IMG/VR virus record: IMGVR_UViG_3300030118_003186
Location: 1-40,046 of that record
Direction: 5' to 3' (one strand)
Length of the DNA: 40,046 nt
From: a virus
Shown: in pieces, positions 1 through 40,046 of the stretch
Position numbering within the stretch: position 1 is the stretch's first letter
Layout: each line of letters begins with the position of its first letter
Notes under the pieces: generated by a model
Told to the model about the DNA's origin: nothing
Seen by the model: only the letters and a program-made list of their open reading frames with translations
The model's database searches: none
Position numbers and translations under genes: made by a program

Positions 1-165
1 TTGAAAGCAAGGCATACTTTCAAACTTTTCTTGAAATGTTGAGTATATTTCGTCGTGATCATAAGTAAATGTTTGATCTTTTTTGTTAGTGAAAGTTATT
101 ACTTTGTTTTCGCCAATTAGTGACTTTCTAATTACGAATCTTTTAGTTGTTAGTTTATTTGACAT
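1..165 (-). CDS. Partial unknown protein (5' end only, leftward)
   Basis: An ATG on the minus strand at 165-163 opens a frame of 55 codons with no stop up to the left edge. The N-terminus reads MSNKLTTKRFVIRKSLIGEN and continues through an acidic stretch with YDHDEIYSTF. The composition (Lys, Asn, Thr, Ile) matches the other genes, and the start is preceded (minus strand) by an A-rich leader with no Shine-Dalgarno, as for its neighbours. It is the only leftward gene and is divergent from everything to its right, so it probably belongs to the early or replication arm of the genome. I do not recognise a domain in the visible part. Confidence 0.6.
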   Translation of the reverse strand, partial: MSNKLTTKRFVIRKSLIGENKVITFTNKKDQTFTYDHDEIYSTFQEKFESMPCFQ

Positions 166-355
166 AGTTATTTTTTTTATTAGTTTAACATTTGATTTAT
201 TATATTATCTATTTATTATTGTATTTAGTTTGTAACTTTATTTAGAGTATTATGTTTAATAATTGATAAACAAAGTTTACGAAGTTAATAACGAATAATG
301 TAAGACCGATATTGAATGTGATTAATTTTAATTTGTACATAGTTTAAAGTTTAAG

Positions 356-377
356 TTGTTAGCTGCGTTGCTAACAA
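356..377. repeat. Perfect 8-bp inverted repeat (stem-loop) TTGTTAGC/GCTAACAA
   Basis: Arms at 356-363 and 370-377 are exact reverse complements around a 6-nt loop, TGCGTT. The stem can extend outward by one G-U and one A-T pair. No U-run follows on either strand, so a simple terminator is unlikely. An operator for the divergent promoters or a structured leader is more plausible. Confidence 0.5.
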
Positions 378-407
378 TTATATTATCTAACGATCGTCGT
401 AATTAGC

Positions 408-422
408 TTGTAGTTTCTACAA
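408..422. repeat. 6-bp inverted repeat TTGTAG-TTT-CTACAA
   Basis: Arms at 408-413 and 417-422 pair perfectly around TTT. It lies about 12 nt upstream of the AAGGAGG motif at 434-440, so it could fold in the leader of the small GTG-start ORF. It is short and could be chance in isolation; the clustering with the dyads at 356-377 and 390-397 is what makes it notable. Confidence 0.35.
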
Positions 423-446
423 AAAACGAAAATAAGGAGGAAATCG

Positions 447-560
447 GTGCAAAAATTTTCAAGATCTCGTAAAATTTACGTAGAAAAAGGGTGGGGCCCT
501 AAAAATATTTTCGAATTTTATTTAAAAAAAAAGCTGAGGAGGGAGGGGGGCAACCCTTAA
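447..560 (+). CDS. Possible 37-aa basic peptide, GTG start with perfect Shine-Dalgarno
   Basis: AAGGAGG at 434-440 lies 6 nt before a GTG at 447, and the frame stays open for 37 codons to TAA at 558-560. The peptide contains KIYVEKGWGPKNIFEFYL and ends KKKLRREGGNP, strongly basic. For: a textbook ribosome site in a genome where almost no other gene has one. Against: its codons (tandem AGG AGG, GGG GGC, CTG) differ from the A/T-ending codons of every neighbour, and it sits in a dyad-rich region that may act as RNA or as a DNA site. No recognised family. Any function is unknown. Confidence 0.35.
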   Translation: MQKFSRSRKIYVEKGWGPKNIFEFYLKKKLRREGGNP

Positions 561-726
561 GTTCTAAATTTCTAACAATATTTAAAATATATAGTGACAA
601 TAGGTAGCTAGATTAGTAGAATAACAGGCAAATGTCACACTGTGTACTAGGTAAAAAACTAAAATTACCTGTAAATAGCTATTAATATACGTATAAACTA
701 AAAAAATTTTAAAAACAGACATAATT
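561..726. promoter_or_regulatory. Leader of the first rightward gene with dyads
   Basis: AT-rich leader with no gene. It holds an inverted repeat AGGTAA (649-654)/TTACCT (665-670) with a 10-nt loop, the short dyad ACAC-T-GTGT near 637-645, and the 10-bp palindrome TATACGTATA at 686-695, 31 nt before the ATG at 727. The palindrome is well placed for a repressor or activator site near a promoter for the rightward genes. I could not fix a -35/-10 pair. Confidence 0.35.
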
Positions 727-930
727 ATGCCTAATTACAAACAAGATATGAAAGCCACTAAAGGAAATATGGCGGCTAAAATGACCGGAAGAGCATATGA
801 TGCTAAAATGGCTTACAATAAAAACTTAAAACCTAGTGCAAGACTGCATTATTTAGAAAATGAAAGACATGATGCCACGCATGGATCTAGTATGTCTAAG
901 CATATGGGTGGTAGAATGCACAAAAAATAG
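727..930 (+). CDS. Small basic Met- and Lys-rich protein, unknown
   Basis: A 67-aa protein rich in Lys, Met and His, with MKATKGNMAAKMTGRAYDAK near the N-terminus and KHMGGRMHKK at the end. It has no signal peptide or membrane segment. The start follows ACATAATT with no Shine-Dalgarno, like its neighbours. Only 5 nt separate its stop from the next gene, which is also very basic, so the two are probably co-transcribed. A nucleic-acid-binding or packaged virion peptide would suit the charge, but that is inference; no family recognised. Confidence 0.65.
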   Translation: MPNYKQDMKATKGNMAAKMTGRAYDAKMAYNKNLKPSARLHYLENERHDATHGSSMSKHMGGRMHKK

Positions 931-935
931 AAATA

Positions 936-1697
936 ATGGGAATATTTGGAAAAAAAGACGATATGGGAAATAAAGGAAGAGGTGGAAAAGGTCCTAAGCC
1001 TATGCACCGAGGAAGAAAATACGATAATCTGGCTAATAATCCAGAAATAAAATACATGCCAATAGCAGATAGAGAAAAAATGACTGATGAAGAGTACTAC
1101 GACAGAGGAGATTACGAAAGATCTTACGGTCCTCAAAAATATGGCCATGCAAAAGAGCCACATGCAGCACAAAAGCGTATGGGTGACATGGTAGCTAAAG
1201 TATATGGTAAGCCAATGGCGCCATCTCAGCAAAGAGGCAAAACTAAAGCAGAGAAAAAACAAGATTATACTACATCTGGTATGCCTGACAACTTATATAC
1301 AGAGTCAGGAGATAAAATAAATACAATGAACATAGATGAAGGTAATTTAAGTGCAATAAAAAGAGTACATAGATTAGGCGAGCATGTTACTGTACAAGAT
1401 GATACTGAAAGATTTGGTAAAGGTACTAAGTTATTCCTTAAAAATCCTATGGGTCCTAAAAAATATGGTGATCCAGCTATGAATAGAGGTTTAGTAAAAA
1501 AAAGTAAAAAAGCAAAAGACAAAAAAGGCGTAAAAACAGAAAGAGCAAGATCATTAAAAATGACATCTAAGCCTGCAGCTACTAAACCAGGTGAGCCTGT
1601 AAGAAAATACAGAAAACCAGCTACTGAAAAAGAAGCTAAAGCTCACATGCAAATGAGAAAAGCACAATCTCCAAAAATAAAACCAAGGAAAAAATAA
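936..1697 (+). CDS. Lys-rich basic protein of 253 aa, unknown
   Basis: The N-terminal ~25 residues are Gly/Lys-rich (NKGRGGKGPKPMHRGRKYDN), the middle (about 50-150) is mixed charge with DREKMTDEEYYDRGDYERSY, and the last ~70 residues are overwhelmingly Lys/Arg/Ala/Pro. It looks largely disordered and has no membrane segment. It follows the 67-aa gene by 5 nt and precedes the fibre gene by 3 nt, placing it in the structural operon. Similar disordered Lys-rich proteins recur at 9715-11430. A DNA-associated or virion-internal role is possible but unproven. Confidence 0.7.
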   Translation: MGIFGKKDDMGNKGRGGKGPKPMHRGRKYDNLANNPEIKYMPIADREKMTDEEYYDRGDYERSYGPQKYGHAKEPHAAQKRMGDMVAKVYGKPMAPSQQRGKTKAEKKQDYTTSGMPDNLYTESGDKINTMNIDEGNLSAIKRVHRLGEHVTVQDDTERFGKGTKLFLKNPMGPKKYGDPAMNRGLVKKSKKAKDKKGVKTERARSLKMTSKPAATKPGEPVRKYRKPATEKEAKAHMQMRKAQSPKIKPRKK

Positions 1698-1700
1698 AAA

Positions 1701-3377
1701 ATGGCTATTATATATTCATATCCGTTAAAAGGTACGCCTAACGATAATGATCTAATAGTTATATCTGATAGTGAAGCCACTGATCCTAAACTAAGGACTA
1801 AGCAAGTAACTGTTGCTTCTATAAAAGGAGCAACTGCTAGTGGTGTAAGCCAAATAATAGCTGGTACTAATATAACTATAAGTCCAACTAGTGGAACAGG
1901 TGTAGTTACTATTAACTCTTCTGGAGGTGGTGGTGGTGGAACTGTTACATCGGTAGGTTTAAGTATGCCAAGTGCTTTCGCAGTAGCAAGTTCACCAATA
2001 ACAACAAGTGGTACATTAACTGTTACTACAACAGGTGGATCTGCAGGTCAATATTTAGATTATACAGGTGCATGGTCAACACCACCTAGCGGTGGCGATA
2101 CATATACTTTACAAGCAGAACCTAAGTCTATTAATTCTGTACCTTTAAAATTAGATGCAGCATCTGGAACAGACTCTACAGTTAATTTAACAGAAGGTGC
2201 AAATGTTACTTTAACTAGAAATAGCGCAACTGAAATAACTATAGCAGCAACAGGTGGAGCATCTGGTGTTAGTTCTTTTACTAATGTAAACGGAACTTAC
2301 ATATCAGCTAGCACAGTAAACTCTGCTGCAACTGGAGCAGTTACTGTAGGTACTATAGACTTATCCGCAGTAGATGGGACAGCTATAGCTGGCACTAGAT
2401 TTTTAAGTAAAGATAATACTTGGGATGTACCTGCTTATACAGTTTATAATGTAGCATCTTCAACTACTAACGGTTTAATGAAACTAGCATCAGATACAGA
2501 ACAATCTGTAGCTGCAAATGCTGTAACTGCAGAAGCTAGTAGAACATATGGTATACAATTTAATGCAGACGATCAAGCTGTAGTAAATGTACCTTGGACA
2601 GATACTACTTATACGTTGCCATTAGCTACTAGTGCAGTAAGAGGTGGTGCTAAAATAGGTTATGTACAGAACGCTAAAAATTATCCAGTACAATTATCAA
2701 GCGAACAAATGTTTGTAAATGTTCCGTGGACAGACACAGCTACTACTCCTGGAGGTTCTAATACACAAGTACAATTTAACAATAGTGGTTCATTCGCTGG
2801 ATCTGGTAATTTAACATTTGTTACAGATACATTAACATTAGCTGACACACTAGAGATAAAAGGAGATGGAACAAATCCAGGTACACTTAAGTTATATTGT
2901 GAAAATGTAGGTACTCCGCATGCAGTAAGTATATTAGGTCCTGTACATGCAAGTGCTGTACCGTATGAAATAAGACTACCTAATACAGCTCCAAGTAACA
3001 ATCAAATATTAGAATCTAATAGTTCTGGACAATTATCTTGGATCAACACACCATCAGGTGGCGGTGGCGGTTTTCCAAGTTCAGTATCTTCAGTAACAAC
3101 TAGTGTAGGTCTTGTAGTAAATAATCTTTATACAGTTACAACGTCAAGTACTACGCCTGATATAGTTGTAACATTACCTACAGCAGTAGGTAATAGTGCT
3201 GAAGTTATAGGAGTTAAATATGCAGCTCAAAATGACATTAATGATACTGTAGTTATAAAAACAGTATCAAGTCAAACAATAGATGGTGTTAATAGAACTA
3301 CTAATGGTTTACCTTTAGCATCTTTATATACATATTTTGAATTAGTATCTGACGGAGCTAACTGGTTTATAAAATAA
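1701..3377 (+). CDS. Tail fibre-like structural protein
   Basis: A 558-aa protein with the low-complexity Thr/Ser/Gly/Val composition of phage fibres and no catalytic motif. A hexa-Gly hinge near residues 74-79 is followed by the common fibre phrase TVTSVGLSMPSAFAVASSPI. Two copies of a unit around VNVPWTDT occur near residues 295-345, the first followed by TYTLPLATSAVRGGAKIGY, a repeat type seen in many marine phage fibres. A second Gly-rich hinge (GGGGGFPSS) near 455 precedes a C-terminal beta domain ending FELVSDGANWFIK, a usual fibre end. It lies just before three decoration-like genes. Probably a virion surface or tail appendage protein; receptor binding is inferred, not shown. Confidence 0.75.
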   Translation: MAIIYSYPLKGTPNDNDLIVISDSEATDPKLRTKQVTVASIKGATASGVSQIIAGTNITISPTSGTGVVTINSSGGGGGGTVTSVGLSMPSAFAVASSPITTSGTLTVTTTGGSAGQYLDYTGAWSTPPSGGDTYTLQAEPKSINSVPLKLDAASGTDSTVNLTEGANVTLTRNSATEITIAATGGASGVSSFTNVNGTYISASTVNSAATGAVTVGTIDLSAVDGTAIAGTRFLSKDNTWDVPAYTVYNVASSTTNGLMKLASDTEQSVAANAVTAEASRTYGIQFNADDQAVVNVPWTDTTYTLPLATSAVRGGAKIGYVQNAKNYPVQLSSEQMFVNVPWTDTATTPGGSNTQVQFNNSGSFAGSGNLTFVTDTLTLADTLEIKGDGTNPGTLKLYCENVGTPHAVSILGPVHASAVPYEIRLPNTAPSNNQILESNSSGQLSWINTPSGGGGGFPSSVSSVTTSVGLVVNNLYTVTTSSTTPDIVVTLPTAVGNSAEVIGVKYAAQNDINDTVVIKTVSSQTIDGVNRTTNGLPLASLYTYFELVSDGANWFIK

Positions 3378-3379
3378 TT

Positions 3380-4072
3380 ATGAGTTATACTTTTAATAAT
3401 ACAGGTGGAACAAACCACGGTATAAAATCGTATGATCAAATATTTGCTTTAAACAGTACTACAGCAGGTGCTACTAATTATTGGGATCCTTTATTAGAAA
3501 GTGGAGACACTGTAATAATGGAACTTGAGTATACGCATAGTGATACTTTAATGAGAAACCATAAATTGCTAACTTATTATGACTTTGATGAAGGCGGTGA
3601 GCTAGTACAAGGTAAACATTGGATAGGTAATGGTATATACTTATGTTATAATAATAGTACAGGTGCTATAGGTATAGGTGATTATGTAATACAATGGACA
3701 GGCGCTACTGCGCCAGGCGCTGCGGGTACTAGACCAATAGTAACAAAAGGAAGATCCGCTGGTGAAGCTATAAAACCTATGGGCGTTGCTCTTGAGCCAG
3801 CAGCTTCAGGTGAGTTTTGCACAGTAGCTATGATGGGTGTTTGGCCATGTAAAAGAAGTGGTAGTTTAGGTTACGATGAACCTATGTACTTAGGAGCTAC
3901 CTCATCTACAGGAACTTTAGTTACAGCTACAGCTCCATCATCTGGACAAAGAGGAGCATTAGGTAAATGTATTAGAAATGATTACAGTATAATAACCAGC
4001 GCTGACGCAACTCCAGAAACAGTAGATGGTGGATTAATACTTATATGGGGAACTTCTTCAGAAATGTACTAA
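3380..4072 (+). CDS. Decoration-like virion protein 1 (DUF2190-like), 230 aa
   Basis: Starts MSYTFNNTGG. The central part (residues ~80-200) has a beta-barrel pattern like DUF2190-type head decoration proteins: GIGDYVIQ, then MGVALEPAASGEFCTVAMMG, then YDEPMYLGATSSTGTLV. No enzyme motif. It begins 3 nt after the fibre stop and ends 1 nt before the next MSY-starting gene. The family resemblance is by eye only. A virion surface or tail-tip protein is likely from position and composition; a capsid decoration role is the best guess. Confidence 0.65.
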   Translation: MSYTFNNTGGTNHGIKSYDQIFALNSTTAGATNYWDPLLESGDTVIMELEYTHSDTLMRNHKLLTYYDFDEGGELVQGKHWIGNGIYLCYNNSTGAIGIGDYVIQWTGATAPGAAGTRPIVTKGRSAGEAIKPMGVALEPAASGEFCTVAMMGVWPCKRSGSLGYDEPMYLGATSSTGTLVTATAPSSGQRGALGKCIRNDYSIITSADATPETVDGGLILIWGTSSEMY

Positions 4073-4073
4073 C

Positions 4074-4571
4074 ATGAGTTATAAAGTAATACCTTATACA
4101 TACGGAAAAAGAAGTAATACAGACATAAACAGCTTGACTGGTATGTCTAGAGGAGATACTGTATTTAACTACGATACACAACTCGTTGAAATATATAACG
4201 GTATTTTATGGGTAGATGAAAGAAGTGTTATGTATAAAATCGCAGGTACTGAAGTTGTTTCATTAGGTGAATGTGTACAAACAAATACTAACGGTGAAAT
4301 ATTAAGAACTGGAGCAAGTAGTAAAAATGCGTTTGCAGGAGTAGTTACAAGAGGTGGTAGTTCTACAGGTTACGCTACAGTAGCTTTCGCTGGTAAAGTA
4401 CAAGTATTAGCAGGTGCAAGCATAGTTTCAGGACAGTCATTAGTTTTATATACTAACGGTAGAGTAAATGATGATAGTACACCTGGATCTAGTGTGTTAG
4501 GATGGTGTATGGAAAGCAAAACATCTGGTAATTTAGCATGGATGGCATTACAAACAATAGAACTTTATTAA
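4074..4571 (+). CDS. Decoration-like virion protein 2, 165 aa
   Basis: Starts MSYKVIPYTY. Residues ~28-50 read RGDTVFNYDTQLVEIYNGIL, a phrase typical of Bacteroidota phage fibre proteins. Residues ~60-160 form an alternating Gly/Val/Ala barrel-like stretch (AFAGVVTRGG, FAGKVQVLAGASIVSGQSLV) of the DUF2190 type. It is the second of three consecutive genes with ATGAGTTAT starts and similar size class. Likely virion-associated; the exact site is unknown. Confidence 0.65.
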   Translation: MSYKVIPYTYGKRSNTDINSLTGMSRGDTVFNYDTQLVEIYNGILWVDERSVMYKIAGTEVVSLGECVQTNTNGEILRTGASSKNAFAGVVTRGGSSTGYATVAFAGKVQVLAGASIVSGQSLVLYTNGRVNDDSTPGSSVLGWCMESKTSGNLAWMALQTIELY

Positions 4572-4572
4572 T

Positions 4573-5178
4573 ATGAGTTATCAACATTTTCATCACTGGG
4601 GCGTTCGTACTAAAGAAAATATAGAAAGACTAATAGATGGTACAGATTATGGATCTAGCTATACTAATGCTAATCAATTATTAGAAGATGGTCAAAGCGT
4701 TATAGATAAAACTATCGAAGGTTTTATGAATTGGTCTAATAATACTAGTACAGATGGTAGTGGTAATTATTATGGCGGCTGTTTTATGGCGCCATCTTTC
4801 TCTCAATACTTTTGTGATACGACTGAATTTACAAATAAATGGTTTTATGTAGGAGGATCTAGTTCTGTTAACACAGTTAGATTAGGCGCTACAACTGCTG
4901 CTGCTGCTGAATCCATGATAGGCATATCTTATAACACTTTATTTGGTGCTGGTGATTTTGCTCAAATGAGAGTTTGTGGTATAGCTTATGTAGATGTAGA
5001 TGATTTTAGTACTCCTGAAAATGGTCATTATGTTGATGAAGGTCAAAGTGCTGGTAAAGTAGGAGACGCAGGTGGATCTGTTCAACAACAAGTATTTGCG
5101 TGGTGTACTAATAATAGTACATCTTCTGAAGGTTCAGGATCTATATATGTAAAAATAAACGCCACAGAAACATCTTAA
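4573..5178 (+). CDS. Decoration-like virion protein 3, 201 aa
   Basis: Starts MSYQHFHHWGVRTKENIERL. The N-terminal ~55 residues look helical, and the rest is Gly/Ser/Thr-rich beta. The stretch SMIGISYNTLFGAGDFAQMR followed by VCGIAYVDVDD parallels the barrel region of the two preceding proteins. It is the last gene of the fibre cluster; two hairpins follow its stop. Possible distant paralogue of its two neighbours, judged by gene order, start and pattern rather than clear identity. Confidence 0.6.
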   Translation: MSYQHFHHWGVRTKENIERLIDGTDYGSSYTNANQLLEDGQSVIDKTIEGFMNWSNNTSTDGSGNYYGGCFMAPSFSQYFCDTTEFTNKWFYVGGSSSVNTVRLGATTAAAAESMIGISYNTLFGAGDFAQMRVCGIAYVDVDDFSTPENGHYVDEGQSAGKVGDAGGSVQQQVFAWCTNNSTSSEGSGSIYVKINATETS

Positions 5179-5183
5179 AAATA

Positions 5184-5221
5184 TTTCTACCATGTAGAAA
5201 ACCAACTATCTAAGTGATAGT
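5184..5221 (+). terminator. Two tandem hairpins after the fibre cluster
   Basis: Hairpin 1 is TTTCTAC-CAT-GTAGAAA (5184-5200) and hairpin 2 is ACTATC-TAAGT-GATAGT (5205-5221), each with a perfect stem. Neither is followed by a real U-run, so factor-independent termination is doubtful. They could be RNA-processing or stabilising structures, or an operator ahead of the chaperonin operon. The second is followed at once by TATAATTAATAA. Confidence 0.4.
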
Positions 5222-5249
5222 ATAATTAATAACCTATAAAACATAAACC

Positions 5250-5534
5250 ATGACGTTTTATTACGCGCATAAATCGTGGAGTAATGCACCACAACCAAAT
5301 GAACAAACCATTGAGTTTTGGAAACACATTGTAACCAAAAGCAATTGGAGAATTGTACAACTACCAAATGGATACTATCAAACCGAGTACAAAGACCTAG
5401 AAGATAACTGGGTAGATGTGACGAGGAGAGAAACCATGGACGGCGCTGAAGCTGCTATAGACGGATCAATAGATCACTATAGTAAAAAACTTGAGTTTGC
5501 TAATGGACCAAAAGTTGTAAAAACATTTGAATAA
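5250..5534 (+). CDS. Small unknown protein of 94 aa upstream of groEL
   Basis: Aromatic-rich N-terminus (MTFYYAHKSWSNAPQPNEQT), a middle with WRIVQLPNGYYQTEYKD that looks like a short beta hairpin, a probable helix (GAEAAIDGSIDHYSKKLEFA) and a final GPKVVKTFE. No membrane segment or signal. Its bases are noticeably richer in C than its neighbours (many ACC, AAC, GAC and CAC codons), suggesting a separate history or strong codon selection. It heads the chaperonin operon, 28 nt before groEL. I recall similar small proteins in marine phages but no known function. Confidence 0.65.
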   Translation: MTFYYAHKSWSNAPQPNEQTIEFWKHIVTKSNWRIVQLPNGYYQTEYKDLEDNWVDVTRRETMDGAEAAIDGSIDHYSKKLEFANGPKVVKTFE

Positions 5535-5562
5535 CAACAAATAAAATTTAATTTAATTTAAT

Positions 5563-7107
5563 ATGCAAGAAGTTAAGCTAGTTAAAGATTTGGCCTTTGG
5601 TGACAATGCTAGAGGCCAAATACTAGCTGGTGTAAGTAAACTAACTAACGCGGTTAGTTCTACATTAGGAGCCAGCGGTAAATGTGTAATACTGGAAGAT
5701 GAAAATGGCAAACCAGTTATAACTAAAGATGGAGTTACAGTTGCTAACTCTGTTACACTATTAAAACCATTAGAAAATATTGGAGCCACACTTATTAAAG
5801 AAGCTGCTCAAAGAACAGTTAAAGACGCAGGCGATGGTACTACAACTGCTACTATATTAGCACATGCTATATTAGAAGAATATATCAAGCATGATCAATT
5901 AGATGATTTAAGAAGTATAAAAAATGGAATTAACACTGCTGTGGATAATGTTGTTAAGTATCTTCAAAAGAAAAGAAAAAAGGTTAGTGGTAAAAAGATT
6001 GATCAGGTTGCAACTATATCAGCTAACAATGATAAAGATATAGGTACAATAATAGGAGAAGCGTTTAAACTTGTAGATGAAACTGGCATAGTTTTAATGG
6101 AAACTAACGAGCAACCAGAAACAACAGTTGAACTAATAGAAGGCGTGCAGTATAATAGATCGTTAAAAAATAAACATTTTATAACTAATAAAGAAAAAGG
6201 TACATCAGAGCTTGATAATCCTTTAGTTTTAATTGTTGAGTCTAAAATAGAAAACATAAGAAAAATACAAAATGTATTAGAGCATGTTATAAAAAATAAC
6301 AAAAGTTTATTAATAATAGCAGATGTTGACCAGCAAGTAGTAAATGCATTAGCAATGAATAAACTTAAAGGCAATATAAAAGTCAACATCATAGATGCAC
6401 CTGTGTTTGGGTTAGGTAGAAAAGAAGTACTTAGCGATTTATGTGATGTAACAGGTGCAACTCTAATTAACGAAGATCTAGGAGATGATATAGATTTAAT
6501 TAGCGAAGAACACTTAGGTTCATGTGTTAAGTCTATAACAGGTAATGATCTTACCGTATTACAAGTTGACTTAAAAGAAAATACTAAAGTAAAAGAAACT
6601 ATAGATATATTAGAAAAACAAATTAAAGATGTTAACAACTCTAATATAAAAACTAGACTTGAAAAAAGACTAGGTAACTTAAAAGCTAAAATGGCTATAG
6701 TTCGCGTAGGCGCTAACTCAGAGGTTGAATTAAAAGAAAAGCAAGATAGAGTTGAAGATGCCATTTGTGCTACTAAAGCCGCTATAAAACAAGGAATAGT
6801 ATCAGGAGGTGGTATAGCATTATATAACGCTTCTCAAAACTTGCAACCTAAAAATATAGGTGAAGAAGTTTTGTACTGTGCTATTAAAAGACCATATGAG
6901 GTTATACTTGCTAACGCTGGTATAGATAGTGAAGCACCTGAAGGAGAAGGCATAGGAATAGATGTGGTTACAGGAAAAACGGTAGATATGGCAAAAGCCG
7001 GAATAATAGATCCTTTGCTAGTAACTAAAAGTGCACTTGTAAATGCGGCTTCTGTAGCTACTACTATTATGAGTACTGATTGTGTCATTAATAATATAAG
7101 GGCATGA
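5563..7107 (+). CDS. groEL: GroEL-like chaperonin (Cpn60)
   Basis: A 514-aa chaperonin with the full equatorial-intermediate-apical-intermediate-equatorial layout. ATP-site motifs are present: TKDG (54-57, matching E. coli D52), GDGTTTAT (90-97, D87), the catalytic Asp in RVEDA (D399, matching D398), SGGG (414-417) and GIIDP (480-484, matching D495). E. coli P33 is replaced by Ala in TLGAS. The apical domain (~185-375) keeps the helix pair NIRKIQNVLEHV and SLLIIADVDQQVVNAL used for substrate and GroES binding. It ends INNIRA with no GGM tail, a shorter C-terminus than E. coli's 548-aa protein. The start follows an A/T-only TTTAAT repeat leader. It overlaps groES by ATGA. Probably folds phage virion proteins, alone or with host subunits. 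Confidence 0.95.
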   Translation: MQEVKLVKDLAFGDNARGQILAGVSKLTNAVSSTLGASGKCVILEDENGKPVITKDGVTVANSVTLLKPLENIGATLIKEAAQRTVKDAGDGTTTATILAHAILEEYIKHDQLDDLRSIKNGINTAVDNVVKYLQKKRKKVSGKKIDQVATISANNDKDIGTIIGEAFKLVDETGIVLMETNEQPETTVELIEGVQYNRSLKNKHFITNKEKGTSELDNPLVLIVESKIENIRKIQNVLEHVIKNNKSLLIIADVDQQVVNALAMNKLKGNIKVNIIDAPVFGLGRKEVLSDLCDVTGATLINEDLGDDIDLISEEHLGSCVKSITGNDLTVLQVDLKENTKVKETIDILEKQIKDVNNSNIKTRLEKRLGNLKAKMAIVRVGANSEVELKEKQDRVEDAICATKAAIKQGIVSGGGIALYNASQNLQPKNIGEEVLYCAIKRPYEVILANAGIDSEAPEGEGIGIDVVTGKTVDMAKAGIIDPLLVTKSALVNAASVATTIMSTDCVINNIRA

Positions 7108-7364
7108 AAGCAATTGGTAAGTATATAGTTATAGATCCTATTAAAGAAACATCGACTACAACAAAAGGTGGATTAATACTAGGTGAAAAGCAAAGAGAAG
7201 ATATTAGATACAGACGTGCTAGCATTGTAAGTGTTGGCACAGATGTAAATAAACTAAAAGCTGGTAATGAAATATATTATGATAAATCAGCAGGTTTTAA
7301 TATAGAAATAAAAAATAACAATTATAAAGTTATAAAAGAGTTTGATGTAGTAGTTGTATTATGA
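7104..7364 (+). CDS. groES: GroES-like co-chaperonin
   Basis: An 86-aa protein, slightly shorter than the usual 95-97. The N-terminus reads IGKYIVIDPIKETSTTTKGG; the mobile loop carries GGLIL, like the GGIVL contact motif of bacterial GroES; then RRASIVSVGTDVN, the turn LKAGNEIYYDKSAG, and a C-terminal strand YKVIKEFDVVVVL. It starts inside the groEL stop (ATGA overlap) and its own stop overlaps the next start the same way, so groEL, groES and the winged-helix gene are translationally coupled. It should cap the phage or host chaperonin ring. Confidence 0.9.
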   Translation: MKAIGKYIVIDPIKETSTTTKGGLILGEKQREDIRYRRASIVSVGTDVNKLKAGNEIYYDKSAGFNIEIKNNNYKVIKEFDVVVVL

Positions 7365-7795
7365 AAAAACTAACTTCTGAAGACTTAAGAGATATGCATT
7401 TATTAAAACATTATCGTATAATACGTAAATGGGCATGCAAAACATGTAATATTAAAGAAGCAGATCTTGAGCTTTTAATATATTTAAACGCGGTAGATTT
7501 ATTTACTAAGGATGATTTTAAAAAAGGTACGTACTCATATAGCTGGGATAATAGACGCTGGAACAGATTATTGAAAGAGGGTTGGATAAAGGTGTGGAGA
7601 GAGAGGAATCGCACTACTCAAAAATTCAATATCTATAAAGTATCCGTAAAGTGTAAACAGCTAATTAGTCGTATGTACCGTATCATGCTAGGTGAAGAAG
7701 ATATGCCTACTGCTAAATTTGAAAAAAACAATAGATATATTTATAAAGTTACAACGAAAGCTATAGAATATGTCAACAAAGATAAAACAAGATGA
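7361..7795 (+). CDS. Winged-helix DNA-binding protein (MarR-like), probable regulator
   Basis: A 144-aa protein. A helical N-terminus contains WACKTCNIKEADLELLIYLN (24-43). A probable recognition helix follows at ~60-73 (YSWDNRRWNRLLKE) and then a two-strand wing at ~75-95 (WIKVWRERNRTTQKFNIYKV), which is the order expected of a winged helix. The C-terminal half is basic and helical. It is coupled by ATGA overlaps to groES upstream and to the next gene. It may regulate late genes, or be a structural DNA-binding protein; no operator can be assigned. Confidence 0.6.
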   Translation: MKKLTSEDLRDMHLLKHYRIIRKWACKTCNIKEADLELLIYLNAVDLFTKDDFKKGTYSYSWDNRRWNRLLKEGWIKVWRERNRTTQKFNIYKVSVKCKQLISRMYRIMLGEEDMPTAKFEKNNRYIYKVTTKAIEYVNKDKTR

Positions 7796-8166
7796 GTAAA
7801 ACAACATACAGTACAATACCGCAAATAGGACCTGCTAGATTTGTACCTCAAGTATTAGGAGGATTAGCCGGAGGTGTAGGAGGTTTTTTAAAAGCTAGAA
7901 AAGAAGCTAAAGCAGCTGGTGAAAAACTAACGTTTAAAGATGCTATAGGAGATATAGCAATGGGAGCAGGTAAAGGTGCGTTGAATCCACTTAGTGGAGC
8001 TGTAGGTTTAGTAACTCAAGGTGTTGGAAATATAGCTCAAGATAAAGCTATGAGAGATGATCAAATGAGTCAAATGGATGACGTGTATCAAAATTCAAGT
8101 ATTAATCAAAACCCTGTATTTGATCCGCTTGCTGCGGCAACAATGAGAGGTTTATATAAAACATAA
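7792..8166 (+). CDS. Gly/Ala-rich small protein of 124 aa, unknown
   Basis: Residues ~20-35 (QVLGGLAGGVGGFLKARKEA) and ~55-80 (GDIAMGAGKGALNPLSGAVG) are Gly/Ala-rich and moderately hydrophobic, like small internal-virion or membrane-active phage proteins. The charged linker between them has KAAGEKLTFKDAIG. The C-terminus, after DDQMSQMDDVYQ, is polar. Overlaps the winged-helix gene by ATGA. I do not recognise the family; an internal-virion role is inferred from composition. Confidence 0.6.
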   Translation: MSKTTYSTIPQIGPARFVPQVLGGLAGGVGGFLKARKEAKAAGEKLTFKDAIGDIAMGAGKGALNPLSGAVGLVTQGVGNIAQDKAMRDDQMSQMDDVYQNSSINQNPVFDPLAAATMRGLYKT

Positions 8167-8169
8167 ATT

Positions 8170-8337
8170 ATGCCAAGTTACGGAGAAAAACAAAACCCAG
8201 CTGGAAAAAATATTAGTCCAGCTATTAAGCCATTAGGAACTAGAAAAATGGTTTCTAATAATGCTATGTTAAAATCTACATTAGCAATTGACAACTGTGG
8301 ACACAAAGGTAATCCAGCTTTATTAGCTCAGAAATAA
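8170..8337 (+). CDS. Small unknown protein of 55 aa
   Basis: The frame begins MPSYGEKQNPAGKNISPAIK and ends GHKGNPALLAQK. The ATG follows the previous stop by 3 nt and its stop overlaps the next ATG (TAATG), the spacing typical of real genes here. Polar, Pro/Lys/Asn-rich, with no membrane segment. It is the first gene of a small cluster leading to the amidase. No family recognised. Confidence 0.55.
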   Translation: MPSYGEKQNPAGKNISPAIKPLGTRKMVSNNAMLKSTLAIDNCGHKGNPALLAQK

Positions 8338-8498
8338 TGGGACTTGACGATCTTAAGCTATATTGTTTGAATATAACTTCATTTACTATAGCAAGCTTTG
8401 ATTGGTTAGAGCCAGTGTTAAAAATATTATTACTAGTAACTACTTTAGGGTATACTGCTCATAAATGGTATTTATTAAAGAAAAAGAAAAATGCGTGA
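8337..8498 (+). CDS. Small single-span membrane protein, holin or spanin candidate
   Basis: A 53-aa protein: a polar N-terminus (MGLDDLKLYCLNIT), one hydrophobic helix at about 25-43 (PVLKILLLVTTLGYTAHKWY) and a basic tail LLKKKKNA. That is N-out/C-in by the positive-inside rule. It overlaps the amidase start by 8 nt, so the two are co-translated. Small membrane proteins directly upstream of an endolysin are commonly holins, which is the best guess. A 3-TM-type holin candidate also exists at 11427. Confidence 0.6.
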   Translation: MGLDDLKLYCLNITSFTIASFDWLEPVLKILLLVTTLGYTAHKWYLLKKKKNA

Positions 8499-8901
8499 GA
8501 TAAATAAAATTATCGTGCACTGCTCTGCAACAAGAGATGGAGAAAATTTTGAAGTAGCCGAAATCAGAAAGTGGCATCTAGCTAGAGGCTTCAGTGATAT
8601 TGGCTACCATTTTTATATCGACCTGTATGGAGAAATACACAAAGGTAGAGATATAAGTAAAATCGGAGCTCACTGCAAGGGGCACAATCGTAATTCGATA
8701 GGGATATGCTATTGCGGAGGCGTTGAGGCAGATGGTAAGACTCCGAAAGATACTAGACTTGAGTGTCAAAAAGAAGCATTAGTTGCTGTGCTTAGAACTT
8801 TAAAAGCAATGTATCCTAATGCTGTAATACACTCACATAATGACTTTGCTAATAAAGCATGTCCAAGTTTTAATGCAACAGAAGAATATTGTAACTTATG
8901 A
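8491..8901 (+). CDS. N-acetylmuramoyl-L-alanine amidase (T7 lysozyme-like endolysin)
   Basis: A 136-aa Amidase_2/PGRP-fold enzyme that cuts the lactoyl-alanine bond of peptidoglycan for lysis. Motifs line up with T7 lysozyme: IIVHCSAT (Zn ligand H10), GYHF (Y39), IGAHCKGHN (H61), and HSHNDFANKACPSF with H116 as the second Zn ligand, K122 and C124 as the third ligand. No signal peptide, so it needs a holin or similar route. Whether it also inhibits RNA polymerase as T7 gp3.5 does cannot be read from the sequence. The first ~270 nt are clearly more GC-rich than the neighbours, suggesting a separate origin. Overlaps the membrane protein upstream and the CxC gene downstream (ATGA). Confidence 0.92.
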   Translation: MREINKIIVHCSATRDGENFEVAEIRKWHLARGFSDIGYHFYIDLYGEIHKGRDISKIGAHCKGHNRNSIGICYCGGVEADGKTPKDTRLECQKEALVAVLRTLKAMYPNAVIHSHNDFANKACPSFNATEEYCNL

Positions 8902-9053
8902 AAGATAGAGGTTTAGGTGATACCATTGAGAGATTTACTAAAGCTACAGGTTTAAAAAAGTTAGCAGATAAAATACCAGGTGGTTGTGGTTGTGATCACA
9001 GAAAAGACTGGTTTAATAAAAATTTTCCTTATAATATGAAACGTAATGGCTAA
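8898..9053 (+). CDS. Small CxC protein of 51 aa
   Basis: The ATG overlaps the amidase stop (ATGA). The sequence reads MKDRGLGDTIERFTKATGLK, then KLADKIPGG, then CGCDHRKDWFNKNFPYN and a short basic tail. The CGCxxRK(x)nNxxFPY pattern recurs, from memory, in small proteins near lysis genes of Bacteroidota phages and prophages, but I know no function. The two cysteines with the nearby His could bind metal. Its end overlaps the next gene by 8 nt. Confidence 0.65.
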   Translation: MKDRGLGDTIERFTKATGLKKLADKIPGGCGCDHRKDWFNKNFPYNMKRNG

Positions 9054-9348
9054 TTTAAATAAAGTTGTAAGCCAACTTCAAAAGGCTTCAAAGATGCACT
9101 TGGCACAATCCAAAGTAATTGAACAACATATAAAAGATATGAAAGATAGTCCGGCTGAAAAAGAAGATGATATAAGTATTGATCCTAAGAATCAGGGTAA
9201 ATTTACTAGATGGGTAAAGAAAAATATGCCAGGTAAATCTACATGTGCCGCTGCTTCTGCTGTAATGAAGAATAAAAAGAAATATAAGCCTGCAGTTGTT
9301 AAAATGGCTAACTATGCTAATAACTTTGGTTGCTCTAAAAAGAAGTAA
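9046..9348 (+). CDS. Basic 100-aa protein, unknown
   Basis: An amphipathic N-terminal helix (VVSQLQKASKMHLAQSKVIE), an acidic hinge (PAEKEDDISIDPKNQ) and a basic C-terminal domain: GKFTRWVKKNMPGKS, then a helical Ala-rich segment with Cys, ending YANNFGCSKKK. The two cysteines flank the C-terminal domain. Overlaps the previous gene by 8 nt and the next by 1 nt (TAATG). Possibly nucleic-acid-binding; not recognised. Confidence 0.65.
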   Translation: MANLNKVVSQLQKASKMHLAQSKVIEQHIKDMKDSPAEKEDDISIDPKNQGKFTRWVKKNMPGKSTCAAASAVMKNKKKYKPAVVKMANYANNFGCSKKK

Positions 9349-9728
9349 TGGCTTTTAAAATAAAACCTTTTTATCCTTTAAATACTACACCTATATATAG
9401 GACGTTAGATACAGATGGAGTTTTAGGTGTTGCTAATAAAAATGGTACTATCAGAATACATAAAGATGTAACTGATCCTGCACAATTACAAGATGTTATA
9501 GATCATGAGATGGTACATAGAGATCAAATGAATCCTGAAAGCAATGACACTGGTAGATTTGCTTATGATAATTTTAATATGTATTACAAACCAAAAGGAA
9601 GTAAAAAAACTATAGTTACAAAAAGAAGTAATAAGGTAGATGGCGCACCTTACTTAGGTCACGAAAAAGAAGCCAACGATAAAAAAACTCAACAAAAAAT
9701 AAAAAGAAAATACGATGCCGGAATTTAA
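9348..9728 (+). CDS. Small HExxH protein (putative zinc metallopeptidase-like domain)
   Basis: A 126-aa protein carrying DVIDHEMVHRDQMNPESN with HEMVH at 53-57, followed about 50 residues later by GHEKEAN (E106/E108), a candidate third ligand. The order HExxHxxQ then a downstream ExEA is the layout of compact gluzincin-like domains. The N-terminal ~40 residues look like a beta hairpin (GTIRIHKD). No signal peptide. It sits between lysis-type genes and Lys-rich proteins. Activity is not proven; it might process virion or host proteins, or be a degenerate fold. Confidence 0.6.
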   Translation: MAFKIKPFYPLNTTPIYRTLDTDGVLGVANKNGTIRIHKDVTDPAQLQDVIDHEMVHRDQMNPESNDTGRFAYDNFNMYYKPKGSKKTIVTKRSNKVDGAPYLGHEKEANDKKTQQKIKRKYDAGI

Positions 9729-10068
9729 ATATAAAAAACTAAAAGAAGACATAATCGAAAAGCCTAAGCCAATAAAAGAAGGTACTGTTACTATGGCTAC
9801 AGAAAAAAACGATTTAGCTAAAGAACAAGGCAAATTAACATATGGTCAAAGAAGAAGTGAAGAACTAAGAGGTGCTCATGACGCTCCTGGCATGTTATAT
9901 GGATCACCAGCGGAAATGTCTTCTAAAGCACATCCTTTATACAAAAAAGGAAAACCAACAATGGACTATAGTTCTGCTAAATTATTAGGTGATTTAGACA
10001 AAGATGGTAAACTAAGTAGTTACGAGGCTAACCGTCAAGAAGCTATAGAAAAAAATATGAATAAATAA
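9715..10068 (+). CDS. Lys-rich protein with a C-terminal EF-hand loop
   Basis: A 117-aa, largely polar, probably disordered protein. Near the end a canonical 12-residue EF-hand loop, DLDKDGKLSSYE (93-104), has acidic residues at positions 1, 3, 5 and 12 and Gly at 6, with a helix before (YSSAKLLG) and after (ANRQEAIEKN). This predicts calcium binding. Overlaps the HExxH gene by 14 nt and the next gene by 1 nt. Role unknown; calcium-dependent assembly or a structural tag are possibilities. Confidence 0.65.
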   Translation: MPEFKYKKLKEDIIEKPKPIKEGTVTMATEKNDLAKEQGKLTYGQRRSEELRGAHDAPGMLYGSPAEMSSKAHPLYKKGKPTMDYSSAKLLGDLDKDGKLSSYEANRQEAIEKNMNK

Positions 10069-10250
10069 TGTATATGGAACAAGTTATAAAAGTAGTTAAT
10101 TCATCATGGTTTAAGTCTTTGGCTATAGCTATGATAGGTGTAGCGTTAATAGCAGAATCACATCCGTTTTACTCAGGCATTGCTTTTGGTTTTGCAGCTA
10201 GAGAATTTTTATTATCACTTAAAACTAAGTGTGAAATTTGTAAAAAATAA
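10068..10250 (+). CDS. Two-helix membrane protein of 60 aa
   Basis: After the start (MYMEQVIKVV; an alternative ATG lies two codons in) come two hydrophobic segments: SLAIAMIGVALIAES (17-31) and FYSGIAFGFAAREFLLSL (34-51), then a basic tail with CEIC. The hairpin topology is a common small-holin or antiholin layout. Overlaps the EF-hand gene by 1 nt (TAATG). It may be part of the lysis set that includes the amidase, or a virion-membrane protein; undecided. Confidence 0.6.
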   Translation: MYMEQVIKVVNSSWFKSLAIAMIGVALIAESHPFYSGIAFGFAAREFLLSLKTKCEICKK

Positions 10251-10253
10251 ATT

Positions 10254-10652
10254 ATGGGACCAGGAGATAAGTTAAAAGCTTTTATGCAAAGGTTTATTGG
10301 GCCTAAATCGCAACAAGCTTATAGACAAGTTCAACACAGTGTGTCTGGCAAAGGTGATGTAAGAGGTGTTAAGAAAAGAAAGTTAATGCAAGGTTTAACA
10401 GGTGATCCAGTTAAAGATAATGAAATACTTTATGGACCTACTCCTGAGTCTAAATTTAATAGACCGCTGACTGTAGAAGAGCAAAGACGTGGACCAGAGA
10501 AAAAAGGTGAGTTAGTCTCGTATAAAAAGAAAGATGGAACTAATGTTATAACTACTAAAAGAAAAGCTAAAAAGCTTGAAAGAAAAGAAAATAGACAAGA
10601 AAAGAAAAATAAAAAAGTAAAAACAAGAAAAACTCCAGACGCAAAATTTTAA
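10254..10652 (+). CDS. Strongly basic protein of 132 aa, unknown
   Basis: N-terminal ~25 residues may form a helix (KLKAFMQRFIGPKSQQAYRQ). The middle has LTGDPVKDNEILYGPTPESK. The last 45 residues are a run of Lys/Arg (KRKAKKLERKENRQEKKNKK). No membrane segment. It follows the membrane protein by 3 nt. The charge suggests nucleic-acid binding or packaging with the DNA, but the family is unknown. Confidence 0.65.
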   Translation: MGPGDKLKAFMQRFIGPKSQQAYRQVQHSVSGKGDVRGVKKRKLMQGLTGDPVKDNEILYGPTPESKFNRPLTVEEQRRGPEKKGELVSYKKKDGTNVITTKRKAKKLERKENRQEKKNKKVKTRKTPDAKF

Positions 10653-10653
10653 T

Positions 10654-11430
10654 ATGAGTTATTCTAATTTTCATAAAAACAGAAATCCATTTTCTCCAGC
10701 AAGATTAGATGAGGGTTTTAAAGCTAGTAAAATAGAAGGAGGACCTGGTGATCCTGTTAGAGTTAGTATTGAAAAAGATCTTGATGCAGGTAAAGTAACA
10801 GTTAGTACGTATAGTGAGGGTAGTGGAAAAGCACCGAAATTAAATGAAGCTCAAAAAAAATGGAGAGATCAGCAAATAGCAGAGCTAGGTAGTGTAGAAG
10901 CGTATAGAGAAAAGTATAATATAAAAGATCCTAAAGAAAGAGAAGTTAAATCTAGTTTTACATATCAAATGTTAAAATCAGAAGATTCTCCAGATATTAA
11001 ACCTATGGATCTAGATTACGATATAGAAATGGCGGAGCCACCTGAGGAATATACTAGAGAAGAAACTGAAAAAGACATTATTGAACCATCAAGAGGTAAA
11101 ACAAAAACTCCAAAAGATAAATTTAAAAAACCAGGTACTAAAGATAAAAGTTTTAGTTTTACAACATCAGGCGGTGATGGATTATCAGATACAGAAATGA
11201 AAGTGTCTTGTAAAATGGATCCAGATGCAGCAAATAAACAAGTTTGTAAGCAAGCTGCAAAAGCTCAAAAAGAAGCAAAAAAATCATCAATGTACAAAGT
11301 GAAAAAGGACGGCACTCAAAAAATAAAGAAAAAACTTGTAAATCCAGCAGATTATCTTTATGGAAGAGGTTGGAGACAAGGTCGTGGATTTATGAAAAAC
11401 GTACAAGTAGTTACACGAAAACAAAGATGA
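10654..11430 (+). CDS. Charged 258-aa protein, unknown
   Basis: Starts MSYSNFHKNRNPFSPARLDE, using the same ATGAGTTAT start as the three decoration-like genes. The middle is acidic, the stretch KSFSFTTSGGDGLSDTEMKV precedes a Cys pair (VSCKMDP, KQVCKQA), and the C-terminus is basic and Gly-rich: YLYGRGWRQGRGFMKN. Likely mostly disordered. The last codons overlap the downstream holin-like start (ATGA). Unknown; virion-associated by context. Confidence 0.65.
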   Translation: MSYSNFHKNRNPFSPARLDEGFKASKIEGGPGDPVRVSIEKDLDAGKVTVSTYSEGSGKAPKLNEAQKKWRDQQIAELGSVEAYREKYNIKDPKEREVKSSFTYQMLKSEDSPDIKPMDLDYDIEMAEPPEEYTREETEKDIIEPSRGKTKTPKDKFKKPGTKDKSFSFTTSGGDGLSDTEMKVSCKMDPDAANKQVCKQAAKAQKEAKKSSMYKVKKDGTQKIKKKLVNPADYLYGRGWRQGRGFMKNVQVVTRKQR

Positions 11431-11879
11431 GTAATAAAAAGAAATTTAAAGAAACTAAAGTAGGAGCTTTTTTAACTGAGAAAGCTCCTAAACTTGTTTC
11501 ACAGTTAGGTGAATTTTTACCTGATCAGGGAGGTCTTGGTATAGTAAAAAATCTTATATCAAGTGATAGTGATATTGAACCACAAGATAAAGAAACTGCT
11601 TTAAAATTATTAGAGCAAGATATTCAAGAAATGAAAGATGTATCTGAAAGATGGAAAAGTGATATGACATCTGATTCTTGGTTATCAAAAAACACTCGAC
11701 CATTAACTTTAATATATCTAACATTAGCATCTACTATATTAATTATAATAGATTCATTTCATATGGTATTTGATGTAGACACAGCTTGGGTTGAATTACT
11801 TAAAACATTATTAATCACAGTATACGTAGCGTACTTTGGAAGTAGAGGCGCTGAAAAAGTATTTATAAATAAAAAATAA
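11427..11879 (+). CDS. Holin-like membrane protein (resembles 3-TM GTA-type holin)
   Basis: A 150-aa protein. An upstream ATG at 11370 is in frame but would overlap the previous gene by 61 nt, so the ATG overlapping its stop (ATGA at 11427) is preferred. After an N-terminal helical region and an amphipathic segment (LKLLEQDIQEMKDVSE) comes RWKSDMTSDSWLSKNTRPLT, matching the layout of holins of the gene-transfer-agent 3-TM family, then helices at ~92-110 (LTLIYLTLASTILIII) and ~121-138. The C-terminus is basic. It likely forms the lesion that lets the amidase reach the wall, although it lies 2.5 kb from it. Confidence 0.7.
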   Translation: MSNKKKFKETKVGAFLTEKAPKLVSQLGEFLPDQGGLGIVKNLISSDSDIEPQDKETALKLLEQDIQEMKDVSERWKSDMTSDSWLSKNTRPLTLIYLTLASTILIIIDSFHMVFDVDTAWVELLKTLLITVYVAYFGSRGAEKVFINKK

Positions 11880-11882
11880 CAA

Positions 11883-12170
11883 ATGGCAATAAGAGGATTA
11901 GAAGGTAATATGCAAGCTCAGCCTAGGGTATTTGCTCATGACGCTGTATTAGTTACTAAAAGTGACACTGTTGATATACCTAATACATCTGAAAGAGGAT
12001 GTTGTTTATATATTGGAGATATATCTGCTGGAGCTGACGTTAAAGTAACTATGGAAAGTGGAAACGTAGCTACTTTTAAAGGTGTAACAGCTGGATCATT
12101 TTTACCTATATTAGTAACTAGGGTTCATTCTACTGGTACAACAGCTGCAGAGATATTAGCGTTATATTAA
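11883..12170 (+). CDS. Small beta-rich virion protein (spike-base or decoration-like)
   Basis: A 95-aa protein with a compact beta pattern: DTVDIPNTSERGCCLYIGDI, then ADVKVTMESGNVATFKGVTA and GSFLPILVTRVHSTGTTAAE, ending ILALY. Small proteins with this closing pattern (hhhFLPhxVxRVxxTGTTAxxIxALY) are common in marine tailed phages and gene-transfer agents, where one type forms a head-spike base; that comparison is from memory. It directly precedes the adhesin cassettes, which fits a docking site for a surface protein. Confidence 0.65.
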   Translation: MAIRGLEGNMQAQPRVFAHDAVLVTKSDTVDIPNTSERGCCLYIGDISAGADVKVTMESGNVATFKGVTAGSFLPILVTRVHSTGTTAAEILALY

Positions 12171-12173
12171 AAT

Positions 12174-14561
12174 ATGTTTATGGGACTGGGCATGCCTGTG
12201 CCCGATATAGCCAATTTACCCGGACCTTCGAGACCAGGTTACGGAGCTAAAGATAAAAGATTTATTACTAGTTGGAATATAGATAGTGATTTTGTAAATC
12301 AAACATTTACGTTTTGGGTATCAACACAAAGTACTGGTAATAATACGACTTACTATGATTATGAGATAGACTGGGGTGATGGTAGTGCTAAGGAAACTTT
12401 TACCAACAATACTAGACCTACTCATGTTTACACTTCAATAGGTGTTTATGATATAAAAATTGAAGGTATATTTCCAGGTATGTCATTAGGCTATAGATCT
12501 GGAAATCAAGATCGAGATAGACCTGAAGCTATAAAATGTGTAGAAATAAAAAACTGGGGAGATGTTCAATTTTCTAGTTTTTATTATGGGTTTCGTGGAG
12601 CAAAAGATATGGTTATAACAGCTAAAGATGAACCTACTTTTAGAGCAGCTGGAGTAAGTGGTCAATTGAGAAGTTTGTTTTCAAATTGTAAACAAATAAA
12701 AGAATTTGATTTTACAGCTTGGAAACCAATGCTTGAAGTAGGTAATGGAGGATCAAAAACAAGAATGTGTGAACAAATGTATAAGTTAGAAAAACTAACT
12801 ATTCCTCCTGTTACATGGTTTAATTACACTAATGGTGTATCAGACGACAACATCTTTGGTGGTTTAGGTAAACAAGCAGGTATAGAAATTTTAAACGCTG
12901 GAAGCGGATTGAGCACTGGTAATCAAGTAACAACTGATGGAGGTAACTTTACTATTAATGTAGGAAGTGTAGATGGATCAGGCGCTGCAGTAGATGGAAC
13001 AATAACTATAATAAACGTAGATAATAGCTGGACAAAAGACGCCGTGTTTAATTTTTCTGGAGGTCTTCAAATAAAATTAACAACTGAAAAACCTGGTTGT
13101 AATTTAATAGCGAAAGACATAACATTTACTGATTATGTTAGTTGGAGATACATACTGTATGATGCTGTAGTAAACGAAGTAGATTTTTCTAATTGGACAT
13201 TTGGTAGAATAGGAAGTATGATTCAGTGGTACTTTCTCAATAACGCTGGTTATGATTCTATAATAAATATGGATAATTGGTCTACTACTGGAGATGGTGT
13301 AACAACTATGAAGTCAATGATGACTGGTAATAGGTATAGTTACATGAATCTAAGAGGTCCTAAAATACTTAAAACTACAAATTGGGATTCTAGTGTTACT
13401 AATAATTTAACTAACTTTAGTAATTTAGGAAATACATCTAGCGGTAGATATTCTAGACTTAGAGAGTGGTGGGGTCTAAATAATATAAAATTAGGAAAAG
13501 TTACTACTTTTGAAAGAATGTTTGAGTATTTGCAGTTTCTTATTTTTGCAGATGAAAATGGAAGAAACTTTTCAAGCACGTGTATGGATAATAGAGTTAC
13601 TACTCCTACCTCACTAAACTGTACTAGATTTTTCTTTCAAACGGGATGGGTTAATCTTGATCAATACCCTGAAGCTAAGCCAGCAAATTTTGATGGTTGG
13701 AACTTTAACGCGGGTAGTCCTGTTAGTTTTAATCAAGCGTTTTATGGATCCGGTCTTCCTGGAGATGACACAACAGCGCCTGGTGGTATAACTTGGGATT
13801 TATCAAGTGCTGATTTAAGTAATGTAAGTTTCTTAGGAAGTGCTTTTAGAAGAGTTAATTATTTTCCAACTACTGGAGAAAATAGACCAAGCGCAAGACA
13901 AACTATAAAAATTGATAGCTTAAGTTCAATCTGTACTAGCATGTACTACATGGGACAACAAAGTACAATAACTGACTTTGATCTTATAGGAAGTGATATA
14001 TCTGGAGTTACTAATATGGAAAGAATATTTGGTGAAGAAGTTTCTGCCGCTACTAATGAGTTTGGTTTTAAATTTGATAATACTGTATTATTGAATAATG
14101 TTACTAATATGGTTAATTTTGTAGGTGGTGGTGGTAGATCTTTGTTTACAGAAGATTATAATAATATATTAAGAGCATTAGGTCAAACTACTGAACAAAA
14201 TAGAGTTGCTTATTTTTATAATAGTAAATTTGATGGAGGTTTAATATTTCCTTCAGGAAGAACTCCAGAGATAATGACTAATACAGGTACAGCAAATAAA
14301 GTAATAGACACAAATAAAGATTTTGTAGCGTTAGGAGTGCAAATAGGAGATATTGTAGAAACTGGTCCATCAGGAAATATTTATCAAGTAGCAGCAATTA
14401 CAAATGTAGCTACAACAGAATTAACTTTAGATGCTAATATAGTATCTGCTGCTTTTAACGATTATAATATACAAACTAGTCAAACTGCAAAAGATCGTTT
14501 CCACATATTAGATAACCCACAAAACTGGACACTAATTGATAGTGGTCCTGTAACAACTTAA
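12174..14561 (+). CDS. PKD/BspA-like adhesin 1, 795 aa
   Basis: The N-terminus MFMGLGMPVPDIANLPGPSR is shared with adhesin 2 and is probably the virion-docking tag. A PKD-type domain spans ~35-100 with YEIDWGDG (63-70) and HVYTSIGVYDIKI. Residues ~110-700 are irregular repeats in the style of BspA/DUF285 surface proteins (FDFTAWKPM, VDFSNWTFG, TNMERIF). The end, TAKDRFHILDNPQNWTLIDS then GPVTT, matches the BspA-type cap of adhesin 2, but here a ~68-residue beta insert (701-768, with QIGDIVETG and ELTLDANI) interrupts it. No enzyme motif. Likely a receptor-binding protein, possibly binding glycans or surface proteins of a Bacteroidota cell. A small acidic gene follows. Confidence 0.75.
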   Translation: MFMGLGMPVPDIANLPGPSRPGYGAKDKRFITSWNIDSDFVNQTFTFWVSTQSTGNNTTYYDYEIDWGDGSAKETFTNNTRPTHVYTSIGVYDIKIEGIFPGMSLGYRSGNQDRDRPEAIKCVEIKNWGDVQFSSFYYGFRGAKDMVITAKDEPTFRAAGVSGQLRSLFSNCKQIKEFDFTAWKPMLEVGNGGSKTRMCEQMYKLEKLTIPPVTWFNYTNGVSDDNIFGGLGKQAGIEILNAGSGLSTGNQVTTDGGNFTINVGSVDGSGAAVDGTITIINVDNSWTKDAVFNFSGGLQIKLTTEKPGCNLIAKDITFTDYVSWRYILYDAVVNEVDFSNWTFGRIGSMIQWYFLNNAGYDSIINMDNWSTTGDGVTTMKSMMTGNRYSYMNLRGPKILKTTNWDSSVTNNLTNFSNLGNTSSGRYSRLREWWGLNNIKLGKVTTFERMFEYLQFLIFADENGRNFSSTCMDNRVTTPTSLNCTRFFFQTGWVNLDQYPEAKPANFDGWNFNAGSPVSFNQAFYGSGLPGDDTTAPGGITWDLSSADLSNVSFLGSAFRRVNYFPTTGENRPSARQTIKIDSLSSICTSMYYMGQQSTITDFDLIGSDISGVTNMERIFGEEVSAATNEFGFKFDNTVLLNNVTNMVNFVGGGGRSLFTEDYNNILRALGQTTEQNRVAYFYNSKFDGGLIFPSGRTPEIMTNTGTANKVIDTNKDFVALGVQIGDIVETGPSGNIYQVAAITNVATTELTLDANIVSAAFNDYNIQTSQTAKDRFHILDNPQNWTLIDSGPVTT
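12187..12235 (+). repeat. Adhesin N-terminal DNA repeat, copy 1
   Basis: The 20 bases at 12187-12206 and the 17 bases at 12219-12235 are identical to those of copy 2 at 14869-14917. They encode the shared docking-tag sequence GMPVPD...NLPGPSRPG. The first block contains GGGCA...TGCCC, a 5-bp inverted repeat around TGCCTG. The high identity in otherwise diverged genes suggests recent duplication or gene conversion. Confidence 0.7.
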
Positions 14562-14564
14562 TAA

Positions 14565-14843
14565 ATGGCACACGTAAAAGGTATATTAGCTGACGAAAAT
14601 AATCATTGGGTTTTTTTACACAATGACAATGTAATATGTTTTGGTAACTTGCAAATAGGTAATAATTTATTTTGTTCAGAAGATAAAACATTATTACATT
14701 ATAGTTCAGAAGATGAACTTGAAGACTCTGTAAACAATTTCACTGGTGAAACAAATTATTACAAAGAACAAGCTCAAGATCCATATAGTGAAGTATATAT
14801 AGGTGAAAGTGTAAAGTACCCTGTGATTATACCTGATGAATAA
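14565..14843 (+). CDS. Small acidic partner of adhesin 1, 92 aa
   Basis: Starts MAHVKGILADENNHWVFLHN, then NDNVICFGNLQIGNNLFCSE and an acidic helix DELEDSVNNF, ending in an acidic tail. It begins 3 nt after the adhesin stop. The 73-aa gene after adhesin 2 has the same position and a similar pattern (ND-V, G-L-I, N, FC, acidic helix), so the two may be homologous. A fibre-assembly chaperone or accessory subunit is plausible but unproven. Confidence 0.6.
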   Translation: MAHVKGILADENNHWVFLHNDNVICFGNLQIGNNLFCSEDKTLLHYSSEDELEDSVNNFTGETNYYKEQAQDPYSEVYIGESVKYPVIIPDE

Positions 14844-14855
14844 GAATAATATAAT

Positions 14856-16364
14856 ATGTATATAGGAATGGGCATGCCTGTGCCCGATTTATCTAACTTG
14901 CCCGGACCTTCGAGACCTGGATACCCTAGCGGAAACCAGGGTGAAGAACACATGAAGTTTGAAGTATTAATTCCAGAAAGCGATAAAACATTAGGCTTCT
15001 CTATAAACGCAAGGACTTATACAGGAGGCCCTGGTGGTGGGAGATCATATGGTTATACTGTTGATTGGGGAGACGGCCAATCTTTTACACAACCTCCTGG
15101 TAGTAGTTATACTATAGGTTTATCTCACACGTATAATGATGCAGGTACTTATATTATAACTATTGATTGGGAAGATGCTTTTAATGGTACAAACGCGTAT
15201 TATCCTTTAGCATTTACTACTACAAGTCAGCCAAAAATTACAAATTGGATAAGTTGGGGAATACATTATAAAATAGGAAGTTATTTTAGAATGTTTGATC
15301 AGTTAGAAAATATGGTTAATACCGCAACGGACTATCCAATAATTTGGCAACAAGGCGGAGCTCTTCAAAGTCACAACTGGTCTAGAACTTTTGGCCAAGC
15401 GGAATCTTGGAATACGCCAATAAATTTATCTGATTATAATGTTAGTCAATGGACAGCTAGTGCTAGATATAGCAATACTTTTCATGATATGTATAATTTA
15501 CCTCAATTATCATTACAAAACGATACGGTAAACTGTGGAACTTCAAGTAATCCCTTTAGAGATGGTGGAATGACAGACAATGTTGGAAGAGATACTGCAA
15601 GCGGATGTAAATTTCAATTTAACAATATTAATGTTGAAGGAGCTGGTGCAAATACTTTATTTGGAAACGCGTTATTTAGATTATCTTACCTACATAAAGA
15701 AAGTTCTTTTACTAATTGGACCTATGATAATTCACTCACGACAAATGGATTTGCACAGATTGCTAATATATTTCAGGGTAGTAAAATAAAAAATTTATCA
15801 GACAATGAAAATTTAACAATTGATCTTTCAGGTTGGAAAGATAAAAATAATACAAGTTTAGCACTTTATGTTACAGGTTTTGGTTCTAGTGGCTTTGAAA
15901 AAGATGGATTAACAAATGTTACTGGAACTTTAACTATTGATTTTACTAGTCCTTACGGCATAGATTTATCTGGTCATGCGCGAAATATGTTTTATAATCT
16001 TAATGGGTCTAAATGGTCAGGATTAACTATTATAGGCGCTGGAAATTGGACTATAAATAATCTTTCTAGCGGTACACAAGGTACTAGAAACATGTTCTAC
16101 AATTGTGGCACACTTGATATTGATTTAACAAATTTTGATTTTACAGGCGTTCCTTATAAAAGCGCATTTATGACTGGTAATACAAAATTAACTACCGCAA
16201 GATATGATCAAGCTTTAATAGCCTGGGACAATAGTGGTGTTCAAAATATAGTAAATTTAAAAATGAATCTTTCACAATATACGGCTGGTGGAGCTGCGGA
16301 AACAGCTAGAAATAATTTAATAAATAATAAAGGTTGGTCAATAAATGACGGAGGACCTGTTTAA
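14856..16364 (+). CDS. PKD/BspA-like adhesin 2, 502 aa
   Basis: The N-terminus MYIGMGMPVPDLSNLPGPSR is nearly identical to adhesin 1. The PKD domain at ~38-105 has YTVDWGDG (67-74) and HTYNDAGTYIITI. A BspA/DUF285-like region follows (WNTPINLSDYNVSQW, FDFTGVP). The C-terminal cap is the standard BspA-type end: YDQALIAWDNSGVQN, LSQYTAGGAAETARNNLI and GWSINDGGPV. Shorter than adhesin 1 and without its C-terminal insert. Probably an alternative or additional receptor-binding protein; the duplication suggests two specificities on one virion or a switching pair. Confidence 0.78.
   Translation: MYIGMGMPVPDLSNLPGPSRPGYPSGNQGEEHMKFEVLIPESDKTLGFSINARTYTGGPGGGRSYGYTVDWGDGQSFTQPPGSSYTIGLSHTYNDAGTYIITIDWEDAFNGTNAYYPLAFTTTSQPKITNWISWGIHYKIGSYFRMFDQLENMVNTATDYPIIWQQGGALQSHNWSRTFGQAESWNTPINLSDYNVSQWTASARYSNTFHDMYNLPQLSLQNDTVNCGTSSNPFRDGGMTDNVGRDTASGCKFQFNNINVEGAGANTLFGNALFRLSYLHKESSFTNWTYDNSLTTNGFAQIANIFQGSKIKNLSDNENLTIDLSGWKDKNNTSLALYVTGFGSSGFEKDGLTNVTGTLTIDFTSPYGIDLSGHARNMFYNLNGSKWSGLTIIGAGNWTINNLSSGTQGTRNMFYNCGTLDIDLTNFDFTGVPYKSAFMTGNTKLTTARYDQALIAWDNSGVQNIVNLKMNLSQYTAGGAAETARNNLINNKGWSINDGGPV
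14869..14917 (+). repeat. Adhesin N-terminal DNA repeat, copy 2
   Basis: Counterpart of copy 1: blocks at 14869-14888 (20 bases) and 14901-14917 (17 bases) are identical to it. The bases are far more GC-rich than the surrounding adhesin coding DNA. Confidence 0.7.
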
Positions 16365-16378
16365 TAAAATATAATATA

Positions 16379-16600
16379 ATGCAATGTTTGGAGTTTCCAA
16401 GTGAAATAACTTATATAATAACATTTAACAATGATGAAGTTAATGGTACTTTGTATATAGATACAAATCAAGAGTTTTGTATGCCTGACTCATGGAGTAG
16501 TGAAATATTTACTAATGAAGCTGAATATATAGAAAGATGTAGCGATTTAAATATAGAGCCTAATTTACCAGAACAACCTGAAATAATGGAAGAAGAGTAA
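16379..16600 (+). CDS. Small acidic partner of adhesin 2, 73 aa
   Basis: Reads EITYIITFNNDEVNGTLYID near the N-terminus, then NQEFCMPDSWSSEIF and an acidic helix (NEAEYIERCSDL), ending EQPEIMEEE. The start follows ATATAATATA. It repeats the position of the 92-aa gene after adhesin 1 and aligns with it by pattern, so the adhesin-plus-partner unit looks duplicated. Function unknown; accessory or chaperone by analogy. Confidence 0.6.
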   Translation: MQCLEFPSEITYIITFNNDEVNGTLYIDTNQEFCMPDSWSSEIFTNEAEYIERCSDLNIEPNLPEQPEIMEEE

Positions 16601-16647
16601 ATAATAAGTGATTATAAATAAAACAATTATAAATTAAATTTAATCAA
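16601..16647 (+). promoter_or_regulatory. A/T-rich leader of the coiled-coil/TerL operon
   Basis: A 47-nt gap, large for this genome, contains AAGTGATTATAA (16606-16617) and ends with ATTAAATTTAATCAA before the ATG. The 12-mer recurs exactly at 26483-26494 and, with a two-base insert, at 5212-5227. A promoter or processing site for the packaging operon is possible; no standard -35 is seen. Confidence 0.35.
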
Positions 16648-16902
16648 ATGAAAATAAAAGAAGAAGAATTAAAAACGATCAAAGATCAGCAGCAAAAGCT
16701 AAATGAATTAGTTCATAATATAGGTTTATTAGAGAGCCAAAAGCACGGACTGCTTCATGATATAGCTGAAGTAAATAAAGAGATAGAAAGTTTTAAATCA
16801 ATACTAGAAGAAACTTATGGAGCTATTGAAGTAGATTTAAGTGATGGTTCTTATAAAGCTATCGAAGATAAAGAAGAAGAAGTTCCTGTAGCCGCTGTAT
16901 AA
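16648..16902 (+). CDS. Coiled-coil protein of 84 aa
   Basis: Residues ~1-60 are a Leu/Glu/Lys heptad-like coiled coil (LKTIKDQQQKLNELVHNIGL, LLHDIAEVNKEIESF), followed by a short segment EETYGAIEVDLSDGSY and an acidic tail. I have seen small proteins of this layout in marine phages without a known function. It starts after a 47-nt A/T-rich leader and overlaps the next gene by 1 nt (TAATG). A dimeric structural or assembly factor is possible. Confidence 0.7.
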   Translation: MKIKEEELKTIKDQQQKLNELVHNIGLLESQKHGLLHDIAEVNKEIESFKSILEETYGAIEVDLSDGSYKAIEDKEEEVPVAAV

Positions 16903-17129
16903 TGTCTAATGTTATAAGAAAAATTAGTATTGGATCTGACTATAAAAATGATGCTATGCATTATTCTGTTGGTCAAGAAGTTTACGGTGGTCATACCATA
17001 TGTGATATAATTGGTAACAAGATTGATGGTGAGTATTTGATTTATATAAAGAAAAATAACGAAGTATTACCTTGGAAAAAATTTAATCGCAATATGGCAA
17101 TAGCAGTTGAATATGATCTTCAATATTAA
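16902..17129 (+). CDS. Small conserved-looking protein of 75 aa, unknown
   Basis: Reads MSNVIRKISIGSDYKNDAMH, then YSVGQEVYGGHTICDIIG and YLIYIKKNNEVLPWKKFNRN, ending AVEYDLQY: a small beta-rich fold with no catalytic residues. It lies between the coiled-coil gene and the double-GroES-like gene with 1-nt overlaps on both sides. Similar small proteins seem frequent in marine phages, from memory. Unknown. Confidence 0.65.
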   Translation: MSNVIRKISIGSDYKNDAMHYSVGQEVYGGHTICDIIGNKIDGEYLIYIKKNNEVLPWKKFNRNMAIAVEYDLQY

Positions 17130-17722
17130 TGAGAAGTTTATATGAATTTATTGTTAAACCTAAAACAAATAGGTATAACAATACTGTAGATGTAGATGGT
17201 AAAGAACTTATAGTTAATTCAAATATTGATAACTATGAATTTGTTAGTAAAGAAGCTGTGGTTGTGCAAACACCTGCAGCTTTTAATACTGATATAAAAC
17301 CTGGAGATATTGTACACGTTCATCACAATTTATTTAGAAGATGGTATAATATGAAAGGTGAAGAAAAAAATTCATCTAAATATTTTAAAGATGATCTTTA
17401 TTTTTGTACACTAGATCAAATATATATGTACAATAATAAATGTCATTTAAACTATTGCTTTGTATCTCCTATTAAACAAGTAGACGGTTTTAACGCATCT
17501 AAAGAAAGAGAACATTTTGGTATATTAAAATATAGCAATAAGTCCTTAGAACGCGTAGGATTACATCCTGGAAAGCTTGTAGTTTTTACACCTAACTCAG
17601 AGTTTGAGTTTATTATAAATGGTGAAAGACTTTATTGTATGAAATCAAATGATATAGCAGTTACTCATGAATACGAAGGAAACGAGGAAGAATATAATCC
17701 GAGCTGGGCGAAAAGCAGTTGA
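17129..17722 (+). CDS. Putative tandem (double) GroES-like co-chaperonin domain protein
   Basis: 197 aa that read as two chaperonin-10-like halves. Half 1 (~5-100): LYEFIVKP, DGKELIVN, FVSKEAVVVQTP, then DIKPGDIVHVHHN, the GroES turn (compare E. coli VKVGDIVIFND). Half 2 (~108-185): NYCFVSPIKQ, GILKYSN, LHPGKLVVFTPNSEFEFIIN, GERLYCMKSNDIAV, closely following the GroES end (VGDIVIF, then IDNEEVLIMSESDILAI). The C-terminus YEGNEEEYNPSWAKSS is an extra tail. No clear GGIVL mobile loop is seen, so it may be an altered cap or a GroES-fold protein with another job. It lies next to the packaging genes, 10 kb from groEL. The GroES reading is inference by eye. Confidence 0.6.
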   Translation: MRSLYEFIVKPKTNRYNNTVDVDGKELIVNSNIDNYEFVSKEAVVVQTPAAFNTDIKPGDIVHVHHNLFRRWYNMKGEEKNSSKYFKDDLYFCTLDQIYMYNNKCHLNYCFVSPIKQVDGFNASKEREHFGILKYSNKSLERVGLHPGKLVVFTPNSEFEFIINGERLYCMKSNDIAVTHEYEGNEEEYNPSWAKSS

Positions 17723-17942
17723 TGAGCTAATTAAAGTAGCTGAAGAAAAAATCATTACACATACTGATGATGACGTATCTGCAGACCGCCTTAAAAATGC
17801 AGCGGCAACTAAAAAGCTTTGTATAATGGATGCTTTTGAAATATTACAACGTATAGAAGAAGAAGAAGCTATTTTAGAAGGTAAACCAAAAGAAGAAAAG
17901 AAAGAAAGAGTATTTAAGTTTGCAGAAGGGAGGAGCAAGTGA
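17667..17942 (+). CDS. Candidate small terminase subunit or packaging accessory, 91 aa
   Basis: Helical and charged: NIIRAGRKAVDELIKVAEEK, then DDDVSADRLKNAAATKKLCI, then MDAFEILQRIEEEEAILEG, ending FKFAEGRSK. It overlaps the previous gene by 56 nt, longer than usual here, yet no later in-frame start would keep the helical N-terminus. Its end overlaps the TerL GTG by 4 nt and encodes the TerL Shine-Dalgarno. Position directly before terL is where the small terminase usually lies, which is the only basis for the call; no HTH is obvious. Confidence 0.5.
   Translation: MNTKETRKNIIRAGRKAVDELIKVAEEKIITHTDDDVSADRLKNAAATKKLCIMDAFEILQRIEEEEAILEGKPKEEKKERVFKFAEGRSK
17928..17941 (+). promoter_or_regulatory. 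Strong Shine-Dalgarno before the TerL GTG start
   Basis: GGGAGGAGCAAGTG: GGAGG ends 5 nt before the GTG at 17939. Most starts in this window lack such a site, so here it decides the start. It lies inside the end of the preceding gene, coupling the two. Confidence 0.6.
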
Positions 17943-20164
17943 GTTATAAGCAAACACTTTGGAAAGAGATAAAAGATGTAATAAACCCTAAGATACTTAA
18001 AAAAAATAATAGGTATAAAAAATGGGAATATGGTTATAATGAAGATTATGACTTTGTATGTATAAGTAAAGATGGAACAATTGGACAGATCATTGAAATA
18101 CAAAACTTACGCATTGCTTTACCAAAAACAAATGAACCATATAAACGAAGCGAAAATAAAGCGGAGCAATATTGGCAAAGATTTGAATACCCAAAAGAAT
18201 TACAAAGAATAAAAACTAGATTTGATTGGGAAGAATATCCAATAGATTTTAAAGAAGAGTGGTACGATTATATAGATGAAGAATTTAAGCGTAGAGAACA
18301 AGGTTTTCATTTCTACAATAATGGCAGCCCTGTATATATTACTGGTACTCATTACATGTACTTGCAGTGGTCCAAGATCGATGTCGGAGCGCCAGACTAT
18401 AGAGAAGCAAACAGATTATTTTTCATCTTCTGGGAAGCATGTAAAGCGGATAACAGGTGTTACGGTATGTGTTATCTTAAAAATAGAAGGAGTGGTTTTT
18501 CGTTCATGGCATCTGCAGAACTCGTCAACTTGGCCACGATTAGTTCCGACTCGAGATTTGGGATATTATCTAAAAGTGGTGCAGACGCTAAGAAAATGTT
18601 CACAGACAAAGTCGTACCCATTAGTGTTAATTATCCGTTCTTCTTCAAACCTATCCAAGACGGAATGGATCGTCCTAAAACCGAGCTCGCCTATAGAGTA
18701 CCAGCGTCTAAGCTTACACGAAGGAAACTTGAAACCAATGAACAGCTTCGTGAGTTACAAGGGTTGGACACTACGATAGACTGGAAGAATACAGGTGATA
18801 ACTCTTATGACGGTGAAAAGCTAAAGTTACTAGCACACGACGAAAGTGGTAAATGGGAAAGACCTGATAATATATTAAACAATTGGCGAGTTACAAAAAC
18901 TACATTAAGACTAGGATCAAGGGTTGTAGGTAAATGTATGATGGGCTCAACTTCAAACGCATTAGATAAAGGTGGAAATAATTTCAAAAAACTTTACTAC
19001 AATAGTGACGTTACAAAAAGAAATAGAAATGGACAAACAGCTTCTGGACTCTATAGCTTGTTCATACCTATGGAGTGGAACTACGAAGGATTCATGGATA
19101 CTTATGGATTACCTGTATTCATTAGAGAAAAAAGTGGAGTCAAAGGAATCGATGGTTGTGAAATTACAACAGGAGTTATTGAACATTGGGAAAATGAAGT
19201 CGAAGGATTAAAAGGAGATCAAGATAGTTTAAATGAATATTATAGACAGTTTCCACGTACAGAGCAACACGCGTTTAGAGATGAAACAAAAGATAGTTTA
19301 TTTAATTTAGTAAAAATATACGAGCAAATAGATTATAACGAAGAATTAAATAATACTGCTAATATTACACAAGGTAAATTTATATGGGAAGGTGGGATAA
19401 GAGATACTAGAGTAATGTTTGTACCTGATACTAATGGAAGATTTAGAATTAGTTGGGTACCAGACAGTCAAGTACAAAATAATGTAATTACAAAAAATGG
19501 AATTAAATACCCTGGTAACGAGCATATTGGTGCTTTTGGATGTGACAGTTACGATATCAGTGGGACTGTTGATGGCAAAGGTTCTAATGGATCACTTCAT
19601 GGATTAACTAAGTTTTCTATGGAAAATGCTCCACCAAATCATTTTTTCTTAGAGTATATTGCTAGACCACAAACAGCTGAAATGTTTTTTGAAGATGTTT
19701 TAATGGCTTTGCATTTTTATGGGATGCCAATACTTGCTGAAAATAATAAACCAAGATTATTATATTATTTAAGACGTAGAGGCTATAGAAAATTTAGTAT
19801 GAATAGACCAGATAAAGTTTGGAATAAATTATCATATACAGAAAAAGAAATAGGTGGGATACCTAACTCTAGCGAAGATATTAAACAAGCACACGCGGCT
19901 GCAATAGAAGCTTACATAGAAGAACACGTAGGTATGACACTTTCTGGAATAGGTGATATGTACCATCAAAAAACATTAGAAGACTGGGGACAGTTTAATA
20001 TTAATAACAGAACAAAGCATGATGCTTCTATTAGTTCTGGTTTAGCTATTATGGCTTGCAATAAAAATAAATATAGACCTAATTTAATGAGAAATAAACA
20101 ACCTGTTAAGTTAAACTTTTCAACATATGATAATGACGGTTTTATTTCTAAAATAAACAGATAA
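17939..20164 (+). CDS. terL: Terminase large subunit (TerL)
   Basis: 741-aa packaging ATPase/nuclease. The ATPase has a deviant Walker A, KNRRSGFSFM (181-190), with the lysine at the front as in lambda gpA (KSARVGYSK); Walker B LKLLAHDESG (295-304, D301/E302); and a coupling motif GSTSN (336-340). The nuclease domain starts near 530 with AFGCDSYDISG (first metal-binding Asp D536). HAFRDETKDSLFN (444-456) lies between the domains. The GTG start has a strong Shine-Dalgarno. The DNA for about residues 140-285 is much more GC-rich than the rest. It abuts the portal gene (TAAATG) and cuts and pumps the DNA through that portal. Length and layout resemble crAss-like and Cellulophaga podovirus terminases. 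Confidence 0.92.
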   Translation: MSYKQTLWKEIKDVINPKILKKNNRYKKWEYGYNEDYDFVCISKDGTIGQIIEIQNLRIALPKTNEPYKRSENKAEQYWQRFEYPKELQRIKTRFDWEEYPIDFKEEWYDYIDEEFKRREQGFHFYNNGSPVYITGTHYMYLQWSKIDVGAPDYREANRLFFIFWEACKADNRCYGMCYLKNRRSGFSFMASAELVNLATISSDSRFGILSKSGADAKKMFTDKVVPISVNYPFFFKPIQDGMDRPKTELAYRVPASKLTRRKLETNEQLRELQGLDTTIDWKNTGDNSYDGEKLKLLAHDESGKWERPDNILNNWRVTKTTLRLGSRVVGKCMMGSTSNALDKGGNNFKKLYYNSDVTKRNRNGQTASGLYSLFIPMEWNYEGFMDTYGLPVFIREKSGVKGIDGCEITTGVIEHWENEVEGLKGDQDSLNEYYRQFPRTEQHAFRDETKDSLFNLVKIYEQIDYNEELNNTANITQGKFIWEGGIRDTRVMFVPDTNGRFRISWVPDSQVQNNVITKNGIKYPGNEHIGAFGCDSYDISGTVDGKGSNGSLHGLTKFSMENAPPNHFFLEYIARPQTAEMFFEDVLMALHFYGMPILAENNKPRLLYYLRRRGYRKFSMNRPDKVWNKLSYTEKEIGGIPNSSEDIKQAHAAAIEAYIEEHVGMTLSGIGDMYHQKTLEDWGQFNINNRTKHDASISSGLAIMACNKNKYRPNLMRNKQPVKLNFSTYDNDGFISKINR

Positions 20165-22606
20165 ATGATAGAAACTAGTTATGGAAGTTCATTTCCGGAT
20201 CAGGTAGTACCTGATGCAGTAAAAGCATCTTATGATTATGGTTTAAAAGTAGGACAAGCTATAGAAGGCGAATGGTTTGGCGGTGCTAGAGCAGGAGTTG
20301 CAGGTTATAGGTTTGCTACTAATTACAATAACTTTCATCAATTAAGGTTATATGCTAGAGGTGAACAATCAATACAAAAATATAAAGATGAATTATCTAT
20401 AAATGGTGATTTATCATATCTTAATTTAGACTGGACACCAGTGCCTATTATATCTAAGTTTGTAGATATTGTAGTAAACGGTATGTCACAAAGAAACTAT
20501 GACATAAAAGCTTATGCACAAGATCCTACGTCAAGCGCTAAAAGAAGTAGATATGTGCAAGGTTTAATGAAAGATATTTATGCAAAAGAATATATAGCAA
20601 AAGCTAAAAAACAATTAGGTATAGATATTTCTTCAACATCAGGTAGTGAATCAGCTCCTCAAAACCCTGATGAAGTATCTGTTTATATGCAGTTGAATTA
20701 TAAGCAGAATATAGAATTAGCTCAAGAAGAAGCTATAAATTATACTTTAGATTTCAACAAATATGATTTAATAAGACGTAGATTAAATTATGATTTAACT
20801 GTATTAGGTATTGCTTGCTCTAAAACAAATTTTAATTTACAAGAAGGCGTTACAGTAGAATATGTTGATCCTGCTAACTTAGTTTATTCTTACACAGAAG
20901 ACCCTAACTTTGAAGACATATGGTATGTTGGTGAAGTAAAGGGTGTTAGTATGGCTGAACTTAAAAAACAATTTCCACACTTAACACCTGCAGAGTTAGA
21001 GCAAATAGAAAAATATCCTGGCAACTCTAATTATAGAAATGATTGGAACGGTAGATATTGGGACGATAAAATACAATTACTATATTTTGAATACAAAACA
21101 TTTTCTAATCAAGTATTTAAAATAAAAGAAACTCCACAAGGATTAGAAAAAGCATTAGAAAAAACAGATGCTTTTAATCCACCAGAAGAAATTAATTTTA
21201 CTAAAGCATTTAGATCAATAGAAGTTTTATATAGTGGAGTAAAAATATTAGGTTATCCAGAACTACTTAAGTGGGACATGGCAGAAAACATGACAAGACC
21301 TACAGCTGATACTACTAAAGTAAATATGAATTACAATATCTGCGCACCTAGAATGTATAAAGGTCGTATCGATTCATTAGTAAAACGTATTACTGGGTTT
21401 GCAGATATGATACAATTAACACATTTAAAACTACAACAAGTATTATCACGTATGGTACCTGATGGTGTGTATCTAGATGTAGACGGTTTAGCAGAGGTTG
21501 ATTTAGGTAATGGAACTAATTATAATCCACAAGAGGCATTAAACATGTATTTTCAAACTGGTAGTATTGTAGGTAGATCATTAACTCAAGATGGTGATCA
21601 AAACTTAGGTAAAGTACCAATACAAGAATTACAAAGTGGAGGTGGTAATGCTAAGATAGCTAGCTTAATACAATCTTATCAATATTACTTACAGATGATA
21701 AGAGATGTGACGGGATTAAATGAAGCTCGTGATGCTAGTAATCCAGATAAAAATTCATTAGTAGGTTTACAAAAAATAGCAGCAGCAAATAGTAATACTG
21801 CTACAAGACACATACTACAAGCTAGTTTATATTTAACTCTTAAAAACTGTGAAAACATTTCATTAAGAATTAACGACGCGTTGATGTATCCTCTAACTAG
21901 ATCAGCACTACAACAAAGTATATCTAAATTTAATGTATCTACACTAGAAGACTTAGTTGATAAAACAATATATGACTTTGGTATATTTTTAAGTCTTGAG
22001 CCAGATGATGAAGAAAAAGCAAAGTTAGAAGAGAATATACAAATAGCTTTAAAAACTCAAAGTATAGATTTAGAAGATGCTATAGATATTAGAGAAGTTA
22101 AAAACTTAACATTAGCAAATCAGTTACTTAAACAAAGAAGACAGCAAAAACAAAAGCGTGAAGAAGCTTTTAAAATGCAACAAATACAAGCTCAAGCTCA
22201 AGCGCAAGCTGAAACAGCTGAGAAAACTGCATTAGCTGAAACTCAAAAGCAACAAATAATTACAGAGCAAAAAGTACAGTTCGAGCAAGCTAAAGTACAA
22301 TTAGATATAGAACGTATGCAACAAGAAGCTCAAGTAAAAGCTATGTTAATGGAAAAACAATTTCAGTTTGATTTACAGTTAGAAACAGCTAAAGAAAAAG
22401 TAATTGAAGCAAGAGTAAATAATACTGAAGATAGAAAAGACGAAAGAGTGCGTATAGAAGGTACTCAGCGTAGCCAATTAATAAACCAAAAAGAAAATGA
22501 TTTATTACCTACAAGTTTTGAATCAAACCCAATGGAGCAAAAAACAAAACAAGCTGAAGAAGACCAAGAAGGCTATTATGGAGCAAATCCATTTAGCCCT
22601 ATTTAA
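20165..22606 (+). CDS. Portal protein
   Basis: An 813-aa protein directly after terL, the usual portal position and size for this type of phage. Residues ~25-120 contain YRFATNYNNFHQLRLYARGE and LDWTPVPIISKFVDIVVNGM, a portal-like N-terminal core with a helical wing. A helical middle (~180-560) has the membrane-distal clip and stem pattern, with DVTGLNEARDASNPDKNSLV. Residues ~640-760 are a Gln/Glu/Ala coiled coil (AQAQAQAETAEKTALAETQK) forming a long barrel-type tail. It should form the dodecameric DNA gate at one capsid vertex. Assignment rests on position, size and general pattern. Confidence 0.85.
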   Translation: MIETSYGSSFPDQVVPDAVKASYDYGLKVGQAIEGEWFGGARAGVAGYRFATNYNNFHQLRLYARGEQSIQKYKDELSINGDLSYLNLDWTPVPIISKFVDIVVNGMSQRNYDIKAYAQDPTSSAKRSRYVQGLMKDIYAKEYIAKAKKQLGIDISSTSGSESAPQNPDEVSVYMQLNYKQNIELAQEEAINYTLDFNKYDLIRRRLNYDLTVLGIACSKTNFNLQEGVTVEYVDPANLVYSYTEDPNFEDIWYVGEVKGVSMAELKKQFPHLTPAELEQIEKYPGNSNYRNDWNGRYWDDKIQLLYFEYKTFSNQVFKIKETPQGLEKALEKTDAFNPPEEINFTKAFRSIEVLYSGVKILGYPELLKWDMAENMTRPTADTTKVNMNYNICAPRMYKGRIDSLVKRITGFADMIQLTHLKLQQVLSRMVPDGVYLDVDGLAEVDLGNGTNYNPQEALNMYFQTGSIVGRSLTQDGDQNLGKVPIQELQSGGGNAKIASLIQSYQYYLQMIRDVTGLNEARDASNPDKNSLVGLQKIAAANSNTATRHILQASLYLTLKNCENISLRINDALMYPLTRSALQQSISKFNVSTLEDLVDKTIYDFGIFLSLEPDDEEKAKLEENIQIALKTQSIDLEDAIDIREVKNLTLANQLLKQRRQQKQKREEAFKMQQIQAQAQAQAETAEKTALAETQKQQIITEQKVQFEQAKVQLDIERMQQEAQVKAMLMEKQFQFDLQLETAKEKVIEARVNNTEDRKDERVRIEGTQRSQLINQKENDLLPTSFESNPMEQKTKQAEEDQEGYYGANPFSPI

Positions 22607-22628
22607 TTATTAATTATTATATTATATT

Positions 22629-23819
22629 ATGTCAGAAGAAATAAAGGAAAGTGCCGATGGTACATTAGAACAAGGTGACTTTAAAATGAAAAAGAAAAGA
22701 GGTAGACCTCGTAAGTTAAATAAAGATAAAGCACCTATTAAAGTAGATCTAACAAAAAAAGAAGAAAAAGAAGATGCCGTTCAAACACAAGAGACAAGCA
22801 ATAGCGATGTTGTTGTCGAAGAAAAGAAAGACGAGGCAAGTAGCCCGGAAGTGGTTGAAGAAGTACGGGATGCCGAAGAAGTAGAACAGAAAACAGAAAC
22901 TCCTGTACTACAAGAAATAACAGATGAACAACCAGTAGAAAAAACTACAGAAGAAGTTGTTGAGCAAGTAGAGCAAGAAATAAAAGAAAATCCTCAAATA
23001 GAATTACCTGAAAATATAGAAAAACTAGTTGACTTCATGAAAGAAACTGGTGGTACTGTAGAGGATTATGTTAGATTAAATGCAGATTATTCAAACGTTG
23101 AAGAAGACGTTTTATTAAGAGAATATTACAAACAGACTAAACCGCATCTTAATAGAGAAGAAATAGAATTTATACTTGAAGATAAATTTTATTTTGATCC
23201 TGAAGAAACGGAAGAGCGAGAAGTAAGAAAAAAGAAACTCGCTTACAAAGAAGAGATTGCAGAAGCCAGAAACTTTTTAGAGGAAACGAAAAAGAAGTAT
23301 TACGACGAGATCAAGTTGAGACCGGGCGTTACTCAAGAACAACAAAAAGCAATGGACTTTTTCAATAGATATAACAAGGAACAAGAAGTAGCAAAGCAAA
23401 ATCATGAGGTTTTTAAAACAAAAACTAAAGATTTTTTTACTAATGAATTCAAAGGTTTTGATTTTAATGTTGGTGAAAAAAGATTTAGATATGGTGTTAA
23501 AAATACTAATGAAGTTGCCGAGGCACAATCTGACTTGACGACATTTTTTAAGAAGTTCTTAAATGAAGATGGTAGTGTTAAAGATCAAGGTGCATATCAT
23601 AAAGCTATTTATGCTGCTAGAAACGCAGACACTTTAGCTAATCATTTTTACGAGCAAGGCAAAGCCGATGCGACTAAAGATATAATGGCTAAATCTAAAA
23701 ATATAAGCAAAGATGCTAGGACAGAAACTCCTGGTGATGTGTTTATAAACGGATGGAAAGTTAAAGCTGTTTCAGGAGTTGATAGTTCTAAGTTAAAAGT
23801 TAAAACAATAAAAAAATAA
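22629..23819 (+). CDS. Capsid scaffold-like protein with N-terminal AT-hook
   Basis: 396 aa. Near the N-terminus, KKKRGRPRKL (21-30) is a classic AT-hook. Residues ~45-130 are very acidic (Glu/Val-rich), and ~150-300 are helical with YYKQTKPHLNREEIEFILED. The C-terminal part includes NHFYEQGKADATKDIMAKSK. Placed between portal and major capsid, highly charged and helical, it fits a scaffold or assembly protein. The AT-hook suggests it also touches AT-rich DNA or acts as a basic tag. The leader is a 24-nt A/T-only repeat also found before the gene at 25714. Confidence 0.78.
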   Translation: MSEEIKESADGTLEQGDFKMKKKRGRPRKLNKDKAPIKVDLTKKEEKEDAVQTQETSNSDVVVEEKKDEASSPEVVEEVRDAEEVEQKTETPVLQEITDEQPVEKTTEEVVEQVEQEIKENPQIELPENIEKLVDFMKETGGTVEDYVRLNADYSNVEEDVLLREYYKQTKPHLNREEIEFILEDKFYFDPEETEEREVRKKKLAYKEEIAEARNFLEETKKKYYDEIKLRPGVTQEQQKAMDFFNRYNKEQEVAKQNHEVFKTKTKDFFTNEFKGFDFNVGEKRFRYGVKNTNEVAEAQSDLTTFFKKFLNEDGSVKDQGAYHKAIYAARNADTLANHFYEQGKADATKDIMAKSKNISKDARTETPGDVFINGWKVKAVSGVDSSKLKVKTIKK

Positions 23820-23838
23820 AAACTAAAATTTAGAAATT

Positions 23839-25293
23839 ATGGGATTTGCAACAGGCGGAAGCTTCCCGGCTTCCATCGTGCCAATGCCGAAACAGCAAGC
23901 TGTAGTTGATAACTATATCAACTTTCATGACTCAAGCTTTTCGACTTGGACACAACAATATCTACCAGAGCTTTATGAGCAAGAGGTAGAGAGATATGGA
24001 AACAGAACATTATCTGCTTTCCTTAGAATGGTAGGCGCTGAAATGCCTATGACATCTGATCAAGTTATTTGGTCTGAACAAAACAGGTTACACATTGCTT
24101 ATGAAGGTGTAACTAGATCAGCTGATGCGTTAACTATAACAGGTAACCAAGCTGTAAGATTAAACCAAACTATCGTTATAGCTGATGGTTTTACTACGGT
24201 AAAAGCTTTAGTTGTTGATGTTACTGGTCTTGTTATTACAGCATTACCTTACGAGCACGCTTCATTAAACGCTTCTGGTTTAGGAACTACAGGATTAAAA
24301 CTATTTGTTTATGGTTCTGAATTTGCTAAAGGAACTAACCAAATGGTTGGATCTATTGAGCCACAAGTTCAAACTTTCTCAAACAATCCTATCATCGTTA
24401 AAGATAAATTTGAAGTATCAGGTTCTGATGCTGCTCAAATTGGTTGGATCGAAGTTTCAACTGAAGATGGAACATCAGGATACTTATGGTATTTAAAAGC
24501 TGAGTCTGAAACTAGACTACGTTTTGAAGATTACCTAGAAATGATGTGTGTTGAAGGTGTAAAAACTGATGCTAGCTCTGGTGTAGAACAAGCTAACTAT
24601 AGTGGTTCTTTTGCTGATACTCAGTTTACTGGTAATACTGGTAATGGTGTATTTCCAATAGGTACTGAAGGTATGTTTGAAGCTATTGAAACTAGAGGTA
24701 ATGTATGGCAAAATTTTGCTGGTGCTGCTGCTCCTGGAGCTGGTGCATTAGGTGATTTTGACGAAATACTTAAGCAATTAGATAAGCAAGGTGCTATTGA
24801 AGAAAACATGTTATTCTTAAACAGAGCTACTGCTCTTGATTTTGATGATATGATCGCTGCTCAAGCTGGTGGAGGTTATGCTTCTACTCAAGCTGCTTCT
24901 TACGGTTTATTCGATAACGAAGCTGAGATGGCACTTAACTTTGGTTTCTCTGGTTTCAGAAGAGGTTCTTATGACTTCTACAAAACTGACTGGAAATACT
25001 TAAACGATGCTACTACTAGAGGTTTAACACAAGACATCGATGGTGTTTTAGTTCCTGCTGGTACTACAACTGTTTATGATCAAATGTTAGGATCAAATAT
25101 CAGACGACCATTCTTACATGTAAGATATAGAGCTTCTGAGACTGACGATAGAAGATATAAAAACTGGATTACAGGTTCTGTAGGTGGTGCTTACACTTCA
25201 GCGTTAGATGCTATGGAAGTACACTTCTTATCTGAAAGATGTTTAGTAACTCAAGCTGCGAATAACTTCGTATTGTTTAAGTCTACTAGTTAA
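23839..25293 (+). CDS. Major capsid protein (HK97-type)
   Basis: 484 aa, right after the scaffold and followed by a small decoration-like gene. Its N-terminal arm starts MGFATGGSFPASIVPMPKQQ, a helical segment reads YLPELYEQEVERYGNRTLSA, and the middle is beta-rich. The end contains RRPFLHVRYRASETDDRR and ALDAMEVHFLSERCLV. The general pattern is that of crAss-like major capsid proteins. Codons here are richer in C than in neighbours, as expected for the most expressed gene, and a strong terminator follows the next gene. The start context TTAGAAATTATGGGAT is shared exactly with the next gene. Confidence 0.85.
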   Translation: MGFATGGSFPASIVPMPKQQAVVDNYINFHDSSFSTWTQQYLPELYEQEVERYGNRTLSAFLRMVGAEMPMTSDQVIWSEQNRLHIAYEGVTRSADALTITGNQAVRLNQTIVIADGFTTVKALVVDVTGLVITALPYEHASLNASGLGTTGLKLFVYGSEFAKGTNQMVGSIEPQVQTFSNNPIIVKDKFEVSGSDAAQIGWIEVSTEDGTSGYLWYLKAESETRLRFEDYLEMMCVEGVKTDASSGVEQANYSGSFADTQFTGNTGNGVFPIGTEGMFEAIETRGNVWQNFAGAAAPGAGALGDFDEILKQLDKQGAIEENMLFLNRATALDFDDMIAAQAGGGYASTQAASYGLFDNEAEMALNFGFSGFRRGSYDFYKTDWKYLNDATTRGLTQDIDGVLVPAGTTTVYDQMLGSNIRRPFLHVRYRASETDDRRYKNWITGSVGGAYTSALDAMEVHFLSERCLVTQAANNFVLFKSTS

Positions 25294-25320
25294 TTATTAA
25301 CATTTTAAAGATTAGAAATT

Positions 25321-25644
25321 ATGGGATACATAAAATTTGATAGAAATCAAGCTAATGAAGGTGATTCATTATTATTACCTCTTGAAGGTATTATAACAGT
25401 AAAATCATCTGGAGCAACTGCTGCAGAAATAAAATACAACACTGTTGTACATACAGATGCTTCTGCACCTGAGGTTTTATCACATGCTTTAACAGTTGAA
25501 GCTAAAAGTGGTGTTACACTTACGAGAGATCTTATAGTGAACAACATACTAGCAGCAATTGAAAATGCTGGTGAAAATGGACCAAACGTTGCTGTTGCTG
25601 GAATGAATGTTACAGCACAAACAATAGCTGGAGCTACCTTATAA
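25321..25644 (+). CDS. Small head decoration-like protein, 107 aa
   Basis: Reads MGYIKFDRNQANEGDSLLLP, then LEGIITVKSSGATAAEIKYN; the middle is helical/beta (RDLIVNNILAAIENAGENG) and it ends NVTAQTIAGATL. It shares the 16-nt start context of the major capsid gene and is the last gene before the UUCG terminator, so capsid and this protein are probably highly expressed together. A decoration or cement protein is the best guess. Confidence 0.65.
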   Translation: MGYIKFDRNQANEGDSLLLPLEGIITVKSSGATAAEIKYNTVVHTDASAPEVLSHALTVEAKSGVTLTRDLIVNNILAAIENAGENGPNVAVAGMNVTAQTIAGATL

Positions 25645-25663
25645 TAGGTAACTTTACAAAACT

Positions 25664-25690
25664 AAGATCCCGCTTCGGCGGGGTCTTTAT
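25664..25690 (+). terminator. Strong rho-independent terminator after the capsid pair
   Basis: Stem AAGATCCCGC (25664-25673) pairs with GCGGGGTCTT (25678-25687) around a UUCG tetraloop, with one G-U pair, followed by a T-rich tail. It ends the capsid/decoration transcript. Confidence 0.9.
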
Positions 25691-25713
25691 TAATTATTAT
25701 ATTATATTATATT
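25687..25713 (+). repeat. A/T-only leader repeat shared with the scaffold gene
   Basis: 24 bases at 25687-25710 are identical to 22607-22630 before and into the scaffold start; both are built of ATATTAT-type units. Here one more ATT follows before the ATG. The likely role is an unstructured translation leader for starts without a Shine-Dalgarno, but a promoter element is not excluded. Confidence 0.6.
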
Positions 25714-26481
25714 ATGCAAACAAAAGAAAAAGAAACTCCAGTAGATACGTGGGAGTATAAAGATAGAACATATTATTTAAAAGGTGGTAAAGAGCCTTTA
25801 ACATTTAAAGTGTCTTCAAGACATACTTCAAGACATCCATTATTTTGGTTTGATCCTGAAAAAGGTTATAACAGAGAACTTAGATATGCAAGTAATCAGA
25901 AAACTCCATTTGTAGATGAACAAAATGGCACTGTTACATTAGAGCATATCATATTTGAAGATGGTACATTATTTGTACCAAAAGAAAAAGTTCAATTACA
26001 AAAGTTACTTTCATTATATCATCCAGCTAAAGGTAAAGTTTACGAGGAGTTAGACAAACAAATAGAAGCAGAAGATCAATTAGATCTAATAGAAATAGAA
26101 ATAGAGGCTTTAAATTTAGCACAAAGATTAGATGTAGAACAAATGGAAGCTATATTAAGGGTTGAACAAGGTTCTAACGTTAGTAAGATGAGTTCTAAAG
26201 AACTTAAAAGAGATTTATTACTATTTGCTAGAAAAAATCCATCTTTGTTCTTAGAACTAGCTAATGATGAAAATGTCATATTAAGAAACTTTGCTATCAA
26301 TGCTGTAGAAGCAAACATTGTAAAGCTTTCACAAGACAATAGAGTTTTTACTTGGGCTAGTAATGGTCGTAAACTTATGACTGTTCCATTTGATGAAAAC
26401 CCATATTCAGCTATGGCTGTTTGGTTTCAGACAGATGAAGGTTTAGAAGTTTACAAGTCTATAGAGAAAAAACTAAAATAA
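25714..26481 (+). CDS. Unknown 255-aa virion-module protein
   Basis: The N-terminal ~100 residues are beta-rich (WEYKDRTYYLKGGKEPLTFK, GTVTLEHIIFEDGTLFVPKE). Residues ~110-200 are helical with an acidic run, EELDKQIEAEDQLDLIEIEI. The C-terminal ~60 residues (NGRKLMTVPFDENPYSAMAV) look like a small domain. Its place between capsid and connectors suggests a head-completion or connector-assembly factor, but no family is recognised. It is the only gene bracketed by two strong terminators. Confidence 0.65.
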   Translation: MQTKEKETPVDTWEYKDRTYYLKGGKEPLTFKVSSRHTSRHPLFWFDPEKGYNRELRYASNQKTPFVDEQNGTVTLEHIIFEDGTLFVPKEKVQLQKLLSLYHPAKGKVYEELDKQIEAEDQLDLIEIEIEALNLAQRLDVEQMEAILRVEQGSNVSKMSSKELKRDLLLFARKNPSLFLELANDENVILRNFAINAVEANIVKLSQDNRVFTWASNGRKLMTVPFDENPYSAMAVWFQTDEGLEVYKSIEKKLK

Positions 26482-26496
26482 CAAGTGATTATAATT

Positions 26497-26522
26497 AAGG
26501 CGGCACTACGCCGCCTTTTTTT
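26497..26522 (+). terminator. Rho-independent terminator before the connector genes
   Basis: Perfect stem AAGGCGGC (26497-26504)/GCCGCCTT (26510-26517), loop ACTAC, then a continuous T-run to 26522. It lies 13 nt before the next ATG. Confidence 0.9.
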
Positions 26523-26534
26523 AAATATATACAA

Positions 26535-27620
26535 ATGGCAATAAACGTAAATGAAGTTTATAAAACGGTATTATTAATTCTTAACAAAGAACAACGAGGA
26601 TATATAACACCAGATGAGTTCAATAAAATAGGTACTCAAGTTCAATTAGAAATATTTGAAAAATATTTTGAAGACTTAAATCAACAATTACGTGTACGTC
26701 AAGACGAGACTGAATACGCTGATAGAGTAAAAAATATTGATGATAAAATATCTATATTTAAAACTCAAGGCAATTGTACTTATGATAATACAACTGATCC
26801 CACAAATCCGTTTTTTGCTTTACCAAGTGATTTACACAGGATAGGTACAGTAATGTATGAAAACAAACTACAAATAACAGAGGTTGAAAGAGTTCAACGA
26901 AACGAATTAGTATATCAAAAATTATCTCCGCTTACAAAGCCTACAGATTCTTTTCCTGTATATCTGTATGAAGATAAATTAACAACAACACCAGATCCTA
27001 AAATATATGTAGAGCCTCAATCTATAATTAATAACATCAGTGTTTCTTATATAAGAAAGCCAGCTAATCCACGTTGGGGATATACTGTTGGAAGCTTAGG
27101 TCAATACTTATATGACAGCAACTATTACGTTGCTACAGGTTTACCTATTGTTTCTAATTATTTATTTAATGATGTTACAACTAATTTTGCTGCTACAGGC
27201 TCAGCTCCTACACAGACAACTTGGACTGGATTAACTGCAGCTTCTAGTGGTGTAACATACGTTGGATCAGGTACAGGTTTAACGTTTAGTTTAACTATGG
27301 ATAGCACTGGTGTTATAACTGACTTAAATGTAACTGCTTCAGGTAGTGGTTATGCTGTAGATGATACAATAACTTTAGATGATGCAGTGTTTCAAGCTGG
27401 TGGTCCAGCTGCAGGTACAGATGCTGTTATAACATTAAGCGCTTCTAGTTTATATAGTGGCACAACATATGGCTCTACTCAGTTTGAAATAGATAACACT
27501 GATCAAACAGAACTTATACTAAATATATTAAAGTATTGTGGAATAGTAATAAGAGATCCTCAAGTAATTCAAACAGCAGCGCAAATGGCTATGGCTGAAG
27601 ATAACAATGAAAAACAATAA
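26535..27620 (+). CDS. Head-tail connector (adaptor) protein 1 with a beta insert
   Basis: 361 aa. The helical N-terminus (VNEVYKTVLLILNKEQRGYI) and phrases such as FFALPSDLHRIGTVMYENKL and SVSYIRKPANPRWGYTV are typical of the first connector after the capsid gene in this phage type. The end, FEIDNTDQTELILNILKYCG then IVIRDPQVIQTAAQMA, continues the same domain. Between about 194 and 305 lies a Gly/Thr-rich beta insert (TYVGSGTGLTFSLTMDSTGV, GSGYAVDDTITLDD) resembling free-standing beta modules of marine phage structural proteins. Should sit under the portal. Confidence 0.72.
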   Translation: MAINVNEVYKTVLLILNKEQRGYITPDEFNKIGTQVQLEIFEKYFEDLNQQLRVRQDETEYADRVKNIDDKISIFKTQGNCTYDNTTDPTNPFFALPSDLHRIGTVMYENKLQITEVERVQRNELVYQKLSPLTKPTDSFPVYLYEDKLTTTPDPKIYVEPQSIINNISVSYIRKPANPRWGYTVGSLGQYLYDSNYYVATGLPIVSNYLFNDVTTNFAATGSAPTQTTWTGLTAASSGVTYVGSGTGLTFSLTMDSTGVITDLNVTASGSGYAVDDTITLDDAVFQAGGPAAGTDAVITLSASSLYSGTTYGSTQFEIDNTDQTELILNILKYCGIVIRDPQVIQTAAQMAMAEDNNEKQ

Positions 27621-27623
27621 TAA

Positions 27624-28814
27624 ATGGGACTAGTCACTGAAACAAACGAAGAGTATTACGCTGGCGAAAAAGTATTTTTAGTTTTAAATGGTAATAGTAT
27701 TAGTAGTCTGCCTACAACTTTTAATACAGAATTAAAATTATTAACAAGCTCTCACAATAATAATTTTAAAGTTCAATATAGTAATGATGTAGGTGTAACA
27801 TGGACTGATTACGCAGGTACTGTTACACTAGCTTCTACCACGACGTATCATGATACTGCTAATCTTGCACCAGCAATAACTGCTCCAGGACCTAATGATA
27901 CATTAGTTAGAGTTATATTAACTACAGTTACTAAACAAAACAACTATGGTAACTATTCTTATATTAGTTTAAATGATGTTATAAATACATTTATGGCTAC
28001 TTACGTTGGTACTGGTAAATTAATACCTAGCGCTAAACGTACGGACGTTATGTTTCATGCTAAGCGTGGTTTACAAGAATTTAGTTATGATACTTTAAAG
28101 AGTATAAAATCTCAAGAAGTTCAAATACCACCTAGTTTGTCTATACCTATACCACAAGATTATGTTAACTATGTTAGGTGTTCTTGGATAGATAAATACG
28201 GTATAAAACATATAATATATCCAGCTGATAATTTAACTATAAATCCTTATCAAGTACCATTGCAAGACTCAACAGAGCCAGGCGAGTATATGTTTGACAA
28301 CTTTGGTGAAATTACAGAAGGCACATCGGAAACTGAATCTAGATGGGCGAACTTACAACAGTTTCAACTTAGTGGAGGATATAATGATTATTTAAACGGC
28401 GTCTTTAATTACTATGGTCAGAACTATATGTATGACATGCAGTATAGAGGTATGAGATATGGCTTGTTACCTGAAACAACTCAGATAAATGGATACTTTA
28501 CAATTAATAATAGAGAAGGTAAGTTTTCATTTTCAAGTGATTTGAGTGGTAAAGTTATAGTATTAGAATATATATCAGATGGATTAGCTTATGACGTTGA
28601 TTCTAGGGTACCTAAGATGGCCGAGGAGGCAATGTATATGCATATAGCATATTCTATATTAGCTGGAAGATCTGGTGTCCCAGAATACATTGTAGCAAGA
28701 TTTAAAAAAGATAGAAGAGCGGCGTTAAGAAATGCTAAAATAAGATTAAGTGAGATCAAGATAGACGAAATCGCTAGAATAATGAGAAATAAATCTAAGT
28801 GGATTAAACATTAA
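27624..28814 (+). CDS. Connector/ring protein 2 (tail tubular A-like) with N-terminal beta domain
   Basis: 396 aa. Residues ~1-108 form an extra beta domain (NNFKVQYSNDVGVTWTDYAG). The core starts near 115: SLNDVINTFMATYVGTGKLI, then AKRGLQEFSYDTLKSIKSQE, IPIPQDYVNYVRCSWIDKYG, and ends with a helical MAEEAMYMHIAYSILAGRSG and a basic tail. This is the layout of the second ring or gatekeeper protein in phages of this type. It is 3 nt from connector 1 and 2 nt from the nozzle gene, so all three are co-translated. Confidence 0.72.
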   Translation: MGLVTETNEEYYAGEKVFLVLNGNSISSLPTTFNTELKLLTSSHNNNFKVQYSNDVGVTWTDYAGTVTLASTTTYHDTANLAPAITAPGPNDTLVRVILTTVTKQNNYGNYSYISLNDVINTFMATYVGTGKLIPSAKRTDVMFHAKRGLQEFSYDTLKSIKSQEVQIPPSLSIPIPQDYVNYVRCSWIDKYGIKHIIYPADNLTINPYQVPLQDSTEPGEYMFDNFGEITEGTSETESRWANLQQFQLSGGYNDYLNGVFNYYGQNYMYDMQYRGMRYGLLPETTQINGYFTINNREGKFSFSSDLSGKVIVLEYISDGLAYDVDSRVPKMAEEAMYMHIAYSILAGRSGVPEYIVARFKKDRRAALRNAKIRLSEIKIDEIARIMRNKSKWIKH

Positions 28815-28816
28815 AT

Positions 28817-31800
28817 ATGGCTCAAACAAGAAGAAACTTTCTTAAATCAAAAATGAATAAGGACCTAGACGCTAGGTTACTTAGTAATGGTGAATATAGA
28901 GAAGGTAGAAATATAAACGTAAGTCGATCTGAAGGATCAGATGTAGGTGCATTAGAAAATGTTCTAGGTAACCAACAAGTAGCTTTTGGTATATTAAATA
29001 GCATAAGATCAGGATTAGATCCAAATGAGACGTTAGAAGTTATAGGATTATTTAAGCACGATGAAACAAAATCTATATATTTATTTTGCACTACTTGGAT
29101 AGATAGCTCTACTACTGGTTTAGATAATAAATATGGAGGTCATAATTGGATTATACAAGTTACATTACCTGTAGATCCACTATTAACAGATCCTAATTTA
29201 AATCCAACTTCTATTACTAAAGTTTTAGTTCAAGGTTCATTTTTAAACTTTGCAAAGTCATGGCCTATAACAGGGTGTAACATAATAGAAGATCAATTAT
29301 TTTGGACTGATAATAGAAATCAACCTAGAAAAATAAATATAAATAAAGGAGCAGTTAGTGCTGGTCTATTTGTAGATCCAATATCTAATCAAACTTATTA
29401 TTATACTGAAGATCAAATATCTGTAGCTAAGTTTGCTCCTTATGAACCAATAAAATTTATTAAAAATATAGGTGGACCTACAACTGCTATTTGGCAACCA
29501 ACTTGGAAAAACGAAACTGATGAGTTTTTACCTATATCTTTATCTGCTCCTGTAAATACTGTTATTAGCTCTACACAACTAGGTTTTGGTTCAACTATAA
29601 CTAGTACTAATAAACCACGTTGGGATTATGCTACTCATAGTATAGCGGATTATATAATAAAAAGTTCTGGTAATACTTATCCTTTAATTGAAATCTCTAA
29701 TTTTGATAGACCAAATACAGGTAAAGCTTATATTTATGAAATAGCAGGTAATGTTATAACGACAGCAGCTAGCAAAACTAATTTAACAATTCCAGGAAGT
29801 TTTCCATCAACATGGGTAGCTGGTGATATACTTACTTTTAAGGTTTTAAATCCAGAGTATAATTCTAATTTTACTGGAGATAGAGAATATATGAAAGATA
29901 AATTTATAAGATTTAGTTATAGATTTAAATATGAAGATAATGAATATTCTTTAATGGCTCCTTTTACCCAGCCATTGTTTATTCCAAAACAATATGGAAG
30001 CTTTACAGCTGGCGATGAAGCTAACGCAGCTGTTAACTCAATACTTAATTGGTTTGAAAATTTAATAAACTCTGCTGAGTTAAATATACAACTACCTAAC
30101 TTAAAATATCAAAAAGTAGATAATCTACCAAGTAATTCTTATAGTAATAGGTTTAAAATAAAAGAAATAGAAATATTACTTAAATCTTCAAACAATAATA
30201 ATGTATATGTAATAGATACTATAGAAATAGATGACGCAAATCAATGGCAAACTAATTTAGTTTCTAATAGTTATACTACTTGGCCTTATAACAGTCAGTT
30301 ATTATACAATTATAAAGGCATTAAACCTTTTCAAGTTTTACCAGAGTCTGACGTTATTAGAGTTTCTGATATTACACCTGTAAAAGCACTAGCACAAGAA
30401 GTAGCTGGAAATAGAGTTATGTATGGTAATTATCAAAACGCTCATGCCGCACCTAAAACTTTAGATTATGAGTGTTTTTCCACTAAAAAAGCTAGTGATT
30501 ATAACGCTTCTAATAACCCACCTATAAGCACTAGTAATGAAACAACGGTTAAAGAATATTATAATAGTACTATAAAACAAGGAAGAACATATCAAGTTGG
30601 TGTAGTACTTAGCGATAGGTACGGTAGACAATCTAATGTTATATTAGCGAATACAGATTATAGTAGTGGAAGTACTTCTAGGGATAAATCAACTGTTTTT
30701 GTACCTTATGATGGGGTTGGTATTAGCCCAGGTGAAACTGGTTTTTTTGGTAATGCTTTAAACATTTCTTTTGAAAATGTAATTCCATCTATTTTAACAA
30801 ATGAAGAGTTTTGGCCTGGTCTATATGATATTAATAAGTCAGGACCTAATATAATAACTCAAGGTGTAACTAATCCATTGGGTTGGTATAGTTATAAGAT
30901 AGTAGTTAAACAACAAGAACAAGAGTATTATAACTGTTATATACCTGGAGCACTATCAGGTAATGTAGTATACACAGATGCTAGTACAGCTCTAGATTAC
31001 AGCGATATATATCAAGTTGCTAATATATCATTGTTTGGTGATAATATAAATAAAATACCTAAAGATACTACTAATATTTCACCTACTGATAAGATTTTTG
31101 GAAGTAATACATCTTTATACTATAGAGTTTTTTCACCTGTTTATGTAGCTGATAACAAATATTATAACGTAGAGTTTACTCCTGTAACAGAAATAGACGT
31201 TGTTAATATACAGCCATTTACAGATTTTGGACCTTGGACAAGTACTAAAGGTGGTACAAGTTATCCTACTAGCGATCCACTATATAACGCAGACAAAAAT
31301 CCATTTGTTGCAACTTTAGATATTTCAGGAACTGAAACTTCACCACCTAGATTAGGTTTTCCAGATGGAGCCGTTCTTGGTGGACAAAATAGTAATTATT
31401 TTTCTAAATTTTTAAACGTAGCTGAAACTAATCCAGTATTATCTGATTTAGACATATATTGGGAAACTACGTCAAGTGGTTTAATAAGTGATTTAAATGA
31501 GGCTATATCTACTGGTGATACTACTACAGCACCTAAAGAATTATCTCCTTTTTTGTGGTTAATGGAAGAAGGCTTACCTTATGATGGTGAAGGTACTCTA
31601 CCTAACTATGATGGTAAGTATTTATTACAGCAAGATATAGGTATAGTAACAAATGGAAATGTATTAAGTAGTGATACTAATGCAGCTTTAACTTTAATAA
31701 ATGTTACTTCTACGCAAAGTGCATTTAGTCCTCCAGATCCTTTGCAACAGTTTACTTTAGTACCTACTGAAACTGTATCAGCTGGTGACCCAGCTAATAA

Positions 31801-32926
31801 ATGGAACTTAAGATTTTCTAATCAAGCTGTAACTCAAGAAAACATATTTGATCCATCAACAAATATATATCCTCTTGGTGGTAATGTAACTTTTACATTT
31901 GAATTAACTATACCTAGTGAAACACCCGCTAGTAAACAAGTTCAAATTACAAATAACTTTATGAGCAATAATATTCCAGCTTGGGAATATTTAATATCGC
32001 CTAGTTGGGGAGCCACTACTATTGTGCCTGATCCAAGTGATCCTGCTGATTTACTAAAAACTTATCCATTGCCTGGTTATTATTGTAATGATACAACATT
32101 GATAACAAATAAAAGACCTGAGCTTTCTCCATTTCAACCTATAGCTAAAAATATATTAACAACTAATAACCAAAACGCTACTGATTGGGCAAGTGGTAGA
32201 GACATAGCATATTCAATGAGTATAGCCGGTCAAAAAACAGCTGGTACTACTAATACTTTACTAGGTAAATTATTTGATAGAAAAAATAATGAGTGGTTGC
32301 CTTTTATAAATATACCTTCTAAAAGTGGTTATAATAGCGCTAATGGATCTAATAATAAGTTTAATTCAGCTATAGGATTTAATGATTATAAGTTTGGAAC
32401 TAGACTTCAAGCTGCTCCTTTAGGTATTTTATATGCAAACAATGGTTCATTTTTTAAAAATAAAGATAATATAATTTTTGAAATAACAAATTGTGAATTA
32501 GCTATATTTAATAATGGGTCTTTTAGTGGTTATCCGGGCACGCCTCCAACACCTGTTAGAGATTATAGAGGGTTTACTAGAGTATTTACTGATAGCAATA
32601 TTAATGGGCCACAGTTTGATAGTAACTCAAATACTTGGGGTTATCGTAAATATCCTTTTGATATAAAAATTCCAACGCAAGACGATGTGTTTGATACAGG
32701 GTTTGATCCTTTAAATAATTCATTTTTCTTTTTATTAGCTGATCCTTACAATCCACCTTTTTGTCAAATAGGTTCAACTAAGAGTAATGGAAAATTTAAA
32801 CCATTAGGTGAGTTAAATGGCAGTGATTTTTGTGTTTATAGAATTACAATAACACTTAAAGAAAATTTTAGTGGTGGTTTAACTAATCCTAACCAAATGG
32901 TAGTATACGTAAAACTTTATCAATAA
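28817..32926 (+). CDS. Large tail nozzle (muzzle / tail tubular B-like) protein
   Basis: 1369 aa, the largest complete gene. The N-terminal signature NKDLDARLLSNGEYREGRNI then SEGSDVGALENVLGN opens propeller-type nozzle proteins in crAss-like and related podoviruses. More marks follow: DQLFWTDNRNQPRKININKG (~155-175), DREYMKDKFIRFSYRFKYED (~355), FKIKEIEILLKSSNNNNVYV (~450) and YQVGVVLSDRYGRQSNVILA (~590). The second half is a long Asn/Thr/Pro-rich beta region without known motifs. The next gene begins right after its TAA and carries further propeller-like sequence, so the two together may equal one longer protein in relatives. It forms the short tail tube and its tip. Confidence 0.75.
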   Translation: MAQTRRNFLKSKMNKDLDARLLSNGEYREGRNINVSRSEGSDVGALENVLGNQQVAFGILNSIRSGLDPNETLEVIGLFKHDETKSIYLFCTTWIDSSTTGLDNKYGGHNWIIQVTLPVDPLLTDPNLNPTSITKVLVQGSFLNFAKSWPITGCNIIEDQLFWTDNRNQPRKININKGAVSAGLFVDPISNQTYYYTEDQISVAKFAPYEPIKFIKNIGGPTTAIWQPTWKNETDEFLPISLSAPVNTVISSTQLGFGSTITSTNKPRWDYATHSIADYIIKSSGNTYPLIEISNFDRPNTGKAYIYEIAGNVITTAASKTNLTIPGSFPSTWVAGDILTFKVLNPEYNSNFTGDREYMKDKFIRFSYRFKYEDNEYSLMAPFTQPLFIPKQYGSFTAGDEANAAVNSILNWFENLINSAELNIQLPNLKYQKVDNLPSNSYSNRFKIKEIEILLKSSNNNNVYVIDTIEIDDANQWQTNLVSNSYTTWPYNSQLLYNYKGIKPFQVLPESDVIRVSDITPVKALAQEVAGNRVMYGNYQNAHAAPKTLDYECFSTKKASDYNASNNPPISTSNETTVKEYYNSTIKQGRTYQVGVVLSDRYGRQSNVILANTDYSSGSTSRDKSTVFVPYDGVGISPGETGFFGNALNISFENVIPSILTNEEFWPGLYDINKSGPNIITQGVTNPLGWYSYKIVVKQQEQEYYNCYIPGALSGNVVYTDASTALDYSDIYQVANISLFGDNINKIPKDTTNISPTDKIFGSNTSLYYRVFSPVYVADNKYYNVEFTPVTEIDVVNIQPFTDFGPWTSTKGGTSYPTSDPLYNADKNPFVATLDISGTETSPPRLGFPDGAVLGGQNSNYFSKFLNVAETNPVLSDLDIYWETTSSGLISDLNEAISTGDTTTAPKELSPFLWLMEEGLPYDGEGTLPNYDGKYLLQQDIGIVTNGNVLSSDTNAALTLINVTSTQSAFSPPDPLQQFTLVPTETVSAGDPANKWNLRFSNQAVTQENIFDPSTNIYPLGGNVTFTFELTIPSETPASKQVQITNNFMSNNIPAWEYLISPSWGATTIVPDPSDPADLLKTYPLPGYYCNDTTLITNKRPELSPFQPIAKNILTTNNQNATDWASGRDIAYSMSIAGQKTAGTTNTLLGKLFDRKNNEWLPFINIPSKSGYNSANGSNNKFNSAIGFNDYKFGTRLQAAPLGILYANNGSFFKNKDNIIFEITNCELAIFNNGSFSGYPGTPPTPVRDYRGFTRVFTDSNINGPQFDSNSNTWGYRKYPFDIKIPTQDDVFDTGFDPLNNSFFFLLADPYNPPFCQIGSTKSNGKFKPLGELNGSDFCVYRITITLKENFSGGLTNPNQMVVYVKLYQ

Positions 32927-34696
32927 ATGGCAACTACAATAGAAGTAAAATATTTTAATACGTTTTGGGTTAAAAAAACAGTTAGTAGAGACTTTACTCC
33001 CAACGGTACTAGTGATGTTAAGGTTTTACCAAACTTTAATGGTTTACCTTTTTATAGCTACAATTCTGCTAGCGCTAGTACTAGATATTTAAATTTTTAT
33101 GATGGATCTAACAGTAATACCGCGTTAAAAGGAGATGTTAATAGTGTTCAGTCACAAAACTGGTTCATAGAAGAATCTAGAATAAAAGGAGATTTTAATG
33201 GAGTATCAACTGATTATGGCGTAAAAGCATATATAGTTAATAAAGATTATGTACCTAGAATAAGACAGAATAAAGTAATATATTCAGGACTATTTAACTC
33301 TGCTACAAATACAAATGAAACAAACGTATTTTCCGAAGCAACTAATATAACATTTACATGTCCGCCTGAATATGGTAGTATACAAAAGTTATATGCTTCT
33401 GATACTAAACTACACATATTTCAAGAAAATAAAGTGAGTAGAGCACCTGTAGATAAGGATATGATCTATGCAGCTGATGGTCAAGGTACTCCAGTGTCAA
33501 CAAATACTTTAGTAATAGGGGAAATAAATCCATATGTAGGTGAATATGGTATTAGTACTAATCCAGAATCATTTGATTATTTTGGTAATAGAATTTATTT
33601 TTCAGATAAAAACAGAAATGTAGTATTAAGATTATCTAATGATGGTCTTACTGAAATATCTCAGTATGGCATGGCTGACTTTTTTAGAGATAAGTTAAGT
33701 GAAATAAACTCTGAAAGAAGGTTAATAGAGATAACTGATACAGTTGATGGTCAAGTACCAGCTGTTACTAATCCACCATCATACCCTGCTTTTACAGCGC
33801 CAGTTCCTGGACAACCCTATATATTTAAAACTATAGCTGGTCCTAATGATAATTACAACAATGTACCTATTGGAGCTAGTATATTTATAAATGGAAAAGA
33901 TACAGGATTATTTGTAAAAGCTGTTAACGCTTCAAGTGGTATAATAGAAACTGGAGGTCTTTGCCCGTTTTATTTTGGAGCAGGAAGTGTTTTAACTCTA
34001 AAGTACTATGCTAAAGATAAAATTATAGGTGCATATGATGTATATAACGACAACTATTTAATTAGTCTTCAAAAAGTAGATGGCACTTATCATACTTTAG
34101 TGTTTGATGAAAAATCTCAGGGATGGGTTACATTTTATGATTACAAACCTATACTAGCTGATAGTTTATTTAATAGATTTTATAGTACATCAGGAGGATT
34201 TTTATGGGCTCATAACTCTGATTTTGTGCCACGTAATAGTTTTTATGGAGCTGATGCCGCTAAGTCATCTATAGAGTTTATATTTAATGATCAACCAAGC
34301 GTTGTAAAAGTATTTAAAACTATTAACTACGAAGGTACTAATGGTTGGGAAGTTGCTACTGTTGAATCAGATCAAACAGGTAAAATAGCTAATCCAGCAG
34401 GTGCTTGGGAAGATTTTACTGATACAATAGCAGTAATAAAAAGTTATAATGAGGGATCTTATATAGAAGGTGGTGTTACTTATAGAGCTGGTTTTGATTT
34501 AAAAGAAAACAGATATGTAGCTAATGTAGTAAATAATACGCCAGCTCAGGTAGGAGAAGTTATTATAGGTAACCAAGCTAGTGGTATTAAAGGTTACTTT
34601 ACTACAGTTAAAATACAAACAGATAATACTACAGATCCAGGTGGTATGAAAGAATTATTTATGGTTGGTTCAGAATTTGTACCATCATCTTATTAA
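32927..34696 (+). CDS. Second tail nozzle-type propeller protein, 589 aa
   Basis: Contains NTFWVKKTVSRDFTPNG at the start, FHI/FQENKVSRAPVDKDMIY in the middle, and the strong phrase EYGISTNPESFDYFGNRIYF followed by SDKNRNVVLRLSNDGLTEIS and QYGMADFFRDKL (~210-260), which in related phages lies inside the large nozzle protein. Further blades include DVYNDNYLISLQKVDGTYH and FDEKSQGWVTFYDYKPILAD. It starts immediately after the previous stop, with no gap. Probably assembles with the 1369-aa protein at the tail tip. Confidence 0.72.
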   Translation: MATTIEVKYFNTFWVKKTVSRDFTPNGTSDVKVLPNFNGLPFYSYNSASASTRYLNFYDGSNSNTALKGDVNSVQSQNWFIEESRIKGDFNGVSTDYGVKAYIVNKDYVPRIRQNKVIYSGLFNSATNTNETNVFSEATNITFTCPPEYGSIQKLYASDTKLHIFQENKVSRAPVDKDMIYAADGQGTPVSTNTLVIGEINPYVGEYGISTNPESFDYFGNRIYFSDKNRNVVLRLSNDGLTEISQYGMADFFRDKLSEINSERRLIEITDTVDGQVPAVTNPPSYPAFTAPVPGQPYIFKTIAGPNDNYNNVPIGASIFINGKDTGLFVKAVNASSGIIETGGLCPFYFGAGSVLTLKYYAKDKIIGAYDVYNDNYLISLQKVDGTYHTLVFDEKSQGWVTFYDYKPILADSLFNRFYSTSGGFLWAHNSDFVPRNSFYGADAAKSSIEFIFNDQPSVVKVFKTINYEGTNGWEVATVESDQTGKIANPAGAWEDFTDTIAVIKSYNEGSYIEGGVTYRAGFDLKENRYVANVVNNTPAQVGEVIIGNQASGIKGYFTTVKIQTDNTTDPGGMKELFMVGSEFVPSSY

Positions 34697-34706
34697 AATT
34701 TAGAAT

Positions 34707-35315
34707 ATGGCATTTACCGAAGAAGATTTACAAGGCGTTATGCAATTAGCAGCAGCAGGCACACCATTAGTTATGGGTGCTTTAGCTAAAAGAGATGCTA
34801 AAGATAGAGCTACAGCAGCTGCTAAAGAAGCTAATGAACTTGGCAAGCAATTAAAAGCACTAGAAGAAAATAGACAACAAATAAGAAACCCATACGCTAA
34901 CCTAGGTGTTGCTACTCAAGCAGCTGAAATGGAAGCTCAAGAAGCTGACGCGTCATTAGCCAATACATTAGACACCATGAGAGCAGGTGGTTTCGGTGCT
35001 TCAGGTGCTACTGCTTTAGCTAGGCAAGCTGCAAAAGCTAAACAAGGTATTTCTGCTGATATACAGAAACAAGAACAAGCTAATCAAACTAAGTTTGCTG
35101 AAGGTGAGAAGTTTGTTTTTGAACAACAAGAAGAAAGAGATGCGGCTAAGTTAGATCGATTAGCTAATCTACAAGAAGGTTATCAACAACGAGAGATGGA
35201 CGCGCTAGCTGGTCAACAAGCTATTAATCAACAAACTGCAGGTGCTGTAACAGGTGTACTTGGTCAAATAGCTGAAAATCCAGAAGCTATTGCTGGTTTA
35301 TTTGGTGGAGGTTAA
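34707..35315 (+). CDS. Internal virion (ejection) protein, 202 aa
   Basis: Gln/Ala/Glu-rich and helical: a short hydrophobic Ala-rich N-terminus (VMQLAAAGTPLVMGALAKRD), then RQQIRNPYANLGVATQAAEM, GGFGASGATALARQAAKAKQ, KQEQANQTKFAEGEKF, a Gln-rich helix, and a Gly-rich end AGLFGGG. This is the pattern of small internal-virion proteins ejected into the cell by podoviruses (T7 gp14 type by role). It is the first of three genes of this kind in a row. Confidence 0.75.
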   Translation: MAFTEEDLQGVMQLAAAGTPLVMGALAKRDAKDRATAAAKEANELGKQLKALEENRQQIRNPYANLGVATQAAEMEAQEADASLANTLDTMRAGGFGASGATALARQAAKAKQGISADIQKQEQANQTKFAEGEKFVFEQQEERDAAKLDRLANLQEGYQQREMDALAGQQAINQQTAGAVTGVLGQIAENPEAIAGLFGGG

Positions 35316-35325
35316 AAATTAGATT

Positions 35326-36480
35326 ATGGGATATAGAGATCAAAAAGTAATAAGAGATAGTAGAGACGCGCAAGCAGCTAAATTTATTGGTGAAGCTGGC
35401 AGTGCTTTTAGACAAACTATTGCACAAGGTCAAAAGCGTAGACAAGAAGAACAGAAAGAGTTAAAAGATCTACAAACAAAAGCTCAATCAGCTGTGTCAG
35501 GTAGATATAAACAAATGGCAGACTTTAAAAAGACTGGTAGTAAAGCATTAGATGAGCAAGTAATGGCTGAAATAGAGAAAGCAGCTAGAGAAGAATCAGA
35601 TCTTTACATGAAAGCTTTTGGTAATGACGGTTCACCAGAGTTAATAGCTGATTATCAAAAATTAGTAGCAACTAATAATAGAGATTTAAATGATCTTACT
35701 ATGTTTATAGGTACGTTTGATCAAGATGTTGATGCAGCTGCAAATGCTATAGCTAATGGTTCTAAACTGTTACCTGGTGGTGGAGACTTTGCTTTTGAAT
35801 TAGACGTACAACAAGGTGGGCCAGTAGAATTAAAAAAAGGTAAAGACGGTAGGTATTCTATTTATGGAGGGGCTGGAGGAAATTATGCAGGTAAAGAAAT
35901 AAAATTAGGTCAATATCACGATGACTTCAAGAAAAATGGTACTAGATATGAAATGATAGATGACGATTACAATTTAGTAATGGATGAGTGGGCTAAAGGT
36001 ATAATAGAGAATAGAGATGCATTTAGCGGCTTTTCTCAGAAGCAAGAAGTTAAAGGTGGTGTTCCAATTGGTAGTGGAAAAACAACTAAACAGGAAGGTG
36101 TTAAAGGAACTTTTTTCGATCCTATGGCTTATAAAGAAGATATAGTAGATAAATTAAATAAACAATCAAAACAAACGCCAGGCACTGTTACAGCTAGTGT
36201 AACTGGTGGACCATCACTGTCTAATGAACAGATGTACATGACATTAAGAGATAGATTACCTGTTGTAAAAGATTTTGCAGGTAATGATGTTAATCCTATA
36301 GACATATCTTATGAAGATTATGCTTATTTAGCAGGTAATAATGACGCATTATATACTGCTTTTGCTGACTATGTTATAGACGAAGGCACATATATGAGAA
36401 GTCAACCTAAGGATGTTTCAAAATCAAATGTTGATCCAGCTACAGCAGCTGCTGGTGGAGTTAAAACTATTACTCAATAA
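35326..36480 (+). CDS. Second internal virion / ejection candidate, 384 aa
   Basis: Starts MGYRDQKVIRDSRDAQAAKF; the N-terminal ~130 residues are helical and charged (RQTIAQGQKRRQEEQKELKD), a Gly-rich middle has KLLPGGGDFAFELDVQQGGP, and the C-terminal half is helical with DRLPVVKDFAGNDVN. No enzyme motif. It lies between the 202-aa Gln/Ala-rich protein and the giant HExxH protein. By position and helical nature it is probably part of the DNA-ejection core. Confidence 0.65.
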   Translation: MGYRDQKVIRDSRDAQAAKFIGEAGSAFRQTIAQGQKRRQEEQKELKDLQTKAQSAVSGRYKQMADFKKTGSKALDEQVMAEIEKAAREESDLYMKAFGNDGSPELIADYQKLVATNNRDLNDLTMFIGTFDQDVDAAANAIANGSKLLPGGGDFAFELDVQQGGPVELKKGKDGRYSIYGGAGGNYAGKEIKLGQYHDDFKKNGTRYEMIDDDYNLVMDEWAKGIIENRDAFSGFSQKQEVKGGVPIGSGKTTKQEGVKGTFFDPMAYKEDIVDKLNKQSKQTPGTVTASVTGGPSLSNEQMYMTLRDRLPVVKDFAGNDVNPIDISYEDYAYLAGNNDALYTAFADYVIDEGTYMRSQPKDVSKSNVDPATAAAGGVKTITQ

Positions 36481-39400
36481 TGGAAGAAAAAGATTACGCT
36501 ACTGAAGTTTTTGAATATCTATCAACTACTAGTGGATTTCAAGAAGATATAAACGTAGATCAATTTAAATCTACATTAAAAAATGATGATGGGTATGTAG
36601 ATACTATATACGATTATTTATCTCAAATAGACTCTACTTTTAAAGATACATTAGATCTTCCTACGTTTACTTCACAAATACTAGACTTTGAAACTCAAGA
36701 AGAGAAAGATAAAAAAGTTCAAGATCAAGTAGTAGAAGCAGATGAAACTGTAACTAGTATAGATACTGATATACCTACAAACGAAGCTCAAGTTAACGCT
36801 AAGTATGATGATTATCTATCTATATTGCTAAAAGATCCTAATGGTTTAGTTGATGAAGAGAATATAAATGTAGATCAAACCATAGCATTAGATAACAACA
36901 ATCAACCATTACAAGGCCAAGACTTAATAGATCATATTAACAAAGTAATTTCTGATAAAAATAGTTTGTTAGATTTAGTTAATAACCAACAAGATGAAAT
37001 TACTTACGCTCAAAAACTAAAAGATTTAAACTTAAAAAGTATAGCTACTGACAAAGAAATAAAGGCAGAAATAGCTAAAGGTAAGAAAGGTGTAGATACT
37101 TATTGGAGTGGTGAAGAAGATTATTTTGGAGGAAATGCTGTAACACCTTTAATGGGTGGTCTTACTAAACTAGACACTGAAGAAAATAAAAATACATATC
37201 AAAGTTTATTACCTACTAAAGAAAATTTAGATAAAAAAAGAAGAGACATTGTTTCTGAAAAATTAAATTATTATTTAAAAACAGGTCCAGCTGCTCAAAA
37301 AGGTAATCCAATGAATCCTAAGGATGCAATGGCTAAAGCTAGGAAAGATGCTGATGAACAAATAGAAAGAATAAAAGACAAGTCGTATAAAGAATATGAA
37401 CAAACAGTTGTAGATTTTAAATCAATATATGGTAATAAATTAACTTCAGATAAATCACTTAAAGACAATAAAGATTATTTTTATGTACCATCGTTAGAAG
37501 ATTTTAAAGAAAATCCTAATGTTATATATGATATAAAAGTTGACAATGAAGATATAGAAGATTTTAACTACGATAAAATAAAACAAAAACTTACTCAAAA
37601 TAAATTTAATTCAAAAGAAATACAAAAAGAATTAAACGAAATATTTGAAAACTTTGAAGGAGAAAAAGGAGTTAGTGCTTGGAATAACGTAGTCAATGCA
37701 TATGCTAGTTTAGCAACAGGTTTTGGAACTGGTAAAGCTATATTAGAAAATACACTAGGTATAACTGTAGACGAACTTCTTGGTATGAAAGAAGGATCTA
37801 GAGAAGCTTATATTGAAAATCAAAAACAATTAGCAGATGCTATAGGATTAAGTCAAAAAGGAGATGACTTAGATATTGCTGCCTCAATATATAAGTTAAG
37901 GCAAGATGCTAAAAGCTTATTAGCTCAAGATGCTGCATTAAGACAATTACAACGTAAAATAGAAACAGATCCTTCAGCTACTCAAGCAGATGTAGACAGA
38001 TTTAATAATATAAAAAAAGAAATAATATTAACACAAAAACAAATAAATGCTAATTACGAATATTTAGGTAATTTACAATTTGAAGGTACTAATGTACAAC
38101 AAATAATAGATAAGACTAAAAAAAGTTATGATGAACTAAATGTTTTAGAAAATATATTTTATAATAGTGGTGTTAGAATAGTTACTGGACTTGGAGCATT
38201 AGCTAATGAAATGAATACTGTAAATGTATTAGAGTGGGCTGGTTATGACTTAAATGATGATAATGTTAAAAGGCAAGCTGTACAATACGCTACCGATATA
38301 TTAGGTGATAAAGGTGGAGCTGCAGTTGCTGCATTAATAGAAACAAACGTGTTAGCAGACAAAAGCGCTGATGAAGCTTTGAAAGGTATGTCTAAGTTTG
38401 GTCAAGGTTTACTAGATAAAGTTAAAGATCAACAAAGCTTTGATGATATAGACGGTATAGAAAGCGGATTAATGTGGGGTACTCAAATGCTTACTGGTCA
38501 AGTGTTAAACACAGGGATGTCTATCGTTATTCCAGGTGGCGGTGGATTATTAATATCCGCTGCATCTGAAGCTGGTAATCAGATGTATGATATGAAAAGG
38601 CGTATGGCCGGTGAAGAGTGGAGTGATAAAGAAAAAGCTTATATACAAGAGTTTAAAAGTGAGTTTGGTTTTAATCCTTTGGGTGATGATGATACTTATA
38701 AAGTAAAACCGGAAGAAATAAATGCATTGCAGTTTTATGGTACAGCAGGTATTTATGGAGCAGCAGAATATGTTACCGAAAGAATATCATTAGGTAATTT
38801 TAAATTAGGCGCTAAAAACCTTAGAAAAGCATTTGATTTATCTAAAACAAAAGGTGTTGTTTCAAGTAATAAAATAAATCAAAGATGGATTAACTTAAGA
38901 AATACTACTAAAGATTATTTTAAAGGTGGTATTGGAGAATCTTTTGGCGAAGGTGGTGTTACATTAAGTCAAAATTTTGCAGAAAAATATATACTTGGAA
39001 ATGAAGATGTTTCATTATTAGACGGTATGACTGAGTCTATGGTATCTGGTTTTGTAATGAATAACACTATGCAGTCGCCTGCTCTTGCTGCACAAACGTA
39101 TCAAGCTTTTAGAGGTCCAGATCGTAATGCTAGAATAGCTAAACGTGGTGACGATATACTAAGATTAAGTAACAGTATTAAAGCTAATGAACTTAAGTTA
39201 TCAGGACTTAAAAAAGATAGTGATAGTTTTAAAGATTTACAACAAGCTATACAACTAGAAACAGCTCAATTAAATGAACTAGCTAAAGAACAATTACAAG
39301 ATCAAAGCAAAGTAAGATCTGAGATATTAACTTTAACTCCTCAAGATAGACAGACTTTAATAAATATATTTAACAAAGAACATCGATTAAGAAGACAGAT

Positions 39401-40046
39401 AGATAAGTATAATCAAAACACAGCTATATCTCCTGAAACAGCTAATGCTGCTATATCTACTTTTCAAAATGAATTATTAAAACAAGAGGCTATAAAAAAG
39501 TATACACTAGGTAATGCTGAGTGGAATGCTGATAAAAGCAGAGCTAAGAAGTTTGCTGATAATTTTAGAGCTAAAAACGGTACACAAGATCAAGTTGAAA
39601 TGATTGTTGGAGATAACAATAATCAAGCGTTGGAAAATGGTTTAGCTTACGTAGACACATTAAAAGACTTAACAAAAGAAGAAAAGAACCAAGTTAAAGA
39701 GCAGATGAAGATGCAGTTTGATGTAGCTGACAAAGCTTCTATTGGTCCTAAAGGTGAGAAAGTTAGTATTAATGGTTTTGCTTGGGGTGATAATATAACT
39801 GTTGAAACTACACAACCTGATGGCACTAAGTCTACTAGACAAGTAAATGTACCTATGACATTTGCTTTAAATAGAAATAATCTAACTGTACAATCACATG
39901 AGATAGGTCATCATACTTTATTTAAAGAGTTTATGAGAGATAATCCTGATGCTGTTGGATTAGTAAATGATCTTGAGGCTTATGTTAAAAAGAATTATAG
40001 TGAAGCCTATAACGCGTTTTTAGAAGTAAAAGAGTTATATGGTGAG
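36480..40046 (+). CDS. Giant internal virion protein with HExxH, 3' end beyond window
   Basis: The ATG overlaps the previous stop (TAATG), and the frame is open to the right edge (1189 codons visible, no stop). It begins MEEKDYATEVFEYLSTTSGF. Residues ~75-400 are acidic and helical. A segment near 410-700 has SAWNNVVNAYASLATGFGTG and a hydrophobic Gly-rich stretch TGMSIVIPGGGGLLISAASE (~678-697), perhaps membrane-inserting. Near the end, NNLTVQSHEIGHHTLFKEF puts HEIGH at 1140-1144, a zincin metallopeptidase motif, with later residues cut off. Giant ejected proteins with peptidase or lytic domains are the rule at this gene position; here the visible enzyme is a metallopeptidase. Confidence 0.75.
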   Translation, partial: MEEKDYATEVFEYLSTTSGFQEDINVDQFKSTLKNDDGYVDTIYDYLSQIDSTFKDTLDLPTFTSQILDFETQEEKDKKVQDQVVEADETVTSIDTDIPTNEAQVNAKYDDYLSILLKDPNGLVDEENINVDQTIALDNNNQPLQGQDLIDHINKVISDKNSLLDLVNNQQDEITYAQKLKDLNLKSIATDKEIKAEIAKGKKGVDTYWSGEEDYFGGNAVTPLMGGLTKLDTEENKNTYQSLLPTKENLDKKRRDIVSEKLNYYLKTGPAAQKGNPMNPKDAMAKARKDADEQIERIKDKSYKEYEQTVVDFKSIYGNKLTSDKSLKDNKDYFYVPSLEDFKENPNVIYDIKVDNEDIEDFNYDKIKQKLTQNKFNSKEIQKELNEIFENFEGEKGVSAWNNVVNAYASLATGFGTGKAILENTLGITVDELLGMKEGSREAYIENQKQLADAIGLSQKGDDLDIAASIYKLRQDAKSLLAQDAALRQLQRKIETDPSATQADVDRFNNIKKEIILTQKQINANYEYLGNLQFEGTNVQQIIDKTKKSYDELNVLENIFYNSGVRIVTGLGALANEMNTVNVLEWAGYDLNDDNVKRQAVQYATDILGDKGGAAVAALIETNVLADKSADEALKGMSKFGQGLLDKVKDQQSFDDIDGIESGLMWGTQMLTGQVLNTGMSIVIPGGGGLLISAASEAGNQMYDMKRRMAGEEWSDKEKAYIQEFKSEFGFNPLGDDDTYKVKPEEINALQFYGTAGIYGAAEYVTERISLGNFKLGAKNLRKAFDLSKTKGVVSSNKINQRWINLRNTTKDYFKGGIGESFGEGGVTLSQNFAEKYILGNEDVSLLDGMTESMVSGFVMNNTMQSPALAAQTYQAFRGPDRNARIAKRGDDILRLSNSIKANELKLSGLKKDSDSFKDLQQAIQLETAQLNELAKEQLQDQSKVRSEILTLTPQDRQTLINIFNKEHRLRRQIDKYNQNTAISPETANAAISTFQNELLKQEAIKKYTLGNAEWNADKSRAKKFADNFRAKNGTQDQVEMIVGDNNNQALENGLAYVDTLKDLTKEEKNQVKEQMKMQFDVADKASIGPKGEKVSINGFAWGDNITVETTQPDGTKSTRQVNVPMTFALNRNNLTVQSHEIGHHTLFKEFMRDNPDAVGLVNDLEAYVKKNYSEAYNAFLEVKELYGE

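Follow-up and report, generated by a model that had tools for sequence, protein, structure and literature searches.

Organisation of the locus

The window analysed here, a 40,046-base virus record, belongs to a marine bacterial virus. Its terminase and portal match families common to Flavobacterium elemo and Cellulophaga podoviruses, and its TerL is 45% identical to that of Flavobacterium phage elemo. Two large adhesin genes, each followed by a gene for a small protein, lie directly behind a short gene related to the bases of head spikes (Table 1). An earlier note on this DNA had described two cassettes with less than 15 nt between adhesin and small gene, a layout which was confirmed with exact coordinates. 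The small proteins are acidic, as it stated, with a pI of 4.3 (small 1) and 4.05 (small 2).

Table 1. Features of the adhesin block, in window coordinates
Feature	Coordinates	Strand	Description
Head-spike base protein homologue	11883..12170	+	95 aa; presumed capsid-vertex socket; directly upstream of adhesin 1
Adhesin 1	12174..14561	+	795 aa; tag, PKD and BspA-like repeats; probable head fibre
Docking tag (probable) of adhesin 1	12174..12242	+	MFMGLGMPVPDIANLPGPSRPGY; alternating hydrophobic/Gly-Pro
Small acidic partner 1 (small 1)	14565..14843	+	92 aa; family A; 3 nt behind adhesin 1
Adhesin 2	14856..16364	+	502 aa; tag, PKD, BspA-like repeats and C-terminal cap; probable head fibre
Docking tag (probable) of adhesin 2	14856..14924	+	MYIGMGMPVPDLSNLPGPSRPGY; 59/69 nt identical to tag 1
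Small acidic partner 2 (small 2)	16379..16600	+	73 aa; family B; 14 nt behind adhesin 2

The two adhesins do share the N-terminal tag attributed to them: about 220 N-terminal residues align, including the tag and the PKD region (BLASTP E 2e-15). The PKD domain is present in both (E 4e-4 and 1e-3), although both matches fall under the Pfam curated cut-off. The BspA-type C-terminal cap, which had been assigned to both proteins, is clear in adhesin 2 but the resemblance of adhesin 1 to adhesin 2 in this part is weak (E 0.24). A DUF285/LRR_5 search gave a weak match for adhesin 2 (E 0.35) and none for adhesin 1. DUF285 matches ranging from E 1e-13 to 1e-64 occur in nine of ten relatives that precede a partner of the same superfamily; L087, the remaining one, exhibits PKD only. 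Adhesin 1 is 63% identical to the fibre of L005, and the body of adhesin 2 is 62% identical to a protein of L001 whose N-terminal anchor differs. No match to adhesin 1 was found in the bacterial genomes scanned with it.

The window also encodes a GroEL (5563-7107; Pfam Cpn60 E 2e-50, PHROG E 1e-130) and a GroES (7104-7364; Cpn10 E 7e-13) whose genes overlap, and a similar pair is found in elemo phages. A second GroES-like gene lies just ahead of the terminase (17129-17722); the first half of its 197 aa product matches a GroES PHROG (E 6.5e-21). General folding help is thus at hand in this phage, so that the job of the small partners would be more specific.

The base gene and the N-terminal tags

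The best PDB match of the base gene by phmmer is 8cjz_h, the 'Spike Base Protein' of Carin-1 (E 1.8e-4). A wider profile reaches the RcGTA base at E 9e-7. Its E value of 1e-27 to 8cjz was discounted as independent evidence because Carin-1 itself is included in it, and only the profile built without Carin-1 counts as independent. With the latter, the best two of 177,635 PDB sequences are 8cjz_h (E 5e-4) and RcGTA Rcc01079, 6tb9 (E 7e-3).

The tags of the window, M-F-M-G-L-G-M-P-V-P and M-Y-I-G-M-G-M-P-V-P, exhibit the alternation of hydrophobic residues with Gly of the RcGTA fibre, whose N-terminal peptide is IALGLGLGL and for which the peptide mechanism is established (PMC7296036), although M/L/V replace its regular I/L series, which is a point against reading them as docking peptides. 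Other proteins adjoining a base start in a similar way (MLGLGLGI in Carin-1 gp39, MIGLGLDLSL in P8625_24). An alternating hydrophobic/Gly start was observed in 39 of 48 unique proteins directly behind the base versus 4 of 450 other ORFs of the same viral contigs; these sequences are related and the counts are not independent draws, and three of the four positive control ORFs are tagged proteins located elsewhere in the contigs. The pattern suggests that the tag probably serves as a docking peptide. Together with the base homology, it indicates that adhesins 1 and 2 are most likely not tail fibres but head fibres of the capsid, alternatives to each other that use a single socket.

It seems unlikely that the adhesins are instead tail fibres of the usual kind, assisted by a Tfa/gp38-like chaperone, and that the base-like gene beside them is incidental. 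The base family is named 'tail fiber protein' in PHROG 12296, which the window gene matches at E 6e-12, modules of a fibre and its chaperone are common to unrelated marine phages (PMC10579305), and the only isolate-phage tblastn matches of one partner family touch Burkholderia tail fibre assembly genes (see below). However, the base homology points to head-spike bases, the docking peptide co-occurs with the base, and the small proteins have no chaperone match in Pfam or PHROG.

The small partners belong to one new family

According to the earlier note, the two small proteins align by pattern. Compared with each other they give no signal (pairwise BLASTP, E 22), and hhalign of the two narrow families gives E 0.24. 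Related phages were gathered and all their ORFs were searched iteratively for partner members. The small 2 family comprises 27 members among those listed, and the small 1 family (A) gained two bridging members, L117 and L045, whose motifs W-F-I/Y, FGN, GQ(P/A) and EEEL match the motifs TWFI, HYG, SGQP and NEadW of family C. With these bridging members, family A aligns with family C at E 8.6e-6 (hhalign), while the small 2 family aligns with family C at E 3.7e-9 and with families C, D and E combined at E 2.7e-10. The real score was reached by none of 200 column shuffles of family A against C, by none of 200 against the combined family and, for small 2, by none of 150 against C. Small 1 and small 2 are homologous, through intermediates only: the profile comparison is significant solely by way of family C. 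The proposed likeness therefore holds as homology via bridging families, but it is undetectable between the pair itself and the 'FC' motif cited for it is not conserved in the family.

Small 1 is 47% identical to the partner found in the same position in L005, and small 2 is 72% identical to the partner located 11 nt behind the homologous adhesin in L001. The AlphaFold models of both proteins, built from input alignments with no members in common, present the same order of five strands followed by a helix: strands 2-4, 11-17, 20-27, 33-35 and 39-44 and helix 47-56 in small 2 (pLDDT 82); strands 4-8, 14-19, 24-29, 34-38 and 42-46 and helix 49-60 in small 1, at low confidence (pLDDT 64). In a viral fold library, the best-50 lists of the two models overlap in at least nine entries, some of which rank in the top ten for both and none of which has a named function. 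This overlap was taken as support for a single predicted fold.

Neither small protein matches a Pfam or PHROG family, known tail fibre assembly proteins included. A PDB fold search with small 2 gave no fold match (best E 0.77), and nothing useful came from tblastn searches of isolate phages with small 1, small 2 or family E. With family C, the same search gave three matches in all, each lying within a Burkholderia tail fibre assembly gene or overlapping its start; a relationship was rejected, these matches being not significant (E 2-4) and the proteins aligning unconvincingly. Profile comparisons did not support homology of the F partners, found with LamG adhesins, to the A-E partners. The partner family is a new one, without database entry and linked to adhesin type.

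A very large adhesin, or a set of adhesins, is followed by three consecutive and differing paralogues (C, D and E) in L020 (15060-15714), L021 (5879-6519) and L026 (19135-19799).

Partner type follows adhesin type

A survey of other phages for linkage between adhesin and partner, as the note had advised, found it to be strong; in one case the pair has been transferred to a phage whose structural module differs. The partner families lie directly behind large fibre proteins, mostly at -4 to +15 nt, or are chained. Among 48 distinct complete slots, counted without hand-scoring of adhesin type, an A-E partner is present in 9 of 11 BspA slots versus 4 of 37 others (Fisher p 1.9e-5), and an F partner in 15 of 20 LamG slots versus 0 of 28 others (Fisher p 1.4e-8). 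The four non-BspA slots with an A-E partner include that of the window; they hold PKD/BspA-like proteins under the detection threshold. No recognised partner is seen in five of the LamG slots or in the BspA slot of L075, and L085 has a BspA domain yet an F partner only.

The backbone tree, derived from the neighbouring 197 aa gene, contains seven supported independent contrasts of adhesin type. The partner shifts in the same way in 6.7 of the 7 and never in the opposite one (p 0.016), on a quick tree with some long branches and with the window, L005, L087, L018, L025 and L026 scored as BspA by hand (alignment, PKD/LRR, N-terminal similarity). A two-gene unit of adhesin and partner, as initially proposed, is thus supported both by partner homology and by linkage in relatives. 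Judging from this co-inheritance and by analogy with the modules of fibre and chaperone that pass between unrelated Alteromonas phages (PMC10579305), the best explanation would be that the small partner is a fibre-specific chaperone, cap or subunit.

Accessory genes often gather in variable slots, and the small proteins have no Pfam or PHROG function assignment, as might be expected of unrelated hitchhikers such as anti-defence genes. This origin is nevertheless very improbable: partner type tracks adhesin architecture over independent switches, and adhesin and partner move jointly between phage backbones.

Origin of the two cassettes

The two cassettes had been regarded as a duplication, which the comparison of their DNA does not support. 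Their likeness is confined to the first 69 nt, the tag, with no DNA similarity beyond it. Moreover the nearest relatives of the two bodies differ: at the DNA level, adhesin 1 and small 1 are 70% identical to L005, while adhesin 2, from about nt 87, and small 2 are 72% identical to L001. The latter contig differs in its structural module and in the N-terminal anchor, and no base gene was detected in it. This distribution suggests two separately acquired modules stacked on one tag. A tandem duplication in place followed by divergence would account for the 220 N-terminal aa common to both adhesins, for the membership of both partners in one superfamily and for the 12 of 16 identical codons in the tags, above most other tag pairs. 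However, it is improbable given that DNA similarity ends at the tag and that the second cassette is nearest to an unrelated-looking phage (L001) and the first to L005.

The closest backbone relative of the window, L022 (same contig as L010/L039), illustrates the exchange. Its nucleotide identity to the window is 95.6% over the stretch that includes the holin and the base and runs into the tag, and 97.2% from 16620 on. Across both cassettes there is no identity, and L022 instead encodes LamG fibres there, together with a partner of type F. The exchange unit is therefore the set of fibre bodies and their partners, delimited by the tag on one side and by a point just after the last partner on the other. 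Such replacement of the whole fibre block between two near-identical phages amounts to a natural swap, relatives exchanging sets of fibre and partner like interchangeable cartridges.

A putative head-fibre slot

The gene order, homologies, co-inheritance and tag pattern, all directly observed, lead us to read the block 11883-16600 as a head-fibre slot with a base socket and two plug-in adhesins, each with a dedicated small partner, to which we assign a probability of about 0.6. The base protein would form a socket on the capsid vertices, pentameric by analogy with RcGTA, into which the adhesins would insert their N-terminal alternating hydrophobic/Gly peptide. The PKD and BspA-type body (LamG in relatives) would face outward and grip a polymer of the host surface. 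As both adhesins bear the same plug, they would compete for sockets and mixed fibres per virion may result. The small acidic protein would bind the adhesin encoded upstream during or after its synthesis, as an assembly chaperone or cap or as a small subunit. Contact would probably be made close to the body and not at the plug, since partner type goes with body type and the partner stays with its body when a different plug is used.

Within the same slot, the small proteins could be permanent virion subunits, such as a tip lectin or a solenoid cap, and not chaperones that act transiently, a reading to which we give somewhat less than even odds. RcGTA spike fibres are single subunits and so have no evident need of a Tfa-like trimerisation chaperone, which argues against the chaperone reading. 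The predicted fold, compact and beta-rich, and the two or three paralogous partners behind adhesins of 1,700-1,900 aa also point to subunits, although consecutive partners behind the largest adhesins fit multiple caps equally. However, no adhesion or lectin fold was found (best PDB match E 0.77) and small, acidic, poorly conserved proteins fit chaperones too. Tfa/gp38-type chaperones share with the window partners a downstream position and co-inheritance with the adhesin, but no sequence or fold similarity (Pfam, PHROG, PDB fold, tblastn).

More tentatively, marine flavophage vertices may be mosaics of at least two fibres competing via one docking peptide, each fibre being matured by a separate member of a partner family not described before, with the 69-nt plug as the exchange hinge. 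Head fibres are poorly known relative to tail fibres. The base gene and the alternating hydrophobic/Gly start would provide a sequence rule to find them in metagenomic phages, and the role of a partner for a monomeric fibre and the presence of mixed fibres on one virion now become testable.

Comparison with known systems

The RcGTA head spike (Rcc01079 base and Rcc01080 fibre) likewise has a small base gene directly followed by the fibre; as published, it consists of base and fibre only, and RcGTA fibres bind capsule (PMC7296036). The window shares with RcGTA/Carin-type spikes a jellyroll-base homologue and, beside the base gene, a probable fibre whose start alternates hydrophobic and small residues. 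In contrast to RcGTA there are two fibres per base, the fibre bodies are BspA/PKD or LamG, and small genes encode dedicated partners. Cobetia phage Carin-1 (gp40 base, PDB 8cjz; next gene gp39) resembles the window in base and fibre start, but has a single fibre, and its next small gene, gp38 (132 aa), has no detected relation to the window partners. In the module of Alteromonas phages A5/V22, as in the window, a fibre and a small downstream cognate protein, proposed to be a transient cap, move jointly between unrelated phages (PMC10579305); that fibre is on the tail, not the head, and no sequence relation to the window small proteins was detected. In Flavobacterium phage elemo (Elemovirus), the base is followed, like that of the window, by a fibre-like gene (262 aa) and a small acidic gene (66 aa), whose product is not detectably homologous to the window partners.

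Variants of the tag in other phages

In L053, L056, L057, L059, L069, L075, L078, L097, L098, L117 and L118, the gene directly behind the base encodes the tag, or a variant of it, as a separate protein of about 50-58 aa. These proteins are composed of the tag, a Pro-rich linker and short acidic repeats, and are followed in most cases by a separate fibre with a MAN(A/K)KIS-like start. They are possibly adaptors between base and fibre. Deeper in the slot lie more proteins with a tag, about 190-207 aa long (L105 8357-8980, L107, L112 7880-8473, L097 6356-6925), which start with MKIRLGIPIS, MKINLSMGIQ or MKISLGMPIPDL; more than one plug per base is found in other phages too. The tagless adhesin of L001 opens with three I-x-W/F-G repeats (EIGWGQG, DIEWGKA and TIGFGAV; 4911-5060), which probably correspond to another anchor system.
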